NCBI GenBank assembly: GCA_022835595.1
Contig: BQUP01000004.1
Coordinates: 434,001 to 498,000, forward strand
DNA length: 64,000 nucleotides
Direction of reading: 5' to 3'
DNA from: Cystobasidium ongulense
Taxonomy: Eukaryota; Basidiomycota; Cystobasidiomycetes; Cystobasidiales; Cystobasidiaceae
Under the pieces are notes generated by a model. That model was not told the origin of the DNA, made no database searches, and saw only the letters and a program-made list of their open reading frames with translations. The translations under genes and the position numbers were made by a program. Position 1 is the first letter of the stretch, and the number at the start of each line of letters is the position of its first letter. Below are positions 1-64,000 of the stretch, piece after piece.

Positions 1-569
1 TAAAGTAGGATCTGCAGGACATGGTCGACTTTCTAATTTTTTCTTCAATCGTTTTACTTCACGCTTATTGAAAAGTATTTCAGCGGCTTCTTTATCTGCA
101 TTTTCTTTTGCTTTTTTATCTGCTTCGGCTGAATCCCATGCTGCTACTGCTGCTATATACTCGGCTTGACGTTTTACCTCTAATTCCTCGCAGACCTGTT
201 GTAATGAAACCAAGTAGTCAATTACACACGTTTCCGAAGATAAGGCTTGTAAGCTGGCGCCACCATGATAGGAATCGTATTACTTTTGTTATGGTCACTT
301 GCATGTCCCCGAGCTTTTTCATAGCTTCAGCCAAGTGCGGCTATAAGTGAGAGTATCAGTGAAGAAGCCGTTGGGATAAATCAGTATACTTTGCGATTTC
401 CGTTTCGACACGCCAGCCCAACGTGAAATGCTAGCACCAGCATATGAGGCGCCGACAATGGCTCTTGAACAGTACACTGCTAGTGGTGGAAGACTAAACA
501 GCTTACCAAGGGCGACTCGACCGCCTTTGGCGGCTCTGGTCTCTTCTTTTTCTCATCTTCAGCCGCCAT
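1..569 (-). CDS. Unknown charged helical protein, partial at left edge
   Basis: I do not recognise this gene. Three exons join in frame on the minus strand: 569-507, 340-284 and 195-1, each bounded by GT...AG and all in phase 0, with the last exon open to the window edge. The start is the ATG at 569, which opens an acidic/basic Lys- and Pro-rich stretch. The 105 residues seen are highly charged and alanine-rich, and the third exon looks like a long amphipathic helix or coiled coil (many A, E and K, with the run REVKRLKKKLESRP). No catalytic motif is visible. The gene is divergent from PAL. It is real on the strength of frame-preserving splicing and codon content; its function is unknown because the C-terminus lies outside the window. 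Confidence 0.5.
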
Positions 570-1804
570 GATGGAACCCAATCGAGGGTATTAGCTTTGG
601 TGAGTTCCAGTACAGAGTGCTGAAGAGAACGAATGAGAGCAGAGGGATGGGAGCGTATGGGTAGGCAAGAGGCAGAAGTACAAGTACAGCTGAAGGCCTG
701 TCGTGTCGCTTCTGTGGTAGCGAGTATGTTCGACAGGCAGACGCTGCTTTTTGATTGAACTTGGACATTGTTTGGCCAGACACGAGCATAGAGGACGACG
801 CGTAGCTGGAAGATCAAGCTCTTTGGGTCCGGGCAATCAGTATGTTCTAGTGAGACTTCCTTGATACCTCAGTCATGGTGATGCATGTCGACTATGAGTA
901 CGAAGCAGACGAGTACCGTGCGACCTTCGAATTCAAGAGGCGCGACTTTATGCGGGACACTCGCTCTGCAATGCCACAAGCAATAAGCTGGTCTGCATCA
1001 GAGTACGCATGAAGCTCTGCAGTGGTATTGTTTCATTCCCTCCGCGTCTTAACAGAACGAGGAGCATCATGTCGTGTAGCGCTCGGTCTGAGTTGTAAAT
1101 CAGCTGAATTTCTTGCCCACCTCCAAATCGCTTTCGTTTGTTGAAAGTGGACCGGATTGCTCCGACTGTCTCAGCTCAGCTCCTGTCAACTTGCTGATAA
1201 GAAGACAAACACCTGAACCTAAAAGATCGCTGGCCGAACTTGGCCATCAGCGCTGATGAGCAGAGATTTCCACCTCTTCATCTTGGGAAAGATGGTCTTG
1301 TGATTTACTTTCTGATCACGTGAGCGGCGCTTTCCAGACGGGAAAGACGGCTTCCAAGCCAAAGCACAGCCAAGTTGCGCCTGCAGACACGCATCACACG
1401 GTCAACAGCTCATGTAAATCACATTTCAGGCAGGCCTCTGCCCGTCCACTCTCTTCTCTTATCAGGAATTTCCGCCACCGCATGATGCAGCGAGGTCAGG
1501 TGACTGGATCACGCCTCGAGGACGAGCATTGCGAGAATTGTTTAGGCGGGCGTGTGCAGCTCTGATTCGAGGTGGATATGCACGGTGTGACTGGTATTCA
1601 GCGTGACCATCTCTACAAGCTTGCATGGTCGCAAGTCAGCTGGACATGCTCGTCCATCCATTCCGGGCTGCAGTGATGGGAAAGAACTGAAAACCAAAGC
1701 AGACCTCTTGCCTTTCTTTCTTTCTTTCGCAACCCATCCCTTCTTGCTCAGCCCGCACATTCTGATTCCATACCACCCTACTACTCAATCCTATCATCAT
1801 CATC
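570..1804. other. Divergent intergenic region upstream of PAL
   Basis: This 1.2 kb lies between two divergent starts and should hold both promoters. The open frames here are short, overlap on opposite strands and have no family resemblance. A pyrimidine-rich tract (about 1700-1760) and five CAT triplets lead directly into the PAL start codon. I see no convincing gene. Confidence 0.5.
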
Positions 1805-4791
1805 ATGGTCACCAACGGCACCAACGGCAGCAGCAGGGCGATGTAAGTCGGCATCATCAATAATATAGTGCTGCACGTGTCCGCTAATTCGCGATGATTG
1901 TTCACAGTCAGCCATTTTCAACCTACTCCAGGATACAGGAGCTCACAGGCAAAGGCAGCAATGAAACCGCAGTCGTAGACGGTCACTCGCTCTCCATCGC
2001 CGACGTCGTCGCAGTCGCTCGTCACAATGTCCCAGCTCAAGCATCCACCTCCAAGGCTGTTCGTGATCGCGTCGACGCTTCGGTGGCGTTCCTGGAAAGG
2101 TGAGGGCGGCATATATGGCATCTACAGTGCACACTACTGACACATTTCGATGCTCTCTGCAGCAAGAAGCACATGTCCATTTATGGTGTAACCACCGGTG
2201 AGTAGACCCCACAATACCCTTTGTACCATTGAACCCCGACTGACAGCGGTCTAATCATACAGGATTCGGAGGTAGTGCAGATACAATAAGTTTGATTCGA
2301 TTCTAAACCATCATTACCCAAGCTCATAATCTATGCACAGGACTGGCGACTGGATGGCTCTTCAGGTCTCGCTTCTCGAACATCAGGTTAGTCGAAGAAG
2401 CTGGAAAGCTAGACCTAGATGTGATTCTGACTATGCCGATTCAGTTATGCGGATTCCTCCCAACTTCCGCCAGCTATGAGCAAATGTAAGCGTACTCTTC
2501 CCCAATTTCCCCCGTTCGAATTAGCCTAGCTGACTCTGTTTCCTCTAGGCTCATTCACGCCATGCCAATTCCAATCGTTCGAGGTGCCATTCTCATTCGT
2601 GTCAATTCGCTCGTTCGTGGTCATTCAGGTGTCCGATGGAAGGTACTCCAAGCACTCTTAAACTTCCTAAACAATGGACTTGTCCCTTGTGTTCCCCTTC
2701 GTGGATCTATTTCCGCTTCTGGAGATTTATCACCTGTAAGTTATTTCATCTGCCCATTAAGTTTCCTGTAGAGAACGCCACTGACTTAATATGTGAATTC
2801 GATATCCAGCTTTCATACGTTGCTGGAGCAATCTGCGGACACCCGGATATTAAAGTCTTTGAAACTTCAACCAAATCAATCCTTCTGGCTGAAGATGCTA
2901 TCGCCAAATATAACTTGGAGAAGATCGTACTAGGACCAAAGGAAGGTCTTGGACTGGTCAATGGAACCGCTTTCTCTGCTTCTGCTGGAGCAATGGCTCT
3001 TTATGACGCTGAGAATCTAGCGGCTTTGACTCAGACTACAACTGCTATGACTGTTGAGGCTAGTAAGTTCCCTCCTTCCTTTTCTGAGTCTAGCACTCGC
3101 AACTTGATGCTGACGAACTGGATTTCCATAGTGGTCGGGCATGTCGGATCTTTCGACAAATTCATTCATGATGTCACTAGACCACACCCAGGCCAGATTG
3201 AGGCGGCAAGAAACGTTAGAAACTTGCTAGCTGGTAGTAAATTGGCTGTTCACAGCGAGGATGAAGTCGCTTTGCAAGAAGACGCTGGTGTCTTACGCCA
3301 AGACCGATATGCCCTTCGAACATCAGGTTAGTCGAAGCTACATGCCGACCTTGCCGCTATGCTCTCATGCTGATGTGTGGTGGTAATTGTCCCAAAAAAG
3401 CTCAATGGATTGGACCCAATCTTGAAACTCTTGAACTTGCAAGACGTCAAATCGAAATTGAACTCAATTCCACAACTGATAACCCACTTCTTGATGTCGA
3501 AAACTCGCGTATCGCCCATGGTGGTAATTTCCAAGCTGTAAGCACGATTTTCAGATCTCGGTCTGCTTGTGTAATTTGAGAGCTGTTTGCTGAATCCTGT
3601 TGCGATGATCAGACTGCCGTCACTCAAGCTATGGATGCTACGCGCTTAGTCCTTGAGCATTTAGGAAGACTCTCTTTTGCTCAAATCACCGAACTTATCA
3701 AGTAGGCCAAAATCTACCGCCTGTTCGAGAGTCATTTCTGACTGATGATAACCTTTGCACAGCTGCGAAATGAATCGTGGTCTACCATCGTGCCTGGCTG
3801 GAGATGAGGTTAGTTTCTTCCCGGGAACATATAATAAGTGATAAAGTAGATTTACTGACTCTGCTCGAACCCCTATAGCCTTCTACAAACTACCACACCA
3901 AGGGTCTCGATATCCACAGTGCCGCATACACAAGCGAGCTCGGCTACCTTGCCAACCCAGTCTCTACGCATGTTCAGTCGACAGAGATGCACAATCAGAG
4001 TGTGAACAGTTTGGCTCTCATTTCTGCCAGAAAGACACTTGAAGCTTGTGATGTTCTGTCTCTAGTGAGTTAGCGCCATCTACTTCGACAAGCCATCAAT
4101 TGATTAACCAGTATCGCATTTTCAGCTCCTTTCTACTCACCTCTACTGCGCTACTCAAGCTATTGATCTCCGTATTATGGATCTCTCCTTCCAAGCCGAA
4201 CTCCGAACTTTGATGGACCGCTTGAACAAGCAGCACTTTGGCAGTCTCCTCTCTGGCGATGTCCTCTCTAAATTGAACAGGACTACTTTCACCGCCATCA
4301 TCAAGCGCCTTGAAGAAACTCCATCTTGGGATTCTGGAGCTCGCTTGGCCGATGCTGCCCGTCACATTGTTGGTCTTGTCGTCGAACATCTCGTTTCCAG
4401 CAAGGACGGCGTTAGTGCTCTTCAAAGCATCTCTGAATGGCAGAAGGAACTTACAGAGTCTAGTACCGAGTTGTATCGACGACTTCGATATGAAGCTACT
4501 TCTGGCAAGGACAATGTCGCTAAGGCGAAAGAATGCATGGGTCAAACTTTTGCAGTTTACTCTGCTGTGCGAAGCGAGTTTGGCGTCAGTGTTAGAAGAG
4601 GTGATGTTGCCGAGGGTAGACACCTTAAAAGCATTGGAAGTAGCGTCTCTGCTATTGTCGATGGTGTTAGGGATGGTCGAGTGCTGAGAGCTGTCGGACA
4701 AGCTCTCCATGTCCTCGAAGCGAAGGAATCTTTGGTCATTGCTAGTCCAACAGCAAAGGACAAGAAGAAGGATGGCCTCTTGTTCTATTAG
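1805..4791 (+). CDS. PAL: Phenylalanine ammonia-lyase
   Basis: The enzyme removes ammonia from L-phenylalanine (and in some fungi tyrosine) to give trans-cinnamate, opening phenylpropanoid breakdown; it is a cytosolic homotetramer. Fourteen exons join in frame to 711 residues, close to the usual fungal length of about 715. The exons are 1805-1842, 1908-2099, 2163-2197, 2263-2285, 2339-2386, 2445-2485, 2549-2735, 2810-3062, 3132-3326, 3401-3537, 3613-3701, 3763-3808, 3879-4064 and 4126-4791. Diagnostic motifs are [15 protein letters not shown] near residue 85, the MIO prosthetic-group triad Ala-Ser-Gly at about 182-184 inside [23 protein letters not shown], and STTDNPL. The fourth intron has AT...AC ends. 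The next gene downstream is carbamoyl-phosphate synthase, with no functional link evident. Tyrosine or histidine activity cannot be excluded by eye, but the family is certain. Confidence 0.95.
2286..2338 (+). other. AT-AC intron within PAL
   Basis: This 53-bp intron starts ATAAGT and ends TATGCAC. Removing it joins the codons for Ala-Asp-Thr to Arg-Thr-Gly-Asp-Trp, restoring the conserved PAL motif in phase 0; the whole 14-exon frame then closes. No GT donor paired with an AG acceptor here keeps the frame. The donor resembles the major-class consensus GTAAGT with A in place of the first G, not the minor-class ATATCC. A likely branch site, CTAAAC, lies at 2303-2308. Confidence 0.8.
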
Positions 4792-5464
4792 ACGATCTGT
4801 CGTGCTTTCTTCTCAGTTTAGGTCTTCTGTTCCATATAGTCCTTATAGAATTGTTTGCTGTTTTGATATTCCTCTCACAATCTGCATGTTGAATAGAACC
4901 ACTCTATCGTATACTACTAGAAATGCATGCAATCATGCCCTTCATTTGCTCGTGCCTCGTGCCTCCCAGCGATACGGCACGGCCTTGAATTATTTCTTCC
5001 GAAAAGCCAATCGAAAGTTTTCCTGCCTGCGACTTTGTCCGCCAATTCGAGCGGGCCTGCTTTTCTTTCCGACGCATACACCAGCACAAGCTCAAACAAC
5101 ACACCGCGCGAAGAGCAGCTTCAAAGGCTGCAGTTGGCTTACAGCAGCGACCTTCAGTTGCATCTGACATCGAATGTGAGTGGGTCTGCGTGCGTCCGCG
5201 CCCATGCGGTTGCCCAGTCGGTCCGGCGGAAATTCTGACTCCTGCTTCTGCAATGCTCTTATCGCAAACGGCCAACAACAAACAGGCTCAACTACTGCCA
5301 ACACACTCGAGAGGACTACCTTTCAGACCACCTCTGGCACCAGGCTGCCTGATTGCGAGCAACTCCCCTAGTTGAATACTTGCTTGTCAAACTCTTTACA
5401 TTCGCCCGTCGAACGAAATCTTCTTCGACGAGAAACCCCTCCCACTCTATACCCTCCCGCAATC

Positions 5465-8400
5465 ATGGCTGCATACCTGACAAAAGCCTCTACGGCTAGG
5501 GTGCTGTCCTCTTCAGCTGCACGCACATTCACTGCTGCGTCTAGCATGCGAAGCTACTCTACAAAGCTCGCCCGCTCTACCTCCGTCGTCAACTCGATCA
5601 ACTCTGCTCGAGCAGGTAAAGTTGCTTACCGCTCACTATCAAGCTCTGCTAGACGACATGAAGAGAAGCTCGTCTCTGGTACTCTGCAATCACCTTCTGA
5701 GCTAGCCCGGAAATTATCGGAAGCCGCTCTCCCTCTGATTCCTCGACCAGACGTCAAGAAAGTCTTAGTCGTTGGTTCAGGCGGTCTTAGTATTGGTCAA
5801 GCTGGTGAATTCGATTATTCAGGTGAGAAAGCATTATCTTCTTTACCCTCCTTTCAATCCGTTCCTATTTCCTTCCATTTCCCCCTTCTTGTTGTGATGA
5901 ACAAAACTGTTTGAACACATCGCTGCGTTCTTTCTAAGAGCGAAAGCTCAATGATGTCTTTTGTCTTCGGACACGGATAATTTGCGACTGAAAACATCAT
6001 ACTACCTCCATACTACACTCCCCTTCTGCACATGTTCCCGCTAGTTCTGACACTTCCTTACCCAATTGAATAGGCTCGCAAGCTATCAAAGCTCTTCGAG
6101 AGTCGAATATCGAAACCATCCTCATCAACCCAAATGTGAGTTTCAGGCAGTACTTCCAGTGTAGTATGCATCGCTTATTATCGTTCCATCCTCCAGATCG
6201 CTACCATTCAAACTTCACATCACTTGGCTTCCGAAGTTTACTTCCTTCCAATCACAGCCGACTACGTAGCCTACGTTCTCGAGCGTGAACGCCCTGACGG
6301 TATTTTGCTCACTTTTGGAGGTCAATCTGCCCTCAATGTTGGTGTCCAACTTGACAAGATGGGTATCTTGGATCGATTAAACGTTCAAGTTTTGGGTACT
6401 CCTATTCATACCCTTGAGGTTTCTGAGGATCGTGATCTTTTCGTCAAGGCTCTAAATGGTGAGCAAGCATCCCTTTAGATAGCAGGAGGGCTTAAAGGGA
6501 TTTAGACACTGATCATCCATTTCATCGATTGCAGAAATTGACATCCCCGCCGCCCAGTCGACTGCCGTTTCGAGCGTCAACGATGCACTCGAAGCAGCAG
6601 CTACAATCGGATACCCTGTCATTGCACGATCCGCTTTCTCACTAGGCGGTCTCGGATCTGGATTCGCCAACAACCCTGATGAGATGCGTGATTTGGCTGC
6701 AAAATCTTTGTCATTGTCTCCTCAAATCTTGATTGAGAAGTCTCTCAAGGGATGGAAGGAGTGCGAGTATGAAGTCGTTCGTGATGCTGCTGATAGTGAG
6801 TTTTGTCTTCAAGAAAGGACTATAGAGGACACAAAGCTGATAAGACCTTTGTTACCTAGACGTCATTATCTGCTGCAACATGGAGAACTTCGACCCTCTT
6901 GGCACACACACCGGTGACTCTATCGTCGTCGCACCGTCTCAAACACTCACCGATGACGAATATCACATGCTCCGAACCGCGGCTATCAAGATTGTCAGAC
7001 ATGTCGGTGTCGTTGGTGAATGCAATGTCCAATATGCGCTCAACCCACACTCTCGAGAGTACATGGTTATCGAAATGAATGCTCGTCTCTCACGATCGTC
7101 TGCTCTCGCTTCGAAAGCTACCGGCTACCCTCTCGCTTATACCGCTGCCAAGATCGCACTCGGTTATACTCTTCCTGAATTACCAAACGCTGTCACCAAA
7201 ACTACCACTGCTTGCTTCGAACCCTCTCTCGATTACATCGTTACGAAAATCCCTAAATGGGATTTGGCTAAATTCCAATATGTCAATCGGGAAGTCGGCT
7301 CATCTATGAAGTCAGTCGGAGAAGTAATGGCTATTGGACGAACATTTGAAGAATCGCTACAGAAGGCTGTCAGACAGATCGATCCTAGATTCTCTGGCTT
7401 CGACGCTTACGTCCAACCTCAAGATTTAGATCATGCTCTATCTGTCCCCACCGATACTCGTCTCTTTGCAGTCGCTTATGCAATGCTTGTCAAGGATTAT
7501 TCAGTTGAGAAGATTTACGAATTGACCAAGATTGATAGATGGTTCTTATACAAATTGGAGAATATCGTTGAAGTGAACAGGCAGCTGAAGAATATTGGTG
7601 GATTAGAAAAGCTAGACGCTGAAATGATGAAGAAGAGCAAGAGGATGGGTTTCTCTGATTCTCAAATCGCTACTCTTATTGGATCATCTGAAGTCGCTGT
7701 TCGTATCGCACGTAAAGAAATGGGAATCACTCCTTTCGTCAAACGTATTGATACACTCGCTGCTGAATACCCTGCCGATACAAACTACCTCTACACTACC
7801 TACAATGCCTCGGAACACGATGTCACATTCGACGAACATGGAACTATGGTCCTTGGAAGTGGTGTTTACAGAATTGGAAGCTCGGTCGAATTCGATTGGT
7901 GTGCTGTTACATGCGCTCGAAAGATTAGAGCTGAAGGTCAGAAAACAATCATGGTCAATTATAATCCTGAAACTGTTTCTACCGATTTCGATGAAGCCGA
8001 TAGATTATACTTTGAAGAACTAGGTTGGGAACGTGTTATGGATATTTATGAACTTGAAGGATCGACTGGTGTTGTCGTATCTGTCGGTGGTCAATTACCT
8101 CAGAACATTGCACTACGACTCAAACAATCTGGTGTTAATGTTCTTGGTACAGATCCTGAACAAATCGATTCTGCCGAAGATAGACATAAATTCTCTGCTA
8201 TTTTGGATCAACATCAAATCGATCAACCTGAATGGGTAGAAGCTACTACTATCGAAGCAGCTAAAGAATTCGCTCAAAAAGTTGGATACCCTGTTCTCAT
8301 TCGACCTTCTTATGTTCTCTCTGGTGCAGCTATGAATGTCTCTTGGGATGAATCGAATCTACTCTACTCATTAAGCGCAGCTGCAGAAGTTTCATCGGAA

Positions 8401-9465
8401 TACCCTGCTGTTATTACCAAGTTCATCGATGATGCTCAAGAGATTGATGTGGATGCTGTTGCTCACAAGGGCAAACTTCTCATCCATGCCGTCTCAGAGC
8501 ACGTAGAGAATGCAGGTGTTCATTCTGGTGATGCTACATTGGTACTCCCTCCATTCTCACTCGTTGAAGATGATATGGCAAGGTTGAAGGAGATTGCAGA
8601 AAAAGTTGCATACGCATTCAAGATCTCAGGTCCTTTCAATATGCAAATCATTCGAAAAGCTTCTTCCGATCCTTCTCAAGCTCCTGTCCTCAAGGTTATC
8701 GAGTGCAATTTACGTGCATCTAGATCTTTCCCATTCGTTTCAAAGATCTTAGGTACAAATTTTATTGATGTTGCAACTGCTGCCATCTTGGACGTCAATG
8801 TGCCCGAACCAGTCGACCTCATGCAACAGAAGAGGGATTATGTCGCTATCAAAGTACCACAGTTCTCATGGACTCGATTGGCTGGAGCTGATCCATTCTT
8901 GGGCGTTGAAATGGCCTCGACTGGAGAAGTCGCTGCTTTCGGTTCCGATATTCATGAAGCTTACTGGGCATCTTTACTATCTACGACTGGATTCAAGATC
9001 CCACAAGCCAATTCTGGAGTCTTGATCGGAGGAGATGTCAACAAACCTGAGTTCTACGACATTGCAAAAGGACTATCTAATCTAGGATTCAAAATCTACT
9101 GCACTAGTAATGAAGTAGAACAAGCTATAAGTGATATGGGGCCTTATGTTATCAAAGCGAAAAAGATCTTCTTCCCTACAAAGGATAAGAGAAAATTACA
9201 TCAAGTCTTTGAAGAAAATGATATCCAAATGGTCATCAATCTATCCAAATCCAGGGGTAGAGATACTCTAGATGAGGATTATGTTGCACGACGAAATGCT
9301 GTTGATTTCGGTTTACCTCTGATTAACAACGCTAAATTGGGTAAACTGTTCGTGGAGGCTCTAGCTAAGAAGATGCCCCTTGGTGGGTTGGAGAGATATT
9401 CACCTGAGAGAAAGATGCCTTCTGAGGTTAAGCCTTGGTCTGAGTGGGTAGGAGGTCATCCTTAG
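5465..9465 (+). CDS. CPA2: Carbamoyl-phosphate synthase large chain, arginine-specific, probably mitochondrial
   Basis: This is the ammonia-using synthetase chain, which makes carbamoyl phosphate from bicarbonate, ammonia and two ATP for citrulline and arginine synthesis, partnering a small glutaminase subunit that is not in this window. Five exons (5465-5822, 6074-6135, 6197-6458, 6535-6795, 6860-9465) give 1182 residues. The order is the expected one: a first ATP-grasp half with [19 protein letters not shown] and [13 protein letters not shown], an oligomerisation segment, a second ATP-grasp half with [13 protein letters not shown], and an MGS-like C-terminal allosteric domain. The first 65 residues are rich in Ser, Ala and Arg and poor in acids, as in a mitochondrial presequence. 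An in-frame ATG at 5372 would add 31 residues; I prefer 5465 because it begins the presequence and has a good context. There is no fused glutaminase or aspartate transcarbamoylase, which argues against the pyrimidine enzyme. Confidence 0.95.
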
Positions 9466-10281
9466 TTTGGTCTCCTGTTGCACTATATCAGATCTAGTTA
9501 GGTAACGAGCGAGAAGCAAGTCGAAAAACCTCGAGTGTATTCCTACCTTTTATGCAGTTAGCAACGAGTCGAGTTTAGTAATGATGCAAATAATAGAAAG
9601 CGAAAAGAATGAGCATGATTGCTACAGCTGACGCGTGCCCATCCATCACTTGTCGCATGCGACTTTTGTTCCTTGATTTACCATCCCGCTGGCTAATTTG
9701 AGGTCCGCACGGCCGAAGAAGCCGGTGAGATTAAGCACTGGCGTTGAGATGGGAAGCTTTTGAGGTGGTATGGCATGGAGCGATGTGTTGGGCTTCCACA
9801 CCTATGCGCACCTGTCTGTGTAGCATGCTATGCGCAGTCCATACTTGGCCGGGTCAACCATTGTACCGGCTGGCAATAAGTAGAGTAGAGTACCTCTACA
9901 GAAGGACCGGCGGCCGGGCTGAACATCAACAACGGAACGACGAGGACGGCAGACATGTAGCTTTGACCATCATTGCTCTGTCTTCTATCCCCATATCCAC
10001 CATACACCTGCCTGCCGAAGCTTGCATTTGTTTTTGCGGCGTGGCGGCAGCGATTCCGTCGGATCTGACCGACCTCGAGGCTTTCACCTCTGCTTCGACT
10101 GGAAGCAACTGCAGGAAGACCCAAAGACTGGAGTAGACATACACAGCCCCAAGGCAGGCAAGAGGGTGTGCAGGACAGTACTGCTGCGACTTCTTTGCTT
10201 GCTAAAGCTCGAGCGATTCGCATAGCAGCGGAGCGCACGTCGATAATTCAACCCACGCAAGCAAGTCTGGTCAAGCGAGAC
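9466..10281 (+). other. Intergenic region between CPA2 and the P450 reductase gene
   Basis: About 0.8 kb lie between the CPA2 stop and the reductase start. The open frames overlap on opposite strands and look like chance. It probably contains the CPA2 3' end and the reductase promoter; I recognise no specific element. Confidence 0.4.
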
Positions 10282-13124
10282 ATGGAGTTCTCAACAAGCG
10301 ACTATGTGCTGCTCGCACTCGTGGGAGTCGGTGCGATCTACTACCTCTTCAAAGACTCGCTCTTTGGATCTGGCGATTCATCAAAGTATGGCAAAGTAAA
10401 CGGCAATGGCTCCACTTATGGCGCTGGATCTGGCAAAGTCGGACCTGCAGGCGCAGACGGCGCAGGCACTGGAACTGGCTCAAGCTCAGTTGCAGCTGCT
10501 GGCAGGGATCTTGCTAAAGCTATGGAGTTGGCCGTGAGTTTCTTCTTCCACCCTCTTTCCCTCCGCTTGTTGTCCCGTCGTTTATCAGCGGAGCTTACAA
10601 TCTTGTAACCCGCCCCCATTTGCAATTCTCAGAACAAACGCGTGTGCTGCATCTACGGATCGCAAACTGGTACAGCCGAAGATTACGCTTTAAGAATAGC
10701 AAAGGAAATCAAACAAAAGTTCGGCGTATCTTCCCTCGTCGTCGATCCTGAAGAGTGAGTCGTCTCGTTGCTGTCCGGTGGGAAGACGTGGCAATCATGC
10801 CAACTGACAAGTGCTTCTTCCGCAGCTATGACTTTGACACATTGGACAAGATCCCCAAGGACAAGGTCGTCATCTTTGTTGTGAGTTTAGCTAGGGCTTA
10901 TTGACAAATGCACGCCCTTCCGGATCACCCGCCTGATATGCCCGATCTTTCTTCCTTCTTGCCTGAAATCATTAGATGGCCACGTACGGTGAAGGTGAGC
11001 AACATCTTGCTTGGCATTCGGAAACATATCAACAGTTGCTGATCAATGATCTGTCGGTCTTGTCGTACTTGCTCAGGTGAACCCACCGATAACGCCGTCG
11101 CGCTCATGGACTTTATCAAAGAACCTAGCTTGGAATCTGGTGCTTCTACTTTGGACAACCTGAACTACGTCGTCTTTGGCTTAGGAAACAGGTGTGTCAA
11201 TCTCGCATCATAATACTATTCTTCATACGCTAAATCTCATTTGTCCCTTCTTCTGTACAGAACATACGAACACTTTGTGAGCAGATACATTCATGTTACA
11301 GGATCACAGTAGCTTGTCTTCGTTCTAACGTATTCCTCCCATGATGCAGAACGCCGTCGCTCGCATTGTTGACGAGAAGCTCTCCGGCATGGGTGCCACG
11401 CGCATCGGTGAACGAGGTGAAGGCGACGACGACAAGTCAATGGAAGAAGACTACCTCGCCTGGAAGGACGGCATGATCACCTCTTTACAACACGAGCTGA
11501 ACTTCGAAGAAGGTGCCGGTGGCGATGTTGCCGATTTCAAGATCACAGAAGTAGGAACGGCCGATGTCAATGATAACAAAGTCTATCTCGGCGAACTGTC
11601 ACAAAGAGCTCTATCCGGCTCAAGAGGTATCTTCGATGCTAAAAACCCTTACCCTGCACCCCTTATCTCAAGTAGGGAACTCTTCCTAGCTGGAGATCGA
11701 AACTGTGTCTTTGCAGAATTCGGTATTAAAGATACTGGTATTAGATATCAAACTGGTGATCATGTTGGTGTCTGGCCTATGAACCCTGATACAGAAGTCG
11801 AAAGAATGTTACGCGTTCTAGGGCTTGAAGATAAGAGAAATACTGTTATTGAAGTTACTTCTTTAGATCCTGCTCTTGCCAAAGTACCCTTCCCTACTCC
11901 TACTACCATTGAAGCTATCCTCAGACATTACCTCGATATCAACGCTGTCGCTAGCAGACAGGCTTGTGCTGCTCTCTCTAGATGGGCCCCTGAAGGCTCG
12001 TCTGCGCGAGAGAAATTGGAGAAATGGGGCTCAGACAAGGATACATACCACACGGAAGTCGCTGACGCATGCTTGAAGATCTCAGAGGTGCTACTCGTTG
12101 CAAATGGCGAAGACCCGAAGGCCGATCCTTTAGACCCTGCTTCCAAGATCACAGCTTGGGACATTCCGTTCGATAGAATCATCTCCATCGTCCCGCGTCT
12201 ACAGCCACGCTACTATTCGATTTCTTCATCTCCTAAGCTATACCCTGAGTCCATTCACGTTACTGCTGTCGTCTTGAAGTATCAACCAGGTGAAGGAGGC
12301 AATCAACAAGTTGCAAAAGATGGCAAATACGTCTTTGGTACAGCTACAAATTATTTATTAAACGTTAAAATGCACCAGCACAAGGAAACTGCTAGAATTG
12401 AAATGCAAGGGCAAACCACTCACCATGAAGATACCAGGGATCATGGTTCTCCTAATTACAAACTTGAGGGTCCTCGTAATAAATTCAAATCTGAAGATGG
12501 TGGCTACTGCGTTCCTATTCATGTTAGAAGATCTGGTTTCCGTCTACCTACCTCTCCTAAAATTCCCGTCGTTATGATTGGTCCTGGAACTGTAAGCTTT
12601 GGTATATTCTTGCATTCAATGGTTCATGACTGAACATCCGTGTCTCTCTCTCACAGGGTGTCGCTCCTTTCCGCGGTTTCATCCAAGAACGAGTCGCTCT
12701 AGCCCGCAAGGCAATTGAGAAAGATGGCCCAGACGCACTCAAGGATTGGGGTACCATCTCCCTTTTCTATGGTTGCAGACACCCAGAAGTGGACTACCTC
12801 TATCAGGAAGAGTTCGCAGCATATGAAAAAGAGCTCCAGGGTAAATTCAAAATCTTCGTTGCATTCTCTCGTGTTCAAGGTCAAAAGAAGGTTTATGTTC
12901 AACAACTTATAAGCGAGCAGAGAGAGCTCATCAAGCAAACTCTTGTCGAAAAGAAGGGATCAGCTTATATCTGTGGTGATGCTAAGAATATGGCTAGAGA
13001 AGTTGAAGAACTTCTTAAAGAGATCTTGGGCGAAGCAAAGGGTGGCACTAAGCAGAAGGAAGGCGAGGCAGAGTATAAAATGCTCAAAGAACGAAACCGC
13101 CTTTTACTCGATGTCTGGAGTTAG
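10282..13124 (+). CDS. NADPH-cytochrome P450 reductase
   Basis: This ER-anchored diflavin enzyme passes electrons from NADPH through FAD and FMN to microsomal P450s and related acceptors. Eight exons (10282-10533, 10633-10754, 10826-10880, 10976-10994, 11077-11191, 11261-11276, 11350-12591, 12657-13124) give 762 residues. A hydrophobic anchor near residues 8-25 is followed by a Gly/Ser/Ala-rich linker. The FMN domain has YGSQTGTAEDYA, MATYGEGEPTDNA and FGLGNRTYEHF. The FAD domain has RYYSISSSP. The NADPH domain has GPGTGVAPFRGF, CRHPEVDYLY and YICGDAKNMAREV, and the chain ends DVWS with the expected aromatic residue near the C-terminus. Two exons are only 19 and 16 nt long. All cofactor motifs are intact, so the enzyme should be functional. 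Confidence 0.96.
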
Positions 13125-13351
13125 TGGTCTCGTGTCTCGATTGTCGCGTAAATGTTCGCTGGCTAGCATCGTCGTTCGTATTGATGTGATGTTCAATATC
13201 GCAATTGATTTTACACGTTTATCTACTTGACTGCAGGGTGCAACGGTTGCTGAGGCTGTGTGCCACTTTATTCGGCTACTGATCGCTTTTGCAACAATGG
13301 TATACTGGTAGCTTATGTACCTATGCCATGCTTGCACTGAAGGCTAACGGT

Positions 13352-16300
13352 CTACTCGAAAAACCCTACTTCCCGCCACGACGAAACCCACTTTGCGACG
13401 AGATCGCGAGTAATTGGAGGACAGCTTCCGATACTGGGCGCGATCTTCGAGGTTTCCGTAACTTCAAATTTGATTTGAGGATTTAGTTTCTCTGCTGCGA
13501 AACGCTTGCGGAAGAAGTCGAGAAGCTTATATGAAGGATTGGTAGCTGGATCTGCTGGGGAGGCTTCTAATCTCTTCAACCATTCTCGTCGCTCTACAAG
13601 TTCGAATCCAGTTACCCCAGCTTGTTCGAAATAATCATATATTTCGTCGAAACTCGTTGTATTTGTTGGGTTCACGATGTGATAGAGCCGGCTCGTTGGG
13701 CCTAGGTCGCCCGCCGAGACAATCTCGACTATACCTGCCGCCGAGATGTCGACAGGTAGATAGGACGGGTACTGTCCGGAACCGCATTAGAACCATCTAA
13801 ACCGGAAATCTGTGATGAATTCGCAAGACATACATCGTCTAGAATAGGTAGAGCTTTGACGACTTGGGCTGTCCTGAACATCAGCGGAATGGCTTCCGTA
13901 GTGTTCCAGACACCGCTAAAGTGATGGACATCAGCTCGATTACCTCCCAGGCATGTGGTTCGACTCACTGTACTGTGTCACCTGCCATTTGACCAATCCT
14001 CAAGACACCACAATGGAGTCCGCGCGTTTCGCTAGCTATGTGGCAAATCTTCTCTGTGATCCATTTACTCCTTCCATAGCCTGTAGAGACAGCATACGAT
14101 GGATCATCTGTGATCACTTCTTTGGCACTCCGGGTCCACTTTCCCTGCCTCGTGCTGACTGATGAGGAAAAGTAGAAGCTGGCAGGCCGCTTGTGCGGTG
14201 ATCGTAAGCAGAGGTTGATCAAGTTGTGGGCAGCTAATTCTCGAAATCAGTCGAGCGCTATAGCACGAGGCAAATGATATCCATTCACCTCTGATATTGT
14301 CCGCTTCAAAACTCTCCACAGACAGATTGAAGTTGACAGACCAAGCATTCTACAAGAACGAATAATGTTCAGTTTCGCTGCAGCCTGCCATTTTTGGAAC
14401 GCAACTTACAGCGATGACAGCTGTTGCGGTACCTCGTATTTCGCCGTAGCGTTCTGGTGTAAGACCTAGATCCGGTCTGTCAATATTTGAAGCTAGTGCT
14501 ACAATCTTCTTCGCCTGCGTATCGCCCAGAGACGTGATATGTCGCTGCTTGATCGAGCTTGCAACCCGCTCAGCTGCGTTGTTGTCGTCCTCCGCGCGAA
14601 CTAGAGCATATACCCTGGCGACTGACGGAAGACTTGCGAGCCGCGCCAGTAAGTGTGCACCTAGAGCACCTGTCGCTCCGGTTAGCACAATAGTTTGCTG
14701 TTCTGGTATGGTAGCATTATTGCCAGAGTTGTGATATTCGAGAGTCTCGGTATACTTTTTGACTAGAGACCACATGGCCGTATACGTCTGTTTGTCTTGC
14801 GCCTCCTGCGATTGGACAGCCTGTCCCATGCGAAGTGCGAGGAGATGGGCAGCCAATCTGAGTATGACAGTCAGCAGGGGACGGCAATATGGGAGAGTCG
14901 AGTGAGAACATACTTATTGATGGACGGATGTTCATAGACTACATTTTGCGAGAGTTCATTACCTCCAGTATCGATGGATCGCACAAGCAACAGTCGGATT
15001 CTTGATGACTGCAGGGAATCGATACCATAGTTGAAAAGGTCCGTATCGGGGTTGATGTTTGCAGCTTTGTCCATGCCGACTGTCTGCTCGAGGAGACCGT
15101 GAATATGCTGTTGCAGGCCTTCCTTATCGAGAGAAAGCTTCTGTGTGCTGCCGGAGGAATTGTATGTCTCGTAGATATTGTCAATGATGTCCTTGAATTG
15201 GGCATAACAGGCCGGACGCAGGATAGATCCTTTCGTAGCTAATGGCACTTCGGTTCCCAGAGGAAGAATGTGTACCAGTTCAGGCTGTATTTGTGAATGT
15301 GAGGGAGCGGACTTGTTTGCAAAGTCTATGGCTGGCTGTACGAGCTCCCTGAAAGCTGCAAGTGTCATCTTCCTGCACGCCTCGCTTGGAAGGATGAGGC
15401 ATCCAATCTGCGGGCGACCATCGCCGAAGACGATAGCTATATACAAACACAAATGCATCAGTCAATCCAGAATTTGGAGAGCTAAAACGTACGTCGTACC
15501 TTCGGCAATAAATTCGCTATACCCGCGAATATCAAGCTCCATTGGGACGGGATTCGTTTTCTCACCGAGTGTCTAGTCAATACAGTCAGCTGTCATACGA
15601 TCTTTCGCAGTGTATCAGAAGTCAATTACCTGAGTCAGTGTATCATCCGCGCGACCGCAATACTTCCATTGGTCTGGATGCTCGGGATTCTGCAAGAACA
15701 AGTCTTTGGTGGCGAATCCATCTGGTCGGTTGGTAATAGCTAAAGAGCCAAAGCCGTTCTTGACGACGCATTCGTACACACTGCAATAGTTGTGAGCAGA
15801 GGCTCCCCATGATATAGGCGAGGAGTTTACTGACCCAGGACCGCGCTCCTCCATGGCAACGAATGACTCTGCAGAACTGGTTACGCGAAGCCAATTCCAC
15901 CCTGTATCTTCTCGGAAATGTCGCATGGATGTCATGCATGTTCCAGTTTCCGTCGTTCTAAGCATCGTACAATTAGCTGTGCTCCGCTTCGACTTGACAG
16001 CTTGAACTTGACGGTCAACTCACCCATATTGCGAGATGAGCCTGACATTAGCAGCCGTCAACCGGTCCCCGACCTCATCCGGCAGTGCACTGCCAGCGAA
16101 CGAAACGACATCAAACTCCGCCAATGACGCAGTGGCTTCTTCGCTTTCGCTCAATAGCTTGAGTATGTAAGCAACAGCGAACAATTGCTTGATAGGTTCC
16201 GGCGATGCAGCCCGACATGTGTTCAGAAATCGTGTGATATTCGCAGCTGTAGTTGGAAGATGGGGTGGATAGACGAAGAGCGGCTTGGCTGCTGCAATGC

Positions 16301-17228
16301 ATCGCAGACTTGCATGATGACCGAAGCCATGGAACCTGTGTACGAGGTGTTTAGATCTCAGACCAAAAAGCCTGAACTATCACCTACAAAGGCAGTACTG
16401 TGGCGGCAGCGAGACCAAAAGTAGAGGCGCCATTTGCGAGGACAGATCTGTGGGTGCCCGGCAGGGGCTTGGGAAATCCAGTCTGCAACAGTATTTCAGC
16501 TTTGAAGACAGGCTACTAGGAAATGGAAGACCACCTACTGAACCGGAAGAGTGTAATGTGATACACGTCCTCAGTGTTTCTTGGTCATATCGTAATCGAA
16601 GAGGGTATGGTTGAACTTTGGTTGATGCAATACCGTCAGGCCCGAAGAGGGGAAAAACCTGCTCTGGGAGTAACTTGATCTGGTATCCTTGGGTGGCAAG
16701 GATTTCAACAGCTTCAGATGCTGTGTCAAATAGCTTGTCCCCGGCTATGATGATATGGGTGTCTGTAGCTTTAAGCAACCCTGCTACTGCACTTGCTGGA
16801 TTATTCGGAGATATAAGCAAAGCCGCTTGACCCAATCTATGCATAGCGAATTCGGTCATGGTAAGATTCAGCGAGCTTCGGAAGAATAAGCCGACTGTTT
16901 CGTTTGTCTTTCCAGGTGCAGGAGGTTCTTCGGACGCGTCGTCTGCGAGTCGCAATCCATGGTAGTGCCATGCAAGCCGTTCGGTAGCCTTCTTCACTTC
17001 AACATAGGTCAAGATTTGAAGCTCATCAGAGTCTACTTCTTGTGTGAAGATAGCTGAGGGTGGGAGGCGTTAGTATGGTTGTTGGCATATATGTGCTATT
17101 GTCCTACCTGGTTGATTTCCCCTATGCTCGGCGCGATGATCGATAAGATGGGTGAGAGAATGGATTGGACAGTCGGGTGTTTCATCAGTGATGCCTTGCG
17201 GCTGGAGGACGGGTTCTGCAGATACCAT
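13352..17228 (-). CDS. Adenylate-forming reductase (A-T-R, NRPS-like)
   Basis: Enzymes of this fungal class activate an aryl or amino acid as the adenylate, load it on a carrier domain and release it reductively as an aldehyde. Thirteen exons join in frame to 1062 residues. The adenylation domain carries HSSGSTGFPKP (about 208-218), SQYGTTETG and the YCGRADD region. The carrier domain has the phosphopantetheine serine at about 604 in NYGIDSLQSS. The reductase domain has the NADPH motif LTGATGALG at about 697 and a GYGRSKW Tyr/Lys catalytic motif. There is no condensation domain. The length and the single adenylation domain fit the basidiomycete adenylate-forming reductases. The C-terminus lacks the extra domains of the lysine-pathway aminoadipate reductase (Lys2), so that assignment is less likely. 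The gene is divergent from MTO1 and has no obvious biosynthetic partners nearby; the substrate is unknown. Confidence 0.88.
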
Positions 17229-17337
17229 GATGAATGCTGTGGCTGTAGGGAAGAGAAAGGTGCTGCCTCTAATACTTGACAGTCTGACAGCCGGCCTGAA
17301 GCGACGGCTAGCAAGGGTACACGCTAGTAGCCGACCT

Positions 17338-17345
17338 ATTTATAT
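17338..17345 (-). promoter_or_regulatory. TATA-like box upstream of the adenylate-forming reductase
   Basis: The minus strand reads TATAAATA about 110 bp before the reductase ATG, a usual distance for a TATA element in fungi. It lies in the divergent spacer shared with MTO1. The match is by pattern only. Confidence 0.35.
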
Positions 17346-17676
17346 TATTGAAGTCTGGCAACGACCGGCATGTCAGTCAAAGACCGTAAGGTAAGGTGGT
17401 CTCCAGGTGAGGACAAATGGATCGCAGTCCTGTGCTTGCCTGTCTCACGGGACTCGCTTATAACTCGAGAAACATGCCCTCGTCGAAATGGATAGCCGCC
17501 CTGATCGCACCAGTCTGGACGTATGGCTCCGGTAATGGAACTGCACTGCTGAGACGAGGATTGGAGTCCTCTTGTCGGAGTAAAGCGTTCGTTGATTGAA
17601 GAAGACTGCAGTGATACTTGTCGATAATAATCTAGATTCCCTCGCCACAAACACGTGAAGCCTGTATTCAAAGAGT

Positions 17677-20390
17677 ATGTCCAGAGGCGATCTCGCATGC
17701 ATGCGGCTTGCTCTCAGTCTACCAGGTTATATCATGGTAGCACTCACCACTCGGAGGCTACTTGTCAATGTGCGCAAAGTAGGCACGCACCGGTCTCGTA
17801 GCGTTGTCCGACGGTTCGCTACACATGCAGATTCATCAATTCAGGAAGTTGGAGAGCGCTATGCGGTCGTCGTAAGTCACGATGGACAGCTCGAAGGCGA
17901 ATCCAGAATAGCTGACTACAAACTTCCTTAGGTCATTGGAGGCGGACATGCAGGCTGCGAAGCTGCTGCTGCTTCAGCACGCACGGGAGCAAAGACACTC
18001 TTGCTCACCCAAAAAATCGAGACGATTGGAGAGCTCTCGTGTAATCCGAGCTTTGGAGGAATTGGCAAAGGCACGCTCGTGCGAGAGGTAGATGCACTTG
18101 ATGGCTTATGCGGAAAGCTTGTCGGTGAGGTCCAGATCAACAATCATGGTATATTGCACTTTCCTGGAGCGACCAGGCTGATGATCGATTCTCTGCAGAC
18201 CAGGCAGGCATTCAATTCCATGTCCTGAACAAGTCGAAAGGCCCAGCGGTACATGTAGGTGATGTGGCTATCATGCTGCAGCTTGCCTCGCTGATACACG
18301 TAATATTGTAGGGACCAAGAGCTCAAGTTTCGAGAAGTTTGTACCGACGTGCAATGCAGGAAACCCTTCGAGACTATCCAAACCTTAGCATAAAGGCTGG
18401 AAGTGTCTCGGACATGATACTGGGTCCTTCAGAAGAAAGAGCGTCGTCTAGTAAAGAACGGGTCTATGGAGAAATTACCGGCATCCGTACAGGTGAGTTG
18501 CCACTTGCTGCGTTGGCAAGATATTTAACCTGATTCTTCTGCCGGTCTATTACAGATGCTGGGGAAGTTATAGGATGTGAGAAGCTCATCATCTCGACCG
18601 GTACCTTCTTAGGAGGTGAGGTTCACGTCGGCATGAAGACCACGCCGTTCGGTCGTATCAAGTAAGCGAGCGGAAGTAGGGTTTTGTAGGCAGGACAATG
18701 GTGCTGACCTAGCTTACCTACGTTACAATAGCGAGCCTGCCTCTTATGGTCTATCGGCTTCATTAAAAGCAGCTGGCTTCAAGCTTGGGAGGCTCAAAAC
18801 AGGCACGCCGCCTCGTTTGCTTGGCTCCAGCATAAATTACGACAGGCTGGAAATACAACCTGGAGACATGCCTGCCAAGCCAATGTCATTCATGACTCTT
18901 GGAGCAGTAAAGCATCAAGAGACTCAGACAGTCACGTGGAAGACAAAGACAAATTCGAAGACGCATGATGTCGTTCGGGCGAATCTCGACAAGAGCGTGC
19001 ACATCCGCGAATCAGTCAGGGGACCTCGGTATTGTCCCAGTCTCGAGAGCAAGGTTATCAAGTTCGGACATAAGCAGTCGCATGTCGTATGGCTAGAGCC
19101 AGAAGGATATCCAGATGACACCGGCAAGTCTGGATGCAGGACAGGCTTTGACCTGATAGGATAGACCTCAGCTGACCAAATTGAGCAGATCTAATCTATC
19201 CTAATGGTCTATCCATGACTGTTCCTGAGGAAGCACAGTTAGAACTCCTAAGGACCATTGAAGGTCTTGAGAATGTCGAGATGGTCAGACCTGGTTACGG
19301 AGTCGAGTACGACCACATCGATGCGCGAGAGCTCATGCCAACTCTCGAAACAAAGCGTATTAAAGGTTTATATCTCGCGGGTCAGATCAATGGCACTACG
19401 GGATACGAGGAGGCGGCAGCACAAGGAGTTCTGGCTGGCATCAATGCAGCCGCGTCTTCTCTTGGACGAGACCCTCTGATTCTCACAAGAGCGGACAGCT
19501 ATATTGGAGTTATGGTCGACGACCTGATCACGAAGGGCGCCGATGAGCCTTGTGGGTCGTTCCCCTGATCCGTTCGTGGAACGATGGCTGACAGTGTACT
19601 ACAGACCGTATGTTCACATCGAGATCTGAGTATCGCATCTCGTTGCGAGCAGACAACGCGGATATGCGCCTGACCGAGAAGGGTCATCAAGCGGGTGCAG
19701 TCAGGCCAGAACGCTGGCTACTGTTCCAAGAGCAACGCAAACAAATCGACGAGACGACCGCTCTGCTTGAAGACGCGAAGCTGTCTCCCACCGAGTGGGC
19801 TAAATATGGCGTCTTTCTGAATATGGATGGTATTCGCCGGAGGTAAGCTGCCCTTTTAATCTGTATATAGGTCGCTTAATATACACAACTCAATCTCAAT
19901 CTGTGCAATAGTGCCTTCGATCTACTCGCGCTTCCTGGAATGTCGTGTCAAGGCCTTGCAGACGCGGTACCCCAGCTTAAGCATCTAAATCCACGCATTC
20001 TCGAAAGAATCGACATTGAGGGTAAGTGACTTCGTAATATGGTGCATGCAAACAAGTCTGATCACTATCATTCTAGGGCGATACACTCATCACGTTCGCC
20101 GACAAGCGAACACGGTCGCTTCTTTCCTGAGGGACGAGTCACTCAAGCTTGATCCAGACTTAGACTATTGGTCTATTCCAGCACTTTCTCACGAACTGAA
20201 GGAGAGGCTTTCTAAAGCCAGGCCAGTGACTTTCGGAGCAGCCCAAAGACTTGATGGCGCGACACCAGGTGGTCTCTTGGCTTTGTACTCTCATATCAGG
20301 TCGCGCGATAGACGAAAGTCATCCAAAGAGCCTCTGATTCCACCTTCTGAAGCTGGCCTAGATGACGCTGGTTTGGCCCCCGGCGTGTAG
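17677..20390 (+). CDS. MTO1: Mitochondrial tRNA 5-carboxymethylaminomethyluridine-modifying enzyme, MnmG/MTO1 family
   Basis: This FAD protein works with the GTPase MSS1/MnmE to modify the wobble uridine (U34) of mitochondrial tRNAs. Ten exons (17677-17871, 17932-18124, 18199-18254, 18312-18492, 18556-18661, 18732-19123, 19189-19551, 19605-19842, 19912-20021, 20077-20390) give 715 residues. The FAD-binding loop [12 protein letters not shown] and the family signatures [44 protein letters not shown] and FTSRSEYR are all present. The N-terminal 60 residues are basic and hydroxylated, as in a mitochondrial presequence. In-frame ATGs at 17698 and 17734 are alternative starts. The intron at 19124-19188 has a GC donor. 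The gene diverges from the adenylate-forming reductase. Confidence 0.93.
19124..19188 (+). other. GC-AG intron within MTO1
   Basis: The intron begins GCAAGT and ends GAGCAG. Excision leaves an Asp codon split as G and AT, followed by LIYPNGLS, a conserved MnmG segment, and the full frame closes. Using the GT four bases into the intron instead gives an early stop. GC-AG introns are a known minor class handled by the major spliceosome. Confidence 0.8.
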
Positions 20391-20461
20391 ATGCCTGGAC
20401 CTTCGTTGGTGACTCTAATTAACCCAGTAAAATAGCAATACCTCTTAATTGTACCTGAGTC

Positions 20462-20503
20462 AGTAGCAAAGTCATCAGAATGAGTAGCAAAGTCATCAGA
20501 ATT
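20462..20503. repeat. Two tandem 21-bp units
   Basis: Two adjacent copies of a 21-bp unit beginning AGTAGCAAAGTCATCAGAAT differ only at the last base. They lie between the MTO1 stop and the AsnRS start, in a likely 3'-end/promoter region. A further partial GTAGCA follows. No function is evident. Confidence 0.8.
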
Positions 20504-20647
20504 GTAGCATAGCTTCTGTAGCAAACCAGCAAATCTCGCTATCCGCCAGCCAGCAACTTTTTTCGATCGTTCGTTATTGAATGTGCATTGAGTGTGTCTC
20601 TTATCCATCAACCCATCACACGAGTCAGAGCCTCTGGTCAAGTCACG

Positions 20648-22723
20648 ATGGAGCACATACTTAGCAAGGGCAAAGAGCAGGTGACGGCCGCTCTTGAGCA
20701 AGCCACCGCTGCTATGAGCGTTGGAGACGACAAGAAGCAGGCCAGCCAGCAGCCAAAGGCAGAGGCGAGTCAAGGTACGGCATATGCAAAGCGCGAGTAG
20801 ACATGCTATAACTGTTACAAACCTCTGACGCTCTATTCCCTTTTACAACGTACATGCTATAACGTATCCTCCTTGTCCTTCAGCCAACCTTCCCAAATTC
20901 TACATTGATGAAGTGTCTGGAGACGACAACGCCAACGATGGCTCAGAACAGCTCCCATACAAGACTGTTCTAGGCGCATACATCGCTCGAGGCAGCGATG
21001 TCGACCTCTACATTCGAAAGAAAGAGGATATAACACCTGCCGAGCCTTCAACTCATACACCTATAGGCTCTACAGCATCTCTGAGCCAGAGCCCATGGCA
21101 CCCAGTGACTGCATCAGCAGTCAAGAAGGCCAAAAAGCTATTGGACCAGCATCAAAAGAAGCAAGCGCGTGCCGCTGAGCTCGCAGAAAAGGAGAAGGAA
21201 AAGGCAGGTTCAGAGAACAAGAAGCTTGAGGAATCGAAAAACATTGTTCTGGTAGAACCTGAAACGCCAGCTAAGAAGATCAAGATTAAGCAAGGAAAGC
21301 AGACTCGTGATGTTCGCGTGAGGGTATTCGGCTGGGTGCACAGATTGAGACAACAGTCTGGTCTCACTTTTATCGTCCTGCGAGACGGCACTGGCTATCT
21401 TCAATGCGTCCTTAGTGGCAAGCTGGTGAGTATGGCCAATTCCTCATGCTATAATCGCTTTACTGAATGTATTACGTACAGGTCCAAACGTTCGACGCTT
21501 TGACACTGAAAGAGGAATCTTCCATCGAAATCACCGGTACCATCTCCGCTCTTCCAGAAGGCAAGACTGCACCAGACAACCACGAACTTTCCGCAGACTG
21601 GTGGAGGGTGGTAGGTAAAGCACCGGGCGGAGACGATGCCATCAGCAACAAGGTCAACGAAGATGCTGGACCCGAAGTTCTCGCCGACAACAGACATCTC
21701 GTCATCCGAGGCGAGACCGCCTCAACAGTCTTGAAGATCCGTGCCAATATGTTGACCGCGTTCCGACGACAGTTCGAAGATATGGGCTTACTCGAGGTTA
21801 CACCTCCCTGCATGGTCCAGACACAAGTCGAGGGTGGTGCAACACTCTTCTCATTCGACTACTATGGCGAAAAGGCTTATCTCACCCAATCTTCCCAATT
21901 GTACCTCGAGACTTGTCTACCAAGTCTTGGAGATGTTTTCTGCATTCAAGAATCTTTCCGAGCTGAAAAATCTAGAACTCGTCGTCATTTGTCGGAATAC
22001 ACACATCTAGAAGGAGAGCTAGGCTTCATTACCTTTGAAGAATTGCTAGAACATATCGAAGAAGTCATCTGCGGTACTTTGGACAAGCTCTTTGAGATGC
22101 CCGGAATGGAGCAAGCTATCAAGACACTCAACCCTACCTTCCAGAAGCCAGAGAGACCATTCATGCGTTTAGACTACCGTGCGGCTATTGCTTACCTCAA
22201 CGAGCACAAGATCTTGAACAGAGATGTCGAGGAGGGCGAAGAACCTCGAATGCACGTAGTTGGCGATGATATTGCTGAAGCTGCCGAGCGGGAGATGACA
22301 GATAAGATCAACAAGCCAATCTTCCTCACCAAATTCCCGCGAGAGATCAAGGCGTACGTGTTCCATTGCCGGCTGTAAAGATGCGCACTGCTAATTTCGT
22401 TCCCACCCAAAAGATTTTACATGAAGAAGGTTCCCGGTGACGAGGCTTACACGGAGTCTGTTGATCTCCTGATGCCCACAGTCGGCGAGATTGTCGGTGG
22501 AAGTATGCGCATAGCCGATTATGAAGAGCTCCTCGCCGCTTATAAGCACGAGGGTATCGATCCTGCACCATACTACTGGTACATGGACCAGCGCAAGTAC
22601 GGTACATGCGAACACGGAGGTTACGGTCTCGGCGTCGAGCGCCTGCTAGCGTGGTTGTGCCAACGCTACACTGTGCGAGAGTGCTGCCTATACCCTCGTT
22701 ACACTGGCAAGTGCACACCATAG
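20648..22723 (+). CDS. Asparaginyl-tRNA synthetase, cytosolic
   Basis: This class IIb synthetase charges tRNA-Asn with asparagine. Four exons (20648-20774, 20884-21425, 21482-22353, 22414-22723) give 616 residues. After a short helical leader comes the eukaryote-specific N-domain ([11 protein letters not shown], then LPYKTVLGA) and a Lys/Glu-rich linker. The OB-fold anticodon-binding domain follows ([20 protein letters not shown]). The catalytic core has motif 2 with [20 protein letters not shown] and motif 3 with [13 protein letters not shown]. The N-domain marks it as the cytosolic rather than the mitochondrial enzyme. The first exon ends close to the ATG. It follows MTO1 on the same strand about 260 bp downstream; both act on tRNA but are probably separate transcripts. 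Confidence 0.95.
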
Positions 22724-22909
22724 AGGCCTCATCGAGTTAACAGCATATACCAAGGGTCGAAGCAATGGCGCAGGCAGTAGACTGTCATTGAGTAATGTCT
22801 CCGGATGCCTTAGACACTAGAAGCTGCATTTTTGCCCGTTTAAACAGTAATCATACAGAGATTTCGAAATCACGTATCTTTGCAACTGGTAAAATCCTCC
22901 ACGACTAGA

Positions 22910-25643
22910 TTAATGATTGTCTCTAGGGACTCCTGAACCGACCTGGGCCACCCTCTGGAACTCAACAGCAGGTTGAAGAACCATACCTTCATTAAGCTGT
23001 GATACTTGGTCACGGTACATTTTCTGCCAGGGAGTCTGGTGATCTGGATATTTGAAATCGCCCATTTCTTTCCTTCTCTTTGCTAGCTCTTCTGTGCTTA
23101 GCTTGACGTCTACTCGACGTGTATTCAAGTCAACTCTAACGATATCTCCATTCTTAAGCAGAGCTAGATTGCTATTCAATGCAGCTTCCGGTGAGCAATG
23201 CAGGATCGAAGGTGAAGCTGATGTTCCACTTTGCCTTCCATCAGACAGCGTAGGCAACTCGTTTATGCCAGCTTTGAGAAGCTCAGCGGGAGGTTGAACG
23301 TTTGCGACTTCGGCCGCCCCAGGATATCCGATAGGACCGGCTCCTAGCATGACTAGGATTGTTCGATCTGTGATCTTGGTGGGCGTCTCGTCGATTGTAT
23401 CGTGATACTCTTCTGGTCCATGCCACACTGCAACAGGACCTTCGAAAGCATTGGGGTCCTCTGGATCTGACAGGAAACGTTTTCGGAATGAGGCTGATAT
23501 GACCGAGGCTATAATCACAAATGTGTGGTCAGCTCAAGTCAAAAGCCGATTTCTGTCGACTAAGGTCTCGCCTGCTTACTCTTCATGATTGCAGAGTCGA
23601 AGAGATTCCCGGTAAGATGTAGGAAACCAGCATCGTGCATGACAGGCTTGGCCGCGGTCTTGATCACTCGAGGATCCCAAGTGAGTTTTCCCGTGCAATT
23701 ATCACCCATTGTTTTTCCGTTGACTGTCTTTGCATCAGGGTGGGGTAGCAGATTAGCTTGGATAAGTTCCGCCATAATAGCTGCGGAGGGACAGAAAGCT
23801 TAGTATAATTGCTTGACACAATTTCTCAAAGAAAACAACTCACCAGGTAGACCACCAGCTCTATGATACTCCTCGCAAAGCCACTCTCCCGCAGGCTGAA
23901 CATTGAGCAACAGCGGGATCTTGTAACCAACTTTCTCCCAATCATCACAATCTAGAGGGACTCCGATATGCTTAGCAATAGCTATCAAATGAACAGGTGC
24001 GTTTGTGCTTCCTCCAATAGCTGTATTGGCTACAATGGCATTTTCAAAAGCTTCTCGGGTGAGAATGTCGGATGGTTTGATGTCTTCTCTGACCATATCT
24101 ACGATACGAAGTCCGGTGTTCTACGAATATTCCAAATCAGGATCTTCAGCAACACGAGACGGCTAGAGAGCGATCTTGGAATGGGTTGCTCACGTATGCA
24201 CATTGTCCTCGCTCTCGATATGGAGCGGGGATAGCACTACTGCCTGGCAGAGCCATGCCAAGTGCTTCAGCTAGAGCGTTCATAGTGGAAGCAGTACCGA
24301 GGGTATTGCAATGTCCTGCATACACCAAAGGGCATTATCAGATTAAGTATGCAACTTCAGGGTAGGGACAGTGAGGAGACTTACCAACAGAAGGAGCAGA
24401 AGAAGTAGTGACATCCAAAAACTCCGACAAATCAATCTCCTTAGAAGCTAATTTCTTTCTAGCCTCCCATACTACAGTACCGGAACCGACTAAAGCAGAT
24501 CTAGAATATCCGTTCAACATTGGCCCTACGTTCATTACTATTGCTGGTATGTTGACTGTTGAAGCTGCCATTAACAATGCAGGTGTTGTTTTATCACATC
24601 CTGATAGAAGAACTACTCCATCCAATGGATAGCCGTATAGTACTTCTACGAGTGAGAGATAGGCTAGATTTCGGTCTAGTGATGCTGTTGGTCGTTTACC
24701 GGTTTCCTGAAGTGTTTGTAAGAGTCACAGAGAAATAGCATCAGAATTGCTTGACCTGGGACGAGGTGGAGCCAGATATGGAGCTTACCTGAATGGGATG
24801 GCAGGGGAACTCCATTGGTGTACCGCCAGCAGCGATGATGCCAGCTCTGACACGCTTGGCGAGGACCAGGTGGTGGCGATTGCATGGGGACAGATCTACA
24901 AAAGGGGACCGACAGGCAGAATGGAAGCTCAGTCTATCTTTCCGTTTTCTCTTATGGAGACGAGGTGCATGCTTACCTGAACCAGTCTGAGCAATGCCTA
25001 AGTAGCAACAAGGGAGAAGAAAGAAAAAGCGCCGCGAATAAGCGGTGTGTTTCGAGACAACGACCGATGCGGACCGTTTGTATCGGCAAGCCGAAGAGAA
25101 CGAATAACGCACCGATGATAGGTTTCTTTGGATCGTTGATCTCAGGCATTGTTAAGCCATAATTGAGATATCTCTCTAGATATAGTGCAGTCATGCCTGT
25201 AGAAGTTTCCCAAAAGGATTGTCGGGCATTTTAGCAAGCACGACCATTTGAAATACGCCGGAGACGAATGAAAGCATTGCAGAGCCTTACCTGGGTTATG
25301 AGCTGAATTTCACATGACAAAGTATCAGGAAATGCTACTCTTTTAGCTGTAGCTGTAGCTATAGTGAGGCCCAAGACAGCTTACGATTATTGAACCATTG
25401 TTGACTTCTCAAAGCTTGTAATTTCTGTACTTTTCCAGTTACATTCTGACTGTTTTCCAGTTTCAACTTTTCAAAAGCTTCTTCTGCTACCTTGGCTCTC
25501 TCCAATGCTGCTTTCAATCTGTCTTCTATTTCTTCCTGCGATAGTGAGGCGTAGTCTGTGCCATTCGAACCGTTCAGATTGGCCCCGGATCTTGATCCGC
25601 ATGAGGATGTGCAGTTTGCGCACTTGGACGGTGGGCAGGCCAT
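22910..25643 (-). CDS. IlvD/Edd-family Fe-S dehydratase, sugar-acid-dehydratase-like, with Cys-rich N-terminus
   Basis: Ten exons (25643-25385, 25302-25291, 25196-25113, 24997-24977, 24895-24789, 24706-24385, 24315-24194, 24120-23844, 23780-23580, 23508-22910) give 667 residues. The family removes water from dihydroxy acids or sugar acids using an Fe-S cluster. Three candidate cluster cysteines are visible, in [15 protein letters not shown] and [11 protein letters not shown]. The CDKTTP and [10 protein letters not shown] forms resemble pentonate and hexonate dehydratases more than the valine/isoleucine enzyme Ilv3, which usually reads CDKNMPG and ACGGMYTANT. It is therefore more likely a sugar-acid dehydratase, though dihydroxyacid dehydratase remains possible. 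Two exons are 12 and 21 nt. An added N-terminal segment of about 85 residues carries Cys 3, 8, 11 and 15 followed by a coiled coil. No mitochondrial presequence is seen. Confidence 0.85.
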
Positions 25644-25710
25644 TCTGTTCGAGACAGAGTGTGTGGTTGCTGGGCAGTAGTACGAGCAGGCGTATGTACG
25701 ATGTACAGAG

Positions 25711-25730
25711 GTAAGTAAGTAAGTAAGTAG
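25711..25730. repeat. GTAA microsatellite upstream of the dehydratase gene
   Basis: Four GTAA units followed by GTAG lie about 70-90 bp before the dehydratase start, in its promoter or 5' leader. On the plus strand each unit resembles a splice donor, but no transcript on that strand is expected here. Confidence 0.8.
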
Positions 25731-28373
25731 CAGACCGAGAAGGTGTTGTATGCTGCAGATAGCTGCGGGGAAGGAAAGTTGAATTCGGCAGTCGTCGGTT
25801 AGCGGCTTGCCGAGAGGACCGGCAACAATTGCAAGGTAAGTTATCGACTCTCGAAGCTTTCGGTGTGATTAAGCTTAGGCGCAGTCAACCATACAATGAG
25901 CATTTCAGGGTCACTCTTGGGCGATGCCATAGAGCGCCGCCATTACAGCTTCGCGGTTAACATTGTGGATGCTGGGTGGGCCTTGCTGGCAGCTGTCTCG
26001 GAGTTGCATTGGCGTGCTGCATCTGGTGTGCGAGTGAAAGGAGCTAGGATGGGAAGCTGAGTGGGAGGAGGTCATTGCCTTCTCAGGTAGTATTGATGGC
26101 TGTAGTGCAAGTCACTATCTTACTGCCGTGAGCCATGAGCAGGCTGAGAGCAGAGAAAGCACGTGACTCTATTTGCCACTATTCCCTGCGTAAGACTCTC
26201 TTTCGACCAAGATTTAGAGTTGGTGTCCAGCTGTCACGCCTGAGACGTGCCATTCAACTCGAGTTTGCCATCCGGTTCCAGCCTGATCCAGCTGCCTAGC
26301 GATGGAAGGTGGTGCGCTGACTTTGCTGAGATGCGATCGCCCACCTTGCATTCCTGAAATCATCTGGCTTACAGCTGTCCATGGTAAAGAGCAGGAACAT
26401 TTACAGACATGTCCTGATCACGCAGTAACTTTGCCTCTCTTGATCCAACACTGCTCGCTGAACGAGTGCCTTGTCCTTCCACCTCCCACGCCGCTAATTC
26501 CATTCCAGATTCACGTCCTCTGCCCTCGTTGCAGTCTGTCGAGCCCGTCCTTGTTGACCATCAACCAGCAAGAGACGAGCGAACGGCAAGAGCGTGCTTC
26601 AAGCTGTCCACAAGACCACAAAGACTGCAAGGCATCGAACACCCAGCCAGTGATTCTCCCCCATTCAAGCGCAGTCGAAGCTGGACGTATAAATATTTAT
26701 ACAACCGACACTCAATCCGCCAGGGCTCACATCCGCCTGCCACTTGGTTCTCCACATCGACAGACTCTAAGCGCAACATAGAGCGGCAGCAAGTCGTACA
26801 GTGCTCCTTCGTGCTCCCCGACTCGCGCCTGCCCATCAAAGCCAGCTCAGCCAAGCTCGCTCGCACTCCGCATCTGTCTGTGCCTTGCGCGTGCGTGCAT
26901 CCATCCATACACGACAGATCACACGGGACAAGCGATAACAAGCAAGCTTCACGCAGCTCACCTGCACAAAGGTTCCAACTCTTGTAAGTCGTGGTCCAGA
27001 TTTGCTTGCGGCTTCACCACCATTGCGTATCGCCAAGCACGTCAGGTGTCTCCAAGATCGTCAGCAATTCTCGAAGATTGAACGCTCAGGCGGGGCGACA
27101 GCGGGACAGACAGCGCAAAATCAGACCCATGGAAAGGAATCAAAGTTACTGACTTGTTCCTCTGTGTGCAAGCAGTCGCCGATTCCAGCTCCTCCCCACG
27201 CAACGCGCAACTGGCAGAAGCTTTTCTCATACTTCTCCAAGCTCAGTCTCCGATACATGTGAGCGACATTCATGCACTGCGCTCAGAGAGAAGCTTGCTT
27301 GAAATGTAATCTACTAACGCACTTCCATCACTCTACGCTCGCCCTACAATTGCAGCCCGTCCTTTCACTTTTCTTCCTTGCAAGTTCAAGCGTTGTTTAT
27401 TTTCGCCACAAGAACAACAGGAGGAACACGAACGAGTGATCCACTTTCAATACCTACACTTTTGAGCTTCTAATACGCAAAAGTGAGTTCACAATAGCCT
27501 TTGCGTAGAAAGGCAAGGGATCGGGAGGTTATGTCTTGCCTTGGTAACCTCAAATGGAATCATGTCAATGTCGCGTCACCCTCTGTTTGGACTTGAACTG
27601 ACACTTTGGTTCAACACCTCTCACCCTTCGTTTCTCAATTATAGGTTTGCCTCTGCACCGTAGAGAACTGCTCTTGTCGCTTCCTTTCGCCCTGACATCT
27701 CCACTTGGTGTGCATACGATTTATCCTTCAAGGTTTGCTCTGCTCCTCGTAGAACGCAACTATACGCTTCCAAGTCAGGCACGATTCACAATCTCAGCGT
27801 TCGAAACATACCGAAAGACGACGATCATTCGTGCGCACAGATAGTAGCCGAGAAAGCATTCCTCTTGCAAAAGAAGGAAGTGCAAGTACTGCATCTCGAG
27901 AGTAGGCAGCGCCTCTATCCCTCGCCGAACAGCAGCAGTACGCACCGACCCGAAACAATCGTCCACACATTCCGTCAATACCTACAACAAAGACGCCGCC
28001 GAGCATCCGGTCGAACACTTCGTTTCCGACCACTACAAGGTTTTCAAGTACAGTGATCCCTTCAAAAGCAAAGCTGCTGTAATTAGCAGTCAAGCCCTGT
28101 TTATTCGCACTTCACGTCAAACGGACTTCGTTCGGTCTTCTTTTCAAGCCTTTGCATTATCGCATTCACACGCCTGAGCGCAAGACGCAACTGTCGGTCA
28201 AACTAATACGAAACAAGCAAATTGCTAGGTTATTCTGTCACCGTATATCAGCGAATTTCACTCTCTGTTCAAAAGCTCTCATTCAATCCTTTTCAATCAG
28301 CGCTCGACCTGTCTGACAAGTACCCACTTGGCGACGCGAGAGTAGGGCAAAGCTAGGAGACAAGCAGAAGCAG
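25731..28373 (+). other. Long divergent region and spliced 5' leader of the RRM gene
   Basis: This 2.6 kb separates the divergent dehydratase and RRM genes. It contains a TATAAATA motif at 26688-26695 in a 16-bp palindrome, then C/A-rich, purine-poor sequence typical of fungal leaders. Several donor- and acceptor-like pairs occur, the clearest being GTGAGT at 27482 with TTATAG ending at 27644. I read it as promoter plus a long leader with one or more introns. Two overlapping plus-strand frames (26302-26781 and 26466-26987) are low in complexity and show no family; I do not call them genes. Confidence 0.45.
26687..26702 (+). promoter_or_regulatory. TATA-like palindrome of the RRM-gene leader
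   Basis: A perfect 16-bp palindrome GTATAAATATTTATAC contains TATAAATA on both strands. It lies about 1.7 kb before the RRM-protein ATG, where C/A-rich leader sequence begins, so it may set the transcription start. It could serve either direction. Confidence 0.4.
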
Positions 28374-31300
28374 ATGAACATATATCAGCCATACGGACAG
28401 TGAGTACACACGGCTTTACCATCTCTACATCTGTTCTAGACGTCTGACTGACTGCCGTGCATATGCTTTTGTGCTCACCTCTTTCAGCCAACCAACGCCA
28501 GGCTCGCCCACAGCAGGACTGCCTGAATTCTTGAAAGAAAGAGCGGGAAATACTCCCTCGAACAACGTAATTCAATACAACAGCAATCTAAGCGGGAGTA
28601 TCGACTCGCCATTCACATCTTCAACCACTTCAACTCAACCTTTCGTTCATCCCGCTACGGATTTCGATTCAACGGGATTCTCCTCTAATTCGAACAAGGC
28701 CAATTCTCACAAGACATTGAATAATAATCTTGGAAGTTCACAGATGGCTTCTACACACCAACACGGCGGTTCGCTTCCTACTCCTAATCTATCTTCAGGT
28801 GTGTCATACGCGTCAAACACTATTTCATGAATGCCCTCAGTCTGTATGTGGAGGGAGGACCGCCGTTTTCTCCCCCCGCAAAGCCTTTGCATTGTAGTTC
28901 GGTCTATCCTTACTCTAGCTTGCAAGGGCATGCAGGCTAGGAAGTGTGAGAGGGAGTTGAGGAGGGCACGATGCTTGGACTTCGCATGGCTCTTCGTTTT
29001 ATTAACTCGTACTGACCCTCTTCACTTTTCGTTCTACGCTCATCAGACCCGCGCTCGATGCAGACTGGGATATCTGCAATGCCAGGCATGCAAGACTATA
29101 ATCTCTACGCCGCTTCCTTGGCCGCTGCTGGTATCTCACCAAACATGAGCTTCGGTCTAGGAGGAAACGCTCAATTCATGCAACCTCAACAGCAACAAAA
29201 TTCCCAAAACGCTTCGAATACATCTTCTGGTACGAGTGCCACTATGCAATTTCCATCCCCCAACCAGATGTTCCTCCCGCCTGGTTCTTTCCCTCAACAG
29301 CAGCAAATCCAGAACAATCATCAGCGAGCAATGTCAGCTGTGCCTGGTTTGGGACATAGTATAAGTGGAGGTCAAAACCAGCAGCATCAGCACCAGCAAT
29401 TTGATGGTCAAAACCCATCTGGTATGGCCGGGTCGAACAGTGCTCCTAATACGACTCAAACTGGAGCTGCTCCCTCACCACAATATGGGATGGTTGGACC
29501 AGCAGGTTTTCAACCTGACTCACCAAACTCTCAACAAAATTCCCCTTTTATCAATACTGGCATGAATCCGAACGCTACTTCACCTGCTGCTCAAGCTATG
29601 TCCGCCATGTCCTCTATGTCTGGTATTCCTTCTTCGAATACGAGCGCTGCCGCAAATACTCCTATAAGCCCCGCTACTGCTTATACTCCCAACTTTGCGA
29701 GCCCTTCGCTATCACATCAAGCTGCTTTCAACGCCGCTGCTGCTGCTGGCCTAGGTGTAAACTTCAGCGCATTTGGCTTTCCTAATAGTAAGATCGCCGC
29801 CATCATTTAACGCTCACATATTGGCTGACTGCATGCACTCATCTCCCTGAACAGTGCCGCTTGGTGGACTAGGTATCGCTTCGACGCCGATGAACAATCA
29901 CTCAATCTCTCAGCAGGTGAGATTTGAATAACCTAATGCTGACGCTTTCCCAATCCTTGTACTTCTCGCTGACAATATCATTACACATACTTTCAGATGG
30001 GCGGAATGAATCTAAGCCACGATGGACAAGCTCCTCCTACGATACGAACGGTCTACGTAGGCAATCTGCCAGGCGATGCTTCAGTAGACGAGCTCTTATC
30101 GCAAGTTCGCTATGGACCAATCGAAAGCGTCAAGATTATACCAGACAAGTCTTGCGCTTTTATCTCTTTCCTTGATCCGAATACGGCCGCTGCTTTCCAC
30201 TCGGATGCCAATTTGAGAAAGGTACAACTGCATGGTCAAGACTTGAAGATTGGTTGGGGTAAAGCTACGGGCATACCTGCTCCTGTCTTACAGGCAGTAC
30301 AGCAACACGGAGCGACACGTAATGTCTAGTACGTCCACGTACACTGTCTGCCACATTCGAAGGCTCTTCTGACAGCCTTACCTTGCTCTCCCTTTCATCA
30401 GTCTCGGCAACTTGGATGAAGCATATACAGAGCAGACACTGCGCGATGATTTATCGCGCTTTGGCCATATTGACCAGGTTAAGATTGTTCGCGACAAGAA
30501 CATCGGTTTCGTCCATTTCCTATCCATCTCGACGGCAATGAAGGTCGTCCAGGAGCTACCTAAAGAAGCAGCATGGCAAGGTCGAAGAGTCAATTATGGC
30601 AAAGATCGCTGCGCATATGTTCCAAGAAATCAGCATCAGCAACAACAGCACAACCAAATGGCTGCTGCTATGGCTCATCAGGCTGCTTCCCAAGCAATGT
30701 CACCTTTCCATGCTATGTCACCCGCTCTCATGCCATCCATGTCGCCAGCCATGTCCCCTATGGCCTTTTCTGGCGGCTGTGTTGATCCGAATGCTTTCGG
30801 CAATCGCACTGTGTATTGTGAGTGCCACTAATACATATGGCTACCTGTTCGCCAGAGCTGAACATGTTCTCACAGTGGGCAATTTGCACCCAGACACTAC
30901 CGCTGAGGATGTCTGCAATACCATCCGGTAGGCTATGTCTACAAGGTACCAACTATGCATAATACTGATTTCATTTACGATGCTGCAGCGGTGGCATCCT
31001 TCAAGAAGTCCGCCACATCCCTGACAAGCATATCTGTTTTGTCACCTTTGTGATGCCCGAATCCGCGCTTGCTTTGATGAACACAGCGGTCACACAAGGT
31101 ATCAGCATTAAGAACCGTCGACTGAAAGTCGGATGGGGCAAGAACAATGGACCCTGCCCCGCTGGTATCGCAGCTATCGTATCTGCGGGCGGATCTAGGA
31201 ATGTTTACATTGGCAACGTATGTAGCTGCATGTTCAAGTTCAACTGCGAAGTGTTGAGTATAATCCTTGCTTGCAGATCGATGACTTCGAAACCTTCACG

Positions 31301-31821
31301 TCTGAGAAGATCAGAGCAGATCTAAGTGAGTTCGGCGAGATTGAGCAAGTTAATCTGCTCGAAGACAAATCTTGCGCTTTCACCAATTTCGTGAGTGCTA
31401 TTCTCCATCGAAAGCCTTGGTAACTTCATGCTGACATCGAGCTTGTCAAAGATGAAAATCTCAAGCGCAGTCAAGGCAATTGAAAGCCTCAAAAGCCATC
31501 CTGAATATGGCAAATTCAAAATGTGGGTCTAGTGTCCGGTGCTACCTGCTCGTGCATGCACTGACATCATTCTCTTGCAGTGCCTATGGCAAGGATAGAG
31601 TCGGTAACATGGCTCGTGGACCTCCGGGACGTCGACCTCAACACTACCGCCGAGACAGCAATCCACATGCCTCGCATGTCGGCTCGCCCGCTGTTGAACA
31701 GAGTCAATCACCAGTCGTCGTGCATGAGGGTCTGGGAGCTCGGTCGCCACAGCTTGATGCAGCGTTGCAAGCTGCCGCCGCTGTTGAAACAGTAGAGCAG
31801 CAGCAAGCCATGAAGCTCTAA
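28374..31821 (+). CDS. Four-RRM RNA-binding protein, Mrn1/Nrd1 type
   Basis: Eleven exons (28374-28399, 28488-28798, 29047-29787, 29855-29916, 29997-30328, 30402-30817, 30876-30927, 30989-31217, 31277-31390, 31452-31522, 31581-31821) give 864 residues. The first 380 are a disordered Gln/Asn/Ser/Pro-rich region. Four RNA-recognition motifs follow, with RNP2-like strands [27 protein letters not shown] and NVYIGNIDD, and RNP1-like strands [27 protein letters not shown] and CAFTNF. RRM1 and RRM3 are each followed by a WGKxxG-type linker. This layout matches fission yeast Nrd1 and budding yeast Mrn1, cytoplasmic mRNA binders that control differentiation and stress-granule mRNAs. The C-terminus is short and Gln/Ala-rich. 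The long leader suggests post-transcriptional control of the gene itself. Confidence 0.85.
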
Positions 31822-32718
31822 TGAGTTTCTCCGATAGGGTTCCGCACCAAGCTCTGGTCAAAATCTGCTGAACGACGCTGGGTCTGGTTGATGCGTGCTG
31901 TAATCAAAACACTCTTACTTTCCCCGTCAACAGCATTCGTCTCTTACACCTTCTTTACTTCAATTATTTCCCTTTCACTTCATACCCAATGAATGCTCGC
32001 CGAAGTAGCATCAATCCTGGACACTCCTTTTTCGTACTTTGTTCACTTTCTTCACGTATTTGGGTTATTGGCGTCGAGCACAGATATCAGTACTGCAAGT
32101 TTCGCTATTACTACTGCAAGCCTGCAAGACCTCTGCAAATTTGAAGCAATTTCCTGCAATACTCCGACTGGAATCAGTATATCTCTATGTATTTTCATAA
32201 AACTCTGCCGGCGTGCCATCCACATCACTTCACATGTTCAAGCTTTGGTTCAGACCGGACCTCCGGATCAGCTTGTACTACTCACTTTCCAGCTTCTTCT
32301 GTTCGTATCTTTCATCACAAAGTAACGACGTAGACACGACATATTCACGAAATTATGTGGTAATGCGTAAAAGTGCAGGTTATTGATAGGACTGGGTGTG
32401 GCGTTAGTACACAGACAACAAATTAGACGGGCAAGCCCCACTTCTCCTTGTGTACAGAGAATTGGCAATTTGTTGGTCGTCATACACGAAATGCCAGAAT
32501 ATTGCTCTCATGATATCTCATTAGGTGTACAGAATTGCGAGTGCTGTTCATTCGCATAATTTGCATCTACACGTCCTGAGGAAGCTGATTGACGATGTGA
32601 CGGAATGCTAATCACTTAGTACTGCTTACAAGTTTACAGGCTTACGCAACATCGCTGCCCGTACGAAACATTGACAGGTCCCTAAGCAAAGCTCTCATTA
32701 ATATCATAAGTGCCGATT
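31822..32718. other. Convergent 3' region
   Basis: About 0.9 kb lie between two converging genes (RRM protein and ArfGAP). It is AT- and pyrimidine-rich with only short chance frames, and is likely 3' UTR and terminator sequence for both. Confidence 0.4.
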
Positions 32719-34598
32719 CTAATTCCACAAGTCATCAAAGCCACCACCCGAAGTCTTGCCATTCGAGGCACTTGAAAATCCACCAAACGTATCGCCTCCA
32801 GCGGGCTTGCTGTTATTGTTCGACACAGGTGCTCCCCATATATCCTGCGAGTTGAAAAAATCCATGCTGTTGTGCGTATTAGAAGCTGTGTTTGCGGAGG
32901 GTGCTGCAGCTGAGCTACTAGGTGAGGTGAAGTTATTGGAAGAAGCGGGGGTCGAGAAGAAGTCGTTTGATCCGGTACTAGCATACATTGCTGGTTTGCT
33001 GGCGTTGTTAGCCGGAGGAGAAGAGTAAAAGTTGCTTGATGTCTGGGCATTCTTGGAGGTTGCCGAATCCGCGACTGCTGAAGAAGCCCAGGGATTACCA
33101 CCTGAGATGGAATTACTGGCAGCTCTATTGTTGGCTTGTCCGTAACTGCTCTGCACGGGCTGCTGTTGCGAAATTGCACCGAAAGCGACGTTGTTCGAAG
33201 CGGGTGTAGCCCAGCTGGACGCGCCTGCGCCGCCCAAATTCAGCGATGAGAAGGCGTCGAGTCCGCCGTTGTTGACACTGGCGGATTGGGTTGGTGGTGA
33301 AGACATAGAGGACGAGCTGCCGAAAAGCGACATAATGTCGTTCGCGTTCTTGCGGCTTGTACTTGCATTGTTTGTACTGGGTGCGTTGTTTGCATTGAAG
33401 TCGAGGTCAAACAACCCGTTTCCGCTGCTCTGGGCAGTTGAAGGTGCAGGCGCAGCTGCTACTTTCGACTGTGCGACAGAAGGTTGATTTGCTCGTGTTT
33501 GTCCGTTGGCTGCCGCCGGCGAAGGCATAGAGGATGTTCTAGCGGGTGATTGAGAGGGATATGCCAGAGAAGGGCTGGCCTTGGTGGCGGATTGTGAAGA
33601 GTCACCAAATGCACCACCAAGAAGATCAATGGCAGACGGTTTGCTTGCAGCAGCAGGCTTGACTTGGGGTGCAGCAGTGTTTGCTTGGGTACTCGTCACC
33701 TGTGGCACAGGAGCTGCTGAACCTGGCACTGCTAAAGTTTCTGGATCTGGGACATCTCCTTCCATTGCCCAGCGTTTGCTCTCATACTTTGAGCGAATGA
33801 ATTGCTCGATTTTACTGTTAAAGGCGCATCACACATCGTTGTTAGTTTGAATAGCTTGGGGATGTGACCCGGGAAAAGTCCCAGATAGAATGACTCACTG
33901 CTCCGGTGGTGAATGACCTTCTTTCAAGTGTGCTTCCCAGTATACGTTGGCCTTCGCGTTGCCCCATCTTTCCATGTTCTATAACGACTCGAGCGCGTTA
34001 GTTCTACTTTCCATCTTATGTCCGACTTGAAAGTAGGCTCGACTTACTGCAATCTGTTCTGGACTCCAAGTATCAAGGTCAACCGAGCGAACTGAGAGCA
34101 TTGACAAAGTAGCGAGAGGTGTCAGTACTGTTCGTCTCAAGCGCTAGTCTTTCGCATATGAAGCGTATGTGCAGCTGTACACAACGCCAAGGTGACGATG
34201 CTAGGTTGTTTTTTTAACACAGCTATTGCGAAGGAGAAGCACGCCTACCTCGACTGATATGAACACCGAGTCCGCGATGTATGCCAGAGCATCTGATGCA
34301 TAGAAAGATACCGAGGTTTGTGGAAGCCCATCGAGCGTCTGTTATCGGCGGGTCGTGGGCATGGATAGGACAGCGCGAAGTGCGTGAACCGGCAGGGAGT
34401 AGCACATGTATGGATTAGCAGAATAAGTGAGAAGGCCCATGCTCAGCGTGCTGCTCTGATACGTCTGGACGCTTCGCCTTGCTCACCATTCCGCTTGCAG
34501 TCGACACAAAGCCTATTGTCGGGCAGCTTGAGCAGTCCGCGGAGGATCTCTGCGTTTTTGGCGTTCATCGCCTTGGTCTCTCTGAGTCTCGCCGACAT
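32719..34598 (-). CDS. ArfGAP zinc-finger protein, Age2/SMAP-like
   Basis: The protein should stimulate GTP hydrolysis by Arf GTPases in Golgi or endosome coat traffic. Five exons (34598-34487, 34338-34249, 34091-34048, 33978-33899, 33814-32719) give 473 residues. The ArfGAP zinc finger is exact: Cys31 and Cys34 in CVDC, a 16-residue spacer, then Cys51 and Cys54 in CIRC. The catalytic arginine finger follows in [10 protein letters not shown], and then RSVDLDTW. The second exon must start at 34338, after AACAG, to give this spacing. The domain closes with [12 protein letters not shown], typical of Age2/SMAP proteins. The remaining 320 residues are Ser/Ala/Asn-rich and disordered, with repeated N-D-x-F-like and D-L-F/W elements suited to clathrin-adaptor binding, ending DDLWN. 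Confidence 0.92.
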
Positions 34599-34904
34599 GA
34601 CTGTATCGTCTGATTGTCTCTGCGAGGTGGTGGTGAGTGTTGCTAGACTTCTTGAAGCGAGTTGGAAGGTTCCCAAGAGGTGCAGCCAACTTCCGGCGAA
34701 ACGACGCGCACTATTCTCGCGAGTTCGAGAAGCAGAGCACAAATAAGACTTGTTCAACCAGTTCTGAAGCAGTGCTGTATTCCATCAACAACGAGCCATC
34801 ACCGTTACGACAGCTCATTCATTTTCAACAGCTTTCCTTACAACTCGCGTATCACTGCTACGATCGCGTTAACTGCGACAGATTACTACAAGCAAAATCA
34901 AAAA

Positions 34905-36511
34905 TCACTTAGTTCGTTTTCCTCGTGTAGCCGTATCACTGTCTGACTGTGTCTTCTCGGTCTCTGTATCGCTAGTCGCGGCTTTCTTCTTCAAAGCTTG
35001 CTTGCTCTTAGATTTGCCACCATTGCTTACAGCTTCAGCTTGTTCCTCTTCCTCCTCTTCTTCACTTTCAACGAATCCGCTTTTTGGCGCACTATAGTGG
35101 GAGTAGTAGATTTCATCAGATACACGCATAGCACGGATTGGACGGATATAGACGCACTTCTTAGCGGACCTCATACTGCGCATAGCATTCAGTGTCGGTT
35201 CCTCTATCAATCTCGCCTTTTGCCTCCCAGCGCTCTTCAGCGATTTAGTCTCCTTGCTAGTACTAGCCTTGCTCGCAGCTGAAATTGATGCAGCAGTGTC
35301 TGAGCTACTAGGCTTGTTCTCGCTTCTGCTTTTCTCGGCTTCGTCTTGGTTTTCTCCTACATCTTCATCGCTACTGCTGTCAATGAAGCCTTTCTTCGTC
35401 TCTCTGCAGTCGTGAGTAAGTGCTAGTCAGAACAGTAACAAGGATCGAGGTGTTATGAGGACCCACTTTTGAGCGGTACGACCGGCTTTCAAAAGCACGC
35501 CATCGGCAGCTTTGCGTTTCTTTCCTGTTAGATGCAGATTTTGTAAGGAACAGCTGGTACCGATGTCATGATGACATTCAAGAAGATAGCTCACTTGGAC
35601 TATCAGGGTCGTGCGCCATTATAGATCCTTCAGTGAGAAGAGATGCGTTTCTCCTACCTCCTCGACCAGCGCGAGGGGCGAGAGCATCCTCTACAGAACT
35701 GCCGCCGCTCGACAAAAGTCGCTGGAATTTCTGCTTCTCACGTATCAAATCTTCGCTGAGATTACTAGCTTTTCTTTCTGCTTGTGTCAATTCACGTGCT
35801 TTTTGCTTGAGCTGTTTCGCTGGCAGATATAAAAGCGTCAGTCGGTGTACATCCTCCGCGATGAGGCATTCATCATGTTTAAATGACCTACATGCTTGAC
35901 TCGACTGCTCTTCAGCTGTTTGGATAGCTCTACCAAACTATCGTATGATGTCAGCTTTTGTGCAAGGATAGCCAAGACCCAACCTACAGAACATGCTGCT
36001 TCAAAAGCTAGGACGAACGCTGGGGTGGCCGGAGATCTCTTCACTGCGGACACGAAATCGAAGGTTACATCTAGAGCCTTTATATCTTTGAACGCAACCT
36101 ATACAGAAATAGTTTCAGCATGCGTAACTAGTGAAGACGAAGGCAAGCAGAGGATACCTCGAGTTTATGATCATCTTTGTCGTACTCTGACATGAAATTG
36201 TTGACCTTGAATCGTTCATACAGCTCTTCACAGCATTCACTCTTCGTTAAGCGCTTATTCAGACCCTTCTTGCCAGTGACAGCTTTGACAAAGTCATCAT
36301 CACTATCTTCCTCGCCACCGAGGTCGAGTTGGACAAGCTCTTGCTTTCCATTCAGGAAACGAATAGCTTGCAGACAGAGGGATGAAAAGCGGTTCGACTG
36401 GGACGATGAAGGCACGCCGTGTGCCGTTGCAGCTTGCAGTTCTACTTTAATGAGGATGGGTGGGAACGTGACGCCTTGCTCTATCAACTGGAAACAATAG
36501 CCGTCCTCCAT
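34905..36511 (-). CDS. Unidentified protein: N-terminal globular part, coiled coil, acidic/basic tail
   Basis: I do not recognise the family with confidence. From the ATG at 36511, six exons (36511-36158, 36098-35988, 35937-35892, 35819-35595, 35524-35467, 35403-34905) keep one frame to 430 residues. The first 155 or so residues look globular, with alternating strands and an acidic EEDSDDD loop. A coiled coil of about 60 residues follows, then a basic patch KKRKAADG that could be a nuclear signal. A long Ser/Glu/Lys tail contains seven consecutive Glu and ends RGKRTK. This head, coil and tail layout resembles the DNA-end-joining proteins XRCC4/Lif1, but no diagnostic residue supports that. 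The true start may be upstream: a short exon near 36690-36620 could add residues. It diverges from the sirtuin gene. Confidence 0.55.
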
Positions 36512-36810
36512 CCTGAGAGAGCTGCCTGGTCGGAATCGCAGTCACCGTGCACCAGAACCATTCCAGCACTATCTTCTAAGACTTCTCGACGTCTTCATGC
36601 TCGCTGCTGTTGTTGATTGGCGTAAAAGAGACATACGGAAAAGCAGACTGTAGGATGATCGTCGATCTCGTATACACCTGCAATTCAAGTGAAAAGTAAC
36701 AGCTGAGAAGCTTTCTTCTCTTGCGATTGTTAAGTCTGCTGATATTCCAGCACTTCTCGCCCACGCTCATTTCACTTGCACGAGCAGACTGGCCACATTC
36801 AGAGTACTCG

Positions 36811-38337
36811 ATGCCAGCGATGAGGATCTCGATACCGCGCATCGACTATGTACCCAAGTTACCACCTTCACTTGCTGTCAGTGCAGACGAGGCTGCAGAT
36901 AGATTGGCAAAGTTCCTCGATAAAGGCAAAGGAAAAGCTGTAGACGGGCAAGCAGACCGAGCTGGAACTGTGCTGCTCTGTGGAGCTGGTGTCAGTGTAG
37001 ACAGGTAAATTGCGCCACCTTTAACAGCAAAGCCAGGGCTGAACAATACCCTGATCTCTCGGTGGTTTGGTTGACATTGGTCTTGCAGTGGTATTCGTGC
37101 ATACAGAGGCAAAGGAGGCTCGTACAACGTCAACAGATCTTACCGACCTATCTTTTTTCACGAGTTTGTGGCGGAGCACTACTTTCGACAGCGATATTGG
37201 GCGCGTTCTTATCTAGGTGCGCCTCGACGGATACTCTCTAGAGGGTGCATAGTAAGATTTCTGACGAAAGATCACGATAGGCTATCCCCCTGTGCAGAAA
37301 GCCCAAGCGAACAAAACGCATTTTGCGATAGCTGCTTTACAATACCTTGGCTACCTTCAGCCTGGTATCATCACGCAGAATGTAGATAGGTGGGTGCAAT
37401 TATGCAATATCGTGCAGCCAAGAGGCTAATATCTGGATGTCAGACTTCAACATAAAGCTTTGCCTTCGAAAACGGCTGCTCGAAGTATTCAAGAACTGCA
37501 CGGTTCTCTCAAACATGTGCATTGCTTGAGTAAGCTGCTATCGTTGTCCTAGCATACCATCCATTGCTAAGACCTTTCGTAGACTGCGGGACTAGCATAG
37601 ACAGAGATGACGTACAGGAAGAACTGTCCCGCCTGAATCCCGAATGGTACGAATATCTAAACGACAATATCCGCAATGGTGTAAGTGACAATAGAGAAAA
37701 GCATCAGATGAACAGGGCACTAAACCTATCCGTTGTATAGACGGAACCGAAAACAAATCCAGATGGAGATGTTGACCTACAAGGACGATCATACGAGACA
37801 TTTACACCACCACCTTGTCCAAATCCACGCTGTACAGATGGCATCCTGAAACCAAGTGTCATCTTTTTCGGGGAGAACATACCGCCACAAGACAAGAAAC
37901 GAGCTGAAAATACTGTGAAAGAAGCGGATCAAATGTTACTTGTCGGTACTTCGCTGGCTACTTATTCAGCATATAGATTATTAAAACAAGCTCATGAAGG
38001 GAAGAAGGACGTCGCTATGGTAAATGTCGGTACTTCAAGAGGTGATGATTTAGGTGAGTGGATTCACGTTACACAATGAATCTAAGATATCGGAAATTGA
38101 TGCAAAGCCTTCTCCTTGATAGTACCGAGTAACATGCGATTTTCCCTTGGATCGTCCGACGTCCTAACACGCGTAGCATTGCTGCTGAGCAATGGACGAG
38201 AGAAGCAAGATAAGAAATTAGACGAACTCCTCAGATCAGGCGTAATGGAGACAGTCGTTGATAAACCCGCATCAAGCTCGATGCAACCAGGAGAAAAGGA
38301 GAATGCCTCATTTCAGCATGTAGTGAATCCACAATAA
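36811..38337 (+). CDS. Sirtuin, class II, SIRT4-like
   Basis: This is an NAD-dependent protein deacylase or ADP-ribosyltransferase, mitochondrial in most relatives. Seven exons (36811-37004, 37089-37216, 37281-37389, 37444-37529, 37583-37680, 37741-38053, 38123-38337) give 380 residues. The NAD site GAGVSVDSGIRAYRG, the ITQNVDR motif and the catalytic histidine in ELHGS (about residue 163) are present. The zinc site needs the 53-bp intron 37530-37582, which yields CLNC; the second pair is in CPNPRC. VGTSLATYSAYR and LNPEWYEYL follow the SIRT4 pattern. The second in-frame ATG at 36820 is an alternative start. The N-terminus is short and only weakly like a presequence. The C-terminal 60 residues are polar and variable. 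Confidence 0.9.
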
Positions 38338-38612
38338 CGAATAAATATCTCACTCATGCCCATCCCATTTTGTAGCCTGCTCATCTCATCTTTAATACCA
38401 TACAATTGCTCCATCTATACCATACACAAGGATCTAGCTCTAGCGGAATACTAAGTGTCCATAATACCTATTCCCGTCGACTGATATACTATCCAGGCAT
38501 GTTTATAGATATCAACTGATAGCCTATTATGCAGTCTACTTCAGGCCGATAAAATAATTCCACACGAATTGCCAAAAGAGAGTCTCAAGGCCGGGTCATC
38601 CAGCTTCGAGTC
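38338..38612. other. Convergent 3' spacer
   Basis: This AT-rich 275 bp lies between the converging sirtuin and transporter genes and should carry both polyadenylation signals. No gene is seen. Confidence 0.4.
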
Positions 38613-40425
38613 TTACATGAAGATGCTTGCGATGCCCGCGAAAACCAGGGGACATAATAACGGAATACCATACTGTGCCAATATAGCTCTCGTACTCCGC
38701 TTTTGAACGAGTTTAGGACCTCCGTTCATACCGCTCGATGATGGGGCCGAAGGGTCATAGAGTGGTAATTGAGTTGAAGTAGACGATGACGCCAAACTTG
38801 ATGAGCCATCTTTCTCTGGGTTGCTATCGTCATCGGATATGGACGATAGTGGAATATAATTTGCCGGTTCTTTCGGAGGGTCGAACTGTCTGCTTGTCTT
38901 GATCCACACTCCCGCAGCAACGAATCCAACTATCCAGCATATGCACCAAAGGTTTGTCAGCACGCGTCCAATGTGAATCCGTTTTGATGACCGATAATAT
39001 CGCTTACCACCAAGCCAGCCCCCGAACCCTACACTACCGAAATTACCGAAAATTCCGGCATTCATGATGATACTCCAGAATTGACGGCATGTCATCACCG
39101 TAGCTACTGTCAAAGCGCCATGTTTAAAAATTGTATCGTAGAGTATGATAAGACCAAACGTAGCTGTTGCTGATAGCATAGTGACTGTGATTGTAGAAAG
39201 AGGAAGATACATCAGGTTATACCGAGGATGAGAAGAAGATAATCGTAGATGTACTCACTGTCAAACCATAAGCTAGGTTCTCGCATAGCCAAGAATAAAC
39301 TCTGGCTAGTGGTTCCCCAATTGACAACACAAATTACCGCACTAATGATAGTAGCACAAGCATTTACAAACACCATTTGGTCGAGCACAGGTCCAGCAGG
39401 AGTAAGAGGTGAGGTGTCTTTCTTAGATTTCCCAAAGTAATGCTCCTGAGTAGTAGATGTAAGACCGTCGAATCCGAGGTACAAGCATAGTAGGATACAG
39501 CCGATTAAGGGTGCTAGTGGATTATCGGAAGATGATGCGACGGCGTGTGATTTGGAAGATTTGACTGGAGCGCTTCCCGACGTTAAGTAGACGAAACATC
39601 CGAATAGCACAACTCCTCCAGCAACCTGTCATTTAGGGAGAAGGGAATTCGAAGAGGAGGAGCGGGTCAGCTACAAGTCGCATCACCGTAGAGAAGAATC
39701 GGTGGCTAATTCTCACGTATTCTTTCTCTTTGTAAGTCTTCTTGTAGAACAAGCGGCCTATCAGAAGCACAGGAACCATCTTTGCACACTTTGCCAGTGC
39801 TTGAGTCGTGAAGCCTACGAAACGAAGAGCGTCATACTGGCAGTAGGTTGATGCAAAATTGGCTGCTGCGACTGCTGCATAGAAGTATAGCTGGAGTGAA
39901 GTTTATACAATAGATTCATTGTATGAACATGGATCAGCTTGAGAAGTCTGCGCCTGCTGTTGTTGAGGTATAAATTGTGGCAAACTTACAGGCCATTTCG
40001 GCGCGAGTCGTTCGCGCGCCGCAAGTGGTGAGCCATCCTTGGAAGGCAGAAACAGAGAGAAGAGGGTTCCAATAGTGAATGAGAAGGATCTGTTGCTGAG
40101 GACAAGCAGTGAGGCTGATGTGAAGTGTTGGTTGTCGGCACCTGCGAGCATGCAAAGTTATACAAGTCAGCTTGCATGATCAACCTCGATATACACGCGT
40201 AGACGGCGAGCCATCCAGCAAGCGGAGACTGCAGGAGTACCGCCTGACATGAATTCCCATCCAGTCGGAATAAGTGCACGCACCGTAACCCGTCTTCATG
40301 ATCTTCTCCTGCAGGACGCTGTAGAGCGAGTACACAACGACCAGGCCAGCTGCATGAACGACGAGCGAGAGCGTCCCAGCGCCAGCGCTGGGCGAGGTGG
40401 ATGCCTGTCCAGGACCGGGCGACAT
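38613..40425 (-). CDS. Nucleotide-sugar/PAPS transporter, SLC35B family
   Basis: Five exons (40425-40284, 40141-39990, 39890-39717, 39625-39259, 39184-38613) give 468 residues. Around nine or ten hydrophobic segments are visible, as expected for a Golgi or ER drug/metabolite-type antiporter. The conserved stretch ALRFVGFTTQALAKCAKMVP, followed by VLLIGRLFYKKTYKEKEYV, is the hallmark of the SLC35B2/B3 group, whose members carry PAPS or UDP-sugars into the Golgi. TVMTCRQFWSIIMN matches the last conserved helix pair. A disordered Ser-rich loop of about 70 residues interrupts the C-terminal part before a final hydrophobic helix, an uncommon addition. The substrate cannot be decided from sequence; UDP-galactose (Hut1-like) or PAPS are both possible. 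Confidence 0.82.
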
Positions 40426-41225
40426 GGCTTCAGGTGCGCCGTATTGCTGAAGACGACGAAACGGGCGGGTCTAGAGAGTGATTGGAGTGTAGAAGCTGCT
40501 GGCGTGTGTGTATTTCGCTGAAATGTAAGCCCACCGCCAGCCGAGATAATTGCACGCGGTCGGCGGCTTTGGAAAGCGCGGGCACGCAGGTTGAGCGACA
40601 TTGTAAGACAAATGCAGAAACAATTGAATCATGCTGCAAAGGTGTCTGCCCTTCCACTCTGCCTGCTCTTGGCCTGCCTGGCTCCACGCCACCAGCTACA
40701 AAAGCCCTCCAGGCTCGCGCAGGCGGTAGGGAGGCCTGGAGGACCCGTGAGCGCTTCCACTGTCTGCTCTGTCCATGTTGTCGACGGCAGTTCCTCTGCT
40801 GCTTATCTGTAACGCGACAAGTCACGTCCTAGGACGATAGCCGTCTTGTGTGTGAATTGGCACGTGAGGCGGATCGGCAGAGCAGTTGCAGAAGAGCTCT
40901 GCGATTGCTAGGCAGACGCAAGAAGGCCGTGAGAGAGAGCGTTGTTGGAGGAATAGAAACACAGAACACTGAATAGCGAAAGTAAAGAACGTCTCCCAAG
41001 TCATTGGAACCTGACTACAAACTGTCAAAATGTCGGGATAATAAGCACGCCATCGAATACCGCCCGGCAAGTCCGATCTTGGACACCGCACGTTACGTTT
41101 ACTAGTAATAATGAAAGAGGGAGACCAGCTACTACCGTCCATGATGTCTTAACCTAGGGGAAAGTACCCCCATCATTTACACGGTACCGGCCAGAAAGTC
41201 AATAGATTTTCACAAATTGTTAAGT
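40426..41225. other. Intergenic region upstream of the transporter
   Basis: This 0.8 kb holds the transporter promoter (minus strand) and the hexosaminidase 3' end. Overlapping short frames on both strands are rich in Arg, Pro and Ser and look non-coding. No feature is recognised. Confidence 0.4.
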
Positions 41226-43624
41226 TCATGCCAGACACTCTAATGGTCTCAATGCACACCAGTGAGGCTGCAGTGGTTTAGCTGCAACTCCTCTCTTGAC
41301 CTGCATTGTAAGCAGACCATCCAAACATCAGCTTACTGCAATCTCATCCCAAGTGAATTCAATCAATGTCAACCTCACCATTCTGTACCGGAAGTCGTGG
41401 AGTCGCCCTAGAGCAGTCGTAGAATTCAAGCCTTGTCCATTGATGCCTTGTTCCCCAAGCCACCATATTTCACCCACTGCAGCTGCCCGTGGCCAAAGTA
41501 AGGAGTCCACAACTTCAGGACCTGCTTGTTCCGACCACAATGCTGCTTGACCTGTAGGAGATAATAACTTGCGCATCAGAACCGAGTGAACGGCGCCCAT
41601 GATGGTTTACGCCTGCTGTAAATGCTGACCTCCGAGAACAAGCTTTTTCTGTGCGTCGCTCAGGCCCTCTAGAGATGAAAGGCTGTCGTAAACGGCCCAC
41701 CAACTGACGAACGGGCACCACTGGCAGCGCAGGGGGAAAAAATTCAGCCACTCTGCGGTGCTACTTATAGCACGTCACTACCATATTGCGGCACTCACAG
41801 AGTTTCCACTGCCAACCCAGCCTCCCATACCGCTACGACATGAATCGTTGGAGTCAGCCAACTTTTGAGCCTACAAAGCCCGCAAACGGGAGAGGCCTCA
41901 CCAATCCATATAAGCCAGCTCATAAGATGCCTGTATGACTCTGAATCCAGCTTGCGTAATGTTCGAGAAGGTAGCGTTTCCTTTCCAAGCAGTAACGATA
42001 GTATCAGGATGCATAGGTACAGCTTCATTCCCTATGACTGTATCTTCCCACACTACCGGAATCTTGCCAGTCTCAACGACGACTTCGTGAGTTTGATGGA
42101 TAAAGTTTGCGATAGCTTCAATTATAGTTTGCCCTTTTGCTGAAAGGACGGCTTGGACTGAAGTGTCATTCTCGAAACAGGCAAGATTGATCTCGTCGCC
42201 TCCTGTGCCGAATAGCTTGCCTGGTATCGCCTTCATGACGTCCGAATAGACCGTCTTGGTGAGTTCGATGGCTTGGTCATCGGTTGGCCTGCCAAATCTT
42301 GCTTTTCAGAGTTTATACGACCATGAAGGCAGTACAGGCTCGACGCACTTGAGCTGACCGGGATTGGGTTCTGCAGCTAGAGTTAGCAGAAGGCAGTCAG
42401 CGAATGAAGCAAGAGCGTTGTAATAAATGATAGTCTGACGTACCAACTACGGTCCATGGATCGTTGGTGCAGGCTACCAGATCAGGATGGCTTAAAGCGA
42501 TAGAAGCAGTGTGACCAGGTCTGCATAAGTGTATGCATTGATATCAATTCCTCTTCACAATGTCGAGAACAGTCTGAGCTTACGTATCGATCTCCAGCAT
42601 GACTTCAATGCCGATTCCGTTAGCATAACCTATCACTTCGTTCACTGTTGCAAGACTGTATGTCTGTGACTTGGAGTAGGCTGCTTTCTCTGACAGTTCT
42701 GGATGACTCGGTATAACTAAAGGCCAAGCTTGGCTATTTTGCCCTCAAGCATCAGCGCGAGACACAAGGGTGACAGCAGGTTTGCCGTGTGACTGACCTG
42801 TCTGTAATGTGCCAATGGAAACTGTAGAGAGGCGTCGTCATCAGTAGTCGAACAGTACTTGCTAGACACATGACGGGCTGGCGAAAAGTAACCTACTAAT
42901 TCATCTTCGCCCAGCTCATCGCACTTAGAGTTCGTTTGATATCTTTGACTGGATAATAGTTGCGAGCAGTGTCCAGCAAGAGACCTCGTACTGGATAGGC
43001 AGGTTCATCCTCAATGTGCAAGGGAGTGTCTCTGATGTATCTTATGGGCTGCTGGTCTGAGGTTGTATATACCAATTGTGTAAAAGTCTGCAAACCTCGG
43101 AGCAGACCCAGGGCAGTCGAAGCGGTCAAGTGAGCTATTGGGCCGTGGAGCGTGATGTCCAGGGTATAGCTTTCATCTCGCTCGTTGAAAGGTGCATTGA
43201 TATTGTCCGAAATGGAAGCGACGTGTCGTCTCGTAGTGCTGAACATTGCTACGTTCCTGACGGGTAGATCTGCTTCGTGAGACATGTCGCTCTTGATGTC
43301 TAGACAGAGAACGTAGAGAATATGTGTGGTCTCTCTGACTGCAGCCTCGACGCTGTCGAGGTCTACTTCCAATGGCTGCATCTTATCTTTCTTGATCTGC
43401 AGCTCAGCAGTGCGCATTGCAGCTCGTAGATCATCTGGAACGCTAAAAGAGCACGGCGTAGTAATGGAGAACGAGTCGTCGAGCTTGACATACTGATTGC
43501 CTGCTGTGTACTGGCTCGGTGCAGGCCAGAGGGCACTCGTTGACTGGATAGCGCACAGGAACGCCAGCAGCCACAACATCCTGTTCATGCTTGGGAACTG
43601 AGGTTGCGGTGGACGAGAGGTCAT
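41226..43624 (-). CDS. Beta-N-acetylhexosaminidase, GH20, secreted
   Basis: The enzyme removes terminal N-acetylglucosamine or N-acetylgalactosamine from chitin oligomers and glycans. Ten exons (43624-42897, 42821-42798, 42733-42584, 42520-42444, 42376-42349, 42297-41902, 41832-41799, 41720-41630, 41551-41379, 41300-41226) give 591 residues. A signal peptide is visible at MLWLLAFLCAIQSTSA; the ATG twelve codons further in would also serve. The N-terminal GH20b domain is followed by the TIM barrel with RGLLLDTARNYYP, FHWHITDSQAWP, the catalytic Asp-Glu pair in GTGGDEIN (370-371), and ALWSEQ. The last exon at 41300-41226 supplies the family ending with QPHWCALRP. The 24-nt second exon codes for the substrate-contact motif around HWH. 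Chitin or cell-wall recycling is the likely role. Confidence 0.93.
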
Positions 43625-44218
43625 GATACAATGTGTGTGTTGGTCAGAAGAAGGGTCTCGCCGACGTGACAGACAACTGGCTTTGTCGTTTCCTGGACGG
43701 CGCGTGCACGAGTCTATTACTTGACGGGTCTAGTCGTTTGCTTTGTTTCGCTCGCGCCCAAAGACAGAGTGATGGCTCTCAGACATTCTGCGTCCATCGC
43801 TACCTAGACTGGAGCAGCTGTGGAGGACATGCGAGAGCTTCACGCCCCCTTCTTTTCTCGTATGCTGTCAAGGTAGTAGTAGTAGTGCAAGTCAGAGCGT
43901 GGCTGCCTCGACCTACTAGCCGGCTGAAAAGACAATCGAGCCGACTCCGTCATATTCAACTTTCAAGCCAGCTTTTCCAAGTGATGATATGAGCCAAATC
44001 GAGGAGACGTGAAACAGGTTTGGGTATACATGTAAAAAATGGCATGTCCCATCACTACAATTAACGTGCATGCTTTCCACACAAGGTCTTGTAATACGGT
44101 GAACTACACGTGACTTTGCACAACTCCTGCCTGTGCAACCCAAACACTTCTCCTGTATTTGCTGCTGTCGTGTATAGCTCAAGCACGCACAAAGCTTGCC
44201 CCCTAAAGTGAACCCCAT
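43625..44218. other. Intergenic region upstream of the hexosaminidase
   Basis: Roughly 0.6 kb lie between the hexosaminidase start and the OMA1 stop, both on the minus strand. It contains a short GTAGTAGTAGTAG run at about 43872-43884. No gene is supported. Confidence 0.4.
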
Positions 44219-45774
44219 TCACCGAAACTTGGCGACTTGGCTAAACGCTTTACTGGACTGCATGGTAGGACCACAGTTATCTTCTCGCAATTGATCAGCC
44301 TGCGGTAATCGAAAGACAACGAGACTGTCGTCAGCAGATGCTTTCGTGACATAAGGTAGATACGGTCTTACCTCTGGCAACCACTTGCGAATAGCTTTGA
44401 TCCGTCGCTCATTTGCAGGGTGTGTAGATAAGAAGTCCATTCCGCCGCTTCCACCTTCGGACTGCTGCATTCTCTCCCACATATGCACAGCTTCTTCTGG
44501 ATCGTAACAGGCACGACTTGCTAGACGAAGTCCAACCTCTGCGAAGAGCATACATGTTTCCGAGTTGTCAGAAAGGGCGAATCGTAGATAAAGATAAGCA
44601 GCACTCACGATCTGCTTCTGTTTCGGAAGTCCTAGAATTCGGTAATTGAAGAAGTACCCCTACAGCCCCTTGCGATAGACCCTGGTCAATGCCAAAGACA
44701 AAACTTGCCAGGTACTGAAGAGCCATGTAGACCTTTTGGGAGCTCATCCGCTCTCCACCATGTCGTAGTACTTGATGGGCCATCTAGATGTAACGACGCA
44801 GTTCCATGACAGTGCCTCAGTACACTTATCTCGAAAGTCCAGGAGCACTGACCGTATAAGGATAAAGTAGCGACAGTCAGATTAGCGGCTCACCTCGTGA
44901 CCAAGAACTGCTGCCAAACCATCCTCATTCGAGCATACTGGAAGGATGCCAGTCTGTGAAGCAGGTATGTATCAAGAGACGCGCAAGCAAGGTCGCTTGT
45001 CCAGTAACTTACGAATACGAATATGGCGCCATTGGGTAATACGAATCTGAAAAGACATAACCAGTCAGAACAAATTAAACCCAAACCCACAACGTTTGAG
45101 TGTGCGCAGCTTACGCATTCTTAGTAGACGGGTCGTCTATTACTCGCACTTTCCACTGGACCGCCGCTTCTCCATTGTCTTGACTTTCTATACGTGCTGG
45201 ATCTCGCGATGTCGCGCCCGCTCCTAATCCATTTGCGCGGATGAGACGATCTGCGACTTTCTGTACCATCCGTGTTGTTGGATGTGATGGTGGTAGAATT
45301 GCATGAGAGTATTCTTGTAGAACTTGCTTCGCGGCCTGGTGATGCGATGCAAAAAACATGTATCAGACGGGGAAGCTTGCGTTAGGACAGGATCGCCACG
45401 TACCATCTCGCCCATTTGGCGCTCATCTGCGACGGTGCTGTCGAGAAAGCGCAATCTGCCAGTCTCGGTCCTTTCCAAGTGGTATACTGAACGGTAAAAA
45501 GGCCATCAGGCTTTTGGCCTGCTCTCTGAGTAGTATGAGACTACTTACCATAGTAGACGCCACCACCTCCGGCGACTGCCCAAATTATGGGAGGTGTATT
45601 CTTGACCCGCTGGCGAGCATAGCTGATAGGTGTTTGCTTAGCTACACCTCTCTCGCCGAAGCGCTGGTAGCTCGCATGCCTGACTTGAGGGAAGCTTGTC
45701 CTTGGAGGTGGAACAGGAACTCGGGCTCTCTTGCAGAGTTGCCGAAGTGGGCCAGTCGACAGCAGACGAAGCAT
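44219..45774 (-). CDS. OMA1: OMA1-type mitochondrial inner-membrane metallopeptidase, M48
   Basis: This ATP-independent zinc protease cleaves inner-membrane substrates during mitochondrial stress. Eight exons (45774-45549, 45486-45404, 45335-45115, 45046-45013, 44953-44894, 44783-44609, 44538-44372, 44299-44219) give 348 residues. The first 45 residues are basic and acid-poor, as in a presequence. A hydrophobic segment, PPIIWAVAGGGGVYY, could anchor the protein. The zinc motif HEMAH (207-211) is split across two exons, and the third ligand lies in SETEAD. FVLPNGAIFVFTGIL and FLSTHPANERRI are OMA1 signatures. The gene is head to head with ATP11 across 173 bp. Confidence 0.92.
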
Positions 45775-45947
45775 GGTTACGCTCTCAGGTGAATAGATTT
45801 GCCAGTGTTATGTTGGTCAGGGTGTTCGTATCATTGTCTGTCTGCTTCCATCAAGTATTGATCACAACGAAAGAAGCACGCTCCATGCAAATCGCAATTG
45901 CTCTTTCTTCCACCTCGATAGCTGTTCCGTCGTCGACACCACCAGCC
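45775..45947. promoter_or_regulatory. Shared divergent promoter of OMA1 and ATP11
   Basis: Only 173 bp separate the two start codons, so both promoters and leaders must overlap here. Both products act in mitochondria. No specific factor site is recognised. Confidence 0.5.
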
Positions 45948-47305
45948 ATGCTCTCAAGAACTCTGCTCCCTCAAGCCTGCGAGCTGTGTCGCCTGTCGCC
46001 TACTGCTCGAAGCGGCCTCAAGCTCTTGCACTCGAGAGCTGCAAGCCGAGCTGCCGTGCTCCCAAATCAGCATCTGTACTTTGCACGAGCCGGTCCTTCA
46101 AGCGCATCATCGCGCCATTCTATCTCGAACACACCCAAGTGGAGCGACGAAAGCATAGCTGCGGCTAGAGAAAAGTATGAAGCCAAGTATGCCGAGCGGT
46201 TAAAGCAGAAAGCTCAAGAGTATGTCGGCAACTAGACTTATCATGTACACAACAAAGTATTTCTGACTGACGATCGATGGATTATGCATTGCAGACAAGG
46301 TTTCAAGGATATAGAACAGCTGAAGAAAGAGACCCTAGAGAAGGCCAGACTCACAGATCGTGCAAAAGACATTTTATCGAAGCCAAAATCGTCAAACAAG
46401 GCTTCCAATGCTAAAGTAGCTGCTGGGCAAGCTTCCCAACAAGAAGCTAACGCTTCGGCCACGCAAGCAAAGGGCTCTTCGGATGCTCAGCCTGGCACCT
46501 CAACTTCAGGTCGAACTACTGCAAAGGCTGTTCCTTCATCTGGGTCATCTAAATCTCCAATCAAGGTGTGAAGACCTGTCGATCAATTCTATAAAGTGTA
46601 TAGAAACTGATGGAAATGTATCCACAGCCATTGAGTGAGATCGTAGACATTGCAAAGCTTGTCGAGCAAGCTCCAGACACAATCGCGAAGATCTGGAACG
46701 GATTCCACCTAATGCAAGGTCCTGAAAGCCGTACGCTCTCTGCTGTGATTCCCTATGAGACATACGCCAAAATGGAAGAGATTGCGCGCAAGTATCCTCA
46801 ATTCGTCGTCCCTCTGCCCAGAGAGATCATAGGTGAAAATGGCGAGAAGAGCGAGGGTGCCGAGATGCATTTTATGGTAAGTTTCGGTCACTTTCGGTGA
46901 CTGGAAAATCGCCCCAGAAGAAGGAATATTTATTAACAGGTTCATACAACTTGACAGCAATGGTCCTTCCTACCGCGTGACCCAGAAAATCCAAACGTTC
47001 CAGCAATCTCGACAGTCCTCTATACACCCCTAGCCCTCTATAAATCGCAGCAAACATTCGCACAACCGCATTTGATCCTGACGCATTATTCAGATCTGGT
47101 ACCCTCGCATGGGGTAGTGCTCATGCGAGGCGACATTAGCGAGAGTGTCTCTACAACACCTGCAGACGCACAGTTGTTGGTGTTGAGGCTACAGCAGTTC
47201 TATCAAGACAAGAACGAGACGAGATCAAAACTCCTTAAGAACTTCCATGAAGACCAGTCGAAATTCGATATTGAGGAACTAATAAAGAGTGTCGGACAGC
47301 TGTAA
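45948..47305 (+). CDS. ATP11: Mitochondrial F1-ATP synthase assembly factor ATP11
   Basis: ATP11 is a matrix chaperone that holds the F1 beta subunit until it pairs with alpha. Four exons (45948-46219, 46295-46565, 46628-46876, 46958-47305) give 379 residues. The N-terminus is rich in Arg, Ser, Ala and Leu, as in a presequence. A helical Lys/Glu segment and a disordered Ser/Ala/Gln linker follow. The ATP11 domain then has LSEIVDIAKL, KIWNGFHL and FVVPLPRE, followed by H-F-M-Q-W, and LILTHYSDL with VLMRGDI. All four exons are needed to restore these motifs. It shares a short divergent promoter with OMA1, and its 3' end faces the eL39 gene. Confidence 0.92.
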
Positions 47306-47925
47306 ATCAGCTTATAAACAAGATGAATCCTTGTAGCATTAGTATATGCCAGAGAATTGACCAGCTGCGCAATAATAGAACATGCGTGCCCATCAATGCT
47401 GGGTTGAATTTCCGCACGACTGCTCTTCTGCCGTAACGCTTTCATCTCGCCAGCTCAGTCATGTAGGCTTAGACAGGCACAGGGGTTCAGCAACGGCAAG
47501 TCATCGGCTGCCACTGCAAGTAAACGCCAGTAGGCTGTCTCGGTCGGAAAGGCTGCTCTAGCATTGATTACTGCACTTCAGAAGATGCGTTCACGTCGAT
47601 AGTCATAAAGAGGTTCTGTTGACGATGACAATGTCAAGGGTTTCCAGTGTTTTTAGAGTAGTAGCCCTTCGAGTCGAATCTTGACTTTCTTCCCTATAGC
47701 TTGTATCCTGCTGTCCATTCACTAGCTTCCCAAAACCTGTCTCTCCTACAAGAACTCCTCGGTAACGTTCGATGCGATTGCATGCTTCAGACAATGCGAG
47801 TCTCCATGTTGTAGCTTGATCCCTCCCTCAAAAAATGCCAGCAAGGTCCAGGCAATGGTACGGCTCGAAATGGATGAAGTAACGATGAAGGAAAAGGCTC
47901 GGAAGATGGTAGGTTGGTTGACCGT
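47306..47925. other. Convergent spacer between ATP11 and eL39
   Basis: About 0.6 kb hold the 3' ends of two converging genes. A minus-strand frame of 63 residues (47603-47794) has protein-like composition (SEACNRIERYRGVLVGETGF) but no family match, no upstream exon I can join, and a stop just before it. I leave it uncalled. Confidence 0.35.
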
Positions 47926-48285
47926 TTACAATCCGAGCTTTGTGCGTCTCCAGTGCTTTCTCTTGAAATTCCATCCCTGCTTGCACTCAGGCTTTAATCG
48001 GTACCCTGCAGAATAACCATAACAATCAGCATGATCGCCCAACGAGCTGTCTACAACAGCTACCCAGCAACGTACATTGAGGAATAGGACGATTCTTTTG
48101 GTTGGCTTTGGCCAATTTGACCTTGGTTCTGAAGCTCTTGCATGAAGGCTGTTGACAGCATAGCAATGTTGCGGTATGGCGATTGATGGTTTCAAGATTG
48201 CATGGCGGATGGGCGAGCGGCGGGGAGACAGACGGGACACGGTCAGCACAGCTCCAGCATACTCGTACACACAGCAACTCACCAT
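47926..48285 (-). CDS. RPL39: 60S ribosomal protein eL39
   Basis: This tiny basic protein sits at the peptide exit tunnel of the large ribosomal subunit. The coding exons are 48285-48283 (only the ATG), 48148-48076 and 48005-47926, and the frame closes at exactly 51 residues, the family's normal length. KSFRTKVKLAKANQKNRPIP and KRKHWRRTKLGL are unmistakable. The first intron follows the initiator ATG directly, an arrangement common in ribosomal-protein genes. The middle segment YRLKPECKQGWN diverges from the usual TGNTIRYN-type sequence. No snoRNA boxes were seen in either intron. The gene is easy to miss because no single open frame covers it. Confidence 0.92.
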   Translation of the reverse strand: MVSCCVYEYAGAVLTVSRLSPRRSPIRHAILKPSIAIPQHCYAVNSLHARASEPRSNWPKPTKRIVLFLNVRCWVAVVDSSLGDHADCYGYSAGYRLKPECKQGWNFKRKHWRRTKLGL

Positions 48286-48990
48286 GACTGCTGATTTCAC
48301 TAGCTGGATGCGTTGTATTGGAGTATCGCCGGTGTGCTAGACCTTCTCCTCCTCAAGCAGCCTGGAAGATTTCGATTGCCCTGGAGCCGGGCGCGGAGTG
48401 GCGAACGGGGGAAGGCTCAATCAAATGGGCGACCTGCAGAAAATATGCATTACATCAAGAATCAATAATACTGAAAGAGTAGTATCGCGGGCTGATCTAC
48501 TCTCTTTGCAATAGCCTCTAATATTCTTGAATTATTCAGAACCCCTCAGCAAGCTTAGAATGTATCTCGAAGGCATGGCAAATTCTGCACATGGGGAAAG
48601 GCCTGAGGACTCGAAGTCGTTCTGCAAGATTTTCAAATACTGCAAAGTGCAATCATCTTTGAATGAACTCGGAAATGGACTGATGCTTAGATACAACTGA
48701 GCAGCTGTCTCCTAAATCGCAGCGTACAACTACAATGCCACCATCGAGCAGACCAGGATTTAAGTAGGTTTTCAGTCGTGGAGCACTTTCAAGCTCGGCA
48801 CACTACATGCTAGCAGTACTCGGGTCAGTCTTGCGTTGCATTGCTCGACACATGGGAACCTTCGGACTAGATTACAACTTGTTTGCAATGCACCAGCCAT
48901 TCGGTTTTTTTACCTACCTGGCCGAATAAGCCCATCGCAGGCCTCCTCTGCAAGCGAATCATGGTGACATGCCAGTATGTGAGAAAAGGC
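48286..48990. other. Upstream region of eL39
   Basis: About 0.7 kb separate eL39 from the decayed gene to its right and should hold the eL39 promoter and leader. Reading frames are broken by frequent stops on both strands. No clear element is recognised. Confidence 0.35.
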
Positions 48991-48999
48991 AGGTACTTA

Positions 49000-51271
49000 C
49001 ACTACCTCGCCGACTTCCAAGATTTTCACTCGCGATCCTGATCGCTTACAGATGCATTTCCTCTGGCACCCTTCCTTTTCAAATCGTCCACCTCTTCTAG
49101 GAGAGCAGCGTAAGCTTGACGTTCATCTTCCACCTCTTAGCGGAGGGAAGCCTCCTCCCGTCAAAAACGATGCAGACGCATCTTTTCAGCTCGGCGGAAC
49201 AATGGGTCAACTGAGCTCATACCGGACTCACTGCTTGGAAAGCCTCCTTTTCGGCTGCCTAAGCCCGGGGATTCTCTTTCAACTGATACACCTCTGCCCC
49301 CATATCGTTCTTTGGATCTTGGTAGGCAAGCGTATCGGCTTCCATACTCAGGATCTGACTCTCAAGTTCCTCAATGCGTTTTAAAGCTACGTGTAGCTGT
49401 TCGGCAAATATTTGGTCCTTCTCTCCAGGAGGGGCCTGCGATATGCTTAATTAGCTGGATACCGCCAAGTCCTAAAAAGGCCTAAATTTGCGTTGACGCT
49501 GGAACGCGAAGGTGACCATGTAGATTGACTCCAGAAAAGACAGCCTTTGATCATGCTGTTGTGGAGTGCGCACAGAATATACTCAAGTGGGGCCGTTCCA
49601 GCCCAGAAGGCGTCGAGGGCCGCTATTGCCTAGACCTCGAAGTGTTAAGGAGGTAAGGCCTACAGTCTTTTTGCGCTGTCGTGCAGCTTCACGGAGGCTG
49701 GTAATTCTCGCCTTCTGCTGGTCTCTGGTCTGGCGACCTCTGAAACAGCAACAGTGCCTGCTCAGTTGCGCTAGGGTCCAAAGCATAAGTGATTGCGCAA
49801 CTTACTTGTCGTAGAGTGTTCTAACCCTACTTTTGAAGACCGTGGAATTTTGGCAGGATCTGCTATATCTGGACCTCGCCAAGGTCTACAGAGGAAGAGA
49901 CATCTGTATTGCAGAGCGTTATCGACCATGCGACCAACGATGAGGATGCTTAGTAACGAACAAGCCCCACTGTTCGCCCAAATGAGCAGGTGGCTATCGT
50001 ATACTGCCGCATTTTCGTTCGCTGAGTCGGCAGTCGTGAAAGCTCGTATTGCGATACGCGTGCCGCCAGATGGAGCCATACACAGAACAAAAGAGCCAAA
50101 GATACGGCTGTTCGATGAATGGTTGCTTCTCCTAGTTTATGCCATGCCGCAAAGGCCGCTGCATTGGCGTCGATCTATCATCCACAGCTCCGCGAGTTTG
50201 TCGTTCCGCCTTAAGAGTCTGCGTGAGGTTGTTTGTTTGTGAGAAAGCCCACACGACAGGAAGAGGGTAAAACTGACGTCGAAATCCGACTGGACGAGAT
50301 CTGCATCAAGCAGTGCTATTTTCATGAGCTGCACAGCGGTGTATTGCAATCTCTGCTTGTTCTCTAAAGTATTCGTGTATCACCGCAGCTTGTACCTCCG
50401 CCCCATGAGCGACGGTCGCGTTCATGGTCGAATTTCGATACGTGGGTCTTCGTTCCGTACTGCTGGAAGGAGATGTAGATACACAATATTAGCGTGACTT
50501 CCCTTCCACCCGCCAAGTTCCTCCATGTGATCCACGCCACCTTCCTGTACTCGAAATTGCAACTCCTTGTCTGCGAAGAGAGGGACCAGCACGTTAATCC
50601 TCTTCACGACCCCACATTCCCAGGTCTCTCAATTCAAGTTTTCCAAACTTCCTCTGGCGGCTGGCCAGCATGTTGATCTGGGCGGTGAGGTTCATTTGAG
50701 TCTTCATGGTATCGAGATACCTCTCCTCTGTGAACCAGACGGCGGTGTATGCCACGATGGGTGTATGCCAAATCCGGCCGGGACCGGAGAGCTGATCCAT
50801 ATGCGTTCTGTGATTCTTGCGTCATACGGTACACTGGGTGGATCGAAGGAGCTGGTAACTGGCTTGGGTCTCCCGCTAGATGCGTTGAATGAACCAATTT
50901 CCACTGGATTGTGTGGAATGTGGAGAGAGGAGGCTTGCCTCCAGTTTGATTTCTTGAAGCTGACCTCGCATTCGACGCAGAACATACGGATGCCGGTCTC
51001 TTTTGCCGCGTTGTTTTGCTTGCTGATTCTTCGAGACTCTTTGCCTTCAGCATGCGCACTTTCTTGAAGACCTTGTCTGATCTGGTGTCATTGAGGCCAT
51101 GGGTTTGGGAATGTTGAAACCATCGCGTAAAATGGTCGCTTGAGCATTAGGGTTTTGAGGGAATTGGCTGAGGGGGATGCTGGGATAAGCTTTCTGTAAC
51201 AGGTCAGCTTTACTGGTTGCGACTATATGTATGCGCGAGTGGCCAAGATATTTGACGGTAGAATCTGTCAA
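49000..51271 (-). pseudogene. Decayed coiled-coil protein gene (tentative)
   Basis: No intact gene fits this 2.3-kb stretch, yet the minus strand carries several segments with coding character. From right to left: a frame from 51271 containing YPSIPLSQFPQNPNAQATIL; a Lys/Glu-rich segment near 51060-50980; and helical pieces near 50620-50560 and 50370-50290. A clear heptad-type segment starts at 49435, just after a CGCAG acceptor, and includes KRIEELESQILSMEADT. It meets a TAG at 49261-49259. Downstream, another helical stretch (EDERQAYAALLEEVDDLKRK) is preceded in frame by a TAA at 49139-49137. Donor- and acceptor-like sites flank several pieces. I infer a host coiled-coil gene that has lost its frame. 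An intact, heavily spliced gene with wrongly guessed exons is the alternative. Confidence 0.4.
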
Positions 51272-51765
51272 GTATATGTATGGAGCTAGAAGGCATTAAT
51301 GATTTATGGTATTGTAATTAGTTGAAAAAAGAAAAGAAAGAGAGGAAAGAGAGGTCGCCAGCGCTGGCTTTTATAGTCCACATTTGGAAGGTCACAGTCT
51401 TCCAGTTATAGTCTTCCAGCCTTCCAGATTAAAGTCAGTACGCTTGATAAGCATCAGCTACCTGCTTCCAAGTCGGTGGATATCTGGTGGACATTTCCAT
51501 CAAAAAAGCTTCCCTTCCATGGCATAAAGACTGAAGTCTGTCCGAGTCTGCTGGCTCTGCTGGCTGGTCATTCAGGCATTCTTGAGGAACAGATTCCGTT
51601 GCTATGAATGCATGCGAATGGCATTGTAATGATATGGAGGAAAGCAGACCTGCTGAACCGCCGAAGTGATCGCTTGCTGTTTTCCACATGGGCCTTTGAT
51701 GCCGAGTGGCGATTTGCACATGGGGGTTGCTTCTTGACCTTCCAGGACACCAGCAGCACTTCACC
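51272..51765 (+). promoter_or_regulatory. Upstream region of the aminopeptidase gene
   Basis: This half-kilobase holds a purine-rich run (about 51324-51352) and a cluster of three TTCCAG copies, two of them within a repeated AGTCTTCCAG (51395-51427). Antisense frames here overlap the aminopeptidase start and look spurious. It is the likely promoter. Confidence 0.4.
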
Positions 51766-54142
51766 ATGGCAAGATCTGACCCAGCATCGCAGTCCAACTA
51801 CCTGAGTGTACGCACGACGCATCTGGATCTCGACTGGTCCATCGACTGGGACACACGCATAATCTCCGGCTCGATTACCCACACCGTCCAAGCGGCGCAT
51901 GATGATGTCGAAGAAGTCATATTCGACAGCTCGTACCTCACAATCAAGCGATGCAGTAGCACTAAATCTACTGAAGATCTGAAGTACAAGTTGGGTGAGC
52001 GCCATCCTGTTCTAGGTAACGCGCTGCATGTGCACCTTCCAAGCCCGCTTAAAAAGGGCGAGCAGACGCAAATAAAGATTGAATACGCGACTACCGACAA
52101 CTGTACGGCTCTGGGATGGTTAGAAGCAGATCAAACAGCCTCGGGAAACTATCCATTCTTATACTCGCAATGTCAGGCTATTCACATGCGCAGTTTGGCT
52201 CCTTGTCAAGATACACCAGCTGTCAAAGCTACTTGTAAGTCAATTACACCTTCCCAGATCGCGCTGTTCAGCAATACAGCGACTGACGCCTAAGTTCTCC
52301 TTCCCAGACGCAGCCAAGGTTAGATCCTACCTACCTGTCCTCCTCTCCGCTCTTCGTGTATCACCACCATCCGAACAAACCTTTGTCATTGACAATGCCA
52401 CAGAGCTCGAATTCGTATACAAGCAACCCGTCGCCATTCCATCTTACTTGATCGCCATAGCAGCTGGAGAGGTAGCCTACAAGCGCGTAGGGAAAAGAAC
52501 TGGAGTTTGGGCCGACCCAAAGACATTACCTGCCGCCACTTGGGAGTTCGAGAAGGATATGGAGATTTTCCTGGAGAATGCGGAAAAGGTATAGCATACT
52601 CGTCCTTTACGATTAGATTCAAGTCTAACCTCTTTGCCCCACGCAGATCTTGCCTCCTTACGAGTTTGGTGATTACGATGTTCTCGTTCTGCCACCTAGT
52701 TTCCCATTCGGAGGTACGTTAATGGCTTACCTCCCTCGACCAAGCCCAGCTGACACTTTAGTACTTTGGAAAGGCATGGAGAACAGCAAGTGAGTCAATC
52801 CTGTTCGTTAACCAGGCTTACAAGCTAATTGTTATTCCCTCCTGTAGCCTTACTTTCCTCACACCAACTCTTTTAGCCGGCGACCGCAGTCTAGTCGATG
52901 TCATCGCACACGAGCTCAGTCACAGTTGGTTCGGAAACAATGTCGGCTGTGCCAGCTGGGAACACTTCTGGTTGAATGAAGGCTGGACTACGTATTGCGA
53001 ACGTATACTTATTCGCCAGCTACAAGGAGAAGCAGGTCGCGGATTTAGCTACATTATCGGACAAAAATCGCTGAAGGATTCACTGAAAGAGTATGAAAAA
53101 GCTGGCCAGCACAACTATCAGAAGTTGGAGGTGCCCTTCCAATTCGGCGAAGACCCTGACGATGCTTTCAGTACTGTACCCTACGATAAGGTGATTCAGA
53201 TAAGTGTAGAGTGAAGCTGAGGGGACGCGCTGACAGTAATTTGTCTCCCAGGGATCCAATCTTCTTCTCCACCTCGAGCGCACCGTCGGCGGACTCGACG
53301 TCTTCCTACCATACATGTACGATTACGTCAAAACGTTCAGAGGCAAGAGTATTAGTACACAAGATTGGCAATCCCATCTATTTGCCTATTTCGGCAAGCA
53401 AGCAAACGGTTCAGAAATCACCGACAAGCTCAACAAAGTCAATTGGGATGGATGGCTCAGAGGAACTGGATTAGACCTCCCTGTCAAGATGGAGTACGAT
53501 ACTACATTGGCTGATGCCGCTTACAGCTTAGCTGCTAATTGGGACGAAGCAAGAAAGAAGGGCGAACTTGGATTTAGCTCATCTGATTTGGATAATTTCA
53601 CCAGCAGTCAGACCGGTACGTTGTCCCCCTAAGTGGGAACAGCGAAAGCCGCAGGAAGTACTGACGCAAACCTGTTTTATGTGATCAGTCGTCTTCCTGG
53701 AAACGCTCGAGTCTTATGATGCTCTACCCAGCAAATATCTAAAAGAAATGAATCGCTGCTACAACTTCGATTCTACCAGCAATGCCGAGATCCGTCTAAG
53801 ATGGTACAATGTCAGCTTGAAGGGTGACGGCGAAGATTTCAAACATGCTGCTGCTAAGTGGGTTGTCACAGTGGGAAGGATGAAGGTAAGTTTGGTTGAC
53901 CAGACTGGATGATAGCCTGCGAGCGTTTCCTAATGTTCCGAATTCCAGATGTGCCGACCTATAACCAAAGCACTGTTCCGCGTTGACTCAGAGTTGGCGG
54001 TGGAGACGTTCTTGAGCGCTGAGAAGTTCTATCATCCTATTGCACGAGCTCAATTACGCAAGGTGTGTTACAGCTAATCCTCTTTGTCATAAGTCACTTT
54101 ACTGACTGTCTATATGGCTTCTTACAGGATTTGAAATTGTAG
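51766..54142 (+). CDS. Leukotriene-A4-hydrolase-type aminopeptidase, M1 family
   Basis: This zinc aminopeptidase, with epoxide-hydrolase activity in some relatives, trims N-terminal residues in the cytosol or nucleus. Nine exons (51766-52234, 52308-52588, 52647-52713, 52774-52789, 52848-53190, 53252-53615, 53689-53885, 53949-54062, 54128-54142) give 621 residues. The exopeptidase motif GGMEN is rebuilt across a 16-nt exon. The zinc site is HELSH (299-303) with Glu322 exactly 18 residues on, in WLNEGWT. CQAIHMRSLAPCQDTPAVK and FLTPTLLAG are typical of the LTA4H branch, as is the C-terminal helical domain ending in HPIARAQLRKDLKL. Yeast LAP2 is the nearest familiar counterpart. All catalytic residues are intact. 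Confidence 0.95.
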
Positions 54143-54609
54143 AGTACAACATTGGCGGACGGGCGAATAACATGTAAATAGCAACGATTCTATGCTAAAA
54201 TGCACTCATTGGCTATGAAGCCGGGACCCGGCTGTAGTCCAAGCCAGCATCAGAAGCTCCCGTTCGCTGTGTTCTTGTTGGAAAGGCTAACGTTGAGCTT
54301 CAGGCGAGGACATGCTTTGACGCATCTTAATGTGAATCCAAGCATTTAGACATACACTTGATTAGAGTCTTCTCAAGGGCCCCATCGTAATTCAGTGAAT
54401 CGGAAACTACTCTGTCTTGCCTTTGCTAACGTCTGACACACAGCTTTGTCATTTGCTTCGAGTCTTCTGACTCGCTGTGGCGGGGCTGTGATGACGTTGC
54501 TCGCTACCCGATCAAACCAATTAATTACAAGTGCCGGGGTGTCCACTTGGGAAGATGGTTGATTTCTTACCATACACCAACAACTCGCACGAAGTCTACA
54601 CACTCCACC

Positions 54610-55029
54610 ATGTCATCCAACGACCCGTCAACCGCCGAGCAGCGAGAGGCCGGCGGCACTGCTGTGAGTGACGGCGCTTCTCTTTAGTCATGGCTAGCTT
54701 GAGAAGACCAGCAGCTCTCTATGTCTACTGAGCGACGAGCAGTGGTTCTCAGCTGTACATGAAGCTGACCTGGCCTCTTGATCTGTCCTCCTACTTCAGC
54801 CGATGCCTGTCCCACCAACTTCCGCCGAACACGAGGGCCACGAAAAGGGCGTGCACCCAGGTGAACACGACCCAGACTACAAGCCAAAGGCCGGTGCTTC
54901 GCAGGGAAAGAGTAAGTGCTATAAGGCTGTGTACACTTAGCGTTAGCTTCTCGGTGCATCGATTCCCAAGGGAGGTCGCATGCTGACGTGATCTGTTCCT
55001 TCACTTTTCTAGCTGAAACAAGCAAGTAG
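54610..55029 (+). CDS. Small disordered His/Lys-rich protein, 60 residues
   Basis: I do not recognise this protein. Three exons (54610-54663, 54800-54911, 55013-55029) with standard splice sites join to a 60-residue chain starting MSSNDPSTAEQREAGG. It is hydrophilic throughout with no predicted helix of note. A His/Glu/Gly-rich centre (EHEGHEKGVHPGEHDPDYKP) is followed by KAGASQGKTETSK. The tail with Lys, Gly, Ser and Gln recalls small fungal stress-induced disordered proteins, but this is only an impression. The start was chosen as the first ATG with good context (CACCATGTC). It sits downstream of the aminopeptidase on the same strand and converges on the SMG6-type gene. Confidence 0.55.
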
Positions 55030-55363
55030 AAAAGGAACAGTAAATGCATACGCAACAATGTCGTTCGGACTCAGTAGTCCACATCGTTGGGTCAATTGAA
55101 ATACACTTTTCTGCGACGCTCTTTATATGATCGCACCGTAACACTACGAACTATCTGCTTGCCTACCAATCATTTACAAGCGTCCGAATCTACACGTTCT
55201 GAATCTGAAGGCGTTCTACTCGTGAACGCGTTGACCGGCTCAGTTATATGCTTCTTGAGCTGACCGGGAAGGTGCTGTTCAAGTGCATTTTTTAAGGCCT
55301 ATACTCTTCGACTAAGGCGACGGAAAGGGTTTTGTTTAACATGATATGTTGTAATTGCCTAGC
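55030..55363. other. Convergent 3' spacer
   Basis: This AT-rich 334 bp lies between the small protein gene and the SMG6-type gene, which converge. It should hold both transcript ends. Nothing else is seen. Confidence 0.4.
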
Positions 55364-58300
55364 CTAGCCATCAGGCTGCTTCTCCAAGAGTTGCTCGATT
55401 GCCAATGCATCGCAGACCTCCAAACCTCTTGCCCGTCCTTTGAGTCTCAGCGTTTTATCGCTCGAGACTAGAATCGTCTTGGACGGAGTGGCTGAAGTCG
55501 TATCGCTCGTTTCCGTCGATTTAATGCCTAGAAGAGCTCGTCTATCCAACCAGCGGGTTTTCTGCCAGACTGCAACATTCAAGATAACATCATCCATACC
55601 CTTGATACTCCCATCCTTGGCTCCTCCGGCAGAATGCCCAGAGCTAGCAGAATGTCCAAAGTCTATATCCTCACGCCTGATATTCAGATCCCGCAGATAG
55701 TTGCCTTTGCTAGTCTGAACTTTCAAATTCATGCTGTAAGTCTTGATTGCTTCCTCCAGGTACTTGATTGCCCGAGTTGCAGAAGTACCGAGAGGATCTT
55801 CTTTTGTCCTGAGGCCATCGAGCTCAGTCACCACAGCCAGAGGAACGACAAGAGTCCAGCGCTTGGTGGTCAGCAAAGCCGTGAATACATCCATAGTTTC
55901 CAAGAGGATGTTCGTATCGAAGACAAGTGTAGTATAACCCGCCAATGCATTGGTTGTCGTTCTTCGAGTAGACCCCGGTTTGCTCGATGATAAAGCATCG
56001 GCCGACCGGAATGCAAGTGCTTGCAGCTTTTCTTCACTGCGGCTGTCACGAGATTGGCGCAGTAGAGCTTTGAGTTCCCTCCTGCGTTCTTTGAGCTGTT
56101 TGACGGTCTCAATATCGTCACCACTGCCCGGAAGGAAGTCATCATCATCATCATCATCGTCTTCCTCTGCTTGTTGTCGGACTACATCCTCCATCTCTTG
56201 CGCTGACTGTATCTCTGCCTTCAGTTGGAGATCAGCAGTGGTAGGGCGAACGACTTCTGCTGCCTTTCGGGCATCATTTTCTATTGTAGTCTGATAAAGC
56301 TGGTTATCCAGAGATATTTGGCCGGTCTCGCTATCGACCAGGACAAACGGTACCGCTCTTGCAATCCATGCAGCGGTTAAACCAACTCTCTTCCATCGCA
56401 GTCGAGCTACAGTTTCGCGATCGGCAGGTGCTTCTCCATCCTCATCAAGCTGGCTTTCGCTTGGACCACCTCCAGAATTGCCTTGTTGATATGCACTTTG
56501 TGGCCCGCCAGCATGGGCAGGCATAGAAGGTCCTTCATACCGCTCAGCTAGCACATCCTTCTCGCTCTCCGGCATGCTGTAAGAGTGTGATTCTCCCTGG
56601 TTGCCGCCACCTAGACTTTCTGATTGAGAACTGCTCATGTAGGCAGGACCTTGTTTACCTTTCCAATAGCCTCGCCCGAACAGTTGCTTGCCTGTCCACT
56701 CCATGCCTCTAATACACCAATCTTCAGGCAGAGCAATGCCAAGTAGCCTGTTTGGTACATTGCTATCTTTGCGTAGGTATAAGTTCCTATCACTCATTGG
56801 CAGGCTTTCGAATAGACTCATCATGGCCGCCCATGGAACTTCTGAGCGTATCATAGCGAGAGCGGTAGGATTGTGTGACATAGTGGCGAGGAAGGTAAGG
56901 ATTATGGTTATATACGGGCATATAGCAGGGTCAATTTCGCCTGGCTTCATCGGATGGCGAATGGCGTGGTTGAAAAGTCCAAAGGTGAGCCGCATCGCCA
57001 GGCGCAAGCTTGCTGGTACAATTGGAATTTCTTGGTTGTATTGTCGACTTGTAGGTCGTGCCTTCGACGCCTCAAGGCCAAGACGCTGGACCTGCCTGGC
57101 TAAATCTGTCAAGTTTGCTTCAGAAGGAGTCGGATCACTTCTACTTTGCAGACTTTTCCTTTCAACTCTGCTGGACTGCTTCTCCAACTTCTTTTGGTCA
57201 TTTGCGGTTGCTAAGGCAGTATTCAGTGCCCCGCCTTCTTTCCCGCATTCCATGAGAGCTGATATATTGATTACCGCCATCATGATCCAGGTAGAATCGC
57301 GGTTAAGCCGTTGCGAAGGATCGTTGCGTTCTTTGGCTATCAGAGAGCGTCGAGTTGAGAGGCCAGCTTGTGATTGGACATACTTGAAAGTATCTTCGAG
57401 CTTCTCCTCAAGCCTTGCGAAGACCGCTTCAAACGTATCGAGATGGTCACCGGTGTACAATAGACCATGCAGATGCACGAAGAGCGACAGAGCCGGCGTA
57501 TCAGGTTGTATGCGCGATGCTTGTTTGTCTGGAGAAAAGAACGCCAAGATCGAAGTACCGCCCGATGAATATGGATGCGAAGCCGCGACACTACAGAATA
57601 TTGTCAGTCTACGCTGGCACGAAAGGCTGTGGTGTAAGCACTCAGCTCACCTTTTTTTGTAGTGATACAACGTCCGCAACGGGTCTTCTTCAGTTATCAT
57701 GGCCAGGTTATGATGCAGGCGGCCTGTTCCAGGGGTCTCACTTAGGCCCAGAAAGTACCATTCTTGAGACACTGTGTGCCAGATGTCATGTTCTATAAGC
57801 TCCCAGTCATCCAATGCTGCTGCTCCGATACTATTGCCGGGCGCGTCTGCAATTTCGAGATCCTCGTCCAGCTTGGAAGGCATGCCGGGAAAGCCCTTCT
57901 TGCGGTCTTTTCTCGCTATCAACTGCTTTTTTGGCGTCTTTTCTGCCTCTACATCCCTCAGAGCTCGCTCATTAGGTCTATGGTCGTAAGTTTCTTCAAG
58001 TAGGCTTCGCAGCAGTTTCCCAGACATGGGCGACTTCGAAATTTCGCTGACTCGTGATGTCTGTAGCGAAATTTTCGCAATTGACATTCGATAGCGTGCT
58101 ATATCTCCGAGCTGCTCGATCCATGTGGCACGAAAAGCGCTCAGACTTTGCTGTTCAAGGAGCTGTGTATAGAAAGTGTAGGCGTAGTATACGAAGTCTG
58201 TAAGATGATCGACGACGTTGCCGGTAGTCGATTCGCTATTCTCTGTAGAGTCATTGTGATGCGAGACCTGGGACTTCTCGCCGTCCGCACTATCCGGGAG

Positions 58301-60548
58301 TGCCTGGCTGAGACGCTCAAACAGAAGGAGGAACGCGGTCTTCCACATACGACTTGGCAAATTGTACTTTTGTGGGATCGAATGGATGGATGCAGGTACC
58401 ATTGGATCCATGCATCGTTCCATGAAGGAATGGAAAGCCTCAGCGCCTCTAAGGATTGATCAAAGAATCATATCAAGCTTAGCTGTTGCAAAAATACGGA
58501 AGAAGGCATTGTAAACTCACTCTCGATGTAGTTGGACCAATTTCGCCCAATACTCGTCGGGCCTGTTCTCTTTATGCGGTCCCGGATGGCCTGATCGACC
58601 ACTTGAATCGGCTTGTTCTTTCATAGCACTTCGGGCGAAGCTATCTTCATCTTGCAGCTTTGCCTCGACTGTGAGGATCCCTTTGTAAGACGCTTTCAGC
58701 TCGCGCAACAGTGCATTATCGCCCGCTCCCGACGAAGTTGAATCAACCTCATCTAACAATGCATCTTTCTGGCTGCTAGAGCGAGATTTGTAGTCGGAGG
58801 AGGCTACAGATAAGCTTGACAAGCTTGATTGCGTAGATGAAGAAGCGACACTTCGCATATCGGAAGGAGATCCGGCAATTCCGCTCAGACCAGTCAATGG
58901 TACCTTGTGAGCAGAGAACCTGACGGGATCATCTTTGCCAGGGACGAACAGTTGGCGTGCGACAGGAACAGCAGAGCCAATACTCTCGGACTCGACTTCA
59001 TGACTGTCTCGAGACGAACCTTTGCGGAAGGACCAAATATCCTGGCTCTTAACATGGTTGACGACACCTTCTGGCCTCGTGCGGGTGTTCTTTTGAAATT
59101 CACTGCGATGTTCCGATTGCGCAGCTCGGTGCTGGTGAGGAGGTCCACGATGGCGAGGAGGTGGACTGTCATGTGCAGACCCATGCCAGTCTCCGCCTGG
59201 GTAAGGCATAGCCGGACCATGTGGATGGCCAAATACTACTTCCGGAGGAGGTAGTGGTGGATAGTAACCATACATATGTTCTGGCGGACCATGATGTGGA
59301 GGTGGAGGAGGGTGCGGGAAGTACGGTGGCTCTTCCCCGTATCGAAGTGATTCGTGGCCCTGCAATTCCATGGTTGCATCTCGATGTGTATGCCGGGCTC
59401 TGCCATCACGGCCCTTGTGTCGTTCCTTTCGGTCGCCAGGCTGTCTGCGCGACCTGCTGTCTTGCTGAAGTGCATTAATATCGATTCCGGTATTGATAAT
59501 GCCACGTTGAGCGGCAGGCTCGGGCATGTTGACGTCGAGAACACTTGAATGCGGTTCTTGCCTGCTTGTTTCGGGTACCTTAGCAACTGTGTTGGCTTCC
59601 AGTTGTTTGCAAACGTTTCCTCCCTCGATTTTCTCAGGCTCTCGGTCCTCGTGCTTTCTACCTTGCTTCGCATTCGTATCCGGAGAATCAGAACGAACAT
59701 CGCCTTTGTAGCCCATCGGAGCTTGATACAGCTGCTTCTGCGCTTCCGCTCTTCTATCTTGAGACGACTTGCCTCTGTCAAAGTCGGCATCGTATTCCAT
59801 CCCCCCGCGACCGCGACTCCCTCCCCTGTGTGAAAATCTTCCGCCACGGTTCTCTCTAGCTAGTGGGCGAGACTGAGGTTGATGGCTATGGCCTCGCTCG
59901 AAGCCGTCGGGCCGAACTTGTCGCTCTCCTGGAGCTCGCGTTTTGCCAGACATAGCAGGTCCGCCGCGTCCACGTCCGCGGGCATGAGAGATATCTAGTG
60001 CACCACCGCGAGCAGGAGGAGCACCTCTGGAACCCCTGTGCGAGTCAATGAGTCCTCTGCCTCTGCCACGACCATCGGGATAAACCGAGCCAGCGGCAGA
60101 GCCCATCGACTTTGGGCCGCCAACGTGCTTGATATGATGCTGTGATGCTTGATCATACAAGCGATGAGATGTCAACGGCTCTTCGGCTCCAATGCTTAGC
60201 TGGCTAGTTGTTGCTTTCATATTGGCTCTTTCTCCCACACTCGGTTGTGTGTTTCCTCGTGGCACGGCAATGGCTAGCATGCTATTCGATGGAGTAAAGC
60301 TGTAAAAGCAATTAGTGGGGTATTCAGTCATTCAGTCAGCGGTGCTCATCTAGTGCCAGTGTCATGTACGCAAGGGAAACTTACCCATTTGAAGGAGCTA
60401 GGTGAGGCGCATCCTGAATTGTCACAGCATGATTGACAGTATTTGAACTCGTCGAGTTCGCAGGTTGGGTTTGGCGGGAGAGTATGCCGTGATTGTCGCC
60501 TAACGAGGGTGCTCTATATGTCTCTCCAATTGTTGCGGGTCTGTCCAT
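55364..60548 (-). CDS. EST1/SMG6-type protein with C-terminal PIN nuclease domain
   Basis: SMG6-type proteins cut mRNAs marked by nonsense-mediated decay; some also touch telomerase. Four exons (60548-60385, 60299-58521, 58448-57651, 57590-55364) give 1655 residues. The N-terminal 600 are disordered, with RGG-like runs such as GRGRGLIDSHRGSRG. The 14-3-3-like EST1 domain follows, with QLGDIARYRMSIAK and EWYFLGLSETPGTGRLHHNL, then a helical hairpin region. The C-terminal PIN domain begins TTLVFDTNILLETMDVF, with further acidic positions in VTELDGL, GMDDVIL and SSDKTLR, so the nuclease site looks complete. A run of seven Asp precedes it. The start is uncertain: the frame stays open upstream of the ATG at 60548, so an earlier exon may exist. 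Confidence 0.85.
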
Positions 60549-60823
60549 CTGCCTTCCATTGATGATACTCGAATGGCTGCGAGCTGGTTCGGAATCGCAG
60601 CGTTCAAGGGGAAGACGCACTTGAAGTGGGAGGGCTGGAATAGCTTTATGTACAAGCTGTGCGCAAGGTAGCTAACAACAATGCCTTCTTCAACCGATGA
60701 GACGTGAAGCAAGCCTAAAGAAAGCAAAACCATGCACCTCTTTGCCGTCCGATCATCTATGCAAAGATGGTATTTTGTACGATACAATCACTGCAATAAT
60801 AAAGCATACTGCAAGGCTAAAAG

Positions 60824-62299
60824 CTACGATGGCTCTCCCAATACAACGGTCTGTACAAGTTCCATAAATTCATAAGCAGCTATTTCTCTACTTTTACCGC
60901 CACCACCTAGCGCGCTGGAAAGTAAATAAGTCTCCCACAAACCCGCTATAGATTTCGAGATAGCAGAGTCAATAGTCGGAGAAGGAGGTCTTTCTGGATG
61001 TGCGTGTCCATTTCCATTCATATGCCCATTGATAGGCATATCAGCAACTACCGCACCGTCGGGTAAGTCGTTGTCCGACTGAGATTCTTCAGATTGTGAT
61101 GATGATACCCTTTCTAATGATGATTGTAATGTACTCAGGAAATCTTGAGTTATTGTTGTTCTATTATCTCGAAGGTTTGATTCTTCGACCAAAATTCGAC
61201 CACCCGTAACTGGAATAGCTTCTTCATTCCGCTCAGCCTCAAATGAATAATCGCCATGCCGGAGTCCTTCTGAACTTGCAGGGAGCTCTCGTGCGTATTC
61301 AAAGTGCCCAACCGACTCTGAATTGTCGTGGTCGTAGCGCAGTGTATGATCATCTTCCGGCGGCTGGTCATGTTCATGATGTCCAGAATCGACTATACTT
61401 CCAGAATTGCCGGGTGAAGTCTGACCGTAATTGTTCCAGTAGTCGTCTTCATCATCCTCTCCTATCTCGTCATCCATAACCTCACTCTTGTTTCCACCTT
61501 CATCCTCACTGCTCTCGCATCCAGCCCAGTAGTCGTCTGGATCTTGATCTGGCCCTTCTTCCACTCCTAGACCTCTCGCAGCGTCTGCTTCTCTTTGTTT
61601 CTCACGCAGAGCTTTCTGAGCAGCAGTTGTTGGAGACTTCTTGGTCGTTGTTGCAGAGGTACTGACACTCGCTGAACGATGGGCTCTTGTATCGGTGGAA
61701 GTGCTTGGAATCTGACGCGCCAAGGCCGCTTTCGCATCTGAGATGCAAATATGCCATGCTGATGTGTTCATATTCAACCGTGACTGAGGGAGTTGTAGAT
61801 CGTAGTATTTCCATCCGCTTTCCTCTTCCTCATCTTCCTTTGCAGCTGGTAAAGAAGATGATCCCGCGGCGGCTGAAACGCCACTCGACCCGCTTTCGTT
61901 GTCGGGCGGGGAGGCTGCTTCCTCGTAAACGACGAGCAAGACCAGCGAGCCATCATCGTACTCAGACGTGCTTGAAGTGACACTGAGTTTGATTCTTGCT
62001 ACCAACTTCTGCTCTTCGTGTATTGTTGCAGAATACAGGATCTCCGACGGCTTGACATCCTCGAGCCAGGTGGAGGCGAGGGTTTCACGCCGACTCTCAA
62101 CTGCATCTTGGATTGGCGCGTCTGAAGTGGCTTGCAAGTAGGTGGATGGCGAGTCTGACGAGGAGGAGAGGTAGTAGTGTCGCTGTAGGACAGAAGTGGA
62201 CAATGTCGCTGGTGGAAGAGTGACATCCGCAGACGAGAGCAGCAGAGGCAGAATTGAGACCACGAAAGGCAGCGGCGACGGGATATCTTGGCCGACCAT
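60824..62299 (-). CDS. Unknown acidic protein with repeated DDYW motif
   Basis: I do not recognise the family. A single exon from the ATG at 62299 gives 491 residues. The first 200 residues look folded, with hydrophobic strands (LSVTSSTSEYDDGSLVLLVVYEE). A long acidic, Ser-rich disordered region follows with two DDYW motifs, in DPDDYWAGCESSEDE and DEDDYWNNYG. The last 60 residues form a likely conserved helical domain (SIAGLWETYLLSSALGGGG, then FMELVQTVVL). The frame is open for 92 codons upstream of the chosen start, but that stretch is Cys- and Arg-rich and looks like leader. No transmembrane segment is convincing. It is on the same strand as, and upstream of, the SMG6-type gene, about 275 bp apart. 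Confidence 0.65.
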   Translation of the reverse strand: MVGQDIPSPLPFVVSILPLLLSSADVTLPPATLSTSVLQRHYYLSSSSDSPSTYLQATSDAPIQDAVESRRETLASTWLEDVKPSEILYSATIHEEQKLVARIKLSVTSSTSEYDDGSLVLLVVYEEAASPPDNESGSSGVSAAAGSSSLPAAKEDEEEESGWKYYDLQLPQSRLNMNTSAWHICISDAKAALARQIPSTSTDTRAHRSASVSTSATTTKKSPTTAAQKALREKQREADAARGLGVEEGPDQDPDDYWAGCESSEDEGGNKSEVMDDEIGEDDEDDYWNNYGQTSPGNSGSIVDSGHHEHDQPPEDDHTLRYDHDNSESVGHFEYARELPASSEGLRHGDYSFEAERNEEAIPVTGGRILVEESNLRDNRTTITQDFLSTLQSSLERVSSSQSEESQSDNDLPDGAVVADMPINGHMNGNGHAHPERPPSPTIDSAISKSIAGLWETYLLSSALGGGGKSREIAAYEFMELVQTVVLGEPS

Positions 62300-63224
62300 G
62301 GTGAAGATCCCACTACGAAGTGAGCATGCGGTTGGAAGAGTGCTGGATAGCTGCAGTGAACTAGTGAACAATGCTTGTAAATGTTTGGAAAGAGAGAAAG
62401 TCAGACAGTCCAGTCCGGCTTTGCATAAAATTGGGTCCCCGCGGACGGGGCAGGCCTGCATATAGCCGACAAGACGGAAGCGATTGACCTGGCGAGGCTG
62501 GCAATGCATAGATACGTATACTCCATGTTGTTGCACACTACTTCGGCTTCTCACTATAAATGCTCTGCCTTGCACGCAGTGCGGCTAGAAGATGAAGACT
62601 ATCAACTACTCGGACAAAGTCGATCGAACATCAAAGAGTTTCGGAGAAGCAAGGTGCACGGCAATGTAGAATCCAGGAGAGCACAGTAGTGACACACAAG
62701 ACAATTGCCGGAAAGTCAAAGTGAACATTCGATAGACCTGGAAGCCAGAGGCGTCTCTTCGCTTTCAATCGCCATTTTTCTGAAGGTCCCCAAAGCTTTC
62801 CCACGGCTATCAAATTGTTGCACTGCGAATTCTTTCAGGGTGACAAGATACAGTAAACCTCGCAATTGAGTAACCTTGATGCGTCGAGCTACCATCAGCA
62901 GAGGAACACGCTCAAGTCAGGACCGAATACCTCAGCTTTACACAACTCTTTCATTCGAACTTGGCGGCAATCTGGTCCCGCCGATTGCCGAAGTGCACGT
63001 GACCTTGACGGATTATCTTTTACGCTTGTCCTTTTGAAACCAACGCAAGCAATTCCCATGCATGAAGATAACTTACATGTTGGGCTTAAACGCATCCTAT
63101 CTGGAAACAACTCTCGCCTAGCCGCCCTTCGTCCACCTTAGCTGCTGATAACCCCATCATTCGGTATTTCAAGGCAAATCCACCTGAAGTGTCACCTGAC
63201 CATATATAGGTCTCTCAAACAACT
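62300..63224. other. Divergent intergenic region before the ligase gene
   Basis: This 0.9 kb lies between divergent starts. A TATATA sequence at about 63203-63208 is close to the ligase ATG. The open frames are short and overlap on both strands; none is supported. Confidence 0.4.
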
Positions 63225-64000
63225 ATGCCAATCCTCGCAGGCAACAAGCCGTCCTTTCCAATCTCTCCAGATAATCTGGCCAATTTCTTGCTCTCAGACC
63301 CATTCCGTTCAGAATCGGAGTATATCGTTAAAGCGCCCAAGTCGAACGGCAACCACTCCATCCCCGGACGCGTCTTGCCTCAAAAAGCTGCGTTTGTAGA
63401 CGCTAATACCGGTGAGTAGCTTTTATGGCAGTCATGGGCAAAATAGCTGATCCAGTTCTTTGTAAATCTCGCAGCGGCACAAGTCAGCCATGGTCGGCTA
63501 CGACAAGATGTACGCAGGATAGCACATAGTCTGCGATATCGATTAGACCTCCACCCCACCCCCACAAATACGAGCAGCAAACGAAAATCATTGCTGTCCC
63601 CGATAGTCTTGCTGCATCTGCCCAATTCTATCCAGTTTCCAGTGATAGAGCTCGGTATCTGGGCAGCTGGCTTGACAGTGTGAGCGTCTTCACGCTTCGT
63701 AATGAGGCGCCGAGAGCTTTATCTGACCCTTCGTTGGTGCCGATAGAACATCAGCCAATCCAGCTCTCAAACCTGCCGAGATCATCTATATCATCGAAGC
63801 ATGTCGACCAGCGCTCATCATCACTTCCGCCGGCAAGGATGGTCTAGGTGTCATTGAACAAGCTCTTCAGGGTCTCTCAGATCCACAGCTACGCGCATCT
63901 TTAACATTACAAAAGGTCTTCACAGTAGATCCATCAGCTGGAGACTACGGAACAAACGAAACTGGCACAGTCGCCCATGCCTCGGCTACTAGCTGCTCAA
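63225..64000 (+). CDS. AMP-binding acyl-CoA ligase, 4-coumarate:CoA-ligase-like, partial
   Basis: The gene runs off the right edge. Three exons (63225-63411, 63475-63679, 63747 to the edge) keep one frame for 215 residues. The segment LPNSIQFPVIELGIWAAGLT, followed by ANPALKPAEIIYIIEACRPA and LIITSAGKDG, is the N-terminal substrate-binding half of the acyl-CoA synthetase and 4-coumarate:CoA ligase family. The third exon must start at 63747, after CGATAG, to keep frame; the AG ten bases further on would break it. The ATP-binding P-loop and C-terminal domain lie outside the window. No N-terminal signal is obvious. The substrate cannot be told from this part. Confidence 0.8.

What the first reader, a model, noticed from the sequence alone, without database searches (positions are those of the whole stretch)
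2286..2338. AT-AC intron with a major-class donor inside PAL
Seen: the intron begins ATAAGT and ends in AC, and only this cut keeps the conserved GSADTRTGDW segment and the whole 711-residue frame. Known: AT-AC introns with GTAAGT-like donors (first G replaced by A) are a rare class spliced by the U2 spliceosome, unlike minor-class ATATCC introns. Inference: a donor G-to-A change was tolerated by a matching acceptor G-to-C change. The site is in a highly conserved part of a metabolic gene.
Basis: partly seen in the sequence, partly recalled or inferred. Interest (0 to 1): 0.72.

Follow-up and report, generated by a model that had tools for sequence, protein, structure and literature searches.

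The report
Rare AT-AC intron in fungal PAL
One intron of a fungal phenylalanine ammonia-lyase gene appears to begin with AT and end with AC instead of the usual GT and AG, and at least four other conserved genes of the same genome seem to carry introns of the same kind, so this looks like a real, rare, already known class of intron rather than a reading slip.

Summary
In a hand-built 14-exon PAL model (711 residues, 505 bits to Pfam Lyase_aromatic), 12 of 13 introns are GT-AG. The fourth, 2286-2338, reads ATAAGT...GCAC. No GT-AG pair within 2263-2386 keeps the frame, and only AT-AC 2286-2338 keeps the conserved GSADT|RT. It is not alone: in four more genes (DnaJ, cyclophilin, serine carboxypeptidase, amino-acid permease) an ATAAGT...AC cut joins conserved protein motifs that the in-frame GT-AG/GC-AG alternatives damage; MATE and GST are weaker cases. 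U1, U2 and U6 candidates were found (all below family cut-offs); U12, U4atac and U6atac were not. Best reading: a major-spliceosome (U2-type) AT-AC intron, a known rare class (0.019% of annotated fungal introns in one survey). A simpler path fits PAL, DnaJ and cyclophilin: one GG deletion from ...AG|GTAAGT...ACAG| gives A|TAAGT...AC|AG with unchanged mRNA; the AC|GG introns cannot arise that way. A GG loss in the assembly at PAL alone remains possible but less likely. No RNA reads or related fungal genomes were available.

The parts
1805..4791 (+). phenylalanine ammonia-lyase (PAL) gene, ATG to stop codon; 14 coding exons, 13 introns, 711 residues
   Evidence: model (introns placed by hand); Pfam Lyase_aromatic 505 bits; PDB 1y2m E 2.6e-213; all five PF00221 matches of the genome lie here
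2263..2285 (+). exon 4, encodes (G)FGGSADT up to the AT-AC donor
2286..2338 (+). AT-AC intron, 53 nt, phase 0
   Evidence: only cut that keeps GSADT|RTGDW
2286..2291 (+). donor ATAAGT: equals GTAAGT except for the first base
   Evidence: ACTTAC at the 5' end of the U1 candidate in L008, read by eye on its minus strand
2303..2307 (+). weak branch-site candidate CTAAA (A at 2306, 32 nt before the last intron base)
   Evidence: read; not a CTRAY match; distance longer than the median of 20 nt in the 157-intron sample
2323..2327 (+). second weak branch-site candidate CTCAT (A at 2326, 12 nt before the last intron base)
   Evidence: read
2337..2340 (+). acceptor AC (2337-2338) directly followed by AG (2339-2340), i.e. 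ACAG, the commonest last four bases in the sampled introns of this genome
   Evidence: ACAG ends 42 of 157 sampled introns
2339..2386 (+). exon 5, encodes [16 protein letters not shown]
2290..2340 (+). nearest GT-AG pair (GTTTGA...CACAG); if used, the frame shifts and the protein stops after 163 residues

Best explanation
The PAL gene holds a genuine AT-AC intron removed by the major (U2) spliceosome. Inferred steps: U1 snRNA pairs with TAAGT at +2 to +6 (only the G1 pair is lost); a weak branch site is used; in step two the A at the first intron position is matched by the C at the last, so AC is chosen although AG lies two bases further on. The mRNA then encodes intact PAL. It is one of at least five such introns in this genome. 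Shown by sequence: frame and motif constraint, donor match to U1, recurrence in other genes. Not shown: splicing itself and its efficiency.
For: Frame enumeration and full model; conserved motif in the PDB PAL. Recurrence: DnaJ (L036, DFYEV|LGVPKDADD) and cyclophilin (L037, FMV|QGGDF); serine carboxypeptidase (L107, MCNY|LGNKEW; Pfam match spans residues 2-89, junction at 50) and amino-acid permease (L111; Pfam match 3-72, junction at 24, 2 bits under the curated cut-off). In-frame GT-AG/GC-AG alternatives within about 45 nt exist (PAL 1, DnaJ 5, cyclophilin 3, carboxypeptidase 5, permease 9) but, judged by eye, all delete or replace motif residues. Control with TTAAGT donors: 0 of 20 fetched loci showed a conserved junction by eye; 10 joined peptides from it gave no Pfam match better than E 0.026. 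U1, U2 and U6 candidates found, U12, U6atac and U4atac not. Precedent: AT-AC is described as the most efficient pair after GT-AG in yeast, with use in SUT635 and alternative use in RPL30 (passages of PMC6726248). A U2-type AT-AC intron competes with a nested GT-AG intron, 3' sites 3 nt apart, in an Arabidopsis reporter (passages of PMC5473141).
Against: No RNA reads. No related genome to show the site. The intron lacks a CTRAY branch motif and is the shortest of the 13 (53 nt against 58-75). A 2-base GG loss in the assembly would produce exactly this picture. The pattern ATAAGT-CTRAY-AC is not enriched as such: 49 YACG matches for ATAAGT and 23 for TTAAGT scale with the hexamers themselves (72 and 34 in 264 kb), so these introns are few. 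The carboxypeptidase has a near GC-AG alternative that changes CNYL to YT. The minor snRNA searches are weak negatives: the tool's control genomes did not ring, and U1, U2 and U6 also scored below their cut-offs. One survey did detect U12-spliceosome RNA genes in one fungus, Cutaneotrichosporon oleaginosum, and calls a minor spliceosome known in many fungi (PMC7072748, passages); that this species is a basidiomycete is recalled. The same yeast paper says no standard yeast intron normally uses AT-AC.
Confidence: 0.8

Rival explanations
1. Assembly or base-call error: the true sequence is ACAAG|GTAAGT...CACAG|GACTGG, an ordinary GT-AG intron, and two G were lost from the assembly.
For: The observed GATACAATAAGT equals GATACAAGGTAAGT minus GG, and CACAG is an ordinary acceptor of this genome (12 of 157 sampled introns).
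Against: Other AT-AC introns in the same genome cannot be explained this way: the permease intron ends CAACAC|GGG, with the nearest AG used in the enumeration 32 nt before and 41 nt after. Any AT-AC intron followed by AG would look like such a deletion, so the resemblance is not independent evidence. The assembly's error rate was not measured.
Confidence: 0.12
2. U12-type (minor spliceosome) AT-AC intron.
For: AT-AC termini; one fungus with U12-spliceosome RNA genes is reported (PMC7072748, passages).
Against: Donor ATAAGT instead of ATATCC; no CCTTAAC branch motif in the intron (motifs as given in PMC3033335, passages). U12, U6atac and U4atac not found. [quoted passage not shown]
Confidence: 0.02
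3. The GT-AG pair 2290-2340 or intron retention is used and PAL is broken, or regulated by nonsense transcripts.
For: GT at 2290 and AG at 2340 exist; Arabidopsis and yeast cases show AT-AC beside GT-AG splicing.
Against: Both give early stops (after 163 and 102 residues), while the rest of the PAL frame is intact over 711 residues and includes ASG, as expected under selection. GTTTGA is a poor donor by eye.
Confidence: 0.06

Closest known systems
U2-type AT-AC introns (SCN4A intron 21 type; PMC2831892, passages)
   Same: AT-AC ends, G at +5 of the donor, no U12 motifs
   Different: fungal, short (53 nt), no CTRAY branch motif; splicing not shown here. That the animal members carry ATAAGT donors is partly recalled
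AT-AC protointron of SUT635 and alternative AT-AC use in RPL30 of Saccharomyces (PMC6726248, passages)
   Same: AT-AC removed by the major spliceosome in a fungus, GT-AG sites nearby
   Different: there in a non-coding RNA or as an alternative; here AT-AC is the only cut that gives the protein
Arabidopsis GFP reporter with a U2-type AT-AC intron around a GT-AG intron (PMC5473141, passages)
   Same: only AT-AC splicing is translatable; a nested GT-AG nearby
   Different: reporter transgene; its 3' sites lie 3 nt apart with AC outside, whereas here AC lies 2 nt inside AG
AT-AC introns predicted in fungi by SnowyOwl, 0.03% of its introns (PMC4084796, passages)
   Same: AT-AC junctions in fungal gene models; one of the three species, P. 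chrysosporium, is a basidiomycete (recalled)
   Different: not sorted into U2 or U12 type in the passages seen

Membership tests
U2-type AT-AC intron | starts AT, ends AC | tested here: met
   only frame- and motif-keeping cut; TA-CA one base later is indistinguishable by sequence
U2-type AT-AC intron | U2-class donor (TAAGT at +2 to +6, pairs with U1) | tested here: met
   ATAAGT; ACTTAC at the 5' end of the U1 candidate
U2-type AT-AC intron | branch motif CTRAY (supporting, not defining) | tested here: not met
   no CTRAY in 2286-2338; weak CTAAA and CTCAT only. The other AT-AC introns found have CTRAY by design of the searches
U2-type AT-AC intron | spliced RNA; dependence on U1/U2/U6 snRNPs | not testable with these tools
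   no reads, no experiment
U12-type intron | donor ATATCC | tested here: not met
   donor ATAAGT
U12-type intron | branch motif CCTTAAC | tested here: not met
   absent from the intron
U12-type intron | minor snRNAs in the genome | tested here: inconclusive
   no match to RF00007, RF00619, RF00618; the tool warns that no control genome rang; RF00548 (U11) not searched
PAL (aromatic amino acid lyase) | family match and ASG (MIO-forming, recalled) | tested here: met
   505 bits; ISASGDLSP in the model

The most novel reading that the evidence does not exclude
In this fungus the major spliceosome routinely removes a set of AT-AC introns, and some of them (PAL, DnaJ, cyclophilin) were born in one step: deletion of GG from ...AG|GTAAGT...ACAG| leaves A|TAAGT...AC|AG, which AT-AC splicing turns into the same mRNA. 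This would bypass the simultaneous terminal mutations, or the descent from U12 introns, discussed in PMC2831892.
Probability: 0.25. Interest if true: 0.6.

Novelty: new member of a known kind. Interest (0 to 1): 0.4.

Why it matters
U2-type AT-AC introns are rare, and those of sodium-channel genes were proposed to come from U12 introns, being trapped because a terminal switch needs simultaneous mutations (PMC2831892, passages). A fungus in which no minor snRNA was found, but which holds several such introns in conserved genes, is a place to test direct birth from GT-AG introns. It also warns that gene models which force GT-AG will break PAL, DnaJ, cyclophilin and other conserved genes here.

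Tried and rejected
Coding-potential scan for further AT-AC introns in 264 kb: gave 0 hits even for GTAAGT-AG, so it was useless (scores too weak for the thresholds) and was dropped.

Relatives: the PAL search in viral contigs confirmed nothing; genome contigs (prokaryotes) was not searched; I had no fungal collection to search, so the ancestral state could not be read.

Candidate AT-AC loci rejected after looking over their flanks by eye, because a GT-AG cut fits better: L040, L049, L051, L068, L070, L088, L116. L045 rejected as not convincing (its Pfam match begins at the junction). MATE (L110) kept as weaker only: a GT-AG pair (GTGTAG...CTTAG) also keeps the frame, and its Pfam match (E 0.014, under the cut-off) begins at the junction. 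GST (L108) kept as weaker only: its Pfam match (E 0.00028, under the cut-off) lies downstream of the junction.

Splice-context comparison of two substitutions with a GG deletion: base preferences in the 157-intron sample do not separate them (by hand). About a third of that sample may be chance, since 37 to 42 of 366 to 418 sites with CT, TT or AT donors passed the same filter against 157 of 543 with GT. Count test: AC|AG gave 2 clear cases (all 48 matches looked over), AC|G gave 2 clear and 2 weaker; sampled exons start with AG in 9 and with G in 36 of 157, so there is no clear excess of AG.

Papers: the listing for AT-AC plus phenylalanine ammonia-lyase held four papers on plants by title, none on this (passages of one read). 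Searches on fungi, basidiomycetes and Cryptococcus: among the papers whose passages I read I saw no U2-type AT-AC intron described in a basidiomycete, but SnowyOwl gives 0.03% AT-AC over predictions that include P. chrysosporium; the others listed were not opened. PMC3091305 was a false lead.

Full report
What is there. Near its start the window holds a PAL gene, 1805-4791. I placed introns by hand and got 14 exons and 13 introns; the protein has 711 residues, scores 505 bits against Pfam Lyase_aromatic and matches the solved PAL 1y2m at E 2.6e-213. Twelve introns are GT-AG. The fourth, 2286-2338, is ATAAGTTTGATT...CTATGCAC. Enumeration of splice pairs between 2263 and 2386 gave no in-frame GT-AG pair; two GC-AG pairs keep the frame but delete conserved residues. 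The nearest GT-AG pair (2290-2340) gives a stop after 163 residues, and retention gives a stop after 102. The AT-AC cut restores GSADTRT, which is identical in 1y2m. A cut one base later (TA-CA) gives the same mRNA.

AC at 2337-2338 is followed by AG, and the donor side GATACAATAAGT equals GATACAAG|GTAAGT without GG. So one 2-base deletion, real or in the assembly, turns an ordinary GT-AG intron into this one, and AT-AC splicing then yields the same mRNA. This resemblance holds for any AT-AC intron followed by AG, so it is no proof. Base preferences in a 157-intron sample of this genome do not separate the deletion from two substitutions.

Is it a lone oddity? I searched the whole genome for ATAAGT, a CTRAY branch motif and ACAG (48 matches) and looked over the flanks of all 48. 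Two clearly join conserved proteins by an AT-AC cut: DnaJ (L036, DFYEV|LGVPKDADDAKI; Pfam DnaJ E 1.2e-6 across the junction) and cyclophilin (L037, FRVIKDFMV|QGGDF; Pfam E 2.9e-25 across the junction). A second search, with YAC followed by G, gave 49 matches. Forty loci were fetched, covering 41 matches; five further matches share a donor with the first set and were not re-read for this acceptor; three were not read. Two are clear: serine carboxypeptidase (L107) and amino-acid permease (L111), with Pfam matches across the junction at E 6e-11 and 1.1e-5, the second 2 bits under the curated cut-off. Two are weaker: MATE (L110), which has a frame-keeping GT-AG alternative, and GST (L108). For the five clear cases, in-frame GT-AG or GC-AG alternatives exist but, by eye, damage the motifs; the nearest is a GC-AG pair in the carboxypeptidase that turns CNYL into YT. 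Several other open-frame candidates were ordinary GT-AG introns.

Controls. With TTAAGT as donor there were 23 matches; 20 loci covering 21 of them were looked over and none joined a conserved protein by a TT-AC cut. Pfam on 10 joined peptides from them gave nothing better than E 0.026. This control is smaller than the AT sets. The raw counts show no excess of the AT pattern: 49 against 23 follows the hexamer counts, 72 against 34 in 264 kb. So these introns are few among chance matches. PAL itself would not have been found by the two searches, because it lacks CTRAY, so the true number is probably above five.

Which machinery. The U1 candidate (L008, minus strand) begins ATACTTACCTGG, complementary to GTAAGT. 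U2 and U6 candidates were found; all three lie below their family cut-offs. U12, U6atac and U4atac gave no match, a weak negative; U11 was not searched. The donor is not ATATCC and there is no CCTTAAC. [quoted passage not shown] another detected U12-spliceosome RNA genes in one fungus, C. oleaginosum (PMC7072748, passages). That this genome is a basidiomycete is my inference from the nearest solved PAL (from a red yeast, recalled) and the intron density; no tool named the organism.

Known background. GT-AG makes up 98.7% and AT-AC 0.019% of annotated fungal introns in one survey (PMC7072748, passages), and SnowyOwl reported 0.03% AT-AC (PMC4084796, passages). In yeast, AT-AC is described as the most efficient pair after GT-AG, with natural use in SUT635 and alternative use in RPL30, though no standard yeast intron uses it normally (PMC6726248, passages). 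The Arabidopsis reporter shows U2-type AT-AC splicing competing with a nested GT-AG intron (PMC5473141, passages). One study proposed that the U2-type AT-AC introns of sodium-channel genes came from U12 introns and are trapped, because switching needs simultaneous changes at the termini (PMC2831892, passages).

Verdict. Real AT-AC intron, U2 type, likelihood about 0.8; assembly error about 0.12; these are judgements, and the assembly's error rate was not measured. The class is known, so the novelty is that of a new member. The interest lies in recurrence within one genome and in a one-step origin that comparison with sister species could test.

Noticed in passing
2376-2397 and 3316-3337: A 22-nt identical block, TCGAACATCAG|GTTAGTCGAAG, spans the exon/intron border of PAL introns 5 and 9, in different reading phases and coding different conserved residues (LEHQ and RTS). 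A 15-nt part of it, TCAGGTTAGTCGAAG, was found only at these two places in the genome. The rest of the two introns is not clearly alike (47 of 500 shuffles score as high). Possibly a local copying or intron-transfer event.
   Followed up: partly
L036, L037, L107, L111 (and weaker L110, L108): Further ATAAGT...AC introns in DnaJ, cyclophilin, carboxypeptidase and amino-acid permease genes (weaker: MATE, GST) of the same genome.
   Followed up: yes
AT-AC introns of L036, L037, L107, L108, L110, L111: Five of these six have the branch motif CTAAY and one (L111) CTGAC, while CTGAY is commoner in the sampled GT-AG introns (108 of 157). Small numbers, two of the six being weaker cases.
   Followed up: no
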